Assembly (NCBI RefSeq): GCF_004310865.1
Contig: NZ_SIXI01000001.1
Location: forward strand, 620,001 to 684,000
Length of the DNA stretch: 64,000 bases
Source of the DNA: Aquabacterium lacunae
GTDB taxonomy: Bacteria > Pseudomonadota > Gammaproteobacteria > Burkholderiales > Burkholderiaceae_C
Direction: 5' to 3'
Part shown: piece by piece, positions 1 through 64,000 of the stretch
Layout: the number at the start of each line of letters is the position of its first letter
Numbering within the stretch: the first letter of the stretch is position 1
The notes under the pieces: generated by a model
The model's database searches: none
Told to the model about the DNA's origin: nothing
The model's input: only the letters and a program-made list of their open reading frames with translations
Made by a program: the position numbers and the translations under genes

Positions 1-124
1 AATATTCCGAGTGAGCGCGAAGGTGAACAAAGGGCATGGCCAGATTGTAGGGAGCCTGGCGCTCTGGCCACCCCAGGCTCACACCCCGGGGCTCAAAAAC
101 ACAGAATTTCGGTCAACGCGGACC

Positions 125-1519
125 TCAGCGCATGAGGGAGGCCAGGGCCTGGCTGTCGAAACGCCCAATGCGCGGGAACACATCGCTCAGGCGGCTGCCC
201 GCCCCGAACCAGGTGCCCAGGGCACCGCCCAGCTGGTCGATGGCCAGGTCGGGCACCCACACACCGCCGCCCAGGTCGTCGGGGCCGTTGCGGGTGTGGT
301 CAGGGAAGCGGCCCAGCACCTGTTGCCCTCGCACGGCACCGCCCACGACCAGGTGGTGGTTGCCCCAGGCGTGGTCTGAGCCCTTGCCATTGCTGACCAG
401 GGTGCGGTTGAAATCAGAAGCGGTGAACAAGGTGACCTTGTCGGCCAGCCCCAGGAAGGTCAGGGCCTTCATGAAGGCATCGACCGCTTCGTCGATTTCG
501 GCAAACTTGGCCTGCTGCACATCGCGCTGGTCTTCGCCATGGGTGTCGAAACCGCCAATGCCGCAGAAAAAGCACTGGCGGTTCAGACCGAACTGCCCTC
601 GCACGCTGATCAGACGGGCGACCATCTGCAATTGCTGACCCAGTTCACCTTGTGGAAAGGTGGTGGGCAAGGTGGCGCCTGCCAGTGCCCCGGCCAGGAA
701 GCGCTGGTTGTCCACCGAGCGGCGCATGGCCTGCAGCCACACGCGGCCGAACACCTCGGTGCTGCCGGCCGCCAGCAGGTCGTCGATGGCCTCAGACAGC
801 GGGTTGCGGGCTTCGCCGGTGCCGGTGGGCACGTAGCCCTCCATGCCGAAGCGGCCGCTGGCCGGCACACGGAAGGGCAGCAAGGTGGCATCGGCATTGG
901 TGCCCCACAGGGTGCTGCCCGTGACCGACACGCAGGCGTAATCGCGCGAACCGCTGCTGGCCAGCACCGTGTCCATCAGGCGCCCGCCCCAGCCGCCCTT
1001 CACGTTGGGGCTGAAGCTGTCGGTCTGCCACTGGGCCTGCTGGTCGGAGTGGGAAAACAGCCCCGAAGGCAGTTCCACCGAACGGGCCTCGAACTGGCCC
1101 TTGTCGGTGGGCTCCATCAGGGGCCCGATGTTCGACAGCACGGCCATCTGCCCCGCATCGAAGCGGGCCTTCAGCAGCGGCATGGCCCCGTGCAGGCCGT
1201 AATCGGTGCCGCTGGTGTTGGTGGGTGACAGGCGCAGCAGCTGGCTGGCGGCCGGCTCGGAATTCCAGTTCAGCGTCAGGCCTTGGCGGGCCTGGGCGTA
1301 CAGGGCGTGGCGGGTGGGGTCGATCGGCACCAGCAGGTTGTTGCCATCGTTGCCCCCGTGCAGGAACAGGCACACCAGGGCCTTGTAGTCTGAGCCGCTG
1401 CTTTGCGCAGTTTGCGCCAGGGCCTGCAGTTGCAGCCAGGGTTGCACAGCAGCGCCGGCAATGCCAGCGGCGGCCAGGTTGCGCAGGAACTGGCGACGGT
1501 CGGGACGGAACGCAGTCAT
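125..1519 (-). CDS. DUF1501 secreted protein (Tat signal)
   Basis: Family of unknown biochemical function (DUF1501, sulfatase/phosphatase-like fold) that commonly travels with DUF1800, as here. The N-terminus carries a twin-arginine motif (DRRQFLRN) followed by an Ala-rich hydrophobic stretch ending near LQALAQ, so a folded, Tat-exported periplasmic protein is likely. The early FLHGGNDGNN motif and the late GSDHAWGNHH motif are typical of the family. I chose the ATG at 1519 because a GAGG Shine-Dalgarno sits about 6 nt upstream; a GTG at 1531 would overlap the DUF1800 stop but has no ribosome site. It is the second gene of a two-gene operon. The 464-aa product looks full length. The role is unknown; co-export or surface assembly with its partner is inference. 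Confidence 0.85.
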   Translation of the reverse strand: MTAFRPDRRQFLRNLAAAGIAGAAVQPWLQLQALAQTAQSSGSDYKALVCLFLHGGNDGNNLLVPIDPTRHALYAQARQGLTLNWNSEPAASQLLRLSPTNTSGTDYGLHGAMPLLKARFDAGQMAVLSNIGPLMEPTDKGQFEARSVELPSGLFSHSDQQAQWQTDSFSPNVKGGWGGRLMDTVLASSGSRDYACVSVTGSTLWGTNADATLLPFRVPASGRFGMEGYVPTGTGEARNPLSEAIDDLLAAGSTEVFGRVWLQAMRRSVDNQRFLAGALAGATLPTTFPQGELGQQLQMVARLISVRGQFGLNRQCFFCGIGGFDTHGEDQRDVQQAKFAEIDEAVDAFMKALTFLGLADKVTLFTASDFNRTLVSNGKGSDHAWGNHHLVVGGAVRGQQVLGRFPDHTRNGPDDLGGGVWVPDLAIDQLGGALGTWFGAGSRLSDVFPRIGRFDSQALASLMR

Positions 1520-1527
1520 GGCGGGCC

Positions 1528-3405
1528 TCACTTCTGCACGACAAAATCAAGGGAGACCACGGCCAGCATCAGGGCGGCGGCCACGCGTTCACGAACGGGC
1601 CATTCGCCTTCGCCGGGCATCGCCGCCATCAGCGTTGTCAGGCGCATGCGTGTCGCCGAGGTCATGCCATGGGCGAACAGCAGCGCGTTCATGCGGTCGA
1701 TCAGCGCCCCAGGCCGATCGCCCAGGGCACGCCAGGGGCCCAGGTCGCAACGCACGGCAAACGGGTCGCTCCAGTTGTCGATCAGGTCGCGGAACACATT
1801 GAAGGTGCCCACGGCGTTGGTTTCGGTGGTGATCTGGGCTTCAGGACAGAAGAAATCCACCGGCAGGCCGTCGACCGCCTGGCGCAGCTGCGCGGGGTAG
1901 CGCGTGGTGGGCGCAAAGAAGTTGAACACCGACGGTGCCAGCAACGGGTGCTGACCCAGCGGGTTCTCTCCGCCAAACAGGGCCCAGAAGTTCGAGGTGC
2001 CCAGGGTGTCCAGGGGCTGGACATTGAAGGCGCGCATCAGGGCGGCAAAACGCACCAGCGGCTCACGCAGCTTGCCGAAATCAGGGCGTGCCGCCGTGGC
2101 CTCGCTGCGGGCCTCGGCGTGCAGCAAGATGGCACGCACCACGGCCTTGAGGTCGCCGCGCACGCCCTTGCCGTTGTCATTGAACACCGCCACCACCTGG
2201 CTCAGATAAACCCCAGAGGGGTTGCTGGTGACCAGCCGCTGGATCAGCTGCCGGCAGATGAAGGGGCCCACGTTGGGGTGCTGGAAGATGCAGTCCAGGG
2301 CCTGGGCCATGTCCTGCTCTGGGGTTTGCCCCGCAGGCAGCACGCGCCCATCGAGCAAGGTTTTCGTGCCAGGCTCATGGAAAGCCGCATAAGCGCGCAT
2401 GGGGGTCACCCAGTTGCGGTCGTCGTTGTAGTCCGAGCCTTCGAACAGGTCGTCACCGCCCTGCTGCCCCCCGAAGGACCAGCCACTGAATGCACGGGCA
2501 AAGCCCTTGACCACGTCTTCGGTGTAGGTGGGCACCGGCACGCTGCCGTCTTTCACCGCCGTGCCATCGGCGTTCAGCTTGACCAACCCAATGGAAAACA
2601 GCTGCAGCACCTCGCGGGCGTAGTTCTCGTTGGGGTGGCTGCCGGTTTCTTCGTTGGCCTTCTCGCTTTCCAGCATGTTCAGGTAGTAGCCCATGGCCGG
2701 GTGCAGGGTCACGGCTTCCAGCAGGCTGCGGAAGTTGCCGAAGGCATGCCGGTTGAGCATGTCCATCCAGGAAGACATGGCGTAGGGCTTGATGTCGGGC
2801 GCGATGTTGGAGATCACGAAGATCTCGGACAGCGCAAACGCCACGCGTGCACGCAGTTGGCCGCGGTCAGCGCCCGCATCGTCGAACAGCCACTGGCGCC
2901 AGATGGCTTCGTAGCTCATTTCATCCGAGGCCTCACGCCGCTGGCCCGTCTCCGGGTCGGTGCCGCGGCGCAGGTCGAGGTAGGACACGTGCTCGGCCAC
3001 TGGCGCGTTGAACTGTCGCCACAGCCAGTGGTTCAGCCCCTCGGCCTGCAAGGTGTCGATGTCAGACTGCCCCCGCACCCCGAAGGTGGCCTGCATCAGG
3101 AAACGGGCCGCTTCCCGTGCCGACAGGCCGCTTTCGCGCGGAGGCTCGATCGGGTCGTAACCGGGCAGCTGCGACAAGGTCGACAGGCCGGTGACCGGGT
3201 CGGTGCTTTGCTGCACCAAGGGGAGGCCTTCTCCGCCACCACAGGCCTGCAGCCAGGCGCTGGTGGCCGCCGCCAGCCAGGCCGGCCGTTGCCAGAACGG
3301 GGGCCGAATGGCCGCTTGCGAATCCCTGGAGGGGTCGGTGCGTGAACGCGCCGGATGTGCTGCGCCGCCTTCCAGCCCTGGCGGCGTGTCGACCGTGTCC
3401 TGCAT
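1528..3405 (-). CDS. DUF1800 family protein, probable lipoprotein
   Basis: A 625-aa DUF1800 protein. Recognisable parts are the AARFLMQATFG segment after the leader, the central HPNVGPFICRQLIQRLVTSNPS segment and the C-terminal REPLVRF / FNFFAP segments. The N-terminus is Pro/Arg-rich, then hydrophobic, ending in a lipobox-like LQAC followed by GGG, suggesting a lipid-anchored secreted protein; this is from sequence only. The start at 3405 (MQDTVD) is preferred over a longer in-frame extension because that extension would run through the trhO coding region. Its stop touches the following DUF1501 gene, so the two are translationally linked. Function unknown. Confidence 0.82.
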   Translation of the reverse strand: MQDTVDTPPGLEGGAAHPARSRTDPSRDSQAAIRPPFWQRPAWLAAATSAWLQACGGGEGLPLVQQSTDPVTGLSTLSQLPGYDPIEPPRESGLSAREAARFLMQATFGVRGQSDIDTLQAEGLNHWLWRQFNAPVAEHVSYLDLRRGTDPETGQRREASDEMSYEAIWRQWLFDDAGADRGQLRARVAFALSEIFVISNIAPDIKPYAMSSWMDMLNRHAFGNFRSLLEAVTLHPAMGYYLNMLESEKANEETGSHPNENYAREVLQLFSIGLVKLNADGTAVKDGSVPVPTYTEDVVKGFARAFSGWSFGGQQGGDDLFEGSDYNDDRNWVTPMRAYAAFHEPGTKTLLDGRVLPAGQTPEQDMAQALDCIFQHPNVGPFICRQLIQRLVTSNPSGVYLSQVVAVFNDNGKGVRGDLKAVVRAILLHAEARSEATAARPDFGKLREPLVRFAALMRAFNVQPLDTLGTSNFWALFGGENPLGQHPLLAPSVFNFFAPTTRYPAQLRQAVDGLPVDFFCPEAQITTETNAVGTFNVFRDLIDNWSDPFAVRCDLGPWRALGDRPGALIDRMNALLFAHGMTSATRMRLTTLMAAMPGEGEWPVRERVAAALMLAVVSLDFVVQK

Positions 3406-3504
3406 GGTGTGCCCCTGCAACTTCAATGGCCCCGATGCTAGGCAACCCTGCTTGTTTCCAGGGCTTGTCTTGACGAAACGAAAAGTAAGTGATGCGGGGT
3501 TTCC

Positions 3505-3517
3505 TACAATCACGCCA
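3505..3517 (+). promoter_or_regulatory. Leaderless-type -10 element of trhO
   Basis: TACAAT at 3505-3510 is separated from the trhO ATG (3517) by 6 nt, so transcription starting 6-7 nt after the hexamer would begin at the start codon. No Shine-Dalgarno is visible and no good -35 lies 16-18 nt upstream (TTGACG at 3470 is 29 nt away). Confidence 0.4.
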
Positions 3518-4308
3518 TGGCCGCGATCCTGAACATTTCCTCCTACAAGTTCGTCACCCTGCCCGATGCGCCCGCCCTGCGCGAGGTGCTGTTCGAGCGC
3601 GCCCAGGCGCTGAACCTCAAAGGTACGGTGCTGCTGGCCGAAGAAGGCATCAACCTGTTTCTGGCCGGCCCCGCCCAGGGCGTGCGCGATTGGGTGGGGG
3701 CGCTGCAGCAAGATCCCCGCTTTGCCGATCTGGCGCCCAAGGAAAGCTGGTCGGACACCGTGCCGTTTCGCAAGCTGCTGGTGAAGGTCAAGCGCGAGAT
3801 CATCCGCATGAACCACCCCACCATCCGGCCGGATTGGCAAGGTGAAGAAGGCCGCGCGCCGGCCGTGTCACCGGCTGATCTGAATCGCTGGCTGGGCCAG
3901 GGGCACGACGACGAGGGCCGCCCGGTGGTCACGCTCGACACGCGCAACGCCTTCGAGGTCGACTACGGCACCTTCCGCAACGCGGTGGATTGGCGCATTC
4001 ACAAGTTCAGCGAGTTCCCCGAGGCCGTGCAGGCACACAAGGCCGAGTTCGAGGGCAAGACCGTGGTGAGTTTCTGCACGGGCGGCATCCGCTGCGAGAA
4101 AGCGGCGCTGTACATGCAGGAAGCCGGCATCGAGCGCGTGTACCAGCTCGACGGCGGCATCTTGAAGTACTTCGAACTGACCGACGGGGCCCACTACGAC
4201 GGCACCTGCTTCGTGTTCGACGAGCGCGAGGCGCTGGGGGCCGACCTGTCGGCACACCCAGGTGCGCTGCAGCAGACGTCAGGGGCCACTGAGGCCGGTG
4301 GGGCCTGA
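3517..4308 (+). CDS. trhO: tRNA uridine(34) hydroxylase, rhodanese family
   Basis: TrhO (formerly YceA) hydroxylates U34 of certain tRNAs, the first step of 5-(carboxy)methoxyuridine formation; it acts in the cytoplasm. The 263-aa protein has the N-terminal acylphosphatase-like half (starting MAAILNISSYKFV, with GTVLLAEEGIN) and a C-terminal rhodanese domain. The family active-site loop CTGGIRCEK begins at Cys187 and is followed by the conserved YQLDGGILKYFE segment. It is monocistronic, and its last 30 bp overlap the 3' end of the convergent TetR gene. The start has no ribosome site but sits directly behind a -10 hexamer. Confidence 0.93.
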   Translation: MAAILNISSYKFVTLPDAPALREVLFERAQALNLKGTVLLAEEGINLFLAGPAQGVRDWVGALQQDPRFADLAPKESWSDTVPFRKLLVKVKREIIRMNHPTIRPDWQGEEGRAPAVSPADLNRWLGQGHDDEGRPVVTLDTRNAFEVDYGTFRNAVDWRIHKFSEFPEAVQAHKAEFEGKTVVSFCTGGIRCEKAALYMQEAGIERVYQLDGGILKYFELTDGAHYDGTCFVFDEREALGADLSAHPGALQQTSGATEAGGA

Positions 4309-4956
4309 TTCCATCAGCGAGAACATGCCCTGGTAGGGCAGCAGGTTGGTGGCCACCACCTTGTCGATGGGGGTGGCGAACCCATCGTGCATCCAGCGCG
4401 CGGCCAGCAGCACGTTCATGCCGATCAGGCCATCGGCCAACAGGTTCAGGTCGACATCCGGGATGCGGTCGGCCGGCACCAGGCGCTGCAGGTGCAGCTT
4501 GAGCAGGTCGGCGTAATCGCGTGCGGTTTCGTTGCTCAGTTGCGCCACCTCGGCGTCGATGCTCAGGGCGTCGACCAGCATGATGCGCCCGTGGCGGGGG
4601 TCTTCGCGGATGAAATCGAGGAACACGCGAATGGCCGGCTCCAACATGCCCAGCGGCGTCAGGGGCGCCTTCTGCAGCGACTGCAACGTGCGGGCCATCA
4701 GCTCTTCGCGCAACTGCCCGTAAACCGCCTGGAACAGCTCGCGCATGGACCGGAACGACTCGTAGAAATACCGCTCAGTCAGGTGCGCCGCCACACACAC
4801 CTCCCGCACCGTGCTGGCGTGAAAGCCCTTGGTGCCGAACATCTCGATGGCACCCTCGATGAGCTTTTCTCGGCGCTGACGCTGGCGCTCTTCAGGCAGC
4901 ACGCCTCCATAGCGGCGCTTGTTCGGAGAAGGCAAGGGCGAAGCGGTGTTTTCCAT
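4279..4956 (-). CDS. TetR-family repressor divergent from the BVMO operon
   Basis: A 225-aa TetR/AcrR regulator. The N-terminal HTH is clear (EKLIEGAIEMFGTKGF, then TVREVCVAAHLTERYFYESF) and is followed by an all-helical ligand-binding domain. The start at 4956 (MENTASP) places the HTH about 25 residues in, as usual. It is transcribed away from the Baeyer-Villiger monooxygenase operon, and the intervening 98 bp holds two inverted repeats overlapping a strong promoter, so it very probably represses that operon and itself. A ligand among the ketones, esters or fatty acids handled by the operon is inference. Its 3' end overlaps trhO by 30 bp. Confidence 0.88.
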   Translation of the reverse strand: MENTASPLPSPNKRRYGGVLPEERQRQRREKLIEGAIEMFGTKGFHASTVREVCVAAHLTERYFYESFRSMRELFQAVYGQLREELMARTLQSLQKAPLTPLGMLEPAIRVFLDFIREDPRHGRIMLVDALSIDAEVAQLSNETARDYADLLKLHLQRLVPADRIPDVDLNLLADGLIGMNVLLAARWMHDGFATPIDKVVATNLLPYQGMFSLMESGPTGLSGP

Positions 4957-4969
4957 GGGGATCGCTATC

Positions 4970-5015
4970 TTGACATGAAGCATTGTCAAAGCTATTCTGA
5001 CAAGAATTCTTGTCA
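4970..5015 (+). promoter_or_regulatory. Promoter and palindromic operators of the BVMO operon
   Basis: TTGACA at 4970-4975 and TATTCT at 4993-4998 are spaced by exactly 17 bp, a near-consensus sigma-70 promoter pointing at the monooxygenase. The same TTGACA forms an inverted repeat with TGTCAA at 4984-4989. A perfect 18-bp palindrome, TGACAAGAATTCTTGTCA, lies at 4998-5015 over the end of the -10 and the expected start site. Both repeats share the half-site TTGTCA/TGACAA. This arrangement fits TetR operators that block polymerase. On the other strand TTGACA (4989-4984) plus TAGCGA (4967-4962) could serve the TetR gene. Confidence 0.75.
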
Positions 5016-5054
5016 CAAGTCAAACGCCGCACACAAGGCGCCCAGGAGATCCGC

Positions 5055-6566
5055 ATGAAACATCACGAACAAGGCCAGGCCCTGCCCGGCCGCACCTCGT
5101 CCAACGGGGTGGAAACGGTCCACGTCATCGTCATCGGCACCGGTTTTTCGGGTCTGGCCATGGGCGTGAAGCTGCGCGAAGCCGGGGAAGACAACTTCGT
5201 GATGCTCGAGCGCGCCTCCGATGTGGGCGGCACCTGGCGCGACAACACCTACCCGGGTTGCGCCTGCGACGTGCCCTCGAACCTGTATTCGTTCAGCTTC
5301 GACCCCAACCCCAGCTGGAGCCGCCTGTACGGCACCCAGCCCGAGATCTACGCCTACCTGCGCAACACCGCGCGCAAGTTCGACCTGCTGCGTCATGTGC
5401 GCTTCAACGCCAACGTGGTGGGCGCGCGTTTTGACGACCAGCGCCAGGTGTGGCGCGTCACGGCCGAAGACGGTCGCCAGTTCGAGGGCCGCATCCTCGT
5501 GTCGGGCATGGGCGGCCTGAGCAACCCGTCGATTCCCAACATCCCGGGGCTGAACACCTTCGAAGGCACCACCTTCCACTCGGCCACATGGAACCACGAG
5601 TTCGACTTCACCGGCAAGCGAGTGGCCGTGATCGGCTCGGGCGCCAGCGCCATCCAGTTCGTGCCGCAGATCGCACCGCTGGTCGACCAGCTGGACTACT
5701 ACCAGCGCACGCCGGCCTGGGTGGTGCCCAAGGACGACCGCCCCCTGTCCGACAAGGAACGCCTGGACTACACCCAGAACCCCTGGCGCCAGCGGCTGTC
5801 ACGCTACAAGCAGTACTTCCTGATGGAAGCGCGCTTCCTGGCCTTCCGCTACAAGCCCGAATGGATGGGCCTGGTGGCCAAGGTGGCCAAGCACAAGATC
5901 CGTCAGGCCGTGAAGGACGAGGCCCTGCGCGCCAAGATCACGCCCGACTACACCCCGGGTTGCAAACGCTTGCTGATCTCGAACGAGTACTACCCGGCCC
6001 TGGGCCGCACCAACGTCGACGTGATCACCGAAGGCATCCAGAAGGTCACGCCGCGCGGCGTGGTCACCCAAGACGGGGTGGAGCGTCCGGCCGACGCCAT
6101 CGTCTTCGGCACGGGCTTCAAGGTGTCAGACCCCATCCCGCCCAAGACCGTGTTCGGCAAGGGTGGCCGCGACCTGCACGAAGTCTGGAAAACCGGGCCC
6201 GAGGCCTATCTGGGCATCACGGTGTCGGGCTTTCCCAACTTCTTCATTCTCATGGGTCCCAACACCGGACTGGGTCACAATTCGATGGTCTACATGATCG
6301 AGTCGCAAGTGCACTACGTGCTCGAAGCGATCAAGGCCATGAAGGAGCGGGGCATCAAGGCCCTGGATGTCAAGCCGCAGGCCCAGAAGGCCTTCATCGA
6401 CAGCATCCAGGAAGGCCTGAAGTCCACCGTCTGGAGTTCGGGCTGCAAGAGCTGGTACCTCAATGAACAAGGCCGCAACGTCTCGCTGTGGCCAAGTTTC
6501 ACCTTCGCCTACCGGTTCAAGACCCGCCGTTTCAACCTCTCGAAGTACACCGTGGAGAAGGCATGA
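5055..6566 (+). CDS. Type I Baeyer-Villiger flavin monooxygenase
   Basis: FAD/NADPH-dependent enzyme expected to insert oxygen next to a ketone, giving an ester or lactone. The 503-aa protein has an FAD Rossmann motif (GTGFSG, residues 28-33), the Baeyer-Villiger fingerprint FxGxxxHxxxW (F169, G171, H175, W179) and an NADP Rossmann motif (GSGASA, 194-199). The ATG at 5055 follows a CAGGAG ribosome site; a longer frame from 5010 starts inside the operator and is rejected. Its TGA overlaps the ATG of the downstream esterase. With the esterase and SDR it suggests alcohol-to-ketone-to-ester-to-acid degradation. The exact substrate cannot be read from sequence. Confidence 0.9.
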   Translation: MKHHEQGQALPGRTSSNGVETVHVIVIGTGFSGLAMGVKLREAGEDNFVMLERASDVGGTWRDNTYPGCACDVPSNLYSFSFDPNPSWSRLYGTQPEIYAYLRNTARKFDLLRHVRFNANVVGARFDDQRQVWRVTAEDGRQFEGRILVSGMGGLSNPSIPNIPGLNTFEGTTFHSATWNHEFDFTGKRVAVIGSGASAIQFVPQIAPLVDQLDYYQRTPAWVVPKDDRPLSDKERLDYTQNPWRQRLSRYKQYFLMEARFLAFRYKPEWMGLVAKVAKHKIRQAVKDEALRAKITPDYTPGCKRLLISNEYYPALGRTNVDVITEGIQKVTPRGVVTQDGVERPADAIVFGTGFKVSDPIPPKTVFGKGGRDLHEVWKTGPEAYLGITVSGFPNFFILMGPNTGLGHNSMVYMIESQVHYVLEAIKAMKERGIKALDVKPQAQKAFIDSIQEGLKSTVWSSGCKSWYLNEQGRNVSLWPSFTFAYRFKTRRFNLSKYTVEKA

Positions 6567-7468
6567 GCTTTCAGTCGTTTGTTGCCAATCTGATCCTTCG
6601 CTGGCAGTTCAAGAAGGCCGGGAAAGGCCCGATCGATGTCAAGTTCGCACGCAACAAGGTCAACAAGCTGGCCGACCGCTACCCGCCGCCGCCCAAAGAT
6701 GTGAAGCACACGCCGGTGCCGGCCAACCCTGCCAAGGGTCTGTGTGCCGCCGAATGGCTGAGCGTGGCCAACCCGCAGCGCACGGTGCTGTACTTTCACG
6801 GGGGCGGTTACTTCTTCTGCGGCCTGACCACCCATCGGCCCACCTGTGCCTACCTGGCCCGCAGCGGGCAAGCGCGCGTGCTGTCGGTCGATTACCGCAT
6901 GGCGCCTGAAAACCGCTTCCCTGCGGCCGTGGAAGACGCTGTGGCCTGGTGGAAAGAACTGCTGGCTCAGGGCACCCGCCCCGAGCAGGTGGTGTTCGCT
7001 GGCGACTCGGCCGGTGGCGGCCTGGCACTGGCCTGCCTGCTGGCTGCCAAAGCCCAGGGCCTGCCCCTGCCGGCGGGCGCCCTGCTGTATTCACCCTGGA
7101 CCGACCTGAGCTGTTCGGGCGAGACCATGCGCACCCTGGCCGACGTTGACGTGATGTTCAACCCGGAAGCCCTGCCCGAGGCCGCCAGCTTCTACGTGAC
7201 CCCGCAAGACCTGAAGAATCCGCTAGCCTCTCCGCTGTTCGGGGACCTGACGGGCCTGCCCGAGATGCTGGTGATGGCCAGCAACCACGAGATCCTGCTG
7301 TCCGACTCGATTCGCCTGGTCGACAAGGCCCGACAGCAAGGCGTGAAAATCGAATTCATCCGCCGCGACAAACTGCCCCACGTGTGGCCCACCATGGTCA
7401 TGCTGCCGGAAGCCCGCCGCGACCTGAAGCTCTCCGGCGAATTCGTTGCCCGCGTCACCCGCGGCTGA
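6563..7468 (+). CDS. HSL-type alpha/beta hydrolase (esterase)
   Basis: A 301-aa member of the hormone-sensitive-lipase-like esterases. It has the oxyanion motif HGGG (residues 79-82), the nucleophile elbow GDSAGG with Ser149, and C-terminal acid and His candidates in HEILLSDS and LPHVWP. The start overlaps the monooxygenase stop (ATGA), so translation is coupled. It would be expected to cleave the ester or lactone produced by the preceding enzyme; that pairing is common for BVMO operons. Complete and with no missing catalytic residue visible. Confidence 0.88.
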   Translation: MSFQSFVANLILRWQFKKAGKGPIDVKFARNKVNKLADRYPPPPKDVKHTPVPANPAKGLCAAEWLSVANPQRTVLYFHGGGYFFCGLTTHRPTCAYLARSGQARVLSVDYRMAPENRFPAAVEDAVAWWKELLAQGTRPEQVVFAGDSAGGGLALACLLAAKAQGLPLPAGALLYSPWTDLSCSGETMRTLADVDVMFNPEALPEAASFYVTPQDLKNPLASPLFGDLTGLPEMLVMASNHEILLSDSIRLVDKARQQGVKIEFIRRDKLPHVWPTMVMLPEARRDLKLSGEFVARVTRG

Positions 7469-7493
7469 TCCACCCCATTTCACATCCAGCACC

Positions 7494-8348
7494 ATGAAGA
7501 ATTTCAAGGGCAAGGTCGCCGCCATCACGGGCGCCGCATCGGGCATGGGCCGCTCACTGGCCATCGAACTGGCACGCCGTGGCTGCCACCTGTCACTGTC
7601 TGACGTGAATGAATCCGGGCTGGCGGAAACCGCCGCCATGGCCGGCAAGTTCGGCGTGAAGGTCACCAGCCAGAAGCTGGACGTGGCCAACCGCGAGGCC
7701 GTGTTCGCCTGGGCCGACCAGACGGTCATGGACCACGGCAAGTGCAACATGATCTTCAACAACGCCGGCGTGTCCCTGACCGTGAACCTGGACATCGTGC
7801 AGCAGCGCGATTTCGACTGGATCATGGGCATCAACTTCTGGGGCGTGGTCTACGGCACCCAGGCCTTCCTGCCGCACCTGCGCAAGGCCAATGAAGAAGG
7901 CCACATCATCAACACCTCCAGCCTGTTCGGCCTGATGTCGGTGCCCACCCAGGGCTGCTACAACGCCACCAAGTTCGCGGTGCGTGGCTACACCGAAGCC
8001 CTGCGCATGGAGCTGGAGATGGCTGGCGACAAGGTCAGCACCACCTGCGTGCACCCGGGCGGCATCGCCACCAACATCGCCCAGGCTGGCAAGATCGACC
8101 CGAACATGGAGCGGGTATCGGGCGTGAGCATCGAAAAGCAGCGCAAGATGGCCAACAAGATGATCAACCGCACCACGGCCGATTCCGCCGCGTTGCAGAT
8201 CCTCAAGGCCGTGGAAAACAACGAACGCCGCGTGCTGGTGGGCGCCGACGCCAAGGCCCTGGACAAGGTGGTGCGCCTGCTGGGCTCGGCCTACCAGGTG
8301 CTGATCATGCGTCAGCTGGGTCGCATGCGCCCGCGCCCGGCCCGCTGA
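7494..8348 (+). CDS. Short-chain dehydrogenase/reductase
   Basis: Classical SDR of 284 aa: cofactor motif TGAASGMG (residues 12-19), NNAG (89-92), catalytic Ser near 142-143, and YxxxK (Tyr156, Lys160). The ATG at 7494 starts MKNFKGKV, which gives the normal spacing to the glycine motif. It lies 25 nt after the esterase and is probably in the same operon. A likely job is interconversion of an alcohol and the ketone used by the Baeyer-Villiger enzyme; substrate and cofactor preference are inferred. Confidence 0.88.
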   Translation: MKNFKGKVAAITGAASGMGRSLAIELARRGCHLSLSDVNESGLAETAAMAGKFGVKVTSQKLDVANREAVFAWADQTVMDHGKCNMIFNNAGVSLTVNLDIVQQRDFDWIMGINFWGVVYGTQAFLPHLRKANEEGHIINTSSLFGLMSVPTQGCYNATKFAVRGYTEALRMELEMAGDKVSTTCVHPGGIATNIAQAGKIDPNMERVSGVSIEKQRKMANKMINRTTADSAALQILKAVENNERRVLVGADAKALDKVVRLLGSAYQVLIMRQLGRMRPRPAR

Positions 8349-8397
8349 AACCGGGTCAGAATCGCGCTGTTCTTCGGCTGACACGGCGGTTCACGGC

Positions 8398-9363
8398 ATG
8401 CGCATCTGGTTCAAGCGGCTGTTCACTTCCAGCGTGATCTTCGCGCTGGGTGTGGCCCTGGTCGTGTGGTCCACCTGGGAGCCCGACCGGCAACTGGGCA
8501 AGCTGGTCGAGCGTTGGGCGCAGCAGCCGTCGGCCTTCATCGAACTCGACGGCATGCAGGTGCACTACCGCGACGTGGGCCCGCGAGACGACACCGATCC
8601 CATCGTGCTGATGCACGGCATGTCGTCCAGCCTGCACAGCTTCGAGGTGTGGCAGCAGGTGCTGTCCGACCGCCGCCGCGTGATCACGGTCGATCTGCCA
8701 GGCTTCGGCCTGACTGGCCCCAGCCCTCAAGGAGAGTACCGCATCGAAGCCTACACACGCTTCACGCTGCGGCTGCTCGACGCACTGAACGTCAAGAAGG
8801 TGATCCTGGGAGGCAACGCCCTCGGCGGCGAGATCGCCTGGCAGACCGCCTTGCTGGCACCCGACCGCGTCAAGGCGCTGATCCTGGTCGATGCCGACGG
8901 CTACAAGCTCTCACGCTTCAGTCAGCCCATCGCGTTCAACATTGCCGGTGCCAAGACCTTGCGCTGGGTGTCAGAGCGCATCTTGCCGCGCAGCATCATT
9001 GCATCGAGCGTGCGCAATGTGTTCGGCGACCCGGAAAAGGTCAACGACGTGCTGATCGACCGCTACTTCGAGTTGAACCTGCGGGTGGGCAACCGACGGG
9101 CGCTGTTCCAGCGCATGGACCAGGCCGAACCCGGGGCACGTCAGGACAAGATCCGGCTCATCAAGCAGCCCACGCTGGTGCTGTGGGGCGGTCAGGACCG
9201 CATGGTGCCCGTGGAATGGGCCCACCGCTTCTGTGAAGACATCTCGTTGTGCACCAAGGTGATCTTCCTGCAACTGGGACACCTGCCTCAGGAAGAGGCC
9301 CCGTTCATGACCCTGGCGCCCGTGAAGGCCTTCTTGCGCCTGACCGACCAGCCCGCCGATTGA
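8398..9363 (+). CDS. Membrane-anchored alpha/beta hydrolase fold protein with Ala at the nucleophile
   Basis: A 321-aa alpha/beta hydrolase fold protein with an N-terminal hydrophobic segment (about residues 8-25), so probably inner-membrane anchored. It keeps the oxyanion motif HGMSSS (73-78), an acid-loop candidate in GGQDRMVP and the late His in LGHLPQE. The nucleophile elbow, however, reads GNALGG: the GxSxG serine is Ala141 (GCC at 8818-8820). As read, it cannot work as a serine hydrolase; it may be a pseudoenzyme or use another mechanism. It lies 49 nt after the SDR and may belong to the same operon. Confidence 0.8.
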   Translation: MRIWFKRLFTSSVIFALGVALVVWSTWEPDRQLGKLVERWAQQPSAFIELDGMQVHYRDVGPRDDTDPIVLMHGMSSSLHSFEVWQQVLSDRRRVITVDLPGFGLTGPSPQGEYRIEAYTRFTLRLLDALNVKKVILGGNALGGEIAWQTALLAPDRVKALILVDADGYKLSRFSQPIAFNIAGAKTLRWVSERILPRSIIASSVRNVFGDPEKVNDVLIDRYFELNLRVGNRRALFQRMDQAEPGARQDKIRLIKQPTLVLWGGQDRMVPVEWAHRFCEDISLCTKVIFLQLGHLPQEEAPFMTLAPVKAFLRLTDQPAD

Positions 9364-9405
9364 CGCACGGATGGGTGCGCGACGGGCCGGCCGATGCAGG
9401 GTGCC

Positions 9406-10002
9406 TCAGCCTTGCAGGCGCCAGCGGGCCTGACGCACCACCGAGGCCACCACCTTGTCCAGCAGCTGGTCCATGGGTTCGCGCGTGAGGTTGCCGGCTT
9501 GGTCGAACGCATCACCGGCCGAACCCAATGCCATCTGCTCGGGCACGGCCACCATGGCGAAGTTGGTGCTCAGGTAGGTGCGCACGATGGGCAGCTGGCG
9601 AATGCCACCCAGCGCACCGGGCGAGGCGGCCAGCAAACCCACCGGCTTGCCCGCCGTGGCACCGGTGCCGCCGGGCAGGCTGCCTTCGGCCTTGACCACC
9701 GAGAGCCAGTCGAAACTGTTGATCAGCAGGGGCGTGGGCAGCGCGTTGTACTCGGGGCACGACAGCAGCAAGCCATCGTGGCTGGCGAACAGTTCGCGCA
9801 GCTGCAGCGCACCGGCCGGCATGCCGTCGCGGGCCAGCAGGTCGTCGTCATAGACCGGCAGGTTCAAGGCGCGCAGGTCGACCGTGGTCACGCTGGCGCC
9901 CAGGGCCTGGGCCTTGCGGCCGGCCAGTTGCACCAGGCGCTGGTTCAACGAGCCTTCGCGGGCGCTGCCCGAGATGAGCAGCAGTTTCGGGGAGGTGGTC
10001 AT
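9406..10002 (-). CDS. NADPH-dependent FMN reductase family protein
   Basis: A 198-aa flavodoxin-fold oxidoreductase of the NADPH-dependent FMN reductase / ChrR-like family. Diagnostic segments are LLLISGSAREGSLNQRL at the N-terminus (phosphate loop for FMN) and CPEYNALPTPLLINSFDW in the middle. Likely a soluble flavin, quinone or azo reductase. It lies 17 nt downstream of a second flavoprotein on the same strand, so the two are probably cotranscribed and may serve oxidative-stress or quinone reduction. Substrate not determinable. Confidence 0.87.
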   Translation of the reverse strand: MTTSPKLLLISGSAREGSLNQRLVQLAGRKAQALGASVTTVDLRALNLPVYDDDLLARDGMPAGALQLRELFASHDGLLLSCPEYNALPTPLLINSFDWLSVVKAEGSLPGGTGATAGKPVGLLAASPGALGGIRQLPIVRTYLSTNFAMVAVPEQMALGSAGDAFDQAGNLTREPMDQLLDKVVASVVRQARWRLQG

Positions 10003-10019
10003 GTCATGCCTTCAAAAAA

Positions 10020-10577
10020 TCAGGCCGAGAATTTAGCCGTCACAGCGGCCACGCGCGCTCCGAACAAACGCGCGGTCTCCAGGTCGCCCGGCAGCATCTC
10101 GTCGACGCTGGCGTCAGAGGGGGTCGATGCCATGGCGCCGCTGAATGAGGCCACGTAATTCACGTCGTTGCGGGTGGCGGCCTTCGCATTGCTGGGCATG
10201 AGGCCCGTGCCCACCCAGACCATGCTGTGCTGCATGGCCACGGTGAACAGGTAGTGCAGGGTCGACAGCTTGTCGCCGTTCATCGAGGCGCTGTTGGTGA
10301 AGCCGGCCGCGATCTTGTCCTTCCAGCCCTGGTTGAACCAGATGCGGGAGCTGGCGTCCAGGAACTTCTTGAACTGCCAGGGCACGTTGCCCATGTAGGT
10401 GGGCGCACCGAAGATGATGGCGTCGGCCGCGTTCAGCGTGGCCCAGCCGGCGTCAGCCAGGTTGCCCTCGGCATCGACCTCGACCAGCTCTGCACCGGCG
10501 CCGTTGGCGACCGATTCGGCCATGCGGCGGGTGTGGCCGTAGCCGCTGAAATAGACAACTGCGATTTCCTTGCTCAT
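10020..10577 (-). CDS. Flavodoxin-family (WrbA-like) NAD(P)H:quinone oxidoreductase
   Basis: A 185-aa flavodoxin-like protein: FMN phosphate loop YFSGYGHTRRMAE near the N-terminus, then FGAPTYMGNVPWQFKKFLD, which contacts the isoalloxazine ring in WrbA-type proteins. Expected to bind FMN and reduce quinones by two electrons. First gene of a two-gene unit with the FMN reductase, divergent from rlmJ across 32 bp. It is shorter at the C-terminus than some WrbA proteins but has no broken motif. Confidence 0.85.
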   Translation of the reverse strand: MSKEIAVVYFSGYGHTRRMAESVANGAGAELVEVDAEGNLADAGWATLNAADAIIFGAPTYMGNVPWQFKKFLDASSRIWFNQGWKDKIAAGFTNSASMNGDKLSTLHYLFTVAMQHSMVWVGTGLMPSNAKAATRNDVNYVASFSGAMASTPSDASVDEMLPGDLETARLFGARVAAVTAKFSA

Positions 10578-10596
10578 GGTGTTTCCTTTCGGGTGG

Positions 10597-10610
10597 TACC
10601 CTTGCGGGCA
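10597..10610 (+). promoter_or_regulatory. Leaderless-type -10 element of rlmJ
   Basis: TACCCT at 10597-10602 stands 7 nt before the rlmJ ATG at 10610, with no Shine-Dalgarno. The whole gap to the divergent flavodoxin gene is only 32 bp, so any rlmJ promoter must lie here or inside the neighbour. Confidence 0.35.
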
Positions 10611-11461
10611 TGTTCAGTTACCGACACGGCTTTCACGCCGGCAATCATGCCGACGTCCTCAAACACACGGTGCTGGTGCAGCTTCTGGCGCACCTGGCAC
10701 AGAAGGACAAGGCCTTCTGGGTGGTCGACACCCATGCGGGTGGCGGCCTGTATGACCTGACGACCGGCTTTGCGGCCAAGAGCGGTGAAGCCGGTACCGG
10801 CATTCAGACGCTGTGGGCCGCGCGCAAGTCGGGTCTGCCGGAAGCGCTCAAGGCGCTGGTTCAGCAGATCCAGGTGTGCAACGAAGGGCCCGACCTGCGC
10901 TGGTACCCCGGCTCGCCCCAGCTGGCGGCGCAAATGCTGCGCCCGGGCGACCACCTGCGCCTGTACGAGCTGCACTCGACCGAAAGCCGCGCCCTGGCGG
11001 CCCACTTCGCCGACGTCAAGCGCGGCGTGAGCCTGCAGGTGGCCGACGGCTTCGCGGGCCTGAAAGCCTGCCTGCCGCCGCCCCCAAAGCGTGGCCTGGT
11101 GCACATCGACCCGCCTTACGAGAACAAGGACGACTACCGCCGCGTGCAGCAGGCGCTCAAGGAGGCCATGCTGCGCTTCCCCACGGGCACCTACGCCATC
11201 TGGTACCCCATGGTGGCGCGTCGCGAGTCCGAGCAGCTGCCAGGCCAGCTCAAGAAGCTGGTGCCGGGCAAGTGGCTGCACGCCCAGTTGCGCGTCAAGG
11301 CCACGGCCCGAGATGGCCTGGGCCTGCACGGCAGCGGCATGTTCATCGTCAATCCGCCCTACACCCTGTTCGACAAGCTGGCCGAGGCCCTGCCCTGGAT
11401 GGTCGAGCACCTGGGCCAGGACATGCACGCAGCCTACGAGCTCGAGTCCGAAGCGGCCTGA
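10610..11461 (+). CDS. rlmJ: 23S rRNA (adenine(2030)-N6)-methyltransferase
   Basis: RlmJ methylates N6 of A2030 in 23S rRNA. The 283-aa protein starts with the signature MFSYRHGFHAGNHADVLKH, has the THAGGG region for SAM and the N6-adenine catalytic motif DPPY in HIDPPYENKDDY. The length matches the family. Single gene, convergent with the pirin gene. The 71-bp 3' gap holds a small CCTGC-TTCG-GCAGG hairpin (11464-11477) with no T tract, so it is not a convincing terminator. Confidence 0.94.
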   Translation: MFSYRHGFHAGNHADVLKHTVLVQLLAHLAQKDKAFWVVDTHAGGGLYDLTTGFAAKSGEAGTGIQTLWAARKSGLPEALKALVQQIQVCNEGPDLRWYPGSPQLAAQMLRPGDHLRLYELHSTESRALAAHFADVKRGVSLQVADGFAGLKACLPPPPKRGLVHIDPPYENKDDYRRVQQALKEAMLRFPTGTYAIWYPMVARRESEQLPGQLKKLVPGKWLHAQLRVKATARDGLGLHGSGMFIVNPPYTLFDKLAEALPWMVEHLGQDMHAAYELESEAA

Positions 11462-11532
11462 GACCTGCTTCGGCAGGGCGGGGTTCAGGGCGACAGACAT
11501 GGCGGTGATTTGCTGAATGTGGCCGCGGGCGC

Positions 11533-12234
11533 TCAGGCCGCCAGGTCGAACACCAGCACCTCGGCGCCTTCGCCGCGGGCCAGGGTCAGCAGCGATTCGC
11601 CCTCGATCTTGAGCGCATCGCCCTGCGCCAGGGCCTGGCCCATCACCTCGATGCGGCCCCGCGCCACCTGCACATAGGCCTTGCGGGCCGGGTTCAGGGG
11701 TACCTCGGCGCGCTCGTCGCCATCGAACAGGCCGGCATAGATGCTGGCGTCCGAGTGAATGGTCACCGAGCCCTCGGCCCCATCGGGCGAGGCCACCAGG
11801 CGCAGCTTGCCGCGCTTGTCGGCTGCCTCGAAATGCTTCTGCTCGTAGCCCGGCGCAATGCCCTGGGCCTTGGGCTGGATCCAGATCTGCAGCAGGTGCA
11901 CCGGCTCGCGCGGGCTGGGGTTGACCTCGCTGTGCATGATGCCGGTGCCGGCGCTCATGCGCTGCACATCACCCGGCAGGATGGTCGCGCCATTGCCCAG
12001 GTTGTCGCGGTGGGCCAGCTGGCCTTCCAGCACGTAGGTCACGATCTCCATGTCGCGGTGGCCGTGCATGCCGAAGCCACGGGCGGGCGCCACCCGATCT
12101 TCGTTGATCACGCGCAGCGGGCCAAAGCCCATGTGCTGCAGGTCGTAGTAGTCACCGAAAGAAAAGCTGTGCTGGGCGTACAACCAGCCGTGGTCGGCCT
12201 GGCCCCGTTGGTCAGCGCGTCGCAGTGTCCACAT
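11533..12234 (-). CDS. Pirin-family bicupin protein (YhaK-like)
   Basis: A 233-aa pirin/quercetin-dioxygenase-like bicupin. The N-terminal cupin has the metal ligands in FGMHGHRDMEIVTYVLEG and the typical AGTGIMHSE segment. Members bind Fe(II) or a related metal, and some cleave quercetin in vitro; physiological roles are poorly known and often stress-linked. It is divergent from a LysR gene with a 128-bp shared gap, a frequent pairing that suggests direct regulation. Confidence 0.88.
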   Translation of the reverse strand: MWTLRRADQRGQADHGWLYAQHSFSFGDYYDLQHMGFGPLRVINEDRVAPARGFGMHGHRDMEIVTYVLEGQLAHRDNLGNGATILPGDVQRMSAGTGIMHSEVNPSPREPVHLLQIWIQPKAQGIAPGYEQKHFEAADKRGKLRLVASPDGAEGSVTIHSDASIYAGLFDGDERAEVPLNPARKAYVQVARGRIEVMGQALAQGDALKIEGESLLTLARGEGAEVLVFDLAA

Positions 12235-12362
12235 GGTGTTCTCCTGAGTCGGGCACCGCGTCAGGCGGTGCGATGAACTGAACTTTAGGCCGCGCCCCCA
12301 CCTGCACCGTGCCAGCCCAGTGATGGCATCATTCGATTTATTTGAACGACACCCGAGCCGCC

Positions 12363-13304
12363 ATGCACAACCGCCGACAGGTGCTCACCCCCGACGCGCT
12401 GGAAATGATGGACACCATCGAGCGCACCGGCAGTTTCGCAGCCGCCGCGCGCGAGCTGGGCAAGGTGCCCTCGGCCTTGACCTACAGCGTGCGCCAGCTG
12501 GAAGACGCACTCGATGTGCTGCTGTTCGACCGCAGCAGCCGCCAGGCCCGCCTGACCGCGGCCGGCGAAGAGCTGCTGCGCGAAGGGCGCCACCTGCTGG
12601 CCCAGATCGACGCGGTGGCCAACCGCGTGCAGCGCGTGGCCTCGGGCTGGGAAACGCAGCTGACCCTGGCCATTGATGGCGTCATCAGCCAGGGGCCGGT
12701 GTTCGACCTGGTGGAGGCCTTTTACGCCCTGCAGCCCCCCACCCGCCTGAAGGTGCGGCACGAGGTGCTCAGCGGCACCTGGGAAGCCCTGGCCAGCGGG
12801 CATGCCGACCTGGCCCTGGGCGTGGGCGCGGCCCGCAGCGACAACCCCGACATCCGTGTGGAGCTGCTGGGCGAGATGGCCTTCTGCTTCGTGGTGGCGC
12901 CCCACCACCCACTGGCCAGCCTGCCGGAGCCCCTGCCCGCCACCGAGCTGATGCGCCACCGCGTGATCGCCGTGGCCGACACCACCCGCAACCTGGAAGG
13001 CCTGACCGTGGGCATCCTGCCCGGCCAGGACGTGCTGACCCTGCCCAGCCTGCGCGACAAACAGGAAGCGCTGCGGCGGGGCCTGGGCTGCGGCCACATG
13101 CCCCAGTACCTGGTGCAAAGTGATCTGGCGACCGGCAGCCTGGTGCGCAAGGCCGTCGACCAGCCTCAGCGCGTGGCTTCGCTGAATCTGGCCTGGCGGC
13201 ACAAGGGCCGCGAGCCAGGCAAGGCCCTGCAGTGGTGGCTGGAGCACCTGCGCCACCCGGCCACACGCACGGCCCTGCTGTCGAACGCCCCGGTGTGCGC
13301 CTGA
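12363..13304 (+). CDS. LysR-type transcriptional regulator
   Basis: A 313-aa LTTR with an N-terminal winged HTH ([20 protein letters not shown], then [19 protein letters not shown]) and a periplasmic-binding-like effector domain. The ATG at 12363 is preferred; a TTG at 12342 would add seven residues. Neither has a strong ribosome site. Placed head-to-head with the pirin gene, its most likely target. Effector unknown. gluQ follows 28 nt downstream on the same strand. Confidence 0.9.
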
Positions 13305-13332
13305 ACGGCCAACCCGCCTGCCCGCTCGCGCC

Positions 13333-14238
13333 ATGCCTGCCTACATCGGACGTTTCGCCCCCTCGCCCACCGGCCCCCTGCATGCGGGCTCGCTGGTGGC
13401 CGCGCTGGCCAGCTGGCTGGATGCCCGCGCCCATGGCGGCCAGTGGCTGGTGCGCATCGAAGACGTGGACACCCCCCGCTGCGGGCCCGGCGCCGCACAG
13501 ACCATCGTGCAGCAACTGGCCGACTGCGGCCTGGTCAGCGACGGCCCGGTGCTGTGGCAATCGCAGCGTGAGGCCGCCTACAGGCGGGCCCTGGACGCGC
13601 TGGTGGCACAAGGCCTGGCCTACCCCTGCGCCTGCACACGCGCCGACATCGCCCGCGCGCAGGAGGCTTTGGGCTGGCGCAAAACGCGCCACGGCGACCT
13701 GGTCTACCCCGGCACCTGCCGCCCCGACCATGGTGGCCTGGCCGGTCGCGAAGGGCGCGCCTGGCGCCTGCAGGTGCCGCACGACACCCCGCTGTGGCAC
13801 TGGAACGACCGGCTTGCGGGGCCGCAGCAGCAGGACCTGGCGCAGGCCGTGGGGGATTTCGTGATCAAGCGCGCCGACGGCCTGTGGGCCTACCAGCTGG
13901 CCGTGGTGGTCGACGACGCCGAACAAGGCGTCACCGACGTCGTGCGCGGGCTCGACCTGCTGGACAACACCCCCCGCCAGCAATGGCTGCAACGCTGCCT
14001 GGGCCTGCCCACACCGCGTTACCTCCACACCCCGCTGGTGATGGCGGCCGACGGGCAGAAACTGTCCAAGCAGAACGGTGCCACAGCGCTGGACACCAAC
14101 CGCCCGCTCGAAGCCCTTCAGCAGGCTGCCACAGCCCTCGGGCTGCGTGTGGGCACGGCCACCGCCGTGAACCACTGGCTGGCCCTTGCCACACAAGCCT
14201 GGGCCGACAGCTCCTTCATGCGCCCGGCTGCTCGATGA
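13333..14238 (+). CDS. gluQ: Glutamyl-Q tRNA(Asp) synthetase
   Basis: GluQRS attaches glutamate to queuosine at position 34 of tRNA-Asp. It is a truncated GluRS without an anticodon-binding domain; the 301 aa seen here match. Motifs: the HIGH-type signature in [11 protein letters not shown] near the start, the KMSKS-type KLSKQ near residue 240, and Cys pairs (YPCACT, GTCRPD) of the zinc site. Its last 23 bp overlap the convergent cupin gene. Confidence 0.93.
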
Positions 14239-14602
14239 CCACGAAGTGCTTGCGCACCGGCGTCAGCACCTCGAACGCGCCCTCGAACCCGGCCGGGATC
14301 ACAGCGCCCTGCCCGGCCACCACATCGGTGTAGCCTCCCTGGGCATCGTGCAGCCGCACGTGCCCCTCCAGCACGAAGAAATACTCGGCCTTGTCCGCTG
14401 GAAACACGATGCGCCAGCGCCCCACCTCGCAGGCCCATACCCCCACCGACAGGCCCAGCGGGCCCGATTCGTACAGCGACCAGGTCTGGCGCAGCGGGTT
14501 GCCTGCCTCCAGCCGGTCCGGCCGGGGTCGGTCAAACACCGGATCGCCCTGAGGGGGATCCAGGCGCACAATGCGGGGTGACAGCGTGCGGTCAGAGGCC
14601 AT
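14216..14602 (-). CDS. Small cupin-domain protein
   Basis: A 128-aa single-cupin protein resembling the DUF861/EutQ-type cupin fold. Core strands are visible in [15 protein letters not shown] and [12 protein letters not shown]. The usual metal-binding His pair is largely absent, so metal binding is doubtful. Convergent with gluQ (23-bp overlap) and divergent from the response regulator. No specific function can be assigned. Confidence 0.75.
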
Positions 14603-14667
14603 GCCGGGGTGCTTTCGGAAAACTCAGGCCGCGATGCTAGCAGCCACTCCCAGCCCTCCCTTGCCGC

Positions 14668-15357
14668 ATGAACCTCCTGCTGCTCGAAGATGACCTTGAC
14701 CTTGGCCAGGCCGTGGCCGACCACCTGCGTGCCCACGGCCACACCGTGCACTGGGCCCAGCGATGTGACGATGCCCGCCAGGCATTTGACAACCCGGCGC
14801 ACGACATGGCCTTGCTCGACCTGCGCCTGCCCGATGGCAGCGGCCTGGACCTGGTGCGACAGTGGCGCCAGGGTGGCGACCGCCGGCCCGTGCTGGCCCT
14901 GACCGCACGCGACCAGATCAGCGACCGCATCGAAGGCCTGCAGGCCGGTGCCGACGACTACCTGGTCAAGCCGTTTGATCTGAACGAACTGCTCGCCCGC
15001 ATCGACGCCATCTGGCGACGCTGTCAGCCCACACCCTCCGGCAGTCCGGTGCCAAGGCCGGGCACAGCGCCGGCCATCACGCCGCTGACGCTCGACTTCG
15101 ACCGCCAGATCGCCCGCCGACACGGGCAGCTCGTCAACCTCACGGCCATGGAATGGTCGCTGCTGGCGGTGCTGTCGCGCCAGCCCGGCAGCACCGTCTC
15201 GAAAGAGGCCATCCGCCAGGCCTTCAGCCAGGGCGGCCGCTTCGACAGCGACAGCAACTCGCTGGAAGTGATCGTCAGCCGGCTGCGCCGCAAACTGGGC
15301 GCCGACCTGATCACCACCCACCGGGGCCTGGGCTACCGCCTTGAAATCAGCGCCTGA
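14668..15357 (+). CDS. OmpR-family response regulator (QseB/PmrA-like)
   Basis: A 229-aa two-domain regulator: receiver with acidic pair ED at residues 7-8, phospho-acceptor Asp51 in LLDLRLPDGSG and Lys in DDYLVKPFDLNE, then a C-terminal winged-helix DNA-binding domain (MEWSLLAVL to [17 protein letters not shown]). The sensor kinase gene starts inside its last codons, a 17-nt overlap, so the pair is cotranscribed and translationally coupled. The signal is unknown; QseB/PmrA/TctD-type systems are the closest by sequence feel. Confidence 0.92.
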   Translation: MNLLLLEDDLDLGQAVADHLRAHGHTVHWAQRCDDARQAFDNPAHDMALLDLRLPDGSGLDLVRQWRQGGDRRPVLALTARDQISDRIEGLQAGADDYLVKPFDLNELLARIDAIWRRCQPTPSGSPVPRPGTAPAITPLTLDFDRQIARRHGQLVNLTAMEWSLLAVLSRQPGSTVSKEAIRQAFSQGGRFDSDSNSLEVIVSRLRRKLGADLITTHRGLGYRLEISA

Positions 15358-16660
15358 ACACCCGCCCAGCCTGCGCCGCCAGTTGCGCAACCGGCTCTGG
15401 CTGATGATCGCCAGCCTGTGGGTGCTGGGCTCCGGCGTGGCCCTGTCGGTGCAATGGCACGAAACCGACCAGCTGCTCGACCACGCCCAACGCGAAACCG
15501 CCCGGCTGGCCCTGAGCCTGCCGCTCAATGCCGAGGGCCCCACCGCCACGCCCACACCCGACGCCAACGACACCTTGCAGATTCAGGTGTTCGACGCCCA
15601 GGGCGGCCTGGTGTGGCGCTCTCCCCGGGCACCCGACGCCCCCCTGGCATCCCTTGAAGGCCCCACCGAGTTTGAAGCCGACGACCGCCGCGTGCTGGTC
15701 ATGCGCGACGCCGCCACCGGCCGTGCGGCCGTGGTGTCGGCCTCACTGGCCGAACGCGAATCGACGCTGCGCAATGCCACCGAGGGCATGGTGCTGACCC
15801 TGGTGCTGCTGCTGCCCCTGACGGCCTGGGGCCTGTCCTGGGTGCTGCGGGCCACCTTCGCGCGCCTGCAGACCATGCAGCAGGCCCTGGCCCGCCGCTC
15901 GCCCGAGGCGCTGCAGCCCCTGCACGTGCCCGGCATGCCTCGGGAGTTCATCCCCATGGTCAGCGAGATCAACCGCCTGCTGGCCCGGCTGGAGCAGGCC
16001 CGCCACGCCGAGCGCAACTTCGTGGCCAACAGCGCCCATGAACTGCGCACGCCGGTGGCCGCGGCCCAGGCCCAGCTGCAACGCCTGCAAGACGAACTGG
16101 CCCGCGGCCCGAACGGAGACGCGCAGCAGGCCCGCACCCAGGCGCTGGCCCGCCAGCTCGACCGGCTTCACCACCTGTGCGTCAAGCTCATGCAGCTGGC
16201 GCGGGCTGAATCGGCCGTGGTGCGTGACCGCAGCACCTTCGATGTGGTCACCATCGCGCAACTGGTGCACGAAGAGTTTGACCGTCAGGGGCACCGCGAA
16301 CGCCTGCGCCTGCTGCACCCCTCCGAGGCCGTGCAGGCCCGGGGCGACATGGACGCCCTGGCCATCGTGCTGCGCAACCTCATCGAAAACGCCTTGCTGC
16401 ACACCCAGGGCACCGTGACCGTGCAAGTGCACCCCGATGCCAGCCTGAGCGTGACCGACCAGGGCCCCGGCATCGAGCCCGCGCGGCTGGCGCAATTGTT
16501 CAAACCCTTCGAGCGGGGCGACACACAGGCCCAAGGCCACGGCCTGGGCCTGGCCATCGTGCAGGCCATGAGCCGACAGATGGGCTGGGGCCTGAGTTTC
16601 CAGAGCCCGCACGACCAGGGCCCAGGCCTGCGCGCCGTGTTACGCCTTCAGGCCCCCTGA
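15341..16660 (+). CDS. Sensor histidine kinase, partner of the upstream regulator
   Basis: A 439-aa membrane kinase. A first transmembrane segment ([17 protein letters not shown]) precedes a short periplasmic part and a second membrane segment ([17 protein letters not shown]). HAMP-like linker, HisKA with [15 protein letters not shown]-box [10 protein letters not shown] and G-boxes GPGI and GLGLAIV follow; all look intact. The start is taken as TTG at 15341, overlapping the regulator by 17 nt; no ATG precedes the first membrane segment, so a non-ATG start is needed. The 3' end overlaps convergent orn by 13 bp. Confidence 0.9.
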
Positions 16661-17295
16661 ACCGGCTCGTCAGGCGACACCTCCGGCGCTGACAGAAAGT
16701 GCGTGCGGTAGTACAGCAGCTCGTCGATCGACTCGTGGATGTCGGCCAGCGCGGTGTGCTTCTGTGCCTTGCGAAACCCGCTGACCAGCTCGGGCCGCCA
16801 GCGACGCGCCAGCTCCTTGAGCGTGCTCACATCGAGGTTGCGGTAGTGAAAGAAGGCTTCCAGCCGGGGCATGTAGCGCGCCAGGAACCGACGGTCCTGA
16901 CAGATGCTGTTGCCGCACATCGGCGAGCGCGAGGCCCACACGTGCTTTTTCAGGAACGCGATCACCTCGGCCTCGGCTTCCGCCTCGGTCACGGTGGAGG
17001 CCTTCACGCGCTCGATCAGGCCGCTGCGGCCGTGAACACCCTTGTTCCACTTGTCCATCTTGCCCAGCGTCTCGTCGCTCTGGTGGATGGCGAACACCGG
17101 CCCTTCGACCCGCACGGTCAACTGCGGGTTGGTCATCACCACCGCGATCTCGATGATGCGGTCGCTGTCGGGCTTGAGGCCGGTCATCTCCAGATCGATC
17201 CAGATCAGGTTCAGCTCGTCCTTGGGCAGCAGGGGCTGTGCAGGGGCAGCGGGAACAGGGGGCGTCGTGTCGACAGGTGAAACGGCGTCAGGCAT
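16648..17295 (-). CDS. orn: Oligoribonuclease (DEDDh 3'-5' exoribonuclease)
   Basis: Orn degrades 2-5 nt RNA and linear pGpG from c-di-GMP turnover. The DEDDh motifs are present: DLEMTG (Exo I), the Exo II region around [11 protein letters not shown], and [11 protein letters not shown] (Exo III). A roughly 27-residue Pro/Ala-rich N-terminal extension precedes the core, making 215 aa against the usual ~180. The start at 17295 follows a GAGG ribosome site. Divergent from the Ste24-type protease gene. Confidence 0.94.
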
Positions 17296-17357
17296 GAAAC
17301 CTCGAAGGCGCAGGGGGCAGGCCCCGCATTGTCGCCCAGGGCATGGCGGGCAAACCG

Positions 17358-17371
17358 TACACTTGCGCGCA
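17358..17371 (+). promoter_or_regulatory. Leaderless-type -10 element of the M48 protease gene
   Basis: TACACT at 17358-17363 ends 7 nt before the ATG at 17371, with no ribosome site in between. Confidence 0.4.
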
Positions 17372-18717
17372 TGTCTGCCGAACTCGCCACCTCCGTGACC
17401 GCCTCGCTGGCCCTGCCCAGCGTGCAGGCCCCTGCCCTCACCCTGGCCTTTGCCGTGCTGCTGCTGACCAACCTGCTGGTGAAGTTCTGGCTGGCCAGCC
17501 GCCAGATCCGGCACGTGGCCCAGCACCGAGGGCGCGTGCCCGAAGCCTTTGCCGCCACCATCACCCTGGAAAGCCACCAGAAGGCGGCCGACTACACCAT
17601 CGCCCGGTTGCGCCTGGGCCTGGTGTCCACCGCCGTGGGCACAGCCACCTTGCTGGGCTGGACCCTGCTGGGCGGGCTGGATGTGCTCAACAGCACCCTG
17701 CGTGACACCTGGCAACTGCACCTGCCATGGGCCCAGCCCTGGCAAGACCTGGGCTATCAGCTGGCCCTGTTCGGCGCCGTCTCGGTCATTGGCGCCCTGA
17801 TCGAATTGCCGCTGGACCTGTACAGCACCTTCCGCCTGGAGCAGCGTTACGGCTTCAACCGCATGACCTGGGGCCTGTGGCTGCGTGATGCGGTGGTCGG
17901 CACCTTGCTGGGCGTGGCCATTGGCGGCCCGCTGCTGGGCCTGATCCTGTGGCTGATGGCCGCCGCCGGCCCGCTGTGGTGGCTGTGGGCCTGGGCTGTG
18001 TGGACGGGCTTTTCACTGCTGATGATGGTGATCTTCCCCACCTTCATCGCCCCGCTGTTCAACAAGTTCGAACCCCTGACCGACGAGCCCGTGAAGGCCC
18101 GCATCGAAGGCCTGATGCAGCGCTGCGGTTTTGCCTCCAAGGGCCTGTTCGTGATGGACGGTTCGCGCCGCTCGGCCCACGGCAACGCCTACTTCACCGG
18201 CCTGGGCGCGGCCAAGCGCGTGGTGTTCTTCGACACGCTGCTGGCCCGCCTGAGCCCCACCGAGGTCGAGGCTGTGCTGGCGCACGAACTGGGCCACTTC
18301 AAGCACAAGCACATCACCAAGCGCATGGTCATGATCTTCGCCGTGAGCCTGGTCGCCTTTGGCGTGCTGGGCTGGCTGTCGCAGCAGGTGGGCTTCTACG
18401 TGGGCCTGGGCGTCAAGCCCAACATGAGCGCCCCCAACGACGCCCTGGCCCTGCTGCTGTTCATGATGACGATGCCGCTGGTGCTGTTTTTCACGGCACC
18501 GCTGATGGCCGGCTTTTCGCGCAAGGACGAGTTCGAAGCCGACGCCTACGCCTGCACCCACGCCTCGGGCGCTGACCTGGCCCGGGCCCTGGTCAAGCTG
18601 TACGACGACAACGCCTCCACCCTGACGCCCGACCCGCTGTACGTGCGCTTTTACTACTCGCACCCACCAGCGTCCGAACGGCTGGCTGCCATGTCGCAGC
18701 GCCGGGCAAGCGCCTGA
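17371..18717 (+). CDS. M48 (Ste24-type) membrane zinc protease
   Basis: A 448-aa integral-membrane metallopeptidase related to Ste24/CAAX prenyl protease 1. It has several hydrophobic segments, the zinc motif HELGH (residues 305-309) and the third ligand region [10 protein letters not shown]. Bacterial members act at the inner membrane, probably in protein quality control; no prenylated substrate is implied. Gene order orn | M48 - phhB - rsgA is typical of Burkholderiales. Confidence 0.92.
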
Positions 18718-18784
18718 GCTCGCACGCCTTGTCCAGCCTCACGTCCAGCCCTGTGTCCAGCCCCTTGTTCACCCCCCTGCACGC

Positions 18785-19144
18785 ATGACCACGCCCACAC
18801 CCTCGGCTTCGCTGCAAGCCCTGCACCTTCAACGCTGCGGCCACCAGAGCGGCCCAGCCCTCAGCCCGGCCGGCCAGACGGCCATGCTCACGCAAGTGCA
18901 AGGCTGGCAGGTCGATGCCAGCGTGCCCGGTGGCATGCTGTGCAAGACCTTCGAGTTCCCGGACTACGCCCGCACCCTGGGCTTCGTGAACGCCGTGGCC
19001 TGGATCGCCATCGAGCAGGACCACCACCCCGACATCGCCTTCGGCTACAACCGCTGCACCGTGCGCTTCAACACGCACTCGGTGGGCGGTTTGTCGGTCA
19101 ATGACTTCATCTGCGCGGCCCGCGTGGATCAGCTCTTCGCATGA
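18785..19144 (+). CDS. phhB: Pterin-4a-carbinolamine dehydratase
   Basis: A 119-aa PCD/DCoH-family enzyme that recycles 4a-hydroxytetrahydrobiopterin (or converts it to the quinonoid form). The active-site signature is in EQDHHPDIAFGYNRC followed by FNTHSVGGLSVNDF. The stop overlaps the rsgA start (ATGA). Phenylalanine hydroxylase is not in the window, so the pathway link rests on family knowledge. Confidence 0.9.
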   Translation: MTTPTPSASLQALHLQRCGHQSGPALSPAGQTAMLTQVQGWQVDASVPGGMLCKTFEFPDYARTLGFVNAVAWIAIEQDHHPDIAFGYNRCTVRFNTHSVGGLSVNDFICAARVDQLFA

Positions 19145-20112
19145 AGCGCGGCCACGGCAGCAGCCGTCCGCCCCGCCAGGCCGCCAAAGGCGCGCGCAAG
19201 AGCGCTCACGACGACTGCGAACAAGGCCTGGTCGTGGCCACCCACGGCCGCCATGTGGTGGTCGAGCAGCCCGACGGGCAGCGTCTGATCTGCCACCCAC
19301 GCGGCAAGAAAAGCGAAGCCGTGGTCGGCGACCGGGTCAGGTGGCAACTCACGCAGGAAGCCTCTGACGAAGGCGTGATCGTGGAGGTGAGCGAACGCCG
19401 CAACCTGCTGTACCGGCAGGACGAATGGCGCAGCAAGAGCTTCGCGGCCAACCTCGACCAGCTGCTGATGTGGATCGCGGTGGAGCCCGTGTTCAGCGAA
19501 GCGCAGCTCACGCGCGCCCTGATTGCGGCCCATGCGGCCGACATCCCGGTCACCATCGTGCTCAACAAGATCGACCTGCCTGGCGCCGATGCGGCCCGCC
19601 AGCGCCTGGCCCCGTATGTGGCCATGGGCTACCGCGTGGTCGAGCTGTCGCTCAAGGCCGAAGCCGGTGCGGCGCGCGAGCAGGTGCTGCCCCTGCTGGA
19701 AGACCGTGCCTCGCTGGTGCTGGGCCCTTCGGGTGCGGGCAAGAGCACCCTGATCAACACCCTGCTGCCCGAGGCCCGCGCCGAGGTGGGCGAGATTTCG
19801 CAGGCCCTGAACTCGGGGCGCCACACCACCACCACCAGCCACTGGTACTGGCTGGACGACGCCCGGGTGGGCGCCGTGATCGACTCGCCCGGCTTCCAGG
19901 AGTTCGGCCTGCACCACATCCCGGCGGTGGAGCTGGCACGGCACATGCCCGACCTGGCCGCGCACATGAACGACTGCCGCTTCCACAACTGCACACACCG
20001 GCAAGAGCCGGGCTGCGCGGTGCAGGCCGCCGTGGCCGCCGGGCAGATCAGCCCGATCCGCCTGAGCCTGTTCACCGATTTCTTCGACGAGCTCAGCCAG
20101 CCCCGCTGGTGA
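19141..20112 (+). CDS. rsgA: Ribosome small-subunit GTPase A
   Basis: RsgA is a circularly permuted GTPase that helps mature the 30S subunit. Motifs occur in the permuted order: N-terminal OB fold, then NKID (G4), the P-loop GPSGAGKSTLIN (G1) and DSPGFQEFG (G3), followed by a zinc knuckle with Cys/His in NDCRFHNCTHRQEPGC. The 323 aa fit the family. Translationally coupled to phhB. Confidence 0.94.
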   Translation: MKRGHGSSRPPRQAAKGARKSAHDDCEQGLVVATHGRHVVVEQPDGQRLICHPRGKKSEAVVGDRVRWQLTQEASDEGVIVEVSERRNLLYRQDEWRSKSFAANLDQLLMWIAVEPVFSEAQLTRALIAAHAADIPVTIVLNKIDLPGADAARQRLAPYVAMGYRVVELSLKAEAGAAREQVLPLLEDRASLVLGPSGAGKSTLINTLLPEARAEVGEISQALNSGRHTTTTSHWYWLDDARVGAVIDSPGFQEFGLHHIPAVELARHMPDLAAHMNDCRFHNCTHRQEPGCAVQAAVAAGQISPIRLSLFTDFFDELSQPRW

Positions 20113-20145
20113 GCCCTGCCCAGGCCCCTGGCCGTTTCGACCGAC

Positions 20146-20409
20146 ATGCGCAACACCCTCGCCCCACTGCCCGCCACCCTGGACGCGTTCCGCCAGGGAC
20201 AGATCAGCCTGCCCGACCTGGCCCGCACCTGGCGTGATGCCGCCCAGGACCACGAACCGGGCCTGCCCCAGCGCTACCTCGATGTGCTGGAGCGGGTGCT
20301 GAACCAGCTGGAAAGCGCTTCGCTGTTCACCGAAGAGAGCTGTTCGTTCAGCCAGAACGACATGGTCGACGCGCTGGCCGACTGGCTGAGCCACGCCCAG
20401 CGGCTCTGA
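20146..20409 (+). CDS. Small conserved-type protein of unknown function
   Basis: An 87-aa acidic, mostly helical protein with no signal or membrane segment and no motif I recognise. It starts 33 nt after rsgA on the same strand with base composition like its neighbours, which supports it being a real last gene of the ste24-phhB-rsgA unit. It ends 20 bp before the convergent CbiB-like gene. Confidence 0.6.
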   Translation: MRNTLAPLPATLDAFRQGQISLPDLARTWRDAAQDHEPGLPQRYLDVLERVLNQLESASLFTEESCSFSQNDMVDALADWLSHAQRL

Positions 20410-20429
20410 GGCCTCGGGGCCCTGGGGCG

Positions 20430-21419
20430 TCAGCCCACCAGGTTGGCCAGCGACAGCAGCGCCAGCAGCAGCATCCACAGCACCACCGAGCGCCAGATCA
20501 GCGCCACCACATGGCGCAGGTGGTCCATCTGGGGCGCCACACCACCGGTGCTGCCCACAGCGGCCACGGTTTCGGCACCATCACCCTCGGTCAAGGTGCG
20601 GCTCATGTCCTGGCCGGCGGCTGGGGCCACACGGCCACCCAGTTGCACCCCCACCGCACCGGCGGCGGCAGCCAGCAAGGTGCCCTCGTTGGCCTGGGCC
20701 CACAGCCCCGCATGGCGACGCCATGATTCGATGGCCTCTTCGAAATTGCCCACCACCGCAAAACCGAAGGCGGTCAGGCGGGCGGGCACGTGGTCCATCC
20801 AGGCAAACAGCTGGGCTGACAGGCGCAGCAGGCCGTCGTGGGTGCTCTCGCCCGTGGTGTGGCTCTTGTAGGCCCAGTACCGGCTGGAAAACTCGGCCAT
20901 GCGGTACAGCACGGCGCCCATCGGGCCCAGTCCCAAAGAAGACAGGGCCACGAACCAGAAAAACACCCCGAACACATGGCGGTGTGCCGCCACCAGCGAA
21001 AACTCGATCACGTGCCGCAGCAACTCGGTGCGTGGCAGCTCGCTGGCATCGACATGGCGCCACTGCGCCAGCAGCTCGCGGGCACGGTCTTCCTTGCCGG
21101 CGTCGAGCGCGTCACGGATGTCGGTGAAATGGTGGCTGAACTGCCGAAAACCCAGCGTGAGGTACAGCACCAGCACGTCCCAGCCCAGGGCCAGCACCGT
21201 GCTGTAGGGGTTGAGCAGCCAGTAAATGCCGGCCACCAGCGCCGCCGGCCCCACCACCGAAATGGCCCACACCACGCGGGCATGCACCGGCGCACCCGCG
21301 TCAAAATTCTGCCCCACCCAGCGGGTCCAGCCGGACAGACCGTGGTGCACGGGGTTGCGTGTGGGAAGGGGCTTGAGCTGTTCGATCAGCAAAGCGAACA
21401 GCACGGCAAAGAAGCTCAT
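20430..21419 (-). CDS. CobD/CbiB-like (AmpE-type) membrane protein
   Basis: A 329-aa polytopic membrane protein of the CobD/CbiB/AmpE superfamily. It starts with a membrane segment (MSFFAVLFALLIEQLKPLP) and carries the characteristic FRQFSHHFTDIRDAL and SHTTGESTHDG regions. True CbiB makes adenosylcobinamide phosphate, but no cobalamin genes are nearby and the sequence looks nearer the AmpE-type group, so a cobalamin role should not be assumed. It follows the Nudix gene by 46 nt on the same strand. Confidence 0.72.
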   Translation of the reverse strand: MSFFAVLFALLIEQLKPLPTRNPVHHGLSGWTRWVGQNFDAGAPVHARVVWAISVVGPAALVAGIYWLLNPYSTVLALGWDVLVLYLTLGFRQFSHHFTDIRDALDAGKEDRARELLAQWRHVDASELPRTELLRHVIEFSLVAAHRHVFGVFFWFVALSSLGLGPMGAVLYRMAEFSSRYWAYKSHTTGESTHDGLLRLSAQLFAWMDHVPARLTAFGFAVVGNFEEAIESWRRHAGLWAQANEGTLLAAAAGAVGVQLGGRVAPAAGQDMSRTLTEGDGAETVAAVGSTGGVAPQMDHLRHVVALIWRSVVLWMLLLALLSLANLVG

Positions 21420-21465
21420 GACCTCAGATCATAGCGGGCCCGCAAGGCCGGCGTGGGTTGCAGGG

Positions 21466-22179
21466 TCAGGCCGCCAGGAAACGATAGAAATTACGCAACA
21501 TGGCTGCGGTGGCGCCCCAGATGAAGTACTCCGGCTCTTCGGGCTGGGCGCGCCAGGGCATCGAGAAATAGCTCAGGGCACGCCCCTCGTGCTCGACGGC
21601 GTGGCGCTGGTGATGGGCCGGGTTCATCAGGAAGTGCAGGGGCACCTCGAACACGCGGGCCACCTCGCCTGCATCCGGGGTCAGGCGCAGGCTGTCGTGT
21701 TCCTGAGGCTCGGCCTCGATCAGGCCCACCACCGGCGTGACCTCGAAGCCGGTGCCCGTGATGTAGGTGGGCAAGCTGCCCAGCACCTCGACCCGCTCGG
21801 GGGCCAGCCCCACCTCCTCGTGGGCCTCGCGCAAGGCCGTGGCCACCAGCGAAGCGTCGTCGGGCTCGGCGCGCCCGCCCGGGAAGCTGATCTGGCCCGC
21901 ATGTTTTTTGAGGTGCTCGGTGCGCTGGGTCAGCAACACCTGCGGGGCCAGACCCTGGTCGGCGGCGTGGGGCCGCCACACCAGCGGGATCAGCACGGCC
22001 GCGGGCACCGTCTGCTCGGCCTGGATCCAGCGGTCGGTGTGCACGTCGGGCGCCCACACAGGCGGCGCCAGGAACCGTTGCCGCAAGGACTGCGGGTGCA
22101 ACTGCGCCACCGACACGGGGGGCAAGTGCTCGTGGGCAGGCAGGATGGGGATGGAACGGGGGTCGAAGGACAAAGCCAT
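21466..22179 (-). CDS. Nudix hydrolase, CoA pyrophosphatase type
   Basis: A 237-aa Nudix protein. The Nudix box is intact (G, E, REAHEEVGL in the region from GGRAEPDD on). The upstream QVLLTQRTEHLKKHAGQISFPGG segment matches NudL/YeaB-type CoA pyrophosphatases, whose family motif precedes the box. It would hydrolyse CoA derivatives to 3',5'-ADP and phosphopantetheine. The start at 22179 was chosen because a longer frame would run through the rplS terminator. Confidence 0.85.
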   Translation of the reverse strand: MALSFDPRSIPILPAHEHLPPVSVAQLHPQSLRQRFLAPPVWAPDVHTDRWIQAEQTVPAAVLIPLVWRPHAADQGLAPQVLLTQRTEHLKKHAGQISFPGGRAEPDDASLVATALREAHEEVGLAPERVEVLGSLPTYITGTGFEVTPVVGLIEAEPQEHDSLRLTPDAGEVARVFEVPLHFLMNPAHHQRHAVEHEGRALSYFSMPWRAQPEEPEYFIWGATAAMLRNFYRFLAA

Positions 22180-22194
22180 GTCCGATGGTAGCCA

Positions 22195-22230
22195 AGAAAA
22201 AACCGCCAGGGCTTGCGCCGTGGCGGTTTT
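22195..22230 (-). terminator. Rho-independent terminator of the rpsP-rimM-trmD-rplS operon
   Basis: An 8-bp stem (AACCGCCA at 22201-22208 with TGGCGGTT at 22221-22228). On the minus strand it is followed by a run of six T. It lies between the rplS 3' region and the Nudix start, the expected end of the ribosomal operon. Confidence 0.85.
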
Positions 22231-22310
22231 CGGTTCGACAAGGCCTGGGGCTTTGTCGATGCTGGCATTGCGTTGCAAGGGCCAGCCTTTGACTGCGTCG
22301 AAAGCTGGCT

Positions 22311-22350
22311 TGCCATGCGTTGCATGGCACCACTCAGCCTTCGGCCGAGT
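22311..22350 (-). other. Two hairpins in the rplS 3' region
   Basis: A perfect 8-bp hairpin (TGCCATGC / GCATGGCA, 22311-22329) and a second one with one wobble pair (ACTCAGCC / GGCCGAGT, 22332-22350) sit between the rplS stop and the terminator. They could stabilise the mRNA 3' end; no T tract follows. Confidence 0.45.
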
Positions 22351-22363
22351 GGCTTCGCTTCGC

Positions 22364-22720
22364 TCAGGCCAGCTTTTCCTTGATGCGAGCCGACTTGCCC
22401 GAACGCTGACGGAGGTAGTACAGCTTGGCGCGACGGACATCACCGCGGCGCTTGACTTCGATCGAGGCGATCAGGGGGCTGTACAGCTGGAACGTACGTT
22501 CCACGCCTTCGCCGCTCGAGATCTTGCGCACGATGAAGCTGCTGTTCAGACCACGGTTGCGCTTGGCAATGACCACGCCTTCGTAGGCCTGGACACGCTT
22601 GCGGGTACCTTCCACCACGTTCACCGACACGATGACGGTGTCGCCGGGGGCGAACGAAGGGATGGTCTTGTTCAGACGAGCAATTTCTTCTTGCTCAAGT
22701 TGCTGGATGATGTTGGACAT
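22364..22720 (-). CDS. rplS: 50S ribosomal protein L19
   Basis: L19 lies at the 30S-50S interface. The 118-aa sequence is standard: [32 protein letters not shown], the FIVRKIS and RTFQLYSP segments, and [14 protein letters not shown]. The start at 22720 (MSNIIQQLE) is chosen by homology; an upstream in-frame ATG is rejected. Last gene of the rpsP-rimM-trmD-rplS operon, also served by an apparent internal promoter overlapping the trmD stop. Confidence 0.97.
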
Positions 22721-22816
22721 CAAAGGCTCCTGAATGATCGTGCCCGCGCGTGGTTGAAAATGGCGCCGCACCCGTTTTTGGGCACGGCAAAGCCGGGCAG
22801 AGGATCGGAAAAACGA

Positions 22817-22828
22817 AGATTATAGCAA
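22817..22828 (-). promoter_or_regulatory. Extended -10 promoter for rplS inside the trmD end
   Basis: On the minus strand TTTGCTATAAT gives a TGn-TATAAT extended -10 (hexamer 22824-22819) that contains the trmD stop codon. The -35 region (TGAGCA) is weak, as expected with an extended -10. It would give a leader of roughly 90 nt for rplS. Confidence 0.55.
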
Positions 22829-23611
22829 AGTCTTCAAAAATTGCTCATCCTGCTTGCTGAGGCGGCCTTCGGCACGCGCCTGGGCGATCAGCTCAGGGCG
22901 GCGCGCCCACGTGATGGCCAGTTGCTGCTGGCGGCGCCAGGTGGCAATGCGGGCATGGTGGCCCGACATCAGCACCTCGGGCACGGCCGCCGAGGCGTCA
23001 CGCACCGGCAGGCCTTCAGGCCACTGCAGCACCTCGGGGCGGCTGTAATGCGGGCAATCGAGCAGGCCGTCGGAAAAACTGTCCTGCTGGTGCGAGGCGG
23101 CGTCGTGCAGCACACCGGGCTGCAGCCGCGTCACGGCGTCGATCAGGGTCAAGGCAGGCAACTCGCCACCCGACAGCACGTAGTCGCCCAGGCTCACCTC
23201 TTCGTCGACAAAGGCGTCGATGAAGCGCTGGTCGATGCCCTCGTAGCGACCGCACAGCAGCACGGCGCCCGGCCCCTGGGCCAGGACTTCGACCCGCGAC
23301 TGGGTCAGGGGCTTGCCGGCGGGGCTGAACAGGATCACGGGGGTGCGGGGCACGCCTCGCGCAGCCTGTTCGGCGCGGATGGCGTCCATGCAGCGCAGCA
23401 GGGGCTCGACCAGCATCACCATGCCGGGCCCGCCACCGAAGGGGCGGTCATCGACGCGGCGGTAGTTGTCGTCGGCGTGCTCGCGCAAAGGCCACAGGCG
23501 CACGTCCACGGCCTTGCTTTCGAAGGCGCGACGGGTCACGCCCACGCGCTGGAAAGGCTCGAACAGCTCAGGAAACAGGGTGATGACGTCGAATCGCATG
23601 GCGGCGTCCAA
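22820..23611 (-). CDS. trmD: tRNA (guanine(37)-N1)-methyltransferase
   Basis: TrmD makes m1G37 in tRNAs and prevents frameshifting. Landmarks of this SPOUT enzyme are FDVITLFPELF at the start, RPFGGGPGMVM, LCGRYEGIDQRF and the knot segment EVSLGDYVLSGGELPAL. Up to 263 aa. The start is either 23611 (weak GGCGAG upstream) or 23599 (MRFDVI, the usual family start). It lies about 25 nt after rimM in the ribosomal operon. Confidence 0.96.
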   Translation of the reverse strand: MDAAMRFDVITLFPELFEPFQRVGVTRRAFESKAVDVRLWPLREHADDNYRRVDDRPFGGGPGMVMLVEPLLRCMDAIRAEQAARGVPRTPVILFSPAGKPLTQSRVEVLAQGPGAVLLCGRYEGIDQRFIDAFVDEEVSLGDYVLSGGELPALTLIDAVTRLQPGVLHDAASHQQDSFSDGLLDCPHYSRPEVLQWPEGLPVRDASAAVPEVLMSGHHARIATWRRQQQLAITWARRPELIAQARAEGRLSKQDEQFLKTLL

Positions 23612-23635
23612 TGGGCTCGCCAGGCGGCGCGCCGG

Positions 23636-24280
23636 TCAGTAGTCCAGGCCCCAGTCGACCAGGATCTGGCGATCGGCCAGGCTGACCTTGTCGATGTAGG
23701 CGCCGACAAAGGGGATCAGGCGCTCGGCCGACTGGCCTTCGTCGCCCGTGAAGGCGCAACGCAGCACGCAGTGCGGGCCGGTGTCGAGCAGGTCGGTCAC
23801 GGTGCCCAGGGCCACGCCCTCGCGGTTCACCACGTTCAGGCCGATCAGGTCGATCCAGTAAAACTCGTCGTCGTCGGGGGTCGGGAAGGCCGACCGGGAC
23901 ACGAAAATGCGCGCGCCCTTGAGGGCTTCGGCGGCATTGCGGTCTTCGCAGCCTTCCAGCGTGGCCACCACGGCATCGCCCTGCTCTTTCGCGTTCTTCA
24001 CGCGCAGCAGACGAGGCTCGGACAACTTGGGAAGGGCTTTGCCCGCGGCTTCGGCCGGGGCGGCACCGGGTTTGCGCACACCCGTGGGCTTTTCAGCCGG
24101 GAGCACGAACCACTTCTTGGTGCAAAAGAGCGCCTGGGGATCGGGCGAAAACGGCAGCACCTTGATGCCACCGCGCACGCCCCAGGCGTCGAGAACACGC
24201 GCGACTTCCACCGCATCGTCGGGCCAGGCGGTGCCACATGGCAGCACCTGGGGCGAAGCGGTCAGCGCGCGTTCAGTCAT
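23636..24280 (-). CDS. rimM: 16S rRNA processing protein RimM
   Basis: RimM binds S19 and helps mature the 30S head. The 214-aa protein has the N-terminal beta-barrel (VEVARVLDAWGVRGGIKV) and the C-terminal PRC-barrel (EFYWIDLIGLNVVN to ERLIPFVGAYIDKVSLADRQILVDW). An insertion of about 25 Pro/Ala/Lys-rich residues after FVLPAEKP makes it longer than the ~180-aa norm. Between rpsP and trmD as expected. Confidence 0.94.
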   Translation of the reverse strand: MTERALTASPQVLPCGTAWPDDAVEVARVLDAWGVRGGIKVLPFSPDPQALFCTKKWFVLPAEKPTGVRKPGAAPAEAAGKALPKLSEPRLLRVKNAKEQGDAVVATLEGCEDRNAAEALKGARIFVSRSAFPTPDDDEFYWIDLIGLNVVNREGVALGTVTDLLDTGPHCVLRCAFTGDEGQSAERLIPFVGAYIDKVSLADRQILVDWGLDY

Positions 24281-24303
24281 TCAGCCGGTACAGCAGCGAA
24301 TGA

Positions 24304-24561
24304 TCAGGCAGCGGCCTTGGCCTTGGCGTCGACCTTGATCAGGCGAGCCACGGCGTCGGACACCTGGGCGCCTTGGCCCACCCAGTATTCCACGCGGTCA
24401 CCGGCCAGACGCAGGGTCTCGGCCTTGCCCGAAGCCAGCGGGTTGTAGAAGCCCACGCGCTCGATGAAGCGGCCGTCGCGGCGATTGCGCGAATCTGCAG
24501 CAACGATGTAGTAGAAGGGGCGCTTCTTGGAGCCGCCGCGGGCCATACGAATCACGACCAT
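24304..24561 (-). CDS. rpsP: 30S ribosomal protein S16
   Basis: An 85-aa S16 with the standard opening [20 protein letters not shown], then [20 protein letters not shown]. The start at 24561 is set by homology. First gene of the rpsP-rimM-trmD-rplS operon, with a leader of about 220 nt from the promoter at 24791-24820. Confidence 0.97.
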
Positions 24562-24790
24562 GGTGTGTCTTTCAAAAATGATCTGGCGACCGCTGCCCCG
24601 GGGAGACACTCGCGGAAACAGCCGTCAGTTGCCCTGCCCGGCACGTTATGCTGCACGAACAGGTCTGCTTGACTCCGCCCTGGTTAGATACGCGCTCAGC
24701 TTGCAAGCACCCCCAAACCCACTGGGTTCCAGTTGAAACCAGTTGATTTGAGTGCGCACCACAGGCCCCGCCCAGGTCGGAAAACCGCAG

Positions 24791-24820
24791 ATTATAGCGA
24801 GCACTTGCGGCACACGGCAA
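24791..24820 (-). promoter_or_regulatory. Promoter of the rpsP operon
   Basis: On the minus strand TTGCCG (24820-24815), an 18-nt spacer and a perfect TATAAT (24796-24791). The -35 lies next to the divergent TM2 gene start (24822). Predicted start near 24784, giving a leader of about 220 nt. I see no known riboswitch in it. Confidence 0.7.
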
Positions 24821-24821
24821 C

Positions 24822-25271
24822 ATGCAGAAGTCCAAAACCTTGAGCACCTGGCTGGCCTTCCTGGGCGGCACCCTCGGCCTGCACCGTTTTTACCTGCACG
24901 GCCTGCGTGACATCTGGGGCTGGCTGTGCCCCCTGCCCACCTTGCTGGGTGTGTACGGCCTGCTGCGCCTGCGGCATCTGGGGCTGGACGACACCTGGGG
25001 CGCAGTGGGCGTGTGCGTGCTGGGCCTGATGCTGGCCGGCGGCATGTTGCAGGCCATCCTGATCGGGCTGACGCCGGACGATCGCTGGCATGCGCGCTTC
25101 AACCCCACCCTGGCAGGTCGCCCAGGCGCGCCTGTGGCGGGGTGGGGCAATGTGTTCGCGATCGCCCTGTCGCTGCTGATCGGCGCGGCGGTGCTGATGG
25201 CCACCATCGCGTTTGCCGGGCAGCGTTACTTTGAACACCAGATCGAAGAAGCGCAAAAACTCAGCCAGTGA
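24822..25271 (+). CDS. TM2-domain-like membrane protein
   Basis: A 149-aa membrane protein. The N-terminal GGTLGLHRFYLHGLRDIWGWL resembles a TM2 domain (GxxGxHRFYLG), followed by two or three more hydrophobic segments and a charged C-terminal tail. The function of bacterial TM2 proteins is not established. Divergent from rpsP and convergent with the DUF486 gene, which ends 20 bp away. Confidence 0.72.
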   Translation: MQKSKTLSTWLAFLGGTLGLHRFYLHGLRDIWGWLCPLPTLLGVYGLLRLRHLGLDDTWGAVGVCVLGLMLAGGMLQAILIGLTPDDRWHARFNPTLAGRPGAPVAGWGNVFAIALSLLIGAAVLMATIAFAGQRYFEHQIEEAQKLSQ

Positions 25272-25291
25272 GCCTTGGCGCTGACGCAGGC

Positions 25292-25666
25292 TCAGTTCCG
25301 GAACATGAAATAAGCCGCACCCACCAGGCACAGGGCCGCCCAGAGGTAATCGGTCTTGAACGGCTGCCCCAGGTAGAACACCGCAAAAGGCACGAACACG
25401 CTCAGGCTGATCACCTCCTGCATCACCTTGAGCTGCCCCACGTTCAGGGCCGTGGCCCCGATGCGGTTGGCCGGTACCTGCAGCAGGTATTCGAACAAGG
25501 CAATGCCCCAGCTCACCACGGCGGCGTACAGCCAGTGGCGATGGCTCATGCTCTTGAGGTGGCCGTACCACGCGAAGGTCATGAACACGTTGGAGGCCAC
25601 CAGCAGCAAGGCGGTCTGCAGGGGCACCGGCAGCATGTGTTGCAGGGAGGAAAGCAGGCTTGTCAT
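25292..25666 (-). CDS. DMT-superfamily small membrane protein (DUF486)
   Basis: A 124-aa four-helix membrane protein of the DUF486/DMT type. Landmarks are NVFMTFAWYGHLK, the EYLLQVPANRIG segment typical of this family and the C-terminal YLWAALCLVGAAYFMFRN. Similar in size to small multidrug resistance proteins but not an EmrE; transport substrate unknown. Divergent from the PurM-like gene. Confidence 0.85.
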   Translation of the reverse strand: MTSLLSSLQHMLPVPLQTALLLVASNVFMTFAWYGHLKSMSHRHWLYAAVVSWGIALFEYLLQVPANRIGATALNVGQLKVMQEVISLSVFVPFAVFYLGQPFKTDYLWAALCLVGAAYFMFRN

Positions 25667-25757
25667 GCAGGCAGTCTAAGCACGGGGGGCGACACGGCAC
25701 GCCTTGTACGGGATAATCCCGCTTTTGCGCCCTGACCTTTCCGCCACGGACTGCCCC

Positions 25758-26876
25758 ATGACTGCTGCCACGCCCAACACCCCGCTGACTTACGACCAGG
25801 CCGGTGTCAACTACGACCTGATCGACCCCCTGAAGGTGGCCGCTCAACGCGCAGCAGCACAGACCGGCGCCCACCTGGCCAGCCACGGCTTCAGTGAAGT
25901 GCTGGCCTCGCGCGGCGAATCGGCCTATGTGGTCGATGTGGGCCCGATGTACCTGGCCTCCATCGTGGAATGCCTGGGCACCAAGACCCTGGTGGCCGAC
26001 GAAATGGCCACCCTGACCGGCAAAAGCTACTACGACAGCATCGCCCAGGACACCATCGCCATGGCGGTGAACGACCTGATCACGGTGGGCGCCACGCCCC
26101 TGGTGGTGCAGGCTTACTGGGCCGCAGGTGGCTCCGACTGGTTCGGCGACAAGGTGCGTGCCAACGCTCTCGTGGCCGGCTGGAAGAAGGCCTGCGAGGT
26201 GTGCAACGTGGCCTGGGGTGGCGGCGAAACGCCCGCCCTGGCCGGCATCGTGGCCGACGGCCGTGTCGACCTGGCCGCCTCGTGCACCGGCATCATCAGC
26301 CCCAAGACCCGCCTGTCGGTGGGCGACGAACTCGGCGCCGGTGACGCCATCGTCTTCCTGGCTTCCAGCGGCATCCACGCCAATGGCCTGTCGCTGGCCC
26401 GCAAGCTGGCCGAGCGCCTGCCCCAGGGCTACCTGACCGACATCGGCAACGGGCAAACTTACGGCGAGGCCCTGCTGGCCCCCACGGTGCTGTATTCGCC
26501 CGTGACCGAAGCCATGGCCGCCGAAGGCATCATCCCGAACTACTGCGCCAACGTGACCGGCCACGGCTGGCGCAAGCTGCTGCGCCACCCCAAGCAACTC
26601 ACCTACCGCATCACCACCGTGCCGCCCAAGACCCCGGTGCTGGCCTTCATGCAGAAGGAATGCGCCCTCGACGACCACGAGGCCTACGGCACCCTGAACA
26701 TGGGCGCAGGCTTCGCCCTGTACGTCAAGCCCGAGCACGCCGAACGCGTGGTGGCCATTGCCAAGGCCCAGGGCATCGACGCCTGGGTGGCCGGCCGCGT
26801 GGAAGATGGCCCCAAGCAGGTCGTCATCGAGCCGCTGGGCGTGACCTACGGCGCCGAAGAGCTGCAGCTGCGCTGA
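25758..26876 (+). CDS. Divergent PurM-family (AIR synthetase-related) protein
   Basis: A 372-aa protein with the overall layout of phosphoribosylformylglycinamidine cyclo-ligase: YDQAGVNYD near the start, MAVNDLITVGATPL, GGGETPALAG, SSGIHANGLSLARKL, TGHGWRKLL and LNMGAGFALYV. It differs at the nucleotide-binding core, where PurM has GTDGVGTK and this protein has VECLGTKT with a long following segment. It may be a second enzyme distinct from the purine-pathway PurM; I therefore give no symbol. The start at 25758 is the first ATG with good family alignment. Followed by a clear terminator. Confidence 0.8.
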   Translation: MTAATPNTPLTYDQAGVNYDLIDPLKVAAQRAAAQTGAHLASHGFSEVLASRGESAYVVDVGPMYLASIVECLGTKTLVADEMATLTGKSYYDSIAQDTIAMAVNDLITVGATPLVVQAYWAAGGSDWFGDKVRANALVAGWKKACEVCNVAWGGGETPALAGIVADGRVDLAASCTGIISPKTRLSVGDELGAGDAIVFLASSGIHANGLSLARKLAERLPQGYLTDIGNGQTYGEALLAPTVLYSPVTEAMAAEGIIPNYCANVTGHGWRKLLRHPKQLTYRITTVPPKTPVLAFMQKECALDDHEAYGTLNMGAGFALYVKPEHAERVVAIAKAQGIDAWVAGRVEDGPKQVVIEPLGVTYGAEELQLR

Positions 26877-26915
26877 ACGCCCCCGCTTTTCGCCACACGA
26901 AAGCCGCACGTGGGC

Positions 26916-26938
26916 AGCCGCTCATGGGCGGCTTTTTC
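26916..26938 (+). terminator. Terminator after the PurM-like gene
   Basis: Stem AGCCGC (26916-26921) / GCGGCT (26928-26933), loop of 6 nt, then a T run. It lies 39 nt after the stop. Confidence 0.75.
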
Positions 26939-27035
26939 ATTTCTGCGCTTCAGTCTGCAACTCCTGCGTCGATATCAGGCCATATCGGGCAGTTTCCATG
27001 CAATCTGTCCCCCACGCACCGCAGGCAGACTGAGC

Positions 27036-28601
27036 ATGAACATCAGAAACATCCGCATCGGGCAGCGCCTGACCATCGGGTTTGGCCTTGTGATCGCCTT
27101 GCTGGCCCTGCTGGCAGGCCTCGCCGTGTTGCGCATCCAGAGCCTGAGCACGGAGATCACCTCCCTGATCGAGGTGTCTTACCCGCGCAGCGTGGTGTCA
27201 CATCGCATCAAGGCCGACATGAACGAGGTGTCTCGCAGCATGCTGAGCATCCTGATCATGTCCGACGACGGGCAGATTGCGGAAGAACTCAAGAAGGTCG
27301 AGAAATTCTCGGCCTCGTCCGACACGCTGTTCGCCCAGTTGCAGCAGAACGTGGCCGATGAAGACGGTCGCAAGCTGCTGGAAGACATCACCAAGACGCG
27401 CGAAAAGGTCAAGAAATCGCAGAAATCCTTCGTGAGCATGATCCAGGAGGGGCAGAAGGAAGACGCGATGACCAAGTTCCTGTTCTCGATCCGTTCGGCC
27501 CACACCAAGTACTTCGAACAGCTGGACCAGCTGGTGAAGCTGGAGGAAGCGCAGATGGTGGCTGCAGGGCAGCGTTCGACCCGGCAGGCCCACAAGACCG
27601 AGCTGCTCATCCTGGGCCTGGCCCTGGCAGCGGTGGTGGCCAGCGTGTTCGTGGCCATGTTCTCGACCCGCAGCATCACCCGCCCGCTGAACCGAGCGGT
27701 GGAGGTGGCCCAGCGTGTGGCCCGCGGTGACCTGACCGCCACCATCACTTCGCAAAGCGAAGACGAGACCGGCCAGCTGATGCGGGCGCTCGACGAAATG
27801 AACCGCAGCCTGCAGCAGATTGTGGGCAATGTACGCCAGGGCACGCAGGCCATTGCCTCGGCCTCGGTGCAGATCGCCTCGGGCAACTCCGACCTGTCGA
27901 TCCGAACCGAAGAGCAGGCCGCGTCGCTGCAGCAGACCTCGGGCGCCATCGGCGAGCTGACCCGCATCGTGCGCCAGAACGCCGACAACGCCTCGCAGGC
28001 CAACCAGCTGGCCACCTCGGCCTCCAGTGTGGCCAGTGAGGGGGGCTCGGTGGTGCAGCAGGTGGTCAGCACCATGGGCGCCATCGACGCTTCGTCGCGC
28101 AAGATCGTGGACATCATCAGCGTGATCGACGGCATCGCCTTCCAGACCAACATCCTGGCGCTGAACGCGGCCGTGGAAGCCGCCCGTGCAGGCGAGCAAG
28201 GCCGCGGCTTTGCCGTGGTGGCCGGCGAAGTGCGCACCCTGGCGCAGCGCTCGGCCACGGCGGCCAAGGAGATCAAGTCACTGATCAACGAGTCGGTCGA
28301 GAAGGTCGAACAAGGCAGCCGCCTGGTGTCTGAAGCCGGCCAGACCATGGACAACGTGGTGGCCAGCGTGCGCCGCGTGACCGACATCATTGGAGAGATC
28401 ACGGCCGCCAGCCACTCGCAAAGCGAAGGCATCGAGTCGGTGAACCGCACCATCCACCAGATGGACGGTGTGACCCAGCAGAACGCGGCCCTGGTGGAAC
28501 AGGCCGCAGCCGCCGCCGAATCCATGCAGAACCAGGCGCAGAACCTGGCGCAGATGGTCAGCGTGTTCAAGCTCGATGGCCGCGACGAACATCACCTCTG
28601 A
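27036..28601 (+). CDS. Methyl-accepting chemotaxis protein
   Basis: A 521-aa chemoreceptor. Transmembrane 1 lies at about residues 10-32 (IGFGLVIALLALLAGLAV), then a helical periplasmic sensor of the four-helix-bundle type, transmembrane 2 (LLILGLALAAVVASVFVAM), HAMP (ITRPLNRAVEVAQRVARGDL) and the signalling hairpin with the conserved IDGIAFQTNILALNAAVEAARAG tip region. It ends FKLDGRDEHHL with no CheR/CheB-docking pentapeptide. The ligand cannot be inferred. Probably cotranscribed with the next gene (39-nt gap). Confidence 0.95.
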   Translation: MNIRNIRIGQRLTIGFGLVIALLALLAGLAVLRIQSLSTEITSLIEVSYPRSVVSHRIKADMNEVSRSMLSILIMSDDGQIAEELKKVEKFSASSDTLFAQLQQNVADEDGRKLLEDITKTREKVKKSQKSFVSMIQEGQKEDAMTKFLFSIRSAHTKYFEQLDQLVKLEEAQMVAAGQRSTRQAHKTELLILGLALAAVVASVFVAMFSTRSITRPLNRAVEVAQRVARGDLTATITSQSEDETGQLMRALDEMNRSLQQIVGNVRQGTQAIASASVQIASGNSDLSIRTEEQAASLQQTSGAIGELTRIVRQNADNASQANQLATSASSVASEGGSVVQQVVSTMGAIDASSRKIVDIISVIDGIAFQTNILALNAAVEAARAGEQGRGFAVVAGEVRTLAQRSATAAKEIKSLINESVEKVEQGSRLVSEAGQTMDNVVASVRRVTDIIGEITAASHSQSEGIESVNRTIHQMDGVTQQNAALVEQAAAAAESMQNQAQNLAQMVSVFKLDGRDEHHL

Positions 28602-28640
28602 ACGGCCTGACACGGCCATGCGACACAAGGAGTCCAACTC

Positions 28641-29228
28641 ATGAAAACACGCATCACCGCCTGGGCCCTGAGCGCCCTGATGGGCCTGAGCGCCACTGGC
28701 GCCTGGGCCGCAGAAGTCAATGGCATCAAGTTCGACGACAGCATGACCGTGGGGGGCAAATCGCTGGTACTCAACGGCCTGGGCGTGCGCCACAAGGTGG
28801 TCAAGGTGTACGCCGTGGGCCTGTACCTGACGGAAAAAAAGACCGACACCGCTGGTGTGCTGGCACTGAACGGCCCCAAGCGGTTCCGGCTGGTCACGAT
28901 GCGGGACATCAGCTCTGAAGAGCTTGCACAGGCCGTGCTCACGGGGGTGAACAAGAACCTCGACAAGGACGAAAAGAGCAAGTACGTGAGCCAGCTGGTG
29001 AAGTTCGGCGAGTTGTTCAATGAAATCGAGACCGGCAAGAAAGGCGATGTGATCATTGGCGACTACATCCCCGGCACGGGCACGGTGATCACCTTCAACG
29101 GCAAACAGCTGGGCCAACCGCTGCCCGACCTGGGCTTTTACAACGCCATCCTTCGCATCTGGATCGGCAGCAGCCCGGCCGACCCCACCCTCAAGCCGCT
29201 GCTGCTGGGCGACAAGCCTGACGCCTGA
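28641..29228 (+). CDS. Secreted chalcone isomerase-like protein
   Basis: A 195-aa protein with a signal peptide (MKTRITAWALSALMGLSATGAWA, cleavage after AWA) and the bacterial chalcone-isomerase-like domain (VNGIKFDDSM, VVKVYAVGLYL, LVTMRDISSEEL, and GTGTVITFNGKQLG to the end). These periplasmic proteins keep the plant fold but are not known flavonoid enzymes; fatty-acid binding has been proposed for relatives. A strong AAGGAG ribosome site precedes the ATG. A terminator follows. Confidence 0.85.
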   Translation: MKTRITAWALSALMGLSATGAWAAEVNGIKFDDSMTVGGKSLVLNGLGVRHKVVKVYAVGLYLTEKKTDTAGVLALNGPKRFRLVTMRDISSEELAQAVLTGVNKNLDKDEKSKYVSQLVKFGELFNEIETGKKGDVIIGDYIPGTGTVITFNGKQLGQPLPDLGFYNAILRIWIGSSPADPTLKPLLLGDKPDA

Positions 29229-29245
29229 CACCTGCACCCCACACG

Positions 29246-29270
29246 AAGCCCGGACCTTGACCCGGGCTTT
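29246..29270 (+). terminator. Terminator before the SRP RNA gene
   Basis: Perfect 8-bp stem AAGCCCGG (29246-29253) / CCGGGCTT (29262-29269) with an 8-nt loop and a short T tract. It separates the chalcone-isomerase-like gene from ffs. The ffs -10 (TACAAT, 29275-29280) follows immediately. Confidence 0.75.
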
Positions 29271-29280
29271 CGCATACAAT

Positions 29281-29387
29281 GGTCGGCGACGGGCCTCCCT
29301 GCATGGGGGCGCGGCCAACCGGGTCAGGTCGGGAACGAAGCAGCCCTAACCGTTTGCCTTCAGTGCCAGGGTTCAGGCTCGTCACCT
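29281..29387 (+). ncRNA. ffs: Signal recognition particle RNA, small bacterial type (4.5S)
   Basis: The SRP RNA binds Ffh and delivers ribosomes making membrane proteins to FtsY. The conserved Ffh-binding apex is plain at 29322-29344 (GGTCAGGTCGGGAACGAAG, then CAGCC). The outer stem pairs GGCGACGGGCCT (29285-29296) with AGGCTCGTCACC (29375-29386), one mismatch and one wobble. A TACAAT -10 ends at 29280, which sets the 5' end near 29285; the exact ends are uncertain by a few bases. Confidence 0.92.
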
Positions 29388-29423
29388 CATTCCAAGTAGA
29401 TGCCCCGTGCGTCGCGGCCAGGA

Positions 29424-29445
29424 CCGAACTTCCGCGAAAGTTCGG
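29424..29445 (+). other. Perfect hairpin between ffs and aroB
   Basis: CCGAACTT (29424-29431) pairs exactly with AAGTTCGG (29438-29445) around a 6-nt loop. No T tract follows, so it is either a processing or stabilising hairpin at the ffs 3' side or a structure in the aroB leader, which starts 18 nt later. Confidence 0.45.
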
Positions 29446-29463
29446 GGCACCCCTGAGCAAGCC

Positions 29464-30576
29464 ATGGCATCTTCGTCTCCCAGCACCCCCGGCATCGACA
29501 CTTCCACGGTCCACATCGACCTGGGCGATCGCAGCTACGACATCCTGATCGGCGAGGGCCTGCTGGGCCAGGCGGCCACTTACCAGGGCCTGCCCAAGTC
29601 GAGCACGGCACTGATCGTCACCAACACCACGGTGGGCCCGCTGTACACGGCCACGCTGCGTGCGGCCCTGCAAGGCCAGCACAAGCAGGTGCTGGACGTG
29701 GAACTGCCCGACGGCGAGCAGTACAAAGACTGGCCGGCGCTCAACACCGTGTTCACCACGCTGCTGGAAAAGGCCGCCGACCGCAAGACGGTGCTGTACG
29801 CCCTGGGCGGTGGCGTGATCGGTGACATGACCGGCTTTGCCGCGGCCTGCTACATGCGCGGCGTGCCCTTCGTGCAGGTGCCCACCACCCTGCTGGCCCA
29901 GGTCGATTCCAGCGTGGGCGGCAAGACCGCCATCAACCACCCGGCCGGCAAGAACATGATCGGCGCGTTCTACCAGCCCCAGCGCGTGGTATGTGACCTG
30001 GCCAGCCTGGACACCCTGCCCCAGCGCGAACTGCTGGCCGGCCTGGCCGAAGTGATCAAGTACGGCCCCATTGCCGACGCCGAGTTCCTGGCCTGGCTGG
30101 AGGCGAACATGCCCCGACTGCTGGCCCGCGACAAAGCGGCCCTGAAACACGCCATCCAGCGCTCGTGCGAGATCAAGGCCTGGGTGGTGGGCCAGGACGA
30201 AAAGGAAGCCGGACTGCGGGCCATCCTGAACTACGGCCACACCTTCGGCCACGCCATCGAAGCCGGCCTGGGCTACGGCGAATGGCTGCACGGCGAGGCC
30301 GTGGGGTGCGGCATGGTCATGGCCTCCGACCTGTCGCAGCGCCTGGGCCTGATCAGCGCCGACACGGCCGCGCGCATCACGGCCCTGATCGAACGCACGG
30401 GGCTGCCCATCAAGGGGCCGCAACTGGGCGCCGACCGCTACATCGAGCTGATGCAGGTCGACAAGAAGGCCGAGGCCGGCGAGATCCGCTTTGTGGTGAT
30501 CGACGAACTCGGCAAGGCCAGCATGCGGCCCGCGCCCGACGCCATCGTGCGTGACGTGATCGCCGCCAACACCTGA
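29464..30576 (+). CDS. aroB: 3-dehydroquinate synthase
   Basis: AroB converts DAHP to 3-dehydroquinate, step two of the shikimate pathway, with NAD and zinc. The 370-aa sequence shows the NAD segments ([24 protein letters not shown]), [29 protein letters not shown] and the zinc-site histidines in [11 protein letters not shown]. The ATG at 29464 gives a short N-terminal tail. First gene of an aroB-dNTPase-glycosyltransferase run with gaps of 13 and 4 nt. Confidence 0.96.
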
Positions 30577-30589
30577 CACGCCCGCACCC

Positions 30590-31717
30590 ATGTGGCTCGC
30601 CCCCTACGCCAGTCTTCCAGAACGGACTCGGGGGCGTCGTCACCCCGAAGCACCCGCCCCCACGCGCAGCGACTACCAGCGCGACCGCGACCGCATCGTG
30701 CACAGCACGGCGTTCCGGCGCCTGGTGTACAAAACCCAGGTCTTCCTCAACCACGAAGGTGACCTGTTCCGCACGCGGCTGACGCATTCGCTGGAAGTGG
30801 CACAGCTGGGCCGCTCGATCGCCCGCTCTCTGGGGCTGAATGAAGACCTGGTCGAGGCCATTGCCCTGGCGCACGACCTGGGCCACACCCCCTTCGGTCA
30901 TGCCGGTCAGGACGTGCTGAACGAGTGCATGGCCGAGCATGGGGGCTTCGAGCACAACCTGCAGTCGCTGCGGGTGGTCGACACCCTGGAAGAGCGTTAC
31001 CCCGCGTTCGATGGCCTGAACCTGAGCTTCGAAACCCGCGAGGGCGTGCTCAAGCACTGCTCGAAGCGCCATGCCGAGCTGCTGGAAGCCCAGGAGCCTG
31101 ACGGCGTGGCGCGCCGCTTCCTGGACGGCACACAGCCCAGCCTGGAGGCGCAGCTGTGCAACCTGGCCGACGAGATCGCCTACAACGCCCACGACATCGA
31201 CGACGGCGTGCGTTCGGGCCTGGTGACCCTGGAACAGTTCGACGAGGTGCCGTTGTTCGTGAAATTCCGGGAAGAAACCCTGCGCGAACACCCCCAGGCG
31301 CGCGGCCGACGGCTGCTGTTCGACGCCATCCGGCGCATGCTGTCGCAGCAGGTGTACGACGTGATCGACGCCACGCGCGCCCGCATCGCCGACCACATGC
31401 CCGTGTCGGCCGACGAGGCCCGGCGCTGCCCGCCGCTGGTGCGCTTCACCCCTGAAATGCGCGAAGCCAGCACCCAGCTCAAGCGCTTCCTGTTCCGCGA
31501 GCTGTACCGCCACCCCCAGGTGAACGAGACCACGGCACAGGCCAAGCAGGTGCTGCACGAACTGTTCGAGGCCTATGTGCAGGCCCCTGAAGAAATGCAG
31601 GTCGGCTTTGCCAACCGCGACGACCAGCACCGCGCCGTGGCCGATTACATCTCGGGCATGACCGACCGATTTGCCGTGCGCGAGCACGAGCGCCTGACCG
31701 GCCGCAAGGTGTTCTGA
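30590..31717 (+). CDS. dgt: dGTPase-like HD-domain dNTP triphosphohydrolase
   Basis: A 375-aa HD-family enzyme of the deoxyguanosinetriphosphate triphosphohydrolase-like group, which splits dNTPs to nucleoside and tripolyphosphate. HD motifs: the first His in RTRLTHSLEVAQ, then AHDLGHTPFGHAG, with the final Asp in NLADEIAYNAHDIDDG. The opening DYQRDRDRIVHSTAFRRL is characteristic. Substrate range in this shorter subgroup is often broader than dGTP. Downstream of aroB by 13 nt, as in many betaproteobacteria. Confidence 0.92.
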   Translation: MWLAPYASLPERTRGRRHPEAPAPTRSDYQRDRDRIVHSTAFRRLVYKTQVFLNHEGDLFRTRLTHSLEVAQLGRSIARSLGLNEDLVEAIALAHDLGHTPFGHAGQDVLNECMAEHGGFEHNLQSLRVVDTLEERYPAFDGLNLSFETREGVLKHCSKRHAELLEAQEPDGVARRFLDGTQPSLEAQLCNLADEIAYNAHDIDDGVRSGLVTLEQFDEVPLFVKFREETLREHPQARGRRLLFDAIRRMLSQQVYDVIDATRARIADHMPVSADEARRCPPLVRFTPEMREASTQLKRFLFRELYRHPQVNETTAQAKQVLHELFEAYVQAPEEMQVGFANRDDQHRAVADYISGMTDRFAVREHERLTGRKVF

Positions 31718-31721
31718 GGCC

Positions 31722-32819
31722 ATGAGCACCCCTCAAACCGTGGCGCCCTCCTACCGCCTGGCGCTGGTCATGATCGTGAAGAACGAGGCCCGCGGCCTGG
31801 CGCGCTGCCTGCAAAGCGTGCAGGGCGTGGTCGACGAGTGCATCGTGCTGGACACCGGCTCCACCGACGACACCATGGCGATCGCGCAGGCCCATGGCGC
31901 ACGCGTGGCCCACTTTGGCTGGGTGGACGATTTCTCGGCGGCGCGCAACGCGGCCCTGGCCCTGAGCACGGCCGACTGGCACCTGGTGCTCGATGGCGAC
32001 GAGTGGCTGCCTTCTGCCGAAGAAAGCCCAGCCGGTCGGCAGGCCATCGAATCGCTGCGGCAACTCAAGGAACAGGCCCCGACCTTCCTGGGGCTGCTGG
32101 AGGTTCATTCCGCCTTTGACGCACAAGGCCAGTCGGCCAGCAGCTGGCTGCCCCGGGTGCTGCCCGGCCCGGTGCGCTACAGCGGGCGGGTGCACGAACA
32201 ACCCGAGTGGCAGGGGGCACGTCAGCGCCTGCCCGTGCGCGTGCACCATGATGGCTACCTGCCCGCGCAGCGCGTGAGCAAAGGCACACGCAACCAGCAG
32301 TTGCTGGAGCGTGCCCTGCAAGAGCAGCCGACCGACGCCTACCTGCACTACCAGCTCGGCAAAGACCTCGAGGTTCGAGACCAGTTCGAACCCGCCCTGC
32401 AGGCCTACCGACAGGCCCTGCAGCTGCTGGGGCCCAAGGCTGGCCGCAGCCCGGCCTGGCGGCATGACCTGCTGTTGCGCACCCTGTTCGTGCTGCAGGC
32501 CTGCGGACACACCGACGAGGCCATTGCACTGGCCGAGCCGGAAATGGCCCATTGGACCGACTCACCCGACTTCTATTTCGTGCTGGGTGACGTGCTGCTG
32601 ACCCGCGCACTTGCACATCCTGAAACGGCCAACGACCTGCTGCCCATGATCGAATCATGCTGGCAGCAATGCCTGGCCCTGGGCGACGGCTCCTCGCTGG
32701 AAGGTCATGTGCATGGCCGGGGCAGCCACCTGGCGGCCCACAACCTGGTCGTGTTCTACGAAAGCCTGGGCATGCAGCAGCAGGCCGACACCTACCGCGC
32801 CCGGGCGAAAGCCCCCTGA
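31722..32819 (+). CDS. Family 2 glycosyltransferase with C-terminal TPR-like helices
   Basis: A 365-aa protein with a GT-A domain of family 2: VMIVKNEARGLARCL at the start, DTGSTDDT for nucleotide binding, the FSAARNAAL segment and the DGDEWL metal motif. From about residue 190 it is helical with TPR-like repeats (LHYQLGKDLEVRDQFEPALQ). SunS-like peptide or protein glycosyltransferases share this layout. It follows dgt by 4 nt, but a terminator separates it from the next gene. With the downstream sugar genes and flagellins, protein glycosylation is the likely job; donor and acceptor are inferred. Confidence 0.85.
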   Translation: MSTPQTVAPSYRLALVMIVKNEARGLARCLQSVQGVVDECIVLDTGSTDDTMAIAQAHGARVAHFGWVDDFSAARNAALALSTADWHLVLDGDEWLPSAEESPAGRQAIESLRQLKEQAPTFLGLLEVHSAFDAQGQSASSWLPRVLPGPVRYSGRVHEQPEWQGARQRLPVRVHHDGYLPAQRVSKGTRNQQLLERALQEQPTDAYLHYQLGKDLEVRDQFEPALQAYRQALQLLGPKAGRSPAWRHDLLLRTLFVLQACGHTDEAIALAEPEMAHWTDSPDFYFVLGDVLLTRALAHPETANDLLPMIESCWQQCLALGDGSSLEGHVHGRGSHLAAHNLVVFYESLGMQQQADTYRARAKAP

Positions 32820-32843
32820 AATCGGCTTCTTTCGGGGCTTTCT
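32810..32843 (+). terminator. Terminator after the GT2 gene
   Basis: AGCCCC, starting inside the last codons of the gene, pairs with GGGGCT, which is followed by TTCTT. This ends the aroB-dgt-GT2 unit and means the next gene needs its own promoter. Confidence 0.6.
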
Positions 32844-32936
32844 TCGGCGTTTGACGCCCTCAAGTTGGCCGGTACGCTCACTTCACCCTTGAGAACTGGG
32901 CGTGGGCGCTCAGTCTCGCTTGACCGGAGCGACCCC

Positions 32937-35771
32937 ATGAGCACCCTCCCCCCCGTGCACCTGACCGTGATGCAGCCGGCCGGCTATGTGCATTCGCTGG
33001 GATTTCTGGACCAGGCCCGCTATGTGAGACACCAGCTGCGCCGCTTCGGGGCCTCGGTGACACTGGGCAAGAACCGGTTGAGGGAAGATGCCGTGAACAT
33101 CGTGTTCGGTGCCCACCTGGGCTTCCCTCAGGCCATGCGTGAGCGGCATGCCTGCATGTTCTTCAACCTGGAGCAGCTCGGTGAAGGCGGCGCACAGGTG
33201 CCTGCCGATTACCTCCGGCTGCTGCAGACCTCGGCCGTGATCGACTACGACGCGCAGAACGTGGCGGCCTACACCCAGCACCACGAAGATGTGCCGATCG
33301 CCACCTTCCAGTACGCCCCCTACCTGCAGGGCGCCCCCGGCACGCCGCTGCACGAACGCCCCATCGACCTGCTGTTCTTCGGCAGCATGAACGCGCGCCG
33401 TCGCCAGTTCATCGAGCGCATCGAGGCCTGCGGGCTGTCGGTGTCCACGTTCGATGCCCCCATCTACGGCCCCGAGCGCGATGCGTACATCCGCCAGGCC
33501 AAGGCCGTGATCAATTGCAGCTTCTATGAATCGAGTCGCTTCGAGCAAGTGCGGGTGTCGCACTGCCTGTCTCTGGGCACGCCGGTGATCTCGCACCGCA
33601 GCCCCCGCAGTGCACCCCCGGCCGCGTTCGAAGACGCCGTGTTCTGGGTGGACGACGACACGCTGGAATCGTTTTTCACCGGGCAATTCGGCACGCCCGC
33701 CTTCTTCGACGTGGCCCAGGCCCGCCTGCAGGCCTTTCGGCAACACGATCCGGTGGAGCAGTACGCCGACCTGATGGCTTTTGCCAAAGGCTTCAAAGAG
33801 GGCTTTGACCGGTTGCACAGGCCCCTGCACTGGGCGCCGCAGCACCTGAACCTTGACACCCGCAACGACTACCGCCTGGGCTGGCTGAATGTCGACGACG
33901 ACGACGCTTCGCAGCCCGACCTGCAGCTGGACCTGGGCGCACCGCTGCCTCTGCCCCTGGACACCCGCACCCGCATGGGCGTGGCCACCAGCCTGGAAGC
34001 CGGCACCATCACACGCATCCATGCCGGGGAAGTGCCCAGCCAGGTGGAAGACCTGGAAATGTTCATGAGCAACGCGCTGACGTTGCTGGCCGACGAAGGC
34101 GTGATCACGGTGGAAGTGCCGATGGATCAGGCACCTGCCTCGTGGACCAACCCTCGCATGAAGCGGGCGCTGAATGAGCACTCGTGGCGGTACTTCACCG
34201 AAGGCTTCTGGCGACTGGGCTGGCTGACCCACCGCTTCGCGCTGGAAGCGGTGACACCCCTGGACCTGCACCGACGCCCTTGCACCCGCGAGGCCGCTGT
34301 CTACTTGCGAGTGGACCTGCGCAAGGTGGCCACCACCGCGCGCGAACGCACGCTCGCACGCACCATGCTGAGCGATTTCGGCGGGGTGGAGGAAGACACC
34401 GGTGCACCCGGTGCGCCGCCGGCGGCACCGCTGCAGGCATTGACACCGGCGCTGGCATCCACCGAGCCCGTCACACCCGCCACGGTCAGTGACCGCGCCG
34501 CCCGTCTGCCCGACGTGGAAGCCCAGGTTGACGCCCTGATCGACAACGACCAGATGACCCAGGCCATGGTGACCATGGCCAATGCCATCAATGCGCACTT
34601 CATGCAGGAAGGCGTGGCCCACCATGCCCTGTACTACCCGGTGTTCGACCAGCAACTGTGCCGCATGGCCGCCCGCCTGGCCGAGCACCGACCGACCGGT
34701 GAAGTACCCGCCACGCACGAGAACCACCTGTTCATCGCGTCCGAGCTCTACCAGATCGGCGGGCACTCGAAGGTGCTCGACGACATGTCGCGCATGGTCC
34801 GCAACCCGGTCATCGTGCTGACCGACACCTTCGGCAACATCGCGAACCACCCGGAGCAGTACGCCTGGATCGAAGCGCACTACGCGCACGCCCAGGTGCT
34901 GGTGCTGCCCGAAGCCACGCTGTGGCAAAAGGCCGAGATGCTGCGCGACCTGGCCTGCCGCCTGCAGTCGGCCTCGATCACCTACTTCAACCACCACCAG
35001 GACCCGGTGCCTTTCGTGGGCACGCTGGAAGTGGCCGGCAGCCGCAAGCTGCTGGTGCACCACTGTGACCACAACCCCAGCCTGGGCTGCACCCTGCCGC
35101 AGGTGCGGCATGTGGACATCACCTTGAAGCTGCAGGAGACCTGCTCGGCTCAACGGCAGGAAGCCACCGACATCCTGCGCCTGTTCGTGGCCGACCAGGG
35201 CTGCAAGCCGATGCCCGCGTTGAACGGCATGGCGTACAACGTCGTCACGGCCGGGCGGGCAGGCAAGTTCAGCCAGGGTGGCCAGGTGTCCTTGCAACGA
35301 CTGATTGCCACGACACTGCAGACCGTCGAAGGGCGACACATTCACATCGGGCCGTTGTCGCCCGAGTGGCTGCGGGACATCGAACAGCATCTGCGCGGGC
35401 AGGGCATCGACCCATCCCGCTTCGTGCACGTGGGTGCTGTGCCCTCGCTGTGGGCCACGCTCAAGCAGCTCGACGCCGCGGTGTACATCGGGTCGGCGCC
35501 GGTGTCCGGTGGTCGCGGCGCCATCGAGGCACAAGGCTGTGGCTACCCGGTGTTGCCGTTCACGGGCTTCGAAGAGGGCTCATTGCTGGCCGACTACTCC
35601 TCGTATGCCGACCTGTCGCTGGGTTGGGCCGACCTCGGCACCCTGCGCCAGCAGTTGCTGGCCTTGCCCAATCGGCATGAGGCCCTGTGCGCGCAGGCCC
35701 GTGCCTTCTACGACGCGCACTTCTCCCTGGCGCAGTTCCATGACACCGTGCAGACGCTGACCCAGGCATGA
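32937..35771 (+). CDS. Large three-part glycosyltransferase-like protein with degenerate methyltransferase segment
   Basis: A 944-aa protein. Residues 1-300 resemble a CgeB/YkvP-type GT-B glycosyltransferase half (FFGSMNARRRQFIE, CSFYESSRFEQVRVSHCLSLGTPVIS). Residues 300-490 look like a class I methyltransferase of the LNLGCGxDYRxGWxNVD type, but the SAM loop reads LNLDTR (304-309), so it has probably lost activity. After an Ala/Pro-rich linker (about 500-550), residues 550-944 form a second glycosyltransferase-like domain (FIASELYQIGGHSKV; late GGRGAIEAQGCGYPVLPF). The start at 32937 is the ATG after GACCCC. First gene of the sugar-modification cluster; the acceptor is probably flagellin, by context. 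Confidence 0.75.
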   Translation: MSTLPPVHLTVMQPAGYVHSLGFLDQARYVRHQLRRFGASVTLGKNRLREDAVNIVFGAHLGFPQAMRERHACMFFNLEQLGEGGAQVPADYLRLLQTSAVIDYDAQNVAAYTQHHEDVPIATFQYAPYLQGAPGTPLHERPIDLLFFGSMNARRRQFIERIEACGLSVSTFDAPIYGPERDAYIRQAKAVINCSFYESSRFEQVRVSHCLSLGTPVISHRSPRSAPPAAFEDAVFWVDDDTLESFFTGQFGTPAFFDVAQARLQAFRQHDPVEQYADLMAFAKGFKEGFDRLHRPLHWAPQHLNLDTRNDYRLGWLNVDDDDASQPDLQLDLGAPLPLPLDTRTRMGVATSLEAGTITRIHAGEVPSQVEDLEMFMSNALTLLADEGVITVEVPMDQAPASWTNPRMKRALNEHSWRYFTEGFWRLGWLTHRFALEAVTPLDLHRRPCTREAAVYLRVDLRKVATTARERTLARTMLSDFGGVEEDTGAPGAPPAAPLQALTPALASTEPVTPATVSDRAARLPDVEAQVDALIDNDQMTQAMVTMANAINAHFMQEGVAHHALYYPVFDQQLCRMAARLAEHRPTGEVPATHENHLFIASELYQIGGHSKVLDDMSRMVRNPVIVLTDTFGNIANHPEQYAWIEAHYAHAQVLVLPEATLWQKAEMLRDLACRLQSASITYFNHHQDPVPFVGTLEVAGSRKLLVHHCDHNPSLGCTLPQVRHVDITLKLQETCSAQRQEATDILRLFVADQGCKPMPALNGMAYNVVTAGRAGKFSQGGQVSLQRLIATTLQTVEGRHIHIGPLSPEWLRDIEQHLRGQGIDPSRFVHVGAVPSLWATLKQLDAAVYIGSAPVSGGRGAIEAQGCGYPVLPFTGFEEGSLLADYSSYADLSLGWADLGTLRQQLLALPNRHEALCAQARAFYDAHFSLAQFHDTVQTLTQA

Positions 35772-35804
35772 GCCTGCCCTGACGTTCCTTCCTGAGCTGT
35801 CACC

Positions 35805-36785
35805 ATGCCGTGCGCACCCACTTTTCGCTTCGTGCGACACCGGGCCGACCCTGGCGCTCACCCGCCGCTGTGGGACACCCTGGTGGCCCAGGCGCGCAAC
35901 GGCACCTTCCTCATGCGGCGCAGCTACATGGACTACCACGCCGATCGGTTCGACGACGCGTCGTGGCTGGTGTTCAACGAAGACCGCCTGGTGGCCGCCC
36001 TGCCCGCCCACCAGGAGCAGCGTGCCGAGGGCTCGGTGCTGATCTCGCATGGCGGACTGACCTTCGGGGGCCTCGTGCTGCACAGCAGCCTGGGTGCAGC
36101 CGACACCCATGCGCTGGTGGCCCAACTGCGTGATCACCTGCAGCAACAGGGCATCCGGCAGCTGATCTACAAGCCCGTTCCCCACATCCTGCACCGCCTG
36201 CCCTCGGAAGACGATGTGCATGCCCTGCACCTGCTGGGCGCACGCTGCACCCGCATGGACCTGTGTCACACGGTGGACCTGGCGCGTCGGCCCGCCTTGT
36301 CGAAAGGCCGCAAACACGCGCTGAGCAAAGCCCGCCGTGAAGGTGTCGAAGTGCGCACTGGCCAGCCTCTGGCCGCTTTCTGGGCCGTGTTGAACGAGGT
36401 GCTGCACACCCACCACAACACCCGCCCGGTGCACAGCCTGGCCGAGATGCAGGGCCTGATGCAGGCCCATCGCGAGATTCGCCTGGTGACCGCCCACGCT
36501 GGCCCTGCCCCAGAGGCTCCCGTGCTGGCAGGGGCCGTGGTCTATGACTACGACGGGACGGTGCACACGCAATACATGGCCTCTTCAGAGGCCGGGCGGC
36601 AATGCGGCGCACTCGACGCTGTGATTGCCTCGCTGATCGAATCGGCCGGGCCGTCGCACCGCTGGCTGAGCTTCGGTGCATCGACCGAGCAGCAGGGCCT
36701 GGTGCTCAATGCCGGACTGGCCGCTCAGAAAGAGATGTTCGGTGCCCGCAGCACCACCTTGCACACCTACACCCTGGACCTCTGA
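35805..36785 (+). CDS. GNAT/FemAB-like acyltransferase
   Basis: A 326-aa protein with the double-GNAT look of FemAB-like transferases: LWDTLVAQARNGTFLMRRSYMDYH near the start, ISHGGLTFGGLVL in the middle, RKHALSKARREGVEV and a C-terminal acyltransferase part (AGAVVYDYDGTVHTQYMASS, WLSFGASTEQQG). Likely transfers an acyl or aminoacyl group to an amino sugar or related substrate. It lies 33 nt after the large glycosyltransferase and 12 nt before the methyltransferase. Within this cluster it could N-acylate the amino sugar made by the FdtA/aminotransferase pair; that is inference. Confidence 0.75.
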   Translation: MPCAPTFRFVRHRADPGAHPPLWDTLVAQARNGTFLMRRSYMDYHADRFDDASWLVFNEDRLVAALPAHQEQRAEGSVLISHGGLTFGGLVLHSSLGAADTHALVAQLRDHLQQQGIRQLIYKPVPHILHRLPSEDDVHALHLLGARCTRMDLCHTVDLARRPALSKGRKHALSKARREGVEVRTGQPLAAFWAVLNEVLHTHHNTRPVHSLAEMQGLMQAHREIRLVTAHAGPAPEAPVLAGAVVYDYDGTVHTQYMASSEAGRQCGALDAVIASLIESAGPSHRWLSFGASTEQQGLVLNAGLAAQKEMFGARSTTLHTYTLDL

Positions 36786-36797
36786 CCGGAGCAGCCC

Positions 36798-37580
36798 ATG
36801 CCATCGACCCAAGCGCGCAACATCGGGGCCTACGAGCAGGCCTACCTCAGCAGCGACTTCGAAGCGACCCAGGCCACCATGCGCAAGCGCATGCTGCTGA
36901 ACCTGCTGCAAGCCTGGCAACCGCAACGGGTGCTGGAAGTGGGGTGTGGCACGGACCCGCTGTTCAACCACTGGCCCGCATTCGAACGCTGGACCGTGGT
37001 GGAACCCGGCCCCCGGTTTGCCGCACTTGCACGGGAGCAAGCCGGCACCGATGCGCGCATCGAGGTCATCGAAGCCACGCTGGAATCGGCCGCCGGGCAG
37101 ATCGCCGCCGGGCAGTACGACTGCATTCTTCTGTCGGGCCTGCTCCATGAAATCGACGATTGCGGGCAGTTGCTCGCCGCCACCCGTCGCCTGTGTGGCG
37201 CCGACACCCGCGTGCACGTGAACGTGCCCAATGCACGCTCGCTGCACCGCCTGCTGGCGCAGGAAATGGGCCTGATCCCCAGCCTGCATGTGATCTCCGA
37301 CCGGCAACGACAACTGCAGCAGCACCACACGTTCGACCTCGACAGCCTGCAACGCCTGTGCACCGCACATGGCTTTGCCGTGCTGGATTCGGGCTCGTAC
37401 TTCATCAAGCCCTTCACCCACCAGCAGATGGCGCAGCTGCAAGACATCGGCCTGCTGAGCCCTGCCCTGCTGGACGGCCTGTTCCGCCTGGAGCGGCACC
37501 TGCCGGGCATGGGCTCGGAGATCTTCGTGAACCTGCAGCCTGGCGCTGCCACCGCCACAGAAGGAGCCTGCCATGGCTGA
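36798..37580 (+). CDS. Class I SAM-dependent methyltransferase
   Basis: A 260-aa methyltransferase with an intact SAM motif I (VLEVGCGTD, about residues 45-53), an acidic motif around VVEPGPRF and a late LLSGLLHEIDD. It resembles sugar O- or N-methyltransferases in glycan clusters. Its last 8 nt overlap the next gene, so the two are coupled. The substrate is inferred to be the cluster's sugar. Confidence 0.82.
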   Translation: MPSTQARNIGAYEQAYLSSDFEATQATMRKRMLLNLLQAWQPQRVLEVGCGTDPLFNHWPAFERWTVVEPGPRFAALAREQAGTDARIEVIEATLESAAGQIAAGQYDCILLSGLLHEIDDCGQLLAATRRLCGADTRVHVNVPNARSLHRLLAQEMGLIPSLHVISDRQRQLQQHHTFDLDSLQRLCTAHGFAVLDSGSYFIKPFTHQQMAQLQDIGLLSPALLDGLFRLERHLPGMGSEIFVNLQPGAATATEGACHG

Positions 37581-39069
37581 GAACACCCCCAGCGTCACCC
37601 TGGTCGGCAACACCCTCGCGGTGCTGGTGGCCGCCGCAGAACGCACACAGCGCGGCCTGCCCACCCGCATCATCTCGCCTGGCGGCCCCTGGGGGGGCTA
37701 CTTCGCCGGCGTCAATGCTGGCGGGCGGCTGTGGGACGCCGGCATGGTGCTGTACGAGTTCACCTCCTTCCGTGACCCCGGTACACCACCTGACCTGGCC
37801 ACCTATGAAGCCACGCGTCGCAATGACATCGGACGCTTCTGTGGCGTGGTGCGGGACCACGTGGCCCAGTTCCAGCGCACCCAGGTGGTCAGCACCCCCT
37901 TGATGCACCTGGGTGGGCAATGGCTGCCTGACCTGATGCTGTCGAACCAGCTGGACGCCCTGCAGGCGTTGCCCGAGCGCCAGCTGCTGGCGCAGGAGAT
38001 GCGCCAGCAAGGCTGGCCTGCAGCCGATTCCGCACCACAGCGATGGCACCCACGTCACAAACAGCAGTGGCCAGCCGACGGCACCGATGGGCATGGCCGA
38101 CCGGTGACCTTCGATGAGGTGTCGCGCCAGGTGCATGGCCACGGCCTGCATGACGCGGTGATGGTGCCCTTCATCCGCAAGGTGATGAACCAGGACGACA
38201 GTGGGCTGGCAGCGCTGTACCACCGCATGACCTGGCTGCCACTGTTCTGGCCAGAAACCACACTGAGCTGGCTCGAAGGGGAAGGCCAGGCCCTGCCGCC
38301 CACCCTGTTTCACCAACCGGTGGACGAACCGGTCGCGGCCTTGTGCCAGCGGCTGGTGGCCCTGCTCAATGCCTCGCCACTGGTGCGCATCGACAGCGGT
38401 GCCCTGCCCCATGTGCGCCGTACGCGCACTGGCTTCGAACTGACCCTGCCACAAGGGTTGCCCGAACACACCGACCGGCTGGGCTGGGCGCTCACGCCAC
38501 GTCAGGGCCTGCAGGCTTTCGGCTTGCCAGTCGATGACTTCCAGGAAGACCGGCTGCCCGTGACCCTGATGTTCCTGCGCATGGCCGCACAGGACGTGCA
38601 GCACCTGCCTTCGGTGCTGCATTGCCTGGATGCCTGCACGGGGGCTTACCGCGTGTCGAGTGCCGTGTCCACGCCGGAGGCTCGCCGTGATGGCCTGGTG
38701 GACCTGGTGGTCGAGGCCAACCCGCACCACTTCGACGCAGTGCATGGTGCCGGCACAGACGATTCCCGCGTCGTCGCGGCTGCCTGTCACGACCTGCACA
38801 CCATGGGCGTGCTGCACGCCCATGCCTCACCGCGTTTCAGCAAGGTGATGCGCCTGGCCGGTGCCTTGCCACTGCCCACCCACCGCAGCCTGCACCACTA
38901 CCAGCAAGAACATCAGACCTTGCGCCAGGCCTGCCCTGGCATCGAACTGATCGGACCGTCAGCGGGACCATTCGCCAACTCGCTGTCGGAACAGATCATC
39001 CAGGGGCTGTGCCTGGCGCGCGCCAGCCTGTCGACCAGCCTGCCCGAGCCTGAAGGCGTGGTTCATTGA
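37573..39069 (+). CDS. Oxidoreductase-like protein with degenerate dinucleotide-binding motif
   Basis: A 498-aa protein I cannot place in a named family. The N-terminus (VTLVGNTLAVLVAAAERTQRG, then IISPGGPWGGYF) has the shape of an FAD Rossmann fold as in UDP-galactopyranose mutase or amine-oxidase-like proteins, but GxGxxG reads GNTLA. There are no signal or membrane segments. It overlaps the methyltransferase gene by 8 nt and is followed by a hairpin and a 107-nt gap, so it closes a four-gene transcription unit. A sugar mutase or oxidoreductase descendant is possible; catalysis is unproven. Confidence 0.55.
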   Translation: MAENTPSVTLVGNTLAVLVAAAERTQRGLPTRIISPGGPWGGYFAGVNAGGRLWDAGMVLYEFTSFRDPGTPPDLATYEATRRNDIGRFCGVVRDHVAQFQRTQVVSTPLMHLGGQWLPDLMLSNQLDALQALPERQLLAQEMRQQGWPAADSAPQRWHPRHKQQWPADGTDGHGRPVTFDEVSRQVHGHGLHDAVMVPFIRKVMNQDDSGLAALYHRMTWLPLFWPETTLSWLEGEGQALPPTLFHQPVDEPVAALCQRLVALLNASPLVRIDSGALPHVRRTRTGFELTLPQGLPEHTDRLGWALTPRQGLQAFGLPVDDFQEDRLPVTLMFLRMAAQDVQHLPSVLHCLDACTGAYRVSSAVSTPEARRDGLVDLVVEANPHHFDAVHGAGTDDSRVVAAACHDLHTMGVLHAHASPRFSKVMRLAGALPLPTHRSLHHYQQEHQTLRQACPGIELIGPSAGPFANSLSEQIIQGLCLARASLSTSLPEPEGVVH

Positions 39070-39082
39070 GGCAACTGAGGGC

Positions 39083-39109
39083 GCAGTGCAGCGCATATCG
39101 CCGCACTGC
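39083..39109 (+). terminator. Hairpin after the oxidoreductase-like gene
   Basis: Perfect 7-bp inverted repeat GCAGTGC (39083-39089) / GCACTGC (39103-39109) in the 107-nt gap before the FdtA-type gene. No T tract, so termination is only possible. Confidence 0.35.
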
Positions 39110-39176
39110 CCGATGTTGTGCCTGCCTAGACTGATGCATGCCCATCGCATGCGACAGATGCTCGCAGGAGGTTCAC

Positions 39177-39641
39177 ATGGCCATTGCCGATTGCCGGATC
39201 CACGAATTGCCCAAGGTGCATGACCCTCGGGGCAATCTCACGTTCATCGAATCGAACCGTCAGATCCCCTTCCCGATCCAGCGCGTGTACTACCTGTACG
39301 ACGTGCCAGGCGGTTCCGAGCGCGGCGGGCACGCCCACCTGGCCCTGCACCAGTTCGTGATCGCCATGTCGGGCAGCTTCGACCTGGTGCTCGACGATGG
39401 CTTCACACGCAAGCGCGTGCACCTCAACCGGCCGTACAACGGCCTGTACATCCCGCCCATGACCTGGCGGGAACTGGACAACTTCTCGTCGGGCAGCGTG
39501 TGCATGGTGCTGGCCTCGGCCGTCTATGACGAAGCCGATTACCTGCGCAACTACAGCGAGTTCATGTGCCGCGTGCACAGCCAGCACCAAAGCGAACCCA
39601 CCCACCGGATCACCACCGACGAAACCATCGGAGCCCTGTGA
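39177..39641 (+). CDS. FdtA/QdtA-type dTDP-4-oxo-6-deoxyhexose 3,4-ketoisomerase
   Basis: A 154-aa cupin of the WxcM-like/FdtA family. These isomerise dTDP-4-keto-6-deoxy-glucose to the 3-keto sugar, the first committed step to 3-amino-3,6-dideoxyhexoses. Family marks are HDPRGNLTFIE, RVYYLYDVPGG, RGGHAHLALHQFVIAMSG (active-site His residues), NGLYIPPMTWREL and SAVYDEADYLRNYSEF. A strong AGGAGG ribosome site fixes the ATG at 39177. The stop overlaps the aminotransferase start (TGATG). The stereochemistry of the product (fuco or quino) cannot be read from sequence. Confidence 0.88.
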   Translation: MAIADCRIHELPKVHDPRGNLTFIESNRQIPFPIQRVYYLYDVPGGSERGGHAHLALHQFVIAMSGSFDLVLDDGFTRKRVHLNRPYNGLYIPPMTWRELDNFSSGSVCMVLASAVYDEADYLRNYSEFMCRVHSQHQSEPTHRITTDETIGAL

Positions 39642-40765
39642 TGCCACCGCGCACCGTGCCCTTTCTCGACCTGGGGGCCATCAATGCGCGCCACGCGGCG
39701 GGCTTTGCAGCAGGCCTGCAACGCGTGCTGCACAGCGGCCGCGTGATGCTGGGCCCTGAGACCGAAGCGTTCGAGCACGAGTTCGGGGCCCTGTGCGACA
39801 GCCCCCATGCCATTGGGGTGAGCAACGGGCTGGATGCGCTGCACCTGGTGCTGAAAGCCTGGGGCTTGGGTCCGGGCGACGAGGTGATCGTGCCCTCGCA
39901 CACCTTCATCGCGACCTGGCTGGCCGTGAGCCTGACAGGTGCCACACCCGTGCCCGTGGATGTGGACGAGCGCACCTGCAACCTCGACGCCGATCGGGTG
40001 GCTGCCGCAGTGACACCGCGCACCCGCGCATTGATCGCGGTGCACCTGTACGGCCGGCCAGCGCCGATGGACGCACTCATGGCACTGGCCCATCGGCATG
40101 GATTCAAGGTGCTGGAAGATGCCGCTCAAGCCCACGGTGCGCGCCTGAACGGCCGCCGGGCCGGCAGCCTTGGGCATGCAGCTGCCTTCAGCTTCTACCC
40201 GGGCAAGAACCTGGGCGCCCTGGGCGATGGTGGCGCCATCACCACTGCCGACACCGCGTTGGCCCTGCAGTTGCGCAAGCTGCGCAACTACGGCTCTGAG
40301 GTGAAGTACGTGCACGAAGTGGCCGGCATGAATGCCCGGCTGGACGAACTGCAGGCGGCCTTCCTTCGCGAAAAGCTGCCCCATCTGCTGGGCGACAACG
40401 CACGGCGTCAGGCACTGGCACGGCTGTACCGGCAAGAGCTGGCCGACACCCCGGGGCTGATCTTGCCGGTGCCCGACGACGACGCACATGAATCGGTGTG
40501 GCACCTGCATGTGGTGCGACACCCGCGCCGGGACGAACTGGCCCAGGCCCTTCAAGCCGCAGGCGTGGGCGTGCTGGTGCACTACCCCACCCCCCCACAC
40601 CGTCAGGGTGCTTACGCACACCAGCCGGTGGCCCACAACCACCTGCCGGTGGCCGACCTGCTGGCCGCACAAGTGCTGAGCCTGCCCATGGGTCCCACCC
40701 TGAGCGACGACGACGTGCGCTGGGTCTGTCAGCAGGTGCGTGAGGCCTGCAACCGGCTGCGCTGA
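39641..40765 (+). CDS. DegT/DnrJ/EryC1-family sugar aminotransferase (FdtB/QdtB-like)
   Basis: A 374-aa PLP-dependent aminotransferase. Key marks are the opening VPFLDLGAIN, SNGLDALHLVLKAWG, EVIVPSHTF, LEDAAQAHGA, the PLP lysine Lys189 in FSFYPGKNLGALGDGG, and MNARLDELQAAFL. Directly coupled to the FdtA-type isomerase, it should aminate C3 of the 3-keto sugar to give a dTDP-3-amino-3,6-dideoxyhexose. rmlA and rmlB, which supply the precursor, are not in the window. Confidence 0.9.
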   Translation: MPPRTVPFLDLGAINARHAAGFAAGLQRVLHSGRVMLGPETEAFEHEFGALCDSPHAIGVSNGLDALHLVLKAWGLGPGDEVIVPSHTFIATWLAVSLTGATPVPVDVDERTCNLDADRVAAAVTPRTRALIAVHLYGRPAPMDALMALAHRHGFKVLEDAAQAHGARLNGRRAGSLGHAAAFSFYPGKNLGALGDGGAITTADTALALQLRKLRNYGSEVKYVHEVAGMNARLDELQAAFLREKLPHLLGDNARRQALARLYRQELADTPGLILPVPDDDAHESVWHLHVVRHPRRDELAQALQAAGVGVLVHYPTPPHRQGAYAHQPVAHNHLPVADLLAAQVLSLPMGPTLSDDDVRWVCQQVREACNRLR

Positions 40766-40797
40766 AGCCACCACGGTCTTTCTGCCCCGCACAGCAC

Positions 40798-40829
40798 AAG
40801 GCCCCCGTTGCAGCCGCATCGGGGGCCTT
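40798..40829. terminator. Hairpin between the convergent aminotransferase and OGT genes
   Basis: 9-bp perfect stem AAGGCCCCC (40798-40806) / GGGGGCCTT (40821-40829), loop of 14 nt. It sits where both genes end, so it could stop transcription from either side, though T tracts are short. Confidence 0.6.
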
Positions 40830-40886
40830 GTGCCATGGCGACCCTGGATCGCCTGTTGTCAGTGTGCCGGCTTTGCTCCGCCAGAT

Positions 40887-42863
40887 TCAGTGTGTTGCCA
40901 GTTGCAACGGTGCCGGCGCCAGCCCTTGCACGCGACGTTCGTGCATGCGCTGGAACAGGGCCACCAGATCCTGGGCCAGGCGCTCGGTGTTGTAGAGGGG
41001 CGCCGTGTCGCGGGCCTGCTCCAGTCGTTGCCTCAGGGCCTGACGGCGTTTGCCGTCGCGGGCCAGTGCCACGGACAGGGCTTCGTACTGGGCCAGGTCA
41101 TGGCAGATCAGCTCCTCGCAGCCCACCGCCCGCAGCAGGCTGGGGGCCACACGCGATGCAAATGTCTGCCCCTGGAGCGCCACGGTCGGCACGCCACCCC
41201 ACAAGGCGTCGCTGCATGTGGTGTGCCCCCCGCAAGGGAAGGTGTCCAGGTGCAGATCGGCCAACCCGATGCGCAGCCGATGCTGCTCGATCGGCTCGAA
41301 ACCGGCAAAGATCAGGCGGGCAGGGTCCAGCCCACGCGCCTGCGCCTCTTCCCGCAACTTCTGGCGCACAGGGTCGTCGGGCGTCAACACCCACAGCACG
41401 CTGTCGGGCACCTGACGCAGCACACGGCACCAGGCGTCGAACACATCGCGGTTGATCTTGTACGACTGATTGAAGCTGGCCAGCACCACCTTGTCCTCGG
41501 GCAGACCGCATTCGGCGCGCGTGCGGGTGCTTGTGCGGGCCCGGGTGCGGTCATTGGGCTGGTAACACACCGGCAACTGCGCGATGCACTCGGTGTAAGC
41601 CGACTGGGCCTCAAACGGCGTGACCACCGGATCGCCCACCACGTAGTCGATGAAGGGCGCACCACAGCTGCCCGGGTAGCCCAGCCACGCCACCTGCACG
41701 GGCGCCGGTCGGTAACTGAACACCGAGATGCGGGTGTCCATGGTGTAGCCCTTGAGGTCGACCAGCACATCGATCTGGTGATCGCGGATCAGCTCGGCCT
41801 GTGCCCGTGTGCTCAGCCCGCGGCACTCGATGAAGTGATCGGCCGATCGCACCACGCGGCTGCGCAGGGTCGAACCATCGTCCGGGCCGTGTGAGAACAG
41901 GTACAGCTCAACCTGCGCGCGGTCCAATGTCTCCAGCAAATCCACCATCAACATGCTGGTGGCGTGGTGATGGAAATCGCAAGAGACCATGCCCACGCGC
42001 AAGCGCTGCCCAGGCTCCCGGGGCCAGGCCTGTTCGGTCATGGGTGCGGGCAAGGGGTCAAAGCGACGCATGTCCCAACGGGCCATGGCCTGTTGCAGGT
42101 GGGGGTCGTCGGAGATCGAGAGCAGACAGAAAGGACTGATGGCGCCACAGTCGGTCTGGTCGTCGACGAGGTCGATGCAATCGGCCAGCGCATCACGGTC
42201 GCGGTCCACTGCCGGCCAGTCGCACCCCCAGGCCGCGTAGTGCACGGCATACAGCGCACAGTCCAGCGCCTGAGGCCTGAAGGCCAGCACCGTGCGGAAG
42301 CACTCGGCGGCATCGGCATGTCGCCGCATCTTGGCCAGGTTGAAGCCCAGTTGCATGTAGGCTTCCTCGTGGTCAGGTTTGAGCGTGAGTGCATCCAGGA
42401 AAGTCTGAGAGGCCTCCACTGTGCGCCCCAGGTCGGTCAGCGTGGCGCCCAGCAGCACATGGTAGGTCGGGTCTTTCGGCACATCGGCAGACAAGGACAG
42501 CAACACCGCCAGCGCCTCCTCGTGGTGGGCGCGATCGCGGTGCAGTCGCGCCACCATCTGCACGGCCAGCAGGCTGTCCGGGTCCAGTGTCAGGGCCCGC
42601 GTGGCCGCGGCCAGTGCCTCATCGGGCAAGTGCAGGCGAACGCAGCAACGACTGAGGTTGAGCCAGTACAGCGCGTCATGGGGATCATGCTCGACCGCGC
42701 GCTTGAACTGCTGACGTGCCTCGGCGTACTGACGGCGTGAGACCAGGTCCACACCGGCCTGCCAGGCCTTGTGTGCCTTGAGCTGCGAGGCACTCGGCGG
42801 CGCTGGCGGGCGCTTGGCTGCGGCATGAGACACAGGGGTGGCGAGGCGGCTGTCGCTGATCAT
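40887..42863 (-). CDS. TPR-containing O-GlcNAc-transferase-like glycosyltransferase (GT41/SPINDLY type)
   Basis: A 658-aa protein. Residues about 40-240 are TPR repeats (AWQAGVDLVSRRQYAEARQQFKRAVEHDP and followers). The C-terminal half is the OGT catalytic fold: RVGMVSCDFHHHATS, DVLVDLKGYTMDTR, QVAWLGYPGSCG, FNQSYKINRDVFDAW, DTFPCGGHTTCSDALWGGVPTV. Such bacterial enzymes glycosylate Ser/Thr of proteins, including flagellin in some species. The start at 42863 follows a GGAG site. It is head-to-head with fliC1, so flagellin is the obvious candidate acceptor. Confidence 0.87.
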   Translation of the reverse strand: MISDSRLATPVSHAAAKRPPAPPSASQLKAHKAWQAGVDLVSRRQYAEARQQFKRAVEHDPHDALYWLNLSRCCVRLHLPDEALAAATRALTLDPDSLLAVQMVARLHRDRAHHEEALAVLLSLSADVPKDPTYHVLLGATLTDLGRTVEASQTFLDALTLKPDHEEAYMQLGFNLAKMRRHADAAECFRTVLAFRPQALDCALYAVHYAAWGCDWPAVDRDRDALADCIDLVDDQTDCGAISPFCLLSISDDPHLQQAMARWDMRRFDPLPAPMTEQAWPREPGQRLRVGMVSCDFHHHATSMLMVDLLETLDRAQVELYLFSHGPDDGSTLRSRVVRSADHFIECRGLSTRAQAELIRDHQIDVLVDLKGYTMDTRISVFSYRPAPVQVAWLGYPGSCGAPFIDYVVGDPVVTPFEAQSAYTECIAQLPVCYQPNDRTRARTSTRTRAECGLPEDKVVLASFNQSYKINRDVFDAWCRVLRQVPDSVLWVLTPDDPVRQKLREEAQARGLDPARLIFAGFEPIEQHRLRIGLADLHLDTFPCGGHTTCSDALWGGVPTVALQGQTFASRVAPSLLRAVGCEELICHDLAQYEALSVALARDGKRRQALRQRLEQARDTAPLYNTERLAQDLVALFQRMHERRVQGLAPAPLQLATH

Positions 42864-43231
42864 GTAGAACTCCGTCAAGCATCGGCGAACACGGCCGATA
42901 ACGGCATGTCGGTCCATGCCTGGGTCTCACCGAATGTATCGAGGGCCCTGCTTGAGAGGTCGCAGAAATGAGCAGTCTTTCACCTGTTCATGAAACGACA
43001 CAAGAACTTCGAAGATGTCAAGCGAAATCTCTAAAGTTCTCGTGAAGGCTCACCGATAAGCAAAACAACGGGCTCGCCAAAACGGGTTCGGGGTCCGGTT
43101 AGAAGACCTGGCACTGCCGGCAGCGATGCAGGCACCAAGGTTCAACTAACGCCGGGCGACAAAGGAAGTCGCAAGACGACCGGAATTGTCCGGCTCAGTG
43201 CCGGGATTGATCGAACCACTAGGAGTACACC
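42864..43231. other. 368-bp intergenic region between OGT and fliC1
   Basis: It holds the sigma-28 promoter of fliC1 at 43032-43059, leaving a leader of roughly 165 nt, and the unlocated promoter of the OGT gene on the other strand. Apart from a spaced 7-bp inverted repeat (AGAACTT at 43003-43009, AAGTTCT at 43034-43040, the second half overlapping the -35) I see nothing else, and no credible small gene. Confidence 0.5.
43032..43059 (+). promoter_or_regulatory. Sigma-28 (FliA) promoter of fliC1
   Basis: TAAA at 43032-43035 (in TAAAGTT) and ACCGATAA at 43052-43059, spacer 16 nt. Consensus is TAAA-N15-GCCGATAA, so only the first -10 base and the spacer differ. Confidence 0.82.
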
Positions 43232-44095
43232 ATGCCTTCTGTAGTCAACACCAACCTGATCTCGCTGAACTCGCAGCGCGCTCTGTCCTCCAGCCAATCG
43301 ACGCTGGCCACTTCGATGCAACGCCTGTCGTCGGGCCTGCGCGTCAACTCTGCCAAGGACGATGCCGCCGGTCTGGCCATCTCCGAACGCATGAACGCCC
43401 AGGTGCGCGGCATGAACGTCGCCATCCGCAATGCCAACGACGGCATCTCGCTGGTGCAGACGGCTGAAGGCGCGATGGCCAAGGTCGGCGACTCGCTGCA
43501 ACGCATGCGTGAACTGGCGGTGCAGGCCCGTAACGCCACCAACTCGTCGAGCGACAAGGATTCGCTGGACAAGGAGTTCGGCGAGCTGGCCAAGGAAATC
43601 CAGCGCGTGATCGGTGGCACCACCTTCAACGGCGTGAACATCATCGGCAGCAATGCGGGCACCTTGACCTTCCAGGTGGGCGCCAACACCACCACCGATG
43701 ACACGATCGACATCATCACGACCAACATGGGCTCAGCCACCGAGATCTCGGTGGTGGCAGGCACCAGCAACACCGGCCTGGGCCGCGCAACCATCAACAG
43801 CGCCGCCACGGTGGGCGACATCAAGGATGTGATCGACAACCTGGACGCGGCCATCAACTTCGTGAACTCCGAGCGCGCCACCATGGGTGCCTCGCAGAAC
43901 CGTTTCGATGCCGTGATCTCGAACCTGCAGGTGTCGGTGGAGAACCAGTCGGCCGCCAAGAGCCGCATCACCGACGCCGACTTCGCCGCAGAAACGGCGA
44001 ACCTGTCGAGAGCGCAGATCCTGCAGCAGGCCGGCAACGCGATGGTGGCGCAGGCCAACCAGCTGCCCCAGCAGGTGCTGTCCCTGCTGCGCTGA
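43232..44095 (+). CDS. fliC: Flagellin (first copy)
   Basis: A 287-aa flagellin made of the conserved D0/D1 parts: N-terminal VNTNLISLNSQRALSSSQ, RLSSGLRVNSAKDDAAGLAI, and C-terminal RITDADFAAETANLSRAQILQQAG ending VLSLLR. The central part (about residues 130-200) is short, Thr/Ser/Asn-rich, with no large D2/D3 domain; such surface Ser/Thr are typical glycosylation sites. Its own sigma-28 promoter and a terminator flank it. A 74-nt stretch (43532-43605) is identical to the second flagellin gene. Confidence 0.96.
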   Translation: MPSVVNTNLISLNSQRALSSSQSTLATSMQRLSSGLRVNSAKDDAAGLAISERMNAQVRGMNVAIRNANDGISLVQTAEGAMAKVGDSLQRMRELAVQARNATNSSSDKDSLDKEFGELAKEIQRVIGGTTFNGVNIIGSNAGTLTFQVGANTTTDDTIDIITTNMGSATEISVVAGTSNTGLGRATINSAATVGDIKDVIDNLDAAINFVNSERATMGASQNRFDAVISNLQVSVENQSAAKSRITDADFAAETANLSRAQILQQAGNAMVAQANQLPQQVLSLLR

Positions 44096-44113
44096 TCCAG
44101 GTCAGCCGGCACC

Positions 44114-44139
44114 AAGCCCCGCCCCGGCGGGGCTTTTGC
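44114..44139 (+). terminator. Terminator of fliC1
   Basis: AAGCCCCGCC (44114-44123) pairs with GGCGGGGCTT (44126-44135), followed by TTGCTTTT. Confidence 0.85.
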
Positions 44140-44220
44140 TTTTCAGGGGCATGAAATGGTGGGCATTGCGGGGCCTTATCGTCTGTTTGCACCCCTTGCA
44201 CCAATCTCACAATCGGTCCA

Positions 44221-44243
44221 ACAGGTTTAGAGACAGAACCTGT
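44221..44243 (+). repeat. Inverted repeat upstream of fliC2
   Basis: ACAGGTT (44221-44227) and AACCTGT (44237-44243), 9 nt apart, in the 170-nt gap between the fliC1 terminator and fliC2. It could be a leader hairpin or a regulator site. No clear sigma-28 promoter was found in this gap. Confidence 0.4.
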
Positions 44244-44308
44244 GGTCCGGCTCAGGCATTGTGTAACGCCTCCGCCGGGAGTCACTGGCTTCTAGTGGAG
44301 TGCTTGCA

Positions 44309-45172
44309 ATGCCTCAAACCATCAACACCAACCTCGTGTCGCTCAATGCACAGCGCAACTTGACAGGTTCGCAGGGTGCGCTGGCCACTTCCATGCAGCG
44401 TCTGTCGTCTGGCCTGCGCGTGAACTCCGCCAAGGACGACGCAGCCGGCCTGGCGATCGCCGAGCGAATGAACGCCCAGATCCGCGGCATGAACGTCGCA
44501 GCGCGCAACGCCAACGACGGCATCTCGATGGCCCAGGTGGCTGAAGGTGCGCTGAGCAAGGTGGGTGATGCCCTGCAGCGCATGCGTGAGCTGGCCGTGC
44601 AGGCCCGCAACGCCACCAACTCGTCGAGCGACAAGGATTCGCTGGACAAGGAGTTCGGCGAGCTGGCCAAGGAAATCCAGCGTGTGCTGGGCGGCACCAC
44701 CTTCAACGGCAAGGCCATCCTGGGCCCCGATGCCGGAACCCTGACCTTCCAGATCGGCGCCAACACCACCACCGACGACACGATCGACATTGGCACCGAG
44801 AACCTGCAGAGCTCCACGGTGATCACCGTGGTGGCTGGCACCGACAACACCGGCTCACTGCGCGGCACGATCAACTCGGCGGCCACGGTCGGCGACATCA
44901 AGGACGTGATCGACAACATCGATTCGGCCATCGACCTGGTCAACAACACCCGGGCCACCTTCGGCGCCACGCAGTCGCGCTTCGATGCCATCGTGTCCAA
45001 CCTGATGGTGTCGGCCGAAAACCAGACCGCAGCCCGCAGCCGCATCATGGACGCCGACTTCGCTGCCGAAACCGCGGCCATGTCCAGAGCACAGATCCTG
45101 CAGCAGGCCGGCAATGCGATGGTCGCCCAGGCCAACCAGCTGCCCCAGCAGGTGCTCAAGCTCCTGGGTTGA
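44309..45172 (+). CDS. fliC2: Flagellin (second copy)
   Basis: A 287-aa flagellin, the same length as the first copy and closely similar through D0/D1; differences cluster in the middle (NLQSSTVITVVAGTDNTGSLRG) and near the C-terminus (ends VLKLLG). The ATG at 44309 follows GGAG. Tandem copies permit filaments of mixed subunits. It is separated from fliC1 by a terminator, so it needs its own promoter, which is not obvious. Confidence 0.95.
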   Translation: MPQTINTNLVSLNAQRNLTGSQGALATSMQRLSSGLRVNSAKDDAAGLAIAERMNAQIRGMNVAARNANDGISMAQVAEGALSKVGDALQRMRELAVQARNATNSSSDKDSLDKEFGELAKEIQRVLGGTTFNGKAILGPDAGTLTFQIGANTTTDDTIDIGTENLQSSTVITVVAGTDNTGSLRGTINSAATVGDIKDVIDNIDSAIDLVNNTRATFGATQSRFDAIVSNLMVSAENQTAARSRIMDADFAAETAAMSRAQILQQAGNAMVAQANQLPQQVLKLLG

Positions 45173-45206
45173 ACCTGGCGCATTCAATTTGTCACGGTTC
45201 ACCCCC

Positions 45207-45233
45207 TCAACTCTTTCAGAGGGGCGCCGAAAA
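45207..45233 (+). promoter_or_regulatory. Sigma-28-like promoter of fliD
   Basis: TCAA (45207-45210), 15-nt spacer, GCCGAAAA (45226-45233). The -35 variant TCAA is the same one seen at fliS. It sits 87 nt before the fliD ATG. Confidence 0.55.
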
Positions 45234-45320
45234 AGAGGTCGTCATGGCGTGATTCCTTGCGGGAACGCGCCTGTTGGCCCATGTGGGGCCAGCACAGCAT
45301 GAGGACGTGAGGGTAGTAGC

Positions 45321-46766
45321 ATGGCCACAATCACTTCTGCAGGTCTGGGCAGCGGGCTCGATGTATCCACCATCGTTTCCAAGCTGACAGAGCTCGAGCG
45401 GACACCGATCACGCAGCTTCAGCGAGAAGCGAGCACGATCCAGTCCAAAATTTCGTCATTCGGATCGCTGACGAGCGCGGTGTCGTCCTTGAAAGACGCC
45501 GCCGCCAAGCTCAACCAGGCCAGCACCTGGTCGGCCACCACCGCCACGTCGGCCGATGCCTCGGCGGTGGCCGTGTCCACCGACAGCAATGCCGCCACGG
45601 GCAACTACAGCGTGGCCGTGCAGTCGCTGGCCATGGGACAGACCACCGCCAGCGCCACCTACGCGTCCAGCGGGGCCACCATCGGCATCGGCACGCTCAC
45701 CTTCGACATCGGCACCTACGGCGCCGGGCAGAGCACCTTCACCACCAACCCGAACTGGCCCCGGGCCACGGTGGAGATCACGGCCGCTGACAACAGCTTG
45801 GAAAAGGTGCGTGACAAGATCAACTCTGCCGGTGTCGGCGTGGTGGCCTCGGTGGTGACCGACGCCACGGGCTCTCGCCTGGTGTTCCGCTCGGCATTGA
45901 CCGGCGCTGCCAACGCGTTCAAGGTGAGCGCCACCGACGGCGATGGCAACGACACCGACGGTGCGGGCCTGTCGGCATTGGCCTACGACCCCACCCTGTC
46001 GATCACCAACATGGCATCGATGCAGCCAGCGGCCAACGCGAAGCTGACCATCAACAACCTGCCGGTGGAATCGGCCACCAACACCGTGACCGGAGCCGTG
46101 GAGGGGCTGACCCTCAAACTCAACAAGGTCACCAGCAGCCCGGTCGACGTGGGTGTGACACAGGACACCGAATCCATCAAGAAAGCCATCACAGGCTTCA
46201 CGACGGCTTACACCAACCTGAACTCGCTGATCAAGGACCAGACCAAGTACGACGCGACCACCAAGAAGGCTGGCACCCTGCAGGGAGACTCTGCCGCCAT
46301 CTCGATCCAGTCGCGCATGCGGGCGATCCTGTCGCAAACCTCGGGCGCCTCCAGCGTGTACGGCCAACTCAGCCAGATCGGCATTTCGATCGATGCCAAT
46401 GGCGCACTGAGCGTGAGCAGCAGCAAGCTCGATGGCGCGCTGTCTGCCAACCTCGGTGAGGTCAAGAAGCTGTTTTCCAACCTGGACACGGCCAACACGG
46501 CCAACAACGGCTTCGCGCAGCGCTTCACCGACCTGGCCAGCGAAGTGACCAGCTTCGAAGGCACGCTGAGCACCCGCACCTCGGGCCTGCAAAAGCGCCT
46601 GTCGGACAACACCAAGCGCCAAGCTGAACTGGAAGACCGGGTGGCCCTGTTCCAGGCCCGCCTGACCAAGCAGTACAACTCGCTGGACACCACCATGTCC
46701 AACCTCAACGGTCTGTCGACCTACGTGAGCCAGCAGATCGCCGCCATGAACAAGTCGAACACCTGA
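45321..46766 (+). CDS. fliD: Flagellar hook-associated protein 2 (filament cap)
   Basis: FliD forms the cap at the tip of the filament and is needed for flagellin to polymerise. The 481-aa protein opens TSAGLGSGLDVSTIVSKLTELERTPI, typical of FliD, has a Thr/Ser/Ala-rich variable middle, and ends with the coiled FliD C-domain (RVALFQARLTKQYNSLDTTMSNLN, then STYVSQQIAAMNKS). Placed after the flagellins and before fliST as expected. Confidence 0.95.
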   Translation: MATITSAGLGSGLDVSTIVSKLTELERTPITQLQREASTIQSKISSFGSLTSAVSSLKDAAAKLNQASTWSATTATSADASAVAVSTDSNAATGNYSVAVQSLAMGQTTASATYASSGATIGIGTLTFDIGTYGAGQSTFTTNPNWPRATVEITAADNSLEKVRDKINSAGVGVVASVVTDATGSRLVFRSALTGAANAFKVSATDGDGNDTDGAGLSALAYDPTLSITNMASMQPAANAKLTINNLPVESATNTVTGAVEGLTLKLNKVTSSPVDVGVTQDTESIKKAITGFTTAYTNLNSLIKDQTKYDATTKKAGTLQGDSAAISIQSRMRAILSQTSGASSVYGQLSQIGISIDANGALSVSSSKLDGALSANLGEVKKLFSNLDTANTANNGFAQRFTDLASEVTSFEGTLSTRTSGLQKRLSDNTKRQAELEDRVALFQARLTKQYNSLDTTMSNLNGLSTYVSQQIAAMNKSNT

Positions 46767-46808
46767 GATCTGGCGTTGATATTCGAGGTTTATGCACCCC
46801 TGTGGTGA

Positions 46809-46835
46809 TCAAGACCTTGACAGCAGTGCCGATAA
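46809..46835 (+). promoter_or_regulatory. Sigma-28 promoter of fliS-fliT-pilZ
   Basis: TCAA (46809-46812), 15-nt spacer, perfect GCCGATAA (46828-46835). It lies 36 nt before the fliS start. Confidence 0.75.
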
Positions 46836-46871
46836 CTACTTCAACACAGCACACATCGCGAGTAGTTCCAG

Positions 46872-47327
46872 ATGTACGCCACTGCCACCCAGACCTCCCC
46901 CAGCGTGTTTTCGTCGCGCTCTGTCTCGAACGCCTATCGCCAGATCGGCGTCGAGACAGGCATCGCCGGCGCTCACCCCCACAGCCTGATCACCATGCTG
47001 TTCGATGGGGCCCTCGAAGCCATCGCGCAAGCGCGCGGTGCGATCCAGAAGGGCGATATCGAGAGCAAGGGCCGCCTCATCGGCAAGGCCGTCAGCATCG
47101 TCGAGGAGGGCCTCAAAGGCGGCCTCGACCTGAAGGCGGGCGGCGAGATCGCCCAGAACCTGCATGCGCTGTACAGCTACATCGCCGGACGCCTGACCCA
47201 GGCCAACCTCCGCTCCGACGCCCAGGCGCTCGAAGAATGCGCCAGCCTGCTGACCCCCCTGCGTGACGCATGGGTCAGCATCCGCGCCGAAGCCTCCGCC
47301 CAGACCACTCACAAGGTGTCCGCATGA
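46872..47327 (+). CDS. fliS: Flagellar export chaperone FliS
   Basis: FliS binds the disordered C-terminus of flagellin in the cytoplasm and stops premature polymerisation. The 151-aa helical protein has the family segments NAYRQIGVETGIAGAHPHSLITMLFDGALEAI and LNLH-type LHALYSYIAGRLTQANL. Its stop overlaps the fliT start (ATGA). Confidence 0.94.
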   Translation: MYATATQTSPSVFSSRSVSNAYRQIGVETGIAGAHPHSLITMLFDGALEAIAQARGAIQKGDIESKGRLIGKAVSIVEEGLKGGLDLKAGGEIAQNLHALYSYIAGRLTQANLRSDAQALEECASLLTPLRDAWVSIRAEASAQTTHKVSA

Positions 47328-47668
47328 ATGCCCCCGAACTGTTGAATGTCCTCGAGGACGACACCCAGAGCCAGGGCCTGCTGAGCTTCTACGAAGCCAT
47401 CGAGCACGCCAGCCAGGACATGCTGGACGCGGCACGCGCTGGCGACTGGGACACCGTGGTGCGCCTCGAAGGCGCCTGCGCCGTGCTGATCGGCCGGCTC
47501 AAGCAGGCCGCAGCCGATCGCCGACTGGGCCGCGAGGAAGCCGCGCTGAAGTCGCGGATCATGCAGCGCATCCTGCTCAATGACTCCGAGATCCGCAACC
47601 TGGCCGAGCCCTGGATCAATGACCTGGGCCGCATCAACGGTCACCCGGACGGCGGCCACCTGCACTGA
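47324..47668 (+). CDS. fliT: FliT-like flagellar chaperone
   Basis: A 114-aa small helical protein coupled to fliS. FliT proteins chaperone FliD and can restrain FlhDC. Sequence conservation is low in the family; the assignment rests on position, size and the LLSFYEAIEHASQDMLDAARAGDWD to LIGRLK pattern, which resembles betaproteobacterial FliT. The start at 47324 gives the ATGA overlap. Confidence 0.75.
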   Translation: MNAPELLNVLEDDTQSQGLLSFYEAIEHASQDMLDAARAGDWDTVVRLEGACAVLIGRLKQAAADRRLGREEAALKSRIMQRILLNDSEIRNLAEPWINDLGRINGHPDGGHLH

Positions 47669-47682
47669 GCATCAAGGGCCTC

Positions 47683-48399
47683 ATGTCTGCCACTGTGGAC
47701 CTCGACGAATACCGCATCTCTTCGGCCGCCGAGGTTCAGGCGCTGCTGAAACAGTTGCAGGACAAAGGCACCCTGGTCACGCTCAGTGGCCCGGGTGGCC
47801 TGTCGTACACCACGGTGCTGTGGAGCGCTGACGCGCAGCGCAAGGTGCTGAGTTTCAGTGCCGAATCCGGCGATCAGCGCCTGCAGCAACTGCTGGAAGG
47901 CGATGAAGTGGTCGCGGTGGCCTATCTGGATGCCATCAAGCTGCAGTTCGACGTGCTGGGCGCCATGCTGGTGCGCGGCGGACAGACCACCATCACCGCC
48001 CGCTACCCGGAGCAGCTGTACCGGTTCCAGCGCCGCTCCAGCTTCCGGGTCAAGCCCCTGGGCAAGGAACCCACCATCCGCTTCAAGCACCCGGCACACC
48101 CGGCCACGGTGCTCACCTTGCGCGTGCTGGACATCAGCCTGGGCGGCGTGGCCTGCCTGATGCCCGACAACGTCCCACCCATGCCGGCGGGATGCACCGC
48201 ACGCAGTTGCCTGCTCACCCTGGACGACGACACCACGCTCGAAGTCGACATGGTCATCCACCATGTCTCGGTGATGAATCCGGAAGTGCGCAGCGCCCGG
48301 CTGGGTTGCGAGATGATCAACCTGCGCGGCAGCGACGAGCGCGCCCTGCAGAACTACATCAACCTGACGCAGAAGCGGCGCATCGCGCTGACCCGTTGA
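47683..48399 (+). CDS. ycgR: YcgR-type flagellar brake, PilZ domain
   Basis: A 238-aa two-domain protein: an N-terminal YcgR domain and a C-terminal PilZ domain. The c-di-GMP motifs are intact: RxxxR in QRRSSFRVKP and DxSxxG in DISLGG. On binding c-di-GMP, YcgR proteins act on the motor/switch to slow swimming. It lies 14 nt after fliT, so it is probably expressed from the same sigma-28 promoter with late flagellar genes. Confidence 0.88.
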   Translation: MSATVDLDEYRISSAAEVQALLKQLQDKGTLVTLSGPGGLSYTTVLWSADAQRKVLSFSAESGDQRLQQLLEGDEVVAVAYLDAIKLQFDVLGAMLVRGGQTTITARYPEQLYRFQRRSSFRVKPLGKEPTIRFKHPAHPATVLTLRVLDISLGGVACLMPDNVPPMPAGCTARSCLLTLDDDTTLEVDMVIHHVSVMNPEVRSARLGCEMINLRGSDERALQNYINLTQKRRIALTR

Positions 48400-48422
48400 A
48401 CGGGAACCGGCCGCCCGGCTGG

Positions 48423-48436
48423 TAGCATTCGGCGCA
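48423..48436 (+). promoter_or_regulatory. Leaderless-type -10 element of hemC
   Basis: TAGCAT at 48423-48428 lies 7 nt before the hemC ATG (48436), with no ribosome site between. Confidence 0.35.
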
Positions 48437-49368
48437 TGAACACCGCTGCGCCCTGGATCATCGCTACCCGTGAAAGCCGTCTTGCCCTGTGGCAGGCCGA
48501 GCATGTCCGTGACCTGCTGCAAACCTTGCAGAGCCGCCCCGTGCAGCTGCTGGGCATGACCACCAAGGGGGACCAGATCCTGGACCGCGCCCTGTCCAAA
48601 GTCGGCGGCAAGGGGCTGTTTGTCAAAGAGCTGGAAGTCGCCCTGGAAGAGGGCCGCGCCCACCTGGCCGTGCACTCGCTCAAAGATGTGCCCATGGAGC
48701 TGCCTGAAGGCTTCGTGCTGTCGACCGTGATGGAGCGCGAAGACCCGCGCGACGCCTTCGTCTCGCCCCGCCATGCGCGACTGGAAGACCTGCCCGAAGG
48801 CGCCGTGGTGGGCACCTCCAGTCTGCGTCGGCAGGTGCAGATCCGGGCCATCCGCCCCGACCTGCGCATCGAACCGCTGCGCGGCAACCTCGACACCCGA
48901 CTGCGCAAGCTCGATGAAGGCCAGTACGACGCCATCGTGCTGGCAGCGGCGGGGCTCAAGCGGCTGGGGCTGGCCGATCGCATCCGGTCGGTGATCGAGA
49001 TCGACCAGATGCTGCCGGCCGCCGGGCAAGGCGCCCTGGGTCTGGAGGTGCGTGCCGTGCAGACCGACCTGATCGGCCAGCTGGCCCCCCTGAACCACGC
49101 CCCCACCCGCATGGCGGCCCTGGCCGAGCGCGCCGTCTCGCGCGCCCTGGGCGGCAGTTGCTCCATGCCCCTGGCCGCCTACGCGGCCTGGCAGCCCGAT
49201 GGCCAGTTGCTGCTGCAAGGCCTGCTGGGTCACCCCGAACGCGAGGGCCTGTTGCGCGCCCAGGCCTCGGGCGCACCACGCACCGATGCCGAAGCCGACG
49301 CCCTGGGCCAGCAAGTGGCACAAGGCCTGATCAGCCAGGGCGCACGCGACTGGCTGGCCACATGCTGA
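48436..49368 (+). CDS. hemC: Hydroxymethylbilane synthase (porphobilinogen deaminase)
   Basis: HemC links four porphobilinogens into hydroxymethylbilane. The 310-aa protein has [44 protein letters not shown], the HSLKDVP segment with the catalytic Asp region, [11 protein letters not shown], and the dipyrromethane-cofactor Cys in [12 protein letters not shown]. hemD begins before its stop, so the heme genes are coupled. Confidence 0.96.
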
Positions 49369-50156
49369 CCCTGGTCACCCGACCAGAACCCCAGGCCAGC
49401 CAGTGGGCGGCCGACCTCAACGCACTGGGCCTGCATGCGCAGCCCCTGCCCTTGCTGGCCCTGACCGCTCCCCCTGACGCCGCGCCTGTGGCACGGGCCT
49501 GGCAACAACTGGCCGAGGTGGCCTGCGTGCTGTTCGTGAGCCCCGCTGCCGCCCACTGGTGGGCACAGGCACGCCCCGCTGGCGCCTGCTGGCCAGCCGG
49601 CACCCTGGCGGCAGCCCCCGGCCCTGGCACGGCGCTGGCCTTGCTGCAGTCCCTGGGGCATGCAGGGCTCACGCCCGAACAGGTGATCAGCCCTCCCGCC
49701 ACCGCCGCGCAGTTCGACTCCGAGCACCTGTGGCCCTGGCTGGCCCCGCACCCTTGGGCCGGACGCCGGGTGCTGATCGCCAGCGGAGGCGACCAGGGCG
49801 AGGCGCGCGGGCGACAATGGCTCAGCGCGCAGTGGCAGGCCCAGGGCGCCACGGTCGACGCTCTGCTCGCCTACACCCGGGGCCCCGCCCCCTGGACCGA
49901 CGCAGACCTGGCCCAGGCCCGCCAGGCCTGGGCCCAGCCTGGGCACCATGCCTGGCTGTTCAGCAGCTCGCAGGCCATCGACGTGCTGCAAGCGCGGATG
50001 GGTCGGGCCCCGGCACGCGCCGTGGCCGTGTGCACCCACCCCCGTGTGGCCGAACGCGCCGCCCAGGCGGGCTTCGGCCGCCTTGTCGACACCAGACCAC
50101 AGCTGGCCGAGGTGGCCTCAGCCCTTCAAGTCTTGTCATGCGAGCCCCATGCGTGA
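49362..50156 (+). CDS. hemD: Uroporphyrinogen-III synthase
   Basis: HemD closes and inverts ring D to give uroporphyrinogen III. Its 264-aa sequence is poorly conserved as usual but keeps [14 protein letters not shown] at the start, [27 protein letters not shown] and [12 protein letters not shown]. It overlaps hemC by 7 nt. Assignment by operon position plus these segments. Confidence 0.9.
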
Positions 50157-50176
50157 TCGATACAATCGATTGCATC

Positions 50177-51313
50177 GTGAGTGACGCCCCGCCCTCCCCC
50201 ACCGAAGCGCCCATGGCCTCCCCATCCCCTGCGCCGTCTGGCGCTGTGGCCACCGTGCCGCCCGCTCACCCTGCGCCGCCTCCTGCCCCGGCATGGCAAC
50301 CCTGGGCCCTGGCGGGCCTGGCGGTGGCAGCCGCCATCGGAGGCTGGTCGGGCTGGAGCGCCCAGCAACGGCTCAGCCAGCTCGAATCCGAACTGGTCCG
50401 CCGCCAGCAGGACAGCCAGACCCTGGCCCAGGAATCGCGCCTGCTGTCGAAACAGGCCCAGGAACAGGCCAAGGAAGCGGCCGCGCGAGCCCAGCTGCTG
50501 GAAACCCGACTGGCCGAAGTGGCGCTGCAACGCAGCCAGGTCGAAGACCTGGTCAAGTCGATGTCACGCTCTCGGGACGAAAACCTGCTGGTCGACATCG
50601 AGGCTGGCCTGCGCGTGGCCTTGCAGCAGTCGGCCATGACTGGCAGTGTCGAGCCGGTGATGACCGCCTTGCAAACGGCCGACGAACGCCTGGCCCGCGC
50701 CCAACAGCCCCGCCTGGAGTCGGTGCGTCGCGCCGTGGCCAAGGACATCGACCGGATCAAGGCCACCCGAGTCGCCGACCTGCCCACACTAGCCATCCGC
50801 CTGGATGAAGCCATCCGGCTGGTCGATGAAGTGCCTCTGGTCAGCGAACGCGTCAACGCCCCGGGGCCTTCGGCAGCCGCTGCGTCGGCCACGGCCTCGG
50901 CCAGCCAGACCGCCAGCGATGTACCGGCCGGCACCCTGGGCCAGCTGCTGCAATGGGGGCAGCAAGGGGTTCAGATGGTGTGGCGCGAAGCGCGCTCGCT
51001 GGTACGCATCACGCGCATCGATCGCCCCGAAAGCATGCTGGTGGCCCCCGAGCAGGCGTTTTTCCTGCGCGAAAACCTCAAGCTGCGCCTGCTGAACGCG
51101 CGCCTGGCCCTGCTCAGCCGCCAGACCTCCACCGCACAATCCGACCTGCAGCTGGCGCAGGGCGCCCTGGCCCGGTATTTCGACATGGGTTCGCGCAAGG
51201 CCCAGCTGGCACAGGGCCTGATGGCCGATGTGCTGATGCAGGCCAACCTGACCACCACGCCCCGCCCTGATGACACCCTGGCCGCCCTGGCGACCCTGGG
51301 TGCAGGCCGCTGA
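50177..51313 (+). CDS. hemX: HemX-like membrane protein of the hem operon
   Basis: A 378-aa protein (from GTG 50177, MSDAPPSPTEAP; an ATG at 50213 is an alternative start) with a Pro/Ala-rich cytoplasmic N-terminus, one transmembrane segment (WALAGLAVAAAIGGW), a long Gln/Glu-rich coiled coil (QQRLSQLESELVRRQQDSQ onward) and a C-terminal HemX domain (AEQAFFLRENLKLRLLNARLALL-type region). Often labelled uroporphyrinogen-III methyltransferase, but it lacks that catalytic domain; the role is unclear. Sits between hemD and hemY. Confidence 0.87.
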   Translation: MSDAPPSPTEAPMASPSPAPSGAVATVPPAHPAPPPAPAWQPWALAGLAVAAAIGGWSGWSAQQRLSQLESELVRRQQDSQTLAQESRLLSKQAQEQAKEAAARAQLLETRLAEVALQRSQVEDLVKSMSRSRDENLLVDIEAGLRVALQQSAMTGSVEPVMTALQTADERLARAQQPRLESVRRAVAKDIDRIKATRVADLPTLAIRLDEAIRLVDEVPLVSERVNAPGPSAAAASATASASQTASDVPAGTLGQLLQWGQQGVQMVWREARSLVRITRIDRPESMLVAPEQAFFLRENLKLRLLNARLALLSRQTSTAQSDLQLAQGALARYFDMGSRKAQLAQGLMADVLMQANLTTTPRPDDTLAALATLGAGR

Positions 51314-51323
51314 GGACATCGCC

Positions 51324-52592
51324 ATGCGCACCATCGTCTGGCTGTTGATCCTGTCCGTCGCTGCCGTGGTGGCTGCCACCTCGCTCGGGGCCAATGACGG
51401 GCTGGTCAGCATCTACTGGCTGGGTTGGCGAACCGACCTGTCGCTGAACTTCTTCCTGTTCACGCTGGTGGTGATCAGCCTGGGGGTGTATTCGCTGGTA
51501 CGCGGTCTGGACAGCCTGCTGGGCCTTCCTGAACGTGCGCGCCGCTGGCGCACCAGCCAGCGCGACCGTGGTGCACAGGCGGCGCTGCGCGAGGCCCTGA
51601 GCATGTACCTGGCGGGGCGCTACTCGCGGGCCAACAAGGCGGCCCAGCGCGCCGTGGGCATCCAGTCCGACAGCCCGGACCTGGCCCCTGACACCGAGTT
51701 CGCAGCGCTGGCGCATCTGCTGTCTGCCGGCAGCCTGCATCGCCTCCAAGACCGCAAGCAGCGCGACGAGCACCTCCAGCGCGCCCTCGACCTGTCGCGC
51801 CTGACACGCAAGCCTCGCGCTGTGGAGGAGGGAGCCCGCCTGATGGCCGCCGAATTCGCGGTGGAAGACCAGGACGTGGCCCGCGCACAGCGCACGCTGG
51901 CCGAACTGCCCGCCGGCGTGGCGCGTCGCACCCAGGCTCTGCGACTGCGCCTGAGCGCGTCGCGCCTGGCGCGCCAGCCACTGGAAGGCCTGCGCACAGC
52001 GCGCCTGCTCGCCAAACACCAGGGCTTCACCCCCGTGGCGGCGGAAGGGCTGATCCGCTCCCTGGCCTCCGAGGCCCTGTCCACGGCACGGGACACCGAC
52101 CAGCTGCGTCAGGTGTGGCTGAGTCTGGACGGCGCAGAGCGCCAAGATCCCCTGGTGGTGGCGCGTGCTGCCACCCGCATGGCACGCCTGGGCGCACCGG
52201 CCGAGGCGCGTGCCTGGCTGGCCCCTCTTTGGGAGCGCCTGCCCCAGATGGGCAGCGAGGCGGTCGACTCCGTGGCCCTGGCCCTGGCCGAGGCCACGGA
52301 TGGGCTGGAAACCGACTGGCTGGCTCGGCTGGACCGCACCCAGCAGACCGCACTGCGCGCCCCGGCCCTGGCGCTGGCCACCGGCCTGGCCCTGTGCGAG
52401 CGGCAGCTGTGGGGCAAGGCCCGCACCTTGCTGATGTCGGCCGCTTCGGACCGTGACCTGCACGCCGACCGCCGGCGACAGGCCTATGTGGCACTGGCTC
52501 GCCTGGCCGAGCAGGAACAAAAGATCGATGAAGCCCAACGTTTCTGGCGTGAAGCCGCGCTCATGAGCCCGCTGGTCCTCCCAAAAAAGTGA
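51324..52592 (+). CDS. hemY: HemY-type protein with N-terminal membrane helices and TPR-like repeats
   Basis: A 422-aa protein of the proteobacterial HemY family (not protoporphyrinogen oxidase). Two N-terminal membrane segments (IVWLLILSVAAVVAATSLG; LNFFLFTLVVISLGVYSLV) are followed by a helical TPR-like domain (AALREALSMYLAGRYSRANKAAQRA). A role in late heme protein handling is assumed from operon conservation. It begins 10 nt after hemX. Confidence 0.9.
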   Translation: MRTIVWLLILSVAAVVAATSLGANDGLVSIYWLGWRTDLSLNFFLFTLVVISLGVYSLVRGLDSLLGLPERARRWRTSQRDRGAQAALREALSMYLAGRYSRANKAAQRAVGIQSDSPDLAPDTEFAALAHLLSAGSLHRLQDRKQRDEHLQRALDLSRLTRKPRAVEEGARLMAAEFAVEDQDVARAQRTLAELPAGVARRTQALRLRLSASRLARQPLEGLRTARLLAKHQGFTPVAAEGLIRSLASEALSTARDTDQLRQVWLSLDGAERQDPLVVARAATRMARLGAPAEARAWLAPLWERLPQMGSEAVDSVALALAEATDGLETDWLARLDRTQQTALRAPALALATGLALCERQLWGKARTLLMSAASDRDLHADRRRQAYVALARLAEQEQKIDEAQRFWREAALMSPLVLPKK

Positions 52593-52610
52593 GCACTGAC
52601 GGCGCCCAAA

Positions 52611-52639
52611 TTCACACAGCGCCAAAAACATGCTATAGT
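52611..52639 (+). promoter_or_regulatory. Promoter of tRNA-Arg
   Basis: TTCACA (52611-52616), 17-nt spacer, TATAGT (52634-52639) preceded by TGC (extended -10). Start expected near 52646, about 7 nt before the mature tRNA. Confidence 0.75.
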
Positions 52640-52652
52640 TTCACCTCTCAGC

Positions 52653-52729
52653 GCGGCTGTAGCTCAGTTGGATAGAGTACTTGGCTACGAACCAAGGGGT
52701 CGTGGGTTCGAATCCTGCCAGCCGCACCA
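52653..52729 (+). tRNA. tRNA-Arg (anticodon ACG)
   Basis: A 77-nt cloverleaf: acceptor stem GCGGCTG / CAGCCGC, D-arm AGCTCAGTTGGATAGAGT, anticodon stem CTTGG/CCAAG with loop CTACGAA (anticodon ACG), TTCGAAT T-loop and gene-encoded CCA. ACG is converted to ICG to read CGU, CGC and CGA. Followed by a strong terminator. Confidence 0.97.
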
Positions 52730-52736
52730 GAACACC

Positions 52737-52766
52737 AAGCCCGTGAACGCAAGTTCACGGGCTTTT
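52737..52766 (+). terminator. Terminator of tRNA-Arg
   Basis: Perfect 12-bp stem (52737-52748 with 52753-52764), GCAA tetraloop and a T run (TTTTGTGTTTT). Confidence 0.92.
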
Positions 52767-52828
52767 GTGTTTTCAGGTCCCCCGCGGAAAGCGCCACGGC
52801 TGCTGCGCGGCGCCTCAAGTGTGAGGGG

Positions 52829-53521
52829 TCAGGTGGCCGCGCGCTGCGGCCGACGGCGCTTCCACCACAGCCCTGCCAAAACCACCGTGATCACGGCCGC
52901 AGCCAGCCAGGCCCAGTCGGTGGACGTGGCCGAACTGAGCAGGCGCGTGAGCTGCTCGGTGAACAGGGAAATGATGATGGTACCCGGCAGCAGACCCAAG
53001 GCCGTGCCAAGCACATAGTCACGAAGGCGCACTCGCAAGGCGCCGCAACTCAGGTTGATCAGCACGAAAGGTCCGACCGGGAACGCCCGTACGAACACCA
53101 CGGCCCAGAAGCCTCGGCGCTCGACCAGAGCGGCCAGCCCCTTGAGCTTGCCGGTGTTCGACCAGCTGTCCATGGCCTGCGCCCCCAGGAAGCGCCCGAC
53201 CATGTAAGTCACGGTGGCGCCACAGACCATGCCGCACAGGGCGTAGGCCATGCCGGGCCAGGGCCCGAAGATCAGGGCACCGGCCGTGACCAACAGGGCC
53301 ACCGGTGCTGCCATCAGGCAGGCCAGCACGTAGCCGCCCAGCACCAGCGCCGAGCCCATGGGCATGGCCAGCAGCTGCTTGCCCCAGCGGGCCAGGGCGG
53401 CGGGCTCCAGGTGCTGGCGAAACGTGTCGTCGCGCAGCGCCCAGCTGACGCCCGCGATCACGCCGACGTACAGCAGCAAAACGGCCCAGCGAAGGCCTTT
53501 GAGCGCAGGAGAAGCAGACAC
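52829..53521 (-). CDS. TVP38/TMEM64-family (VTT domain) membrane protein
   Basis: A 230-aa polytopic protein of the DedA-related VTT superfamily. Landmarks are the AAPVALLVTAGALIFGPWPGMAYALCG segment, the VGRFLGAQ segment, the re-entrant-loop region RRGFWAVVFVRAFPVGPFVLINLSCGA and GTALGLLPGTIIISLF. Related proteins scramble or transport lipids; the substrate here is unknown. It lies 108 nt after the LOV kinase on the same strand. Confidence 0.9.
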   Translation of the reverse strand: MSASPALKGLRWAVLLLYVGVIAGVSWALRDDTFRQHLEPAALARWGKQLLAMPMGSALVLGGYVLACLMAAPVALLVTAGALIFGPWPGMAYALCGMVCGATVTYMVGRFLGAQAMDSWSNTGKLKGLAALVERRGFWAVVFVRAFPVGPFVLINLSCGALRVRLRDYVLGTALGLLPGTIIISLFTEQLTRLLSSATSTDWAWLAAAVITVVLAGLWWKRRRPQRAAT

Positions 53522-53629
53522 GCGAAGGCCCCGGGCACACAGAAAACAACGATGAAATCAGTGTGCACCAGGCCCAGCTGGCTGAACAGCCGTGATTACC
53601 TTCACCCGGTTCATGGGGGTACCAGCGTG

Positions 53630-56386
53630 TCAGTGGGTCGCGGCCAGATCTTCGCTGAGCGCCGCCGCACCCTGCCCCAGCACAGGCACCCACAGCACCA
53701 CGGTCGTGCCCGTGCCGTGCTGGCTGCTGAGCACCACCTGGCCCCCGTGCAGCTCCACGATCTCCTTGACGATGGTCATGCCCAGGCCGGTGCCCGGGAT
53801 GTTGCCCGAGGTGTCGGCCCGGAAGAAGCGCTCGAACACCCGGGCCAGCTGCTCATCGGTCATGCCGATGCCATGGTCGGTGACCCGAATGCCGCATTCC
53901 TTGTGGCCATCGCGGTCACGCCAGACCAGGTCCAGCTCGATGTCGCCACCCTGGGGCGAATACTTGTAGGCATTCGACAGCACATTGGTGATGGCCAGCG
54001 ACAGCTTCTCCGAATCCACATCGACATCGATCTGGCTGGGCGGCAGGCTGAGCTGCACCTTGCGGTCGTCGTTGTGGATCAGCAGGCCGCTGACCACCGA
54101 TTCGATGATGGGCTGCAATGTCTGACGCTTGCGCTTGAAGTCCTTGCCTCGGCGCGATTCGATCCGGGCCAGGTCGAGCAGTTCATTGACCAGGTTGATC
54201 AGGACACTGGCCTGTCGGTGAATGGTCGACAACATGTCCTGGCGACGTGCGTCGTCGAACTTGCGCTTGAGCAGCAACTCGGTGAACCCGAAAATCGAGG
54301 CCATCGGGGTGCGCAGCTCGTGCGCCGCCATCGACAGGAACTCGCTCTTCATGCGGTCAACTTCCAGCTCGTGGGTGATGTCGCGGAAGTACATGACGGT
54401 TTCGTTGTCATGCCCGCCATGTCGCACCCGGCGCACCAGCGTGCGTGGCGTGGGGCTGTGCAGGTGCAGCAACTCGCGGCGGCTGCCCGGCATGCCGGAA
54501 TCGTTTTCTGCGCCAGAGGTCTTGTCGTCCTTTTCCACCGAGGCGCACAGGGACATCAGGTGCTCTTCAAAGGCGTCCAGGCTCTGGCCCACCAGCGTGG
54601 TGGCGTCCAGGCCCGTCATGCGCTCGAAGGCCGGGTTCACGATGCTGAGCTCGCCGCGCTTGTCCAGCACCACAAAGCCATCGGGGCTGAGGTCGAACAC
54701 GGCATTGAGCCGCTCGGTGCGCAGGTTCAGCACCTGTTCGGCCGCGATCCGGTCGGTGATGTCCGATGCGATGCCCACGTAATGCGACACCTTCTCGTCC
54801 AGCCCGCGCACTGGCGAAATGGTCAGCTCGTTCCAGAACAGCGAGCCATCCTTGCGGTAGTTGCGCAGCACCACCTGGCAGGGGCGGCCCTGCTCGATGG
54901 CCAGGCGCATGGTGGCAATGGCGGGCTGCTCCCGGTCATCGCGCTGCAGGAAACGGCAGTTGTGGCCCAGCACTTCGTGCACCTCGTACCCCGTGATGCG
55001 CTCGAAGGCCGGGTTGGCGAAGATGATGGGCTGCCCAGGCAGGCACATGTCGGTGATGAACACGGCATCTTCCGACGATTCCAGGGCACGCTCACGCAGC
55101 AGCAATTCCTGTTCGGCCCACTTGGCGTCGGTGGTGTCGCGCACGATGAAGGTGTTGATCACGTCCTTGTCCAGCTCGGACCGGCTGGCCGACACCGCGA
55201 TCGGGAACTCGGTGCCTTCGGCGCGACGGCCTTTGCACTCGTACGACAGCACCCGGTTGGCAATGCCATGGTCGCGGAACCAGTCCTGCATCGATCGCCC
55301 TTCCAGGGCGGGCACCACAGCGCTCAGGGGCTTGCCGCGCAGGTCGTCCAGGTTCTGCCCGAAGATGCTGACGGTGGCCTGGTTGCACCACTGCACACGA
55401 GCCTGGTCGTCGACGGTGATGATGGCATCCGGGGCGGTGTCCACCACGGCGCGATTGCGCGATTCGCTGCGCTGCAGTTCAGCCGTGTTCTTGCGCGCCA
55501 GGGCCTGTGCCCGCAGCCGGATGGAAATCAGCACCACATAGGCGTACAGAGCCCCCAGGGTGGTCACGATGCCAGCTGCAGCAGCAATGCAGACACTGGC
55601 GTAGCGCGCCAGCCAGCTCATCCAGCCGTCCAGGTGCACGCGGCCTTCGAGGTGCAGCACCGGTCCGCCCAAGTCCCCTTGTGGCAGCAGCGCTGTGTGC
55701 CACACATGGGCCTCACCGGCTCCAGCGTCATCCTGATCGGAGGCCAACCGCGCAGACATCTGCCAGCCCGCCACATCCTGCAGCAAGGGCAGCAGAACGG
55801 TCTCGTCCACACGGGTGACCAGCCAGCCCGCCGGCCGGCCGTCGGGTTGCTCGGCCTTGGCCGGCTGCACCATGAGCCACAACACCCGGTTGCTGGTGTC
55901 GGTCAAGGCAGGGCTGATCAGGGGTTCGTCGTAGTGAGAGGCGGCCGCCACCTGCTGCGTCCAGAAGCGTTGCAACGAGGCGCGTGAGGTTTCGGCCAGT
56001 TTCTGCCAGCCCATGATCTGTGGGATCTCGCCGCCCGGGCGCAAGGCCACGAGCTCGCCCGGCGCGAAACCCGTGCCCGCGCTGGACGGCGGCAGTGGCC
56101 CCTGACTCCAGCGGTCGGCTGCGTGCACCAGCATCCAGCGACGGTACATGAGGCGGTCACCGGCCTGGGCCTGAATCTGGGAGGCCACGGCCCGAAAAGC
56201 CAGCTGCTCGCGGTGGAACGAGGTGTTCCACAAGGAAATGCACAACAGCAGCGTCAGCACGCTGCCCACCAGGACGATGCCCAGCACGGCCCGCCAGGGG
56301 CGACTGCCATCGGTCAGCTTCTCGAGCTTGTCCAGCGAGCTGAACACCAGCTTGAAGAAGAATCGATCTTTCGAGCGCTCGGTCAT
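53630..56386 (-). CDS. Membrane sensor histidine kinase with a LOV blue-light domain and two further PAS domains
   Basis: A 918-aa kinase. Transmembrane 1 lies at 33-52, a periplasmic sensor at about 53-260, transmembrane 2 at 263-288. PAS-1 spans about 310-425, a LOV domain about 433-548, PAS-3 about 555-675, then HisKA with His689 in AAHELRTPM and HATPase (NAYKYSP, DHGIGM, GTGLGM). The LOV domain has GHNCRFLQ with the adduct-forming Cys477 and the FMN contacts Asn476, Arg478, Gln481, Arg494, Asn509 and Asn519. The usual signalling Gln in GxQSDIT is Ala540. The receiver gene ends 60 nt upstream on the same strand. Likely integrates blue light with a periplasmic cue. Confidence 0.9.
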   Translation of the reverse strand: MTERSKDRFFFKLVFSSLDKLEKLTDGSRPWRAVLGIVLVGSVLTLLLCISLWNTSFHREQLAFRAVASQIQAQAGDRLMYRRWMLVHAADRWSQGPLPPSSAGTGFAPGELVALRPGGEIPQIMGWQKLAETSRASLQRFWTQQVAAASHYDEPLISPALTDTSNRVLWLMVQPAKAEQPDGRPAGWLVTRVDETVLLPLLQDVAGWQMSARLASDQDDAGAGEAHVWHTALLPQGDLGGPVLHLEGRVHLDGWMSWLARYASVCIAAAAGIVTTLGALYAYVVLISIRLRAQALARKNTAELQRSESRNRAVVDTAPDAIITVDDQARVQWCNQATVSIFGQNLDDLRGKPLSAVVPALEGRSMQDWFRDHGIANRVLSYECKGRRAEGTEFPIAVSASRSELDKDVINTFIVRDTTDAKWAEQELLLRERALESSEDAVFITDMCLPGQPIIFANPAFERITGYEVHEVLGHNCRFLQRDDREQPAIATMRLAIEQGRPCQVVLRNYRKDGSLFWNELTISPVRGLDEKVSHYVGIASDITDRIAAEQVLNLRTERLNAVFDLSPDGFVVLDKRGELSIVNPAFERMTGLDATTLVGQSLDAFEEHLMSLCASVEKDDKTSGAENDSGMPGSRRELLHLHSPTPRTLVRRVRHGGHDNETVMYFRDITHELEVDRMKSEFLSMAAHELRTPMASIFGFTELLLKRKFDDARRQDMLSTIHRQASVLINLVNELLDLARIESRRGKDFKRKRQTLQPIIESVVSGLLIHNDDRKVQLSLPPSQIDVDVDSEKLSLAITNVLSNAYKYSPQGGDIELDLVWRDRDGHKECGIRVTDHGIGMTDEQLARVFERFFRADTSGNIPGTGLGMTIVKEIVELHGGQVVLSSQHGTGTTVVLWVPVLGQGAAALSEDLAATH

Positions 56387-56446
56387 GGGCCGCTCCTCGG
56401 GTGGCGGCGCAGCGCATTGCCGGCGGCAGCGGTGCGCTCGTCAGGT

Positions 56447-56824
56447 TCAGGCCACCTGACTGACCATGCCTTCCACGCGGTCGATCAGCTCCAGCGGGCT
56501 GAAAGGTTTGACCAGGTAGGCGTCGGCGCCTGCCGCCTCGCCCATCTCCAGGTCGCTGGCCTGCCCGCGGGCCGTCAGCATGATGACCTTGATGTGCCGG
56601 AGTGCAGGGTCCTGCTTGATGCGCTGGCAGACCTGGTAGCCATCCAGCAGGCCGGGCATCATCACATCCAGCAGCATCAGATGGGGGTTCACAGCCTTGG
56701 CCATGGCCAGCCCCGATTCACCATCGTGTGCCTCGTGGATTTCGAAATCGCCAAACTCCAGCGTCATGCGGATGAGTTTGCAGATGTCTGGCTGATCTTC
56801 TGTGATCAGGATCCGATGGGTCAT
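56447..56824 (-). CDS. Stand-alone CheY-like response regulator
   Basis: A 125-aa single receiver domain with every key residue: acidic pair Glu9/Asp10, phospho-acceptor Asp53 in LLDVMMPG, Thr in MLTARG and Lys106 in YLVKPFSP. No output domain, so it acts by protein-protein contact or phosphotransfer. Located between the kinase-like protein and the LOV kinase, it is the natural phosphate acceptor of the LOV kinase. Confidence 0.9.
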   Translation of the reverse strand: MTHRILITEDQPDICKLIRMTLEFGDFEIHEAHDGESGLAMAKAVNPHLMLLDVMMPGLLDGYQVCQRIKQDPALRHIKVIMLTARGQASDLEMGEAAGADAYLVKPFSPLELIDRVEGMVSQVA

Positions 56825-56900
56825 GGGGACCTCCTGGGGTCGGGTCAGATGGGTGCTTGACTGGTTGTCGACCGTTCAAGCTCACCCTGTAGGGCGCGTG

Positions 56901-58010
56901 TCAGTTGCCCTTGCCAGTGGTGGCTGGCGTGCGTGACATCTTGCGCGCCATCAGCTGGGCCATGTCTCGGGCATAGCGCTGGGCCTGCTCTACCGACAGC
57001 TGGGCATCCTGGGTGGCCGGTGCACCCGCTGGAATCTCCATCACGAAATCGACCGAGTCGAAGTCGTCTTCGATGCGCACATTGCCGCCATGCTGCTCCA
57101 GGATGCGCTGGCTCAGGGCCAGGCCAATGCCCGGGCGGGTGGTGCCCTGCTCGTAGCCATCGCCCACTCCGAAGGGCACAAAGGCGCCACGTCGCTCGTG
57201 GTTGGACACAAACAGGCCGCGGTTGCGCGCGCGCAGCAGCAAGCGGGTGCCAAGGGCCGAGATCGACAGCTCGATCAGGCCACCTTGCTGGGCGCTGCGG
57301 ATGGTGTGTTCGAGGTACTCGACGAGCGCTTTGGACAACCAGGCGCTGCTGCCATAGACCGCCGGCAGATCGCCCTCCAGGCCCTCGGTGGCCACTGTCA
57401 CCTCACGGGACTGGGCCAGGGGCATGGTCTCGCCCAGCACCTGCTTGAGCAGCTCTACCATGTTGATTCGTTCATCGCGCTGGATAGCGCCCTGTCCGAA
57501 CACGCTGACCAGGTCTCGCAGCTTGCCCAGCTTGCCCGACAGGGCTCGGGCCTCCTGCACCAGCGGCAGCAGCTCGGGGTTGGCGCTGTTGGCCTGGGCC
57601 ACGCTTATGGCCGTTGGCATCTTCTGGATCAGGTGTTCGATGGGTGCTGCCATCTCGGCCTCGATGTAGCCGATCAGGTTTTCCAGCGCCGACGAATACC
57701 AGCGCTCTTCGCTGACGTTGTTGAGCACCAGCATCAGGTCGCCACCCACCGGGGCATTGATCACCACCGCCCGGATGGTGTCAGGGTGTTCTTCCTGCGT
57801 GGTCAGCTCGAACTGGAAGGGCAGCTTGATCAGGTCCTGCCCCGCGGCCTTGACCGTGCGTTCAGCCACCGGGTCCATCAAGGGACTGCCCAGCAGACAA
57901 GGCGTCATCTGCACGGCGGCCTTGTTGGCATAGCGCACCGTGCCATTGCGTTGCAACCAGATGATGCCGCTTTTGACCTGGTCGAACATCAGTCGGAAGG
58001 CGTCATTCAT
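56901..58010 (-). CDS. Histidine-kinase-like protein lacking the phospho-acceptor His (probable pseudokinase)
   Basis: A 369-aa soluble protein with an N-terminal PAS-like domain (MFDQVKSGIIWLQRNGTVRYANKAA), a helical dimerisation segment and an ATPase-like domain. In the helix where kinases have HELRTP, this protein reads AEMAAP (Ala118 in the His place). The N-box is degraded (EYLEHTIRSA), while the last G-box is kept (PGIGLALSQRILEQHGG). So phosphotransfer by the normal route is unlikely; it may be a scaffold or allosteric partner. The start at 58010 follows GGAG. It overlaps the upstream HTH-receiver gene by 8 nt. Confidence 0.8.
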   Translation of the reverse strand: MNDAFRLMFDQVKSGIIWLQRNGTVRYANKAAVQMTPCLLGSPLMDPVAERTVKAAGQDLIKLPFQFELTTQEEHPDTIRAVVINAPVGGDLMLVLNNVSEERWYSSALENLIGYIEAEMAAPIEHLIQKMPTAISVAQANSANPELLPLVQEARALSGKLGKLRDLVSVFGQGAIQRDERINMVELLKQVLGETMPLAQSREVTVATEGLEGDLPAVYGSSAWLSKALVEYLEHTIRSAQQGGLIELSISALGTRLLLRARNRGLFVSNHERRGAFVPFGVGDGYEQGTTRPGIGLALSQRILEQHGGNVRIEDDFDSVDFVMEIPAGAPATQDAQLSVEQAQRYARDMAQLMARKMSRTPATTGKGN

Positions 58011-58701
58011 GATGGGCTCCTTGGGTTGCAGCCTGACGCTGCAGCAGACAACGGCCGGCGCGGATGGCCAGCGCTTCAGGACTGACCGGCTGGTACAGCA
58101 CCTGCACACCACCCGGCAGGTTCTGGGCCAAGCCGGCTGACAGATCGTTGGAAGGCAGAAGGGCGATCACTTCGAGGCGCGGCAGCACCTCGCAGCGCTC
58201 TAGCGTGCGCAGCATGTCCAGGCCGTCCATGCCAGGCAGCTCGAGGGTGGTCACCAGCAGGTCGGGCGCATCGCGCCCCACCATCAGCAACGCCACATAG
58301 CCGTTGTCGGCGACCTGCACATCCACCGCTGAGCCAAACACCTCCAGCGCCGACTGACACCCTTGCAACCAACTGGTGTCACGCGAGACCAGCAAAAGCT
58401 TCATGGGCGCTGCGGGCATTTCGGCAGTCGGGGCTGCTGTGGCCGGCAATTCAACTGGCGCCAAGGCCGGCACGGCGCGCAAGGCAGAGACTGGCTCGGC
58501 ATCAGCCAGCCCCATGCTCATGGCCAGGGCCTCGACCGCGTTGTAGGGAATTCGACGGTGACCGCCGGGTGTGCGGGCAGCGGGCAGGATGCTGGCCTCC
58601 ACCCACAGCTGCACGGTGCGCAGCGAGACCCCCAGCCTCAAGGCGGCCTCCCGGGTGGTCAGCATGCGGGCGCCGGGGCCCAGGGCAATGACTTGAGACA
58701 T
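58003..58701 (-). CDS. MerR-type HTH protein fused to a degenerate receiver domain
   Basis: A 232-aa protein. Residues 12-60 form a MerR/excisionase-like winged HTH (LTTREAALRLGVSLRTVQLWVEASILP, then TPGGHRRIP). After an Ala/Pro linker, residues 100-222 follow the receiver fold but lack its chemistry: the acidic pair is SR (106-107), the phospho-Asp is Thr152 in LLVTTLELPGMDG, and the Lys is Gln204. It is therefore a pseudo-receiver, probably controlled by protein contact. The start at 58701 has GAGG upstream. First gene of the four-gene module and its likely transcription factor. Confidence 0.82.
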   Translation of the reverse strand: MSQVIALGPGARMLTTREAALRLGVSLRTVQLWVEASILPAARTPGGHRRIPYNAVEALAMSMGLADAEPVSALRAVPALAPVELPATAAPTAEMPAAPMKLLLVSRDTSWLQGCQSALEVFGSAVDVQVADNGYVALLMVGRDAPDLLVTTLELPGMDGLDMLRTLERCEVLPRLEVIALLPSNDLSAGLAQNLPGGVQVLYQPVSPEALAIRAGRCLLQRQAATQGAHHE

Positions 58702-58865
58702 GGTGCGTACCTCTCGATCTGTCACCGGCGGGTGCCGGTTCGGTTCGCGTTTTCATTTTTGCGAGAACTGGCAGATCTGAGGGGTTTATCGGCCGTGCAC
58801 CGGGCGCCTTGACGTGACGAATTGGCGCTTTGTGCGTTTGTGTGCGCACCTTCCCTCCACCTTGG

Positions 58866-58879
58866 CACAATCCGGGACA
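58866..58879 (+). promoter_or_regulatory. Leaderless-type -10 element of greB
   Basis: CACAAT at 58866-58871 lies 7 nt before the greB ATG (58879); no ribosome site is seen. Confidence 0.35.
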
Positions 58880-59445
58880 TGAGCAAGGCATTCACCAAGG
58901 AATCGGACAGCGCTGACGACGAAGATGAGGTCGGCCTGCCACCGCTGCCAGCTGGCACGAAGAACTACATCACGCCACAGGGCTACCAGCGTCTGCGCAC
59001 CGAGCTGCTGCACCTGATCGACAACGAGCGCCCCAAGGTGGTCGAAGTGGTGCACTGGGCCGCGTCCAATGGCGACCGCTCGGAAAATGGCGACTACCTC
59101 TACGGCAAAAAGCGCCTGCGCGAAATCGACCGCCGCATCCGCTTCCTGACCAAGCGGCTGGACATCGCGGAAGTGGCCGACCCCACCTTGCACCATGGCA
59201 ACGACCAGGTGTTCTTTGGCGCCACCGTGACCTACGCCAACAGCAAAGGCGAAGAGCGCACCATCACCATCAAGGGCATCGACGAGGTCGACAACCTGCA
59301 GGGCGAGGTGAGCTGGGTCTCACCCATTGCCCGCGCCCTGATCAAGGCAAGGGAAGGAGACGAGGTCACCTTGATGACCCCAGGTGGGCTGGACAGGCTG
59401 GAAGTGCTGGAGGTGCGCTACCCGGCCCCGACACAGCCCGACTGA
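58879..59445 (+). CDS. greB: Transcription elongation factor GreB
   Basis: GreB reaches the RNA polymerase active site through the secondary channel and stimulates transcript cleavage. The 188-aa protein has the N-terminal coiled coil with the acidic tip (SNGDRSENGDYLYGKKRLREIDRRIRFL) and the C-terminal FKBP-like domain (VFFGATVTYAN to SPIARALIKAREGDEVTLMTPGG). GreB rather than GreA by the LYGKKRLREIDRR signature. The start at 58879 adds a 28-residue acidic tail. Confidence 0.93.
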   Translation: MSKAFTKESDSADDEDEVGLPPLPAGTKNYITPQGYQRLRTELLHLIDNERPKVVEVVHWAASNGDRSENGDYLYGKKRLREIDRRIRFLTKRLDIAEVADPTLHHGNDQVFFGATVTYANSKGEERTITIKGIDEVDNLQGEVSWVSPIARALIKAREGDEVTLMTPGGLDRLEVLEVRYPAPTQPD

Positions 59446-59461
59446 AGACAGCCCCAGCCCG

Positions 59462-61672
59462 TCAGGGCATCACACGCGAGGCCCGCAGCACCACCGGGCA
59501 GCGCTTGAGCGTGCGAAGCACATCTTGAAGGTGGTCGCTGTCGCGCAGCGACAGCGTGAGCTTGAGCTCGGCGGTTTCACCGAGGCGCTCGTCGCCCATC
59601 TCGATGTGGGTGATGTCGGTCTCGGCCGTGCTGATGCTGGCCGCCACCTGGGCCAGCACGCCTTTGCCATTGGCCACCAGGACCGAAATGGCGGTCTCGA
59701 ACTGGCGGGTGGGCTCATCGGACCAGGCCACGTCGATCCAGCGTTCGGAATCGCGCTCGAACAGGCGCTTGCCAGTGCCGCACATCTGGGTGTGCACGAC
59801 CAGGCCTTCGCCGCGCCCCAGGTAGCCGGCAATCGGGTCACCCGGGATGGGCTTGCAGCAGGGCGCCAACTGCACAGTGGCACCTTCGCTGCCGTCGATC
59901 ACCACCGAGCCCTGCGCATGGCTGTCGTCTGCAGTGAACCGGCCCAACGTGAGCGTGAGCGCATCGGGGCGCTCTCCCGCTTCGGCCAGGGCCTGTGCGA
60001 TGCGCTTGGCCACCATGGTGGCGATCTTGCGACCCAGGCCCACTTCGGTGACCAGGTCGTCGCGCGAGCGGTTGCCCCCCCAGCGGATCAGTTGCTGCCA
60101 GAGTTCGCCATGACGGCCCTCGCTGTGCTCGTCACCTGGCGGCAAGGTCAAGCCTTCGGCCCGCAGCGCCTGCGACAGCAGCTTCTCGCCCATCTCGAGC
60201 GACTCCTCCATCTCCATGTTCTTGAGGTAATGGCGGATCTTGGAGCGCGCACGGCCAGTGCACACGAAATTCAGCCAGGCCGGGTTCGGGCGTGCGCCAG
60301 GCGCGGTGATGATCTCGACCACGTCACCGCTGGACAGCTTGGCGCGCAGCGGTGCCGGCTCGCCATTGACCTTGGCCGACACGCAGCGGTCGCCCACGCC
60401 CGAGTGAATGGCGTAAGCGAAGTCGACCGGTGTGGCGCCCTTGGGCAGCGCCACGATGCGCGACTTGGGCGTGAGCACGTACACCGACTCCGGAAACAGG
60501 TCGATCTTCAGATGCTCCAGGAACTCGGCCGAGTCGCGGGTTTCGTGCTGGATGTCGATCAGCGACTGCAGCCAGGTGGCGTCTTCCTGTGGCGAGGCCG
60601 TGCGGGCAGAGCCTTCGCTCTCCTTGTACATCCAGTGGGCGGCAATGCCCTTTTCGGCCACGGCGTGCATGGCCTGCGACCGGATCTGGAACTCGACCGC
60701 GGTGCCCACCGGGTTCACCAGCGTGGTGTGCAGCGACTGGTAGCCGTTGGCCTTGCTGATGGCGATGTAATCCTTGAAGCGCCCAGGCAAGGGGCTGTAG
60801 AGCTGGTGCAGCACGCCCAGGGCGCGGTAGCAATCCAGCAGCTCACGCGTGACGATGCGAAAGCCGAAGATGTCGCTGACCTGGGCAAAGCTCAGGTGCT
60901 TTTCGAGCATCTTGTGATAGATCGAGTAGATGGTTTTCTCTCGACCATAGATCTCCACCTGCATGTCGGCGTCGTCAAAGGCCTTGCCCACCTCGCGCTG
61001 GATGCGCTCGACCAGGTCGCGCCGGTTGCCCCGGGTCTTGCGCACGGCCTTGGACAGCACGCCATAGCGCCAGGGGTGGATGTACTTGAACGACAGTTCC
61101 TGCAGCTCGCGGTAGGTCTGGTTCAGGCCCAGCCTGTGCGCAATGGGCACATAGATGTCGAGCGTTTCGCGGGCAATGCGGGCCTGCTTGTGCGGCGCCA
61201 TGGCTTCCATGGTGCGCATGTTGTGCAGCCGGTCAGACAGCTTGATCAGGATGACGCGCACGTCGCGCGCCATGGCCAGCAGCATCTTGCGGAAGGATTC
61301 GGCCTGCGACTCTTCCTTGGTCGAGAACTGCAGCTTGTCCAGCTTGGTCAGCCCGTCGACCAGTTCGGCCGTGGGCGATCCGAAGCGCTCGATCAGCTCG
61401 ATCTTGGTGACGCCGCAGTCTTCCATGGCGTCGTGCATGAGCGCAGCCATGATGGCCTGGGCGTCGAGCTTCCAGTCCGCGCACAACCCGGCCACGGCAA
61501 TCGGGTGCGTGATGTAGGGCTCGCCACTGGCCCGAAACTGTCCCAGGTGGGCCTCGTCGGCAAAGCGGTAGGCCTCGCGCACGCGACGGATGTCGGCTTC
61601 ATCCAGGTAATCGAGCTTGTGCAGCAAGGCCGCGAACGAGGCGGCAGACGGATCGAGAGCGGTCTGGGACAT
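59462..61672 (-). CDS. spoT: Bifunctional (p)ppGpp synthetase/hydrolase
   Basis: A 736-aa RelA/SpoT homologue, both making and degrading (p)ppGpp. The hydrolase HD domain is intact (HDAMED, His80-Asp81 to Asp85). The synthetase domain has RFKDYIAISKANGYQSLHTT, whose RFKD marks the bifunctional type. TGS (YVLTPKSRIVALPKGATPVDFAYAIHSGVG), helical/zinc-finger and C-terminal ACT domains follow. It comes after rpoZ on the same strand, but a terminator lies between, so part of its expression may need another promoter. Confidence 0.95.
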   Translation of the reverse strand: MSQTALDPSAASFAALLHKLDYLDEADIRRVREAYRFADEAHLGQFRASGEPYITHPIAVAGLCADWKLDAQAIMAALMHDAMEDCGVTKIELIERFGSPTAELVDGLTKLDKLQFSTKEESQAESFRKMLLAMARDVRVILIKLSDRLHNMRTMEAMAPHKQARIARETLDIYVPIAHRLGLNQTYRELQELSFKYIHPWRYGVLSKAVRKTRGNRRDLVERIQREVGKAFDDADMQVEIYGREKTIYSIYHKMLEKHLSFAQVSDIFGFRIVTRELLDCYRALGVLHQLYSPLPGRFKDYIAISKANGYQSLHTTLVNPVGTAVEFQIRSQAMHAVAEKGIAAHWMYKESEGSARTASPQEDATWLQSLIDIQHETRDSAEFLEHLKIDLFPESVYVLTPKSRIVALPKGATPVDFAYAIHSGVGDRCVSAKVNGEPAPLRAKLSSGDVVEIITAPGARPNPAWLNFVCTGRARSKIRHYLKNMEMEESLEMGEKLLSQALRAEGLTLPPGDEHSEGRHGELWQQLIRWGGNRSRDDLVTEVGLGRKIATMVAKRIAQALAEAGERPDALTLTLGRFTADDSHAQGSVVIDGSEGATVQLAPCCKPIPGDPIAGYLGRGEGLVVHTQMCGTGKRLFERDSERWIDVAWSDEPTRQFETAISVLVANGKGVLAQVAASISTAETDITHIEMGDERLGETAELKLTLSLRDSDHLQDVLRTLKRCPVVLRASRVMP

Positions 61673-61736
61673 GGAACTACTTTAGCTTGGAAGCCTGACC
61701 CTTGTCTCGTGAAAGACATGGGAAAGCGCGACCCAG

Positions 61737-61765
61737 AAAAAAACCCGCCATGACGGCGGGCTTTT
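61737..61765 (-). terminator. Terminator between rpoZ and spoT
   Basis: On the minus strand a GC-rich stem (61755-61760 CCCGCC-type with 61744-61749) and a 5-nt loop are followed by seven T (61743-61737). It should end most gmk-rpoZ transcripts before spoT. Confidence 0.8.
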
Positions 61766-61803
61766 CAGGCGCCCGAAGCGGGCTCAGGCGCGAGGGGCAG
61801 CGA

Positions 61804-62007
61804 TCAGGTCGGGACCTTGCGCAGCATTTCCAGGCCGACCTGACCGGCGGCCACTTCACGCAGGGCGGTCACGCCCGGCTTGTTGCGCGACTCGATCTTG
61901 GGGGTGTGGCCCTGGCTCAGCATGCGGGCACGGTAGGTGGCCACCAGCACCAGCTGGAAACGGTTGGGCACCTTCTGCAGGCAATCTTCGACGGTGATGC
62001 GGGCCAT
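61804..62007 (-). CDS. rpoZ: RNA polymerase omega subunit
   Basis: A 67-aa omega: [30 protein letters not shown], then the [17 protein letters not shown] segment. It supports assembly of beta-prime and contributes to a ppGpp-binding site on polymerase. A GGAGATTCC ribosome site precedes the ATG. Gene order yicC-gmk-rpoZ-spoT is the standard one. Confidence 0.96.
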
Positions 62008-62099
62008 GGAATCTCCAAGAGGCGTTCAGGTGAAAGTGTCGTGTGTTCCGAGGCTGCTCCCAGGGTTTTCCGAGGGAATCAGGCCTGCTCAGAGCCATC

Positions 62100-62786
62100 T
62101 CAGAGCAGATCCAGTGCCTTGAACACCGCCGACTTGTTTCGGCGTTGCGCAGAGTATTTTAACCGCTGCGCGTGCACGATGGTCTTCAGATCGAACAAAG
62201 CGGTCTCGAACAGGGCATTGACCACGACGAAATCGAAGAACTGGGCCTGGGCCACTTCGATGCGGGCATTGCTCATGCGCAGCTCGATCACCTCGGGGCT
62301 GTCTTCGCCGCGGCGGTTCAGGCGCTGCAGCAGTTCTTCGTAGCTGGGCGGCAGGATGAAAATCAGGATGGCGTTGGGGAAGATCTTCTTGATCTGCAGG
62401 GCGCCCTGCCAGTCGATCTCCAGCACCACGTCTTCGCCACCCTTGATGCGCTCTTCGATGGCCTGGCGCGAGGTGCCGTAGCAGTTGCCGTGCACTTCGG
62501 CATGCTCGAAGAAATCACCGCGCTCGATCATGGCCTGGAACTCCTCTTTCGAGGTGAACCAGTATTCGCGCCCGTGCTCTTCCTGCCCACGGGGCTTGCG
62601 GGTGGTGTGCGAGACCGACACCTGCAGGCGCGAATCGATCTCCAGCAGGGCCTTGACCAGGCTGGATTTGCCGGTGCCGCTGGGCGCCGAGACGACGAAA
62701 AGGTTGCCGGGGTAGTCCATCTGCGGGGCTCCAGGGGCACTCAGTGGGTCATTGACAGGGGCATTCAGCACGGTATCGGCGCTCAT
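62100..62786 (-). CDS. gmk: Guanylate kinase
   Basis: Phosphorylates GMP to GDP. The P-loop is [11 protein letters not shown], the GMP site includes [19 protein letters not shown], and the [15 protein letters not shown] segment is standard. 228 aa if started at 62786, where ATG overlaps the yicC stop (ATGA); an internal Met at 62720 would give a more typical length of 206. The N-terminal 22 residues are not conserved, so the start is uncertain. Confidence 0.94.
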
Positions 62787-63721
62787 TCAAGGTTCTGAAC
62801 CTGTTCGCGCATCTGCTCGATCAGCACCTTCATGCTGACCGAGATCTGCGTGAGCTCCAGGGCCGCGGCCTTCGAGCCCAGGGTGTTGGCCTCGCGGTGC
62901 AGTTCCTGGATCAGGAAATCCAGGCGCTTGCCGGCCTCGCCGCCCTTTCTCAGCAGGCGCTCGATTTCATCGAGGTGGGCCTTCAGGCGCTGCACTTCTT
63001 CATCGACGTCGATGCGCAGGGCGTATGCGGCGGCCTCGTTCAGCGCGCGCTCCTGGGCGGCTTCGGGCGTGACATTGCCGCCCACAGCCTGCAGGGCCTC
63101 CTGGTACTTGGCCAGGAAACGCTCCTGCTGGCGCTGCACGGCCTGGGGCACCAGGGGCTCGGCCTGGGCGGCCAGCTCGCGCAGCTGCTTGAGACGGTCC
63201 TTGATGATGTCGGCCAGGCGCTTGCCTTCGATGGCTCGCGCGTCCTTCAGGGCTTCAACGCACTGGCGCACCGCCTCCAGGGCGATGTCGTCGAGCTTGA
63301 CGCTGGGGGCCGACTGGCGGCACAGGTTCAGCACTTCGTTGACGGTCAGGCCACCGGCCTTGGGCAGCCAGTTCTGCACCATGCCCTCCAGACGGGCCAG
63401 GGTGTGCAGCTGATCAGGCTGCGGCTGGGGCCAGGCGCTGTCGCTGGTGCGTTGGGCCTGCAGGCGCAACTCGATCTTGCCGCGCTTGAAGGCGGCGGTC
63501 AGCAGGTCACGGAAGGCGGGCTCCAGGCCCCGGAACTCGTCGGGCAGCTTGAAGCTCAGGTCCAGGAAGCGGCTGTTGACCGAGCGCAGCTCTGCCCCCA
63601 CCGAGCCACTGCCGGCCTTGCGCGACGCCCCGGGCGTGTCGGAATCCTCGGGCAACTCGGCGTCGTGGTCTGCCACCGACGACACCACATTGGCGTAGCC
63701 GGTCATGGAGTAGACTGACAT
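62783..63721 (-). CDS. yicC: YicC-family endoribonuclease
   Basis: A 312-aa YicC/YloC protein, recently linked to RNA cleavage. Family marks: MTGYANV at the start, [25 protein letters not shown], and the C-terminal [49 protein letters not shown] 20-residue acidic/Gly-Ser insertion follows the N-terminal strand. AAGGTG lies upstream of the ATG. Coupled to gmk and divergent from the kinase gene. Confidence 0.93.
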
Positions 63722-63759
63722 GGCACCTTTCTCAGCTTCTTCGCGGACAAAAGCCGATT

Positions 63760-64000
63760 ATGTCAAAGCCGAAACCAGCCCCGCTCCCTTCGGGCACGGT
63801 CGTGGGCGGCTACACCGTGGTCCGCAAGCTGGCAGCCGGTGGTTTTGGCGTGGTGTACCTGGCTGAAGACCCCGACCGCCGGTTGGTGGCCCTCAAGGAG
63901 TACCTGCCCGCCTCCCTGGCCGACCGCTCACCGGGCGAGCTGATCCCGCGCGTCAAGCCTGACAAGCAGCCCCTGTACCGTTTGGGCCTGAAAAGCTTTT
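63760..64000 (+). CDS. Serine/threonine protein kinase (5' part, cut by the window edge)
   Basis: About 80 residues are visible, starting MSKPKPAPLPSG. The glycine-rich loop is AAGGFGVVYLAED and the ATP lysine is in VALKEYLP, so this is a Hanks-type kinase N-lobe. Divergent from yicC, a known Burkholderiales arrangement often with a PP2C phosphatase next to it. Substrates and any C-terminal domains lie outside the window. Confidence 0.85.
   Translation, partial: MSKPKPAPLPSGTVVGGYTVVRKLAAGGFGVVYLAEDPDRRLVALKEYLPASLADRSPGELIPRVKPDKQPLYRLGLKSF

Follow-up and report, generated by a model that had tools for sequence, protein, structure and literature searches.

A putative accessory signalling module of Burkholderiales with a histidine-less pseudokinase gene beside a pseudo-receiver gene in Aquabacterium

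Introduction

NifL, a protein with PAS and kinase-like parts, binds the transcription factor NifA, a sigma-54 activator, and so controls it. RetS is a kinase-like protein that acts by contact on another kinase, the hybrid kinase GacS, and is not known to have a gene cluster like the one described here. DivL belongs to the DivK/DivL/CckA system of Caulobacter. In Escherichia coli, the degenerate BluF is reported to antagonise the MerR-like regulator BluR directly (PMC3509220). For Clostridioides difficile, a 2025 perspective describes CmrRST, in which one operon encodes a pseudo-receiver regulator together with a normal kinase and a normal response regulator; it also gives the phospho-His as missing from 0.9% of HisKA domains and the receiver Asp as missing from 2.0% of receivers (PMC12632262).

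Here we analyse a four-gene locus in a 64-kb stretch of DNA from Aquabacterium lacunae (the window). The genes, called A to D, lie in this order on the minus strand. A first-pass annotation of this DNA had proposed a single pathway in which light or a periplasmic signal is passed by protein contact to a MerR-like DNA-binding output.

Results

Gene A (58003-58701, minus strand) encodes 232 aa with a MerR/BldC-like helix-turn-helix (HTH; residues 13-64) and a pseudo-receiver (residues 100-222); its Pfam/NCBIfam matches are HTH_17 (9e-11), MerR (2e-7) and Response_reg (4e-9). The BldC family model (NCBIfam NF033787) matched the HTH part only, with 35.4 bits, under its curated cut-off of 77 bits. 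The catalytic positions are occupied by S106-R107 (acid pair), T152 (phospho-Asp), L182 (Thr/Ser) and Q204 (Lys), confirming the annotated loss of acid pair, Asp and Lys; these are not the residues of a phosphorylatable response regulator. With its receiver fold, no phosphotransfer residues and purifying selection in relatives, A has the properties of a pseudo-receiver.

Gene B (56901-58010, minus strand; 369 aa) encodes a PAS domain and a DHp/ATPase-like pseudokinase without phospho-His. It overlaps A by 8 nt (58003-58010), as annotated, with reading frames and coordinates that proved right; 76 nt separate B from C and 60 nt C from D. The domain profile search matched HATPase_c (1e-7) and, weakly and slightly under its cut-off, PAS (5e-4); it gave no HisKA match in B. 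Ala118 stands at the phospho-His position (EAEMAAP), the N-box region reads EYLEHTI (His235) and Asn263 occupies the G1 Asp position. The exchange of His for Ala and the broken N-box had thus been read correctly, and B departs from HisKA histidine kinases at the phospho-His and at the N-box Asn and G1 Asp. The predicted structure had the PAS-DHp-CA fold (mean pLDDT 76.7; about 55-72 in the DHp), and its structure matches were whole histidine kinases, among them DivL, NifL and RetS, with the NifL-NifA complex (9qq6) at rank 19 and RetS represented by 7n0e. Since these matches tie with ordinary kinases, the fold cannot choose among a likeness to DivL, NifL or RetS. On the NifL model (NCBIfam TIGR02938) B scored 23.3 bits, far under the curated cut-off of 242 bits.

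Gene C (56447-56824, minus strand) encodes a canonical single-domain receiver (CheY-like) with a complete catalytic set E/D/D/T/K. Gene D (53630-56386, minus strand), which lies outside the interval 56447-58701 first assigned to the module, encodes two hydrophobic segments (residues 34-52 and 271-289), PAS, LOV and PAS domains and a canonical HisKA plus HATPase core with complete kinase residues (H689, N805, D837, G867). Its LOV domain (54752-55096, minus strand) was recognised by the models for YtvA and for blue-light kinases, with scores under their cut-offs, and has the adduct Cys of a LOV photoreceptor kinase (C477 in GHNCRFLQ; codon 54956-54958). LOV domains carry a conserved signalling Gln motif; in D this position is Ala (GIASDIT), as in three other rows (L068-L070). 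The annotation of both genes as fully canonical therefore stands for C and for the kinase core and LOV Cys of D, and fails at the LOV Gln.

A scan of named genomes, started with 11 seed rows (from the window and P0002 matches), yielded 65 loci, which with the window gives 66 B loci, in Aquabacterium, Sphaerotilus, Rubrivivax, Piscinibacter, Ideonella, Pelomonas, Curvibacter, Rhodoferax, Rhodocyclaceae and others. B of the window is 68-73% identical to Aquabacterium loci and 75% to a Burkholderiales MAG. The phospho-His is absent from 65/66 loci, with L098 as sole exception (about seven rows align poorly at this column, and rows L126-L132 align poorly), and the N-box Asn and G1 Asp occur together in one row of 66 (L097). 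The C-terminal tail has the conserved signature (T/A)GAP...QAQ.YA.D; the seeds share this signature and the scan patterns were B's own tail and HATPase end, so that its conservation was partly selected for. These features argue that B is a dedicated family of His-less pseudokinases and not a broken gene. In divergent B-like proteins (L126, L129-L132), two close cysteines directly precede QAQ.YA.D, a possible metal or redox site.

At the thresholds used here, 64 of the 66 B loci have C nearby, 60 have D, 50 have A at no more than 9 kb and 48 have all four genes; the catalytic residues were complete in 63/64 C rows, and His-Glu was present in 60/60 D rows. The four genes are thus not scattered in relatives; the first-pass annotation had named scattering as an outcome that would refute its proposal. 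Of the 16 B loci without a counted nearby A, 15 were tested and all had A elsewhere in the genome, and in the sixteenth (L075) part of A lies at a contig edge. An accidental island of unrelated signalling genes would fit the position of A outside Aquabacterium, often several genes off or elsewhere in the genome, but the co-occurrence of all four genes in loci whose flanks differ between lineages speaks against it, and we consider such an accident very improbable. A-B-C-D appears instead to be a conserved module with an accessory signalling role in Burkholderiales and their relatives. The A gene of Rubrivivax benzoatilyticus overlaps by 4 nt with that of a receiver-Hpt protein (L096, 6892-7617), which suggests that an intact A may have another phosphorelay partner.

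Within Aquabacterium, strict thresholds (B: 1e-108, reached by 20 matches, with the following one at 4e-24; C: 1e-42; D: 1e-130) gave A in 36, B in 20, C in 21 and D in 20 of 42 genomes, and the full set is found in Aquabacterium commune DSM 11901 and A. fontiphilum CS-6. Among the 20 genomes with B, C was present in 20 (Fisher 8e-11) and D in 19 (Fisher 1e-9; kinship ignored in both). A occurred in 20/20 genomes with B versus 16/22 without (p 0.02, Fisher, kinship ignored), and in a family sample of 200 genomes A was present in 75 overall and in 10 of the 11 with B (p 2.8e-4, Fisher, kinship ignored); the G185 genome of this sample had B and no A match at 1e-40. No A match was found in six of the 42 Aquabacterium genomes, three of them nearly complete (G208, G218, G226). 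Conversely, 16/36 A-bearing genomes lacked B, so B cannot be the sole controller of A.

The Aquabacterium site is mostly constant, with SpoT, GreB on the opposite strand, A, then B-C-D or nothing, and then a gene for a VTT-domain (TVP38-like) membrane protein (52829-53479, minus strand, in the window), the usual gene downstream of A or A-B-C-D. This gene directly follows A in 14 of the 16 genomes that have A and lack B; G210 has A-C, and G211 has other genes there. Among the cassette loci L068-L077, it follows D in eight of ten, L070 ending first and L076 (A. fontiphilum) having no VTT gene there. Genome G225 carries a divergent B-C pair and a kinase (L186, contig C159) beside genes read from sequence as ATP-synthase-like, and, on a different contig, A-C next to SpoT as usual (L187).

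On an A tree of 37 rows, with corrected labels for L051 and L164, the presence of B needs eight changes, at least five of them forced by well-supported branches, and the A of the window sits inside a clade without B. These changes are probably losses for the most part, with regain possible. B, C and D thus form a cassette whose genes are inherited together and which is rarely found without A; A also persists alone.

Near B, the A receiver was intact in 38/50 rows and degenerate in 12, namely the window, nine rows of Aquabacterium and Burkholderiales MAGs (L068-L074, L076, L077) and a Sphaerotilus-type pair (L078, L079) in which Asp is kept and the acid pair and Lys are lost. In a tree of 65 A proteins, the Aquabacterium and Sphaerotilus-type rows all fell into one group. 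We tabulated the A residues of 34 of the 36 A-bearing Aquabacterium genomes (G202 entered as L076; G204, whose match covers residues 91-224 only, and G205 left out) and found degenerate receivers in 33. The phospho-Asp was missing in 32 (Asn in 22, His in six, Thr in four) and the Lys in 33; G211 is intact, and G215 has the Asp without the Lys. The first-pass annotation had stated that local defects would refute its proposal; these are ruled out for both genes, as both losses are common to many genomes. The loss in A is clade-specific, and that of the His in B is family-wide. Measured against the 0.9% of HisKA domains without His and the 2.0% of receivers without Asp, losses shared across genomes in this way go beyond chance. 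A is, by its residues, a clade-specific pseudo-receiver, with the usual Asp chemistry lost in Aquabacterium. With the phosphate site lost, its signal must come by some other route.

The input side varied between lineages. The LOV Cys column held Cys in 32/60 D rows (L101, L121 and L128 doubtful), and the Curvibacter and Rhodoferax rows lacked it; at the LOV Gln position, related Aquabacterium rows had Gln or Ala and most Rubrivivax rows Leu. Between C and D, relatives carry genes for an HD-domain protein (L085), a phosphonate-type binding protein (L110) or a Peripla_BP_6 protein (L080). In Ideonella paludis an H-NOX (HNOB) gene (L095, 11580-12122) lies between C and D and directly precedes the D-type kinase. 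Light as the defining input is not upheld, and as a general signal it is ruled out by the rows without LOV Cys together with these other sensor genes. The sensor input at the D end thus appears to be swapped between lineages.

We compared constraint among the genes by simple pairwise NG86 estimates of dN/dS, which ignore phylogeny. In clades without B-C-D, values were 0.02-0.13 for the A receiver and 0-0.06 for the HTH, indicating that the pseudo-receiver has a job without the cassette. This excludes a strict dependence of A on B-C-D and, together with the 16 genomes that have A without B, counts against a single obligatory pathway. The window was an outlier: against the G201 clade, its receiver (58036-58404) gave 0.48-0.61 and its HTH 0.02-0.05, and this fast evolution may be decay.

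Among the ten loci L068-L077 (window excluded), dN/dS was 0.01 for the HTH and 0.26 for the receiver of A, and 0.08 for C. B gave 0.09 (PAS), 0.33 (DHp), 0.22 (CA) and 0.07 (tail), and D gave 0.64 (N-terminus), 0.23 (LOV) and 0.27 (kinase core). By these values the PAS domain and the tail are the constrained parts of B, and change is fastest at the sensor end of D. Pairs that include the window had higher values everywhere except in the D kinase core, with 0.53 for the DHp of B.

The DHp, usually the part on which receivers dock, is therefore the fastest-evolving domain of B. This weighs on a DivL-like scheme, in which D phosphorylates C, C~P docks on B, B restrains or stimulates D or another kinase, and A is controlled separately. 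B does combine a His-less kinase fold with an adjoining single-domain receiver gene, as DivL would have it, but the scheme places docking on the least constrained part of B and leaves the association of B with A unexplained; we think it rather improbable.

Distance-matrix (mirror-tree) correlations, which ignore species relationship, were 0.84 for B-C, 0.74 for B-D and 0.72 for C-D; for A they were weak (0.38-0.43 against B, C and D, with 0.38 for A-B). A switch of the NifL or BluF kind, in which B (or D) binds A directly to turn it off or on and C serves as timer or phosphate sink, would explain why B goes with A across genomes and agrees with the NifL-NifA complex in the fold list of B and with the reported direct antagonism of MerR-like BluR by degenerate BluF (PMC3509220). 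The low A-B correlation and the 16 genomes with A and without B count against it, and we judge it unlikely.

Sigma-28 (FliA) promoters follow the pattern TCAAG-N14-GCCGATAA. An exact match lies at 58786-58812 on the minus strand, 85 nt before the start codon of A. The window holds three exact matches in all, the others on the plus strand at 42875-42901, before 43232-44095, and at 46809-46835, before 46872-47327; from their protein sequences we take these genes to be flagellin and fliS. One further site with one mismatch lies on the opposite strand inside the flagellin gene, and the chance of the window's matches (up to one mismatch) was 0.02. A sigma-70 scan found no site. There are two flagellin genes in tandem, at 43232 and 44309.

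Exact GCCGATAA occurred within 220 nt upstream of 13/34 Aquabacterium A genes versus 9/356 control genes, and the full match upstream of 5/34 (window, G201, G206, G236, G211) versus 11/356; the control set includes one A gene (L185), and the Fisher tests ignore species relationship. In other genera, sigma-28-like sites upstream were weak (B 4/58, A 2/49, C 0/65, D 1/74, others 12/760). A is thus a candidate member of the flagellar regulon, behind a putative promoter of sigma-28 type.

Upstream of A we also found a conserved 15-bp element, CTCGCAAAAATGAAA (58751-58765, minus strand), a candidate operator. The pattern YTYGMAAAAMTGAAA occurred exactly once in each of 24/42 Aquabacterium genomes, both with and without B-C-D, and always 3-90 nt upstream of the A match; the remaining genomes have variants of the element or none. 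The reversed control pattern gave two matches in all 42 genomes together, and the six genomes without an A match did not contain YTYGMAAAAMTGAAA. We infer that the element is A's own operator. An upstream open reading frame was set aside, as the distance to A varies. Nor is it sufficient to see the element merely as the -35 of the sigma-28 promoter: it persists where no GCCGA follows, and in the window it sits downstream of the promoter.

The conserved element on the promoter side and the constrained receiver of A in genomes without B-C-D would also suit control by expression only, in which a constitutively active A acts according to how much of it is made (sigma-28 promoter and own element), D and C are an ordinary pair whose targets are separate, and B is a passenger kinase in decay. 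The fast evolution of receiver and B-DHp in the window points the same way. Yet a passenger would hardly keep its PAS domain and tail at 0.07-0.09 and lack the His in 65/66 loci, and B-C-D would not be so rare without A; this alternative, too, seems unlikely to us.

Discussion

We propose, with slightly less than even confidence, that A is an HTH regulator that is expressed by sigma-28 and works without phosphate, and that a sensory cassette modulates it through the non-catalytic B. Sigma-28 would cause A to be made together with late flagellar genes, and A would bind the 15-bp element at its own promoter. D would sense lineage-specific inputs and phosphorylate C. B, without phosphotransfer, would couple the state of D and C to A by binding, an activity that we assign to its PAS domain and C-terminal tail because these are its parts under the strongest constraint. 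Signal transfer by protein contact among the module proteins, part of the original proposal, is possible. Where the A receiver is intact, direct phosphorylation of A by D may occur as well; in Aquabacterium this D-to-A phosphate route would be gone, leaving a phosphate-independent A that is tuned by the cassette where the cassette is kept.

All four steps are inferred from sequence, and the coupling of B to A is the least supported. Against the mechanism we counted the fast DHp of B, the few full sigma-28 matches, the weak correlation of the A and B matrices, the genomes with A only, the nearly complete genomes without A, the presence of B without an A match in G185, the frequent separation of A from the other genes outside Aquabacterium and the fast receiver of the window. 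A more specific version is doubtful, if attractive: the output would be free of phosphate, D and C acting through B by contact on the pseudo-receiver A within the sigma-28 flagellar regulon, and the B-C-D cassette would come and go (being mostly lost) while selection maintains the A output; at the D end, one sensor would replace another (LOV, H-NOX, periplasmic ligand proteins).

The 2025 perspective calls it a mystery how pseudo-receivers are turned on and off (PMC12632262). Aquabacterium is a clade where a pseudo-receiver arose from an intact receiver, beside a pseudokinase that is conserved, and it offers a natural species set of genomes with A and B (20) or with A and no B (16), nearly all at one syntenic site. 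With a candidate operator and a candidate regulon, the switching becomes directly testable.

Pseudokinases and pseudo-receivers are already known; in the open-licence literature we found no description of the A-B-C-D combination, of a family-wide B or of a link between B and A, and these features appear to be new. B resembles DivL in its kinase fold, replaced phospho-His, PAS input and linked single-domain receiver. DivL, however, carries several PAS domains and belongs to the alphaproteobacterial cell cycle, whereas B has one PAS domain and a C-terminal signature of its own, and its gene is clustered, as in an operon, with those of a sensor kinase and an HTH pseudo-receiver. With RetS-GacS, B shares the kinase-like protein and the fold match. 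CmrRST differs from the module in its OmpR-type regulators and has neither a pseudokinase nor a MerR-type HTH. In BluF-BluR, the blue-light pathway of E. coli, a degenerate signalling enzyme is likewise linked to a MerR-like regulator, but that enzyme is a BLUF-EAL protein, with no kinase and no receivers. NifL-NifA is like B in joining PAS and kinase-like parts and in its fold match; NifA is a sigma-54 activator, in contrast to A, a MerR/BldC-HTH pseudo-receiver.
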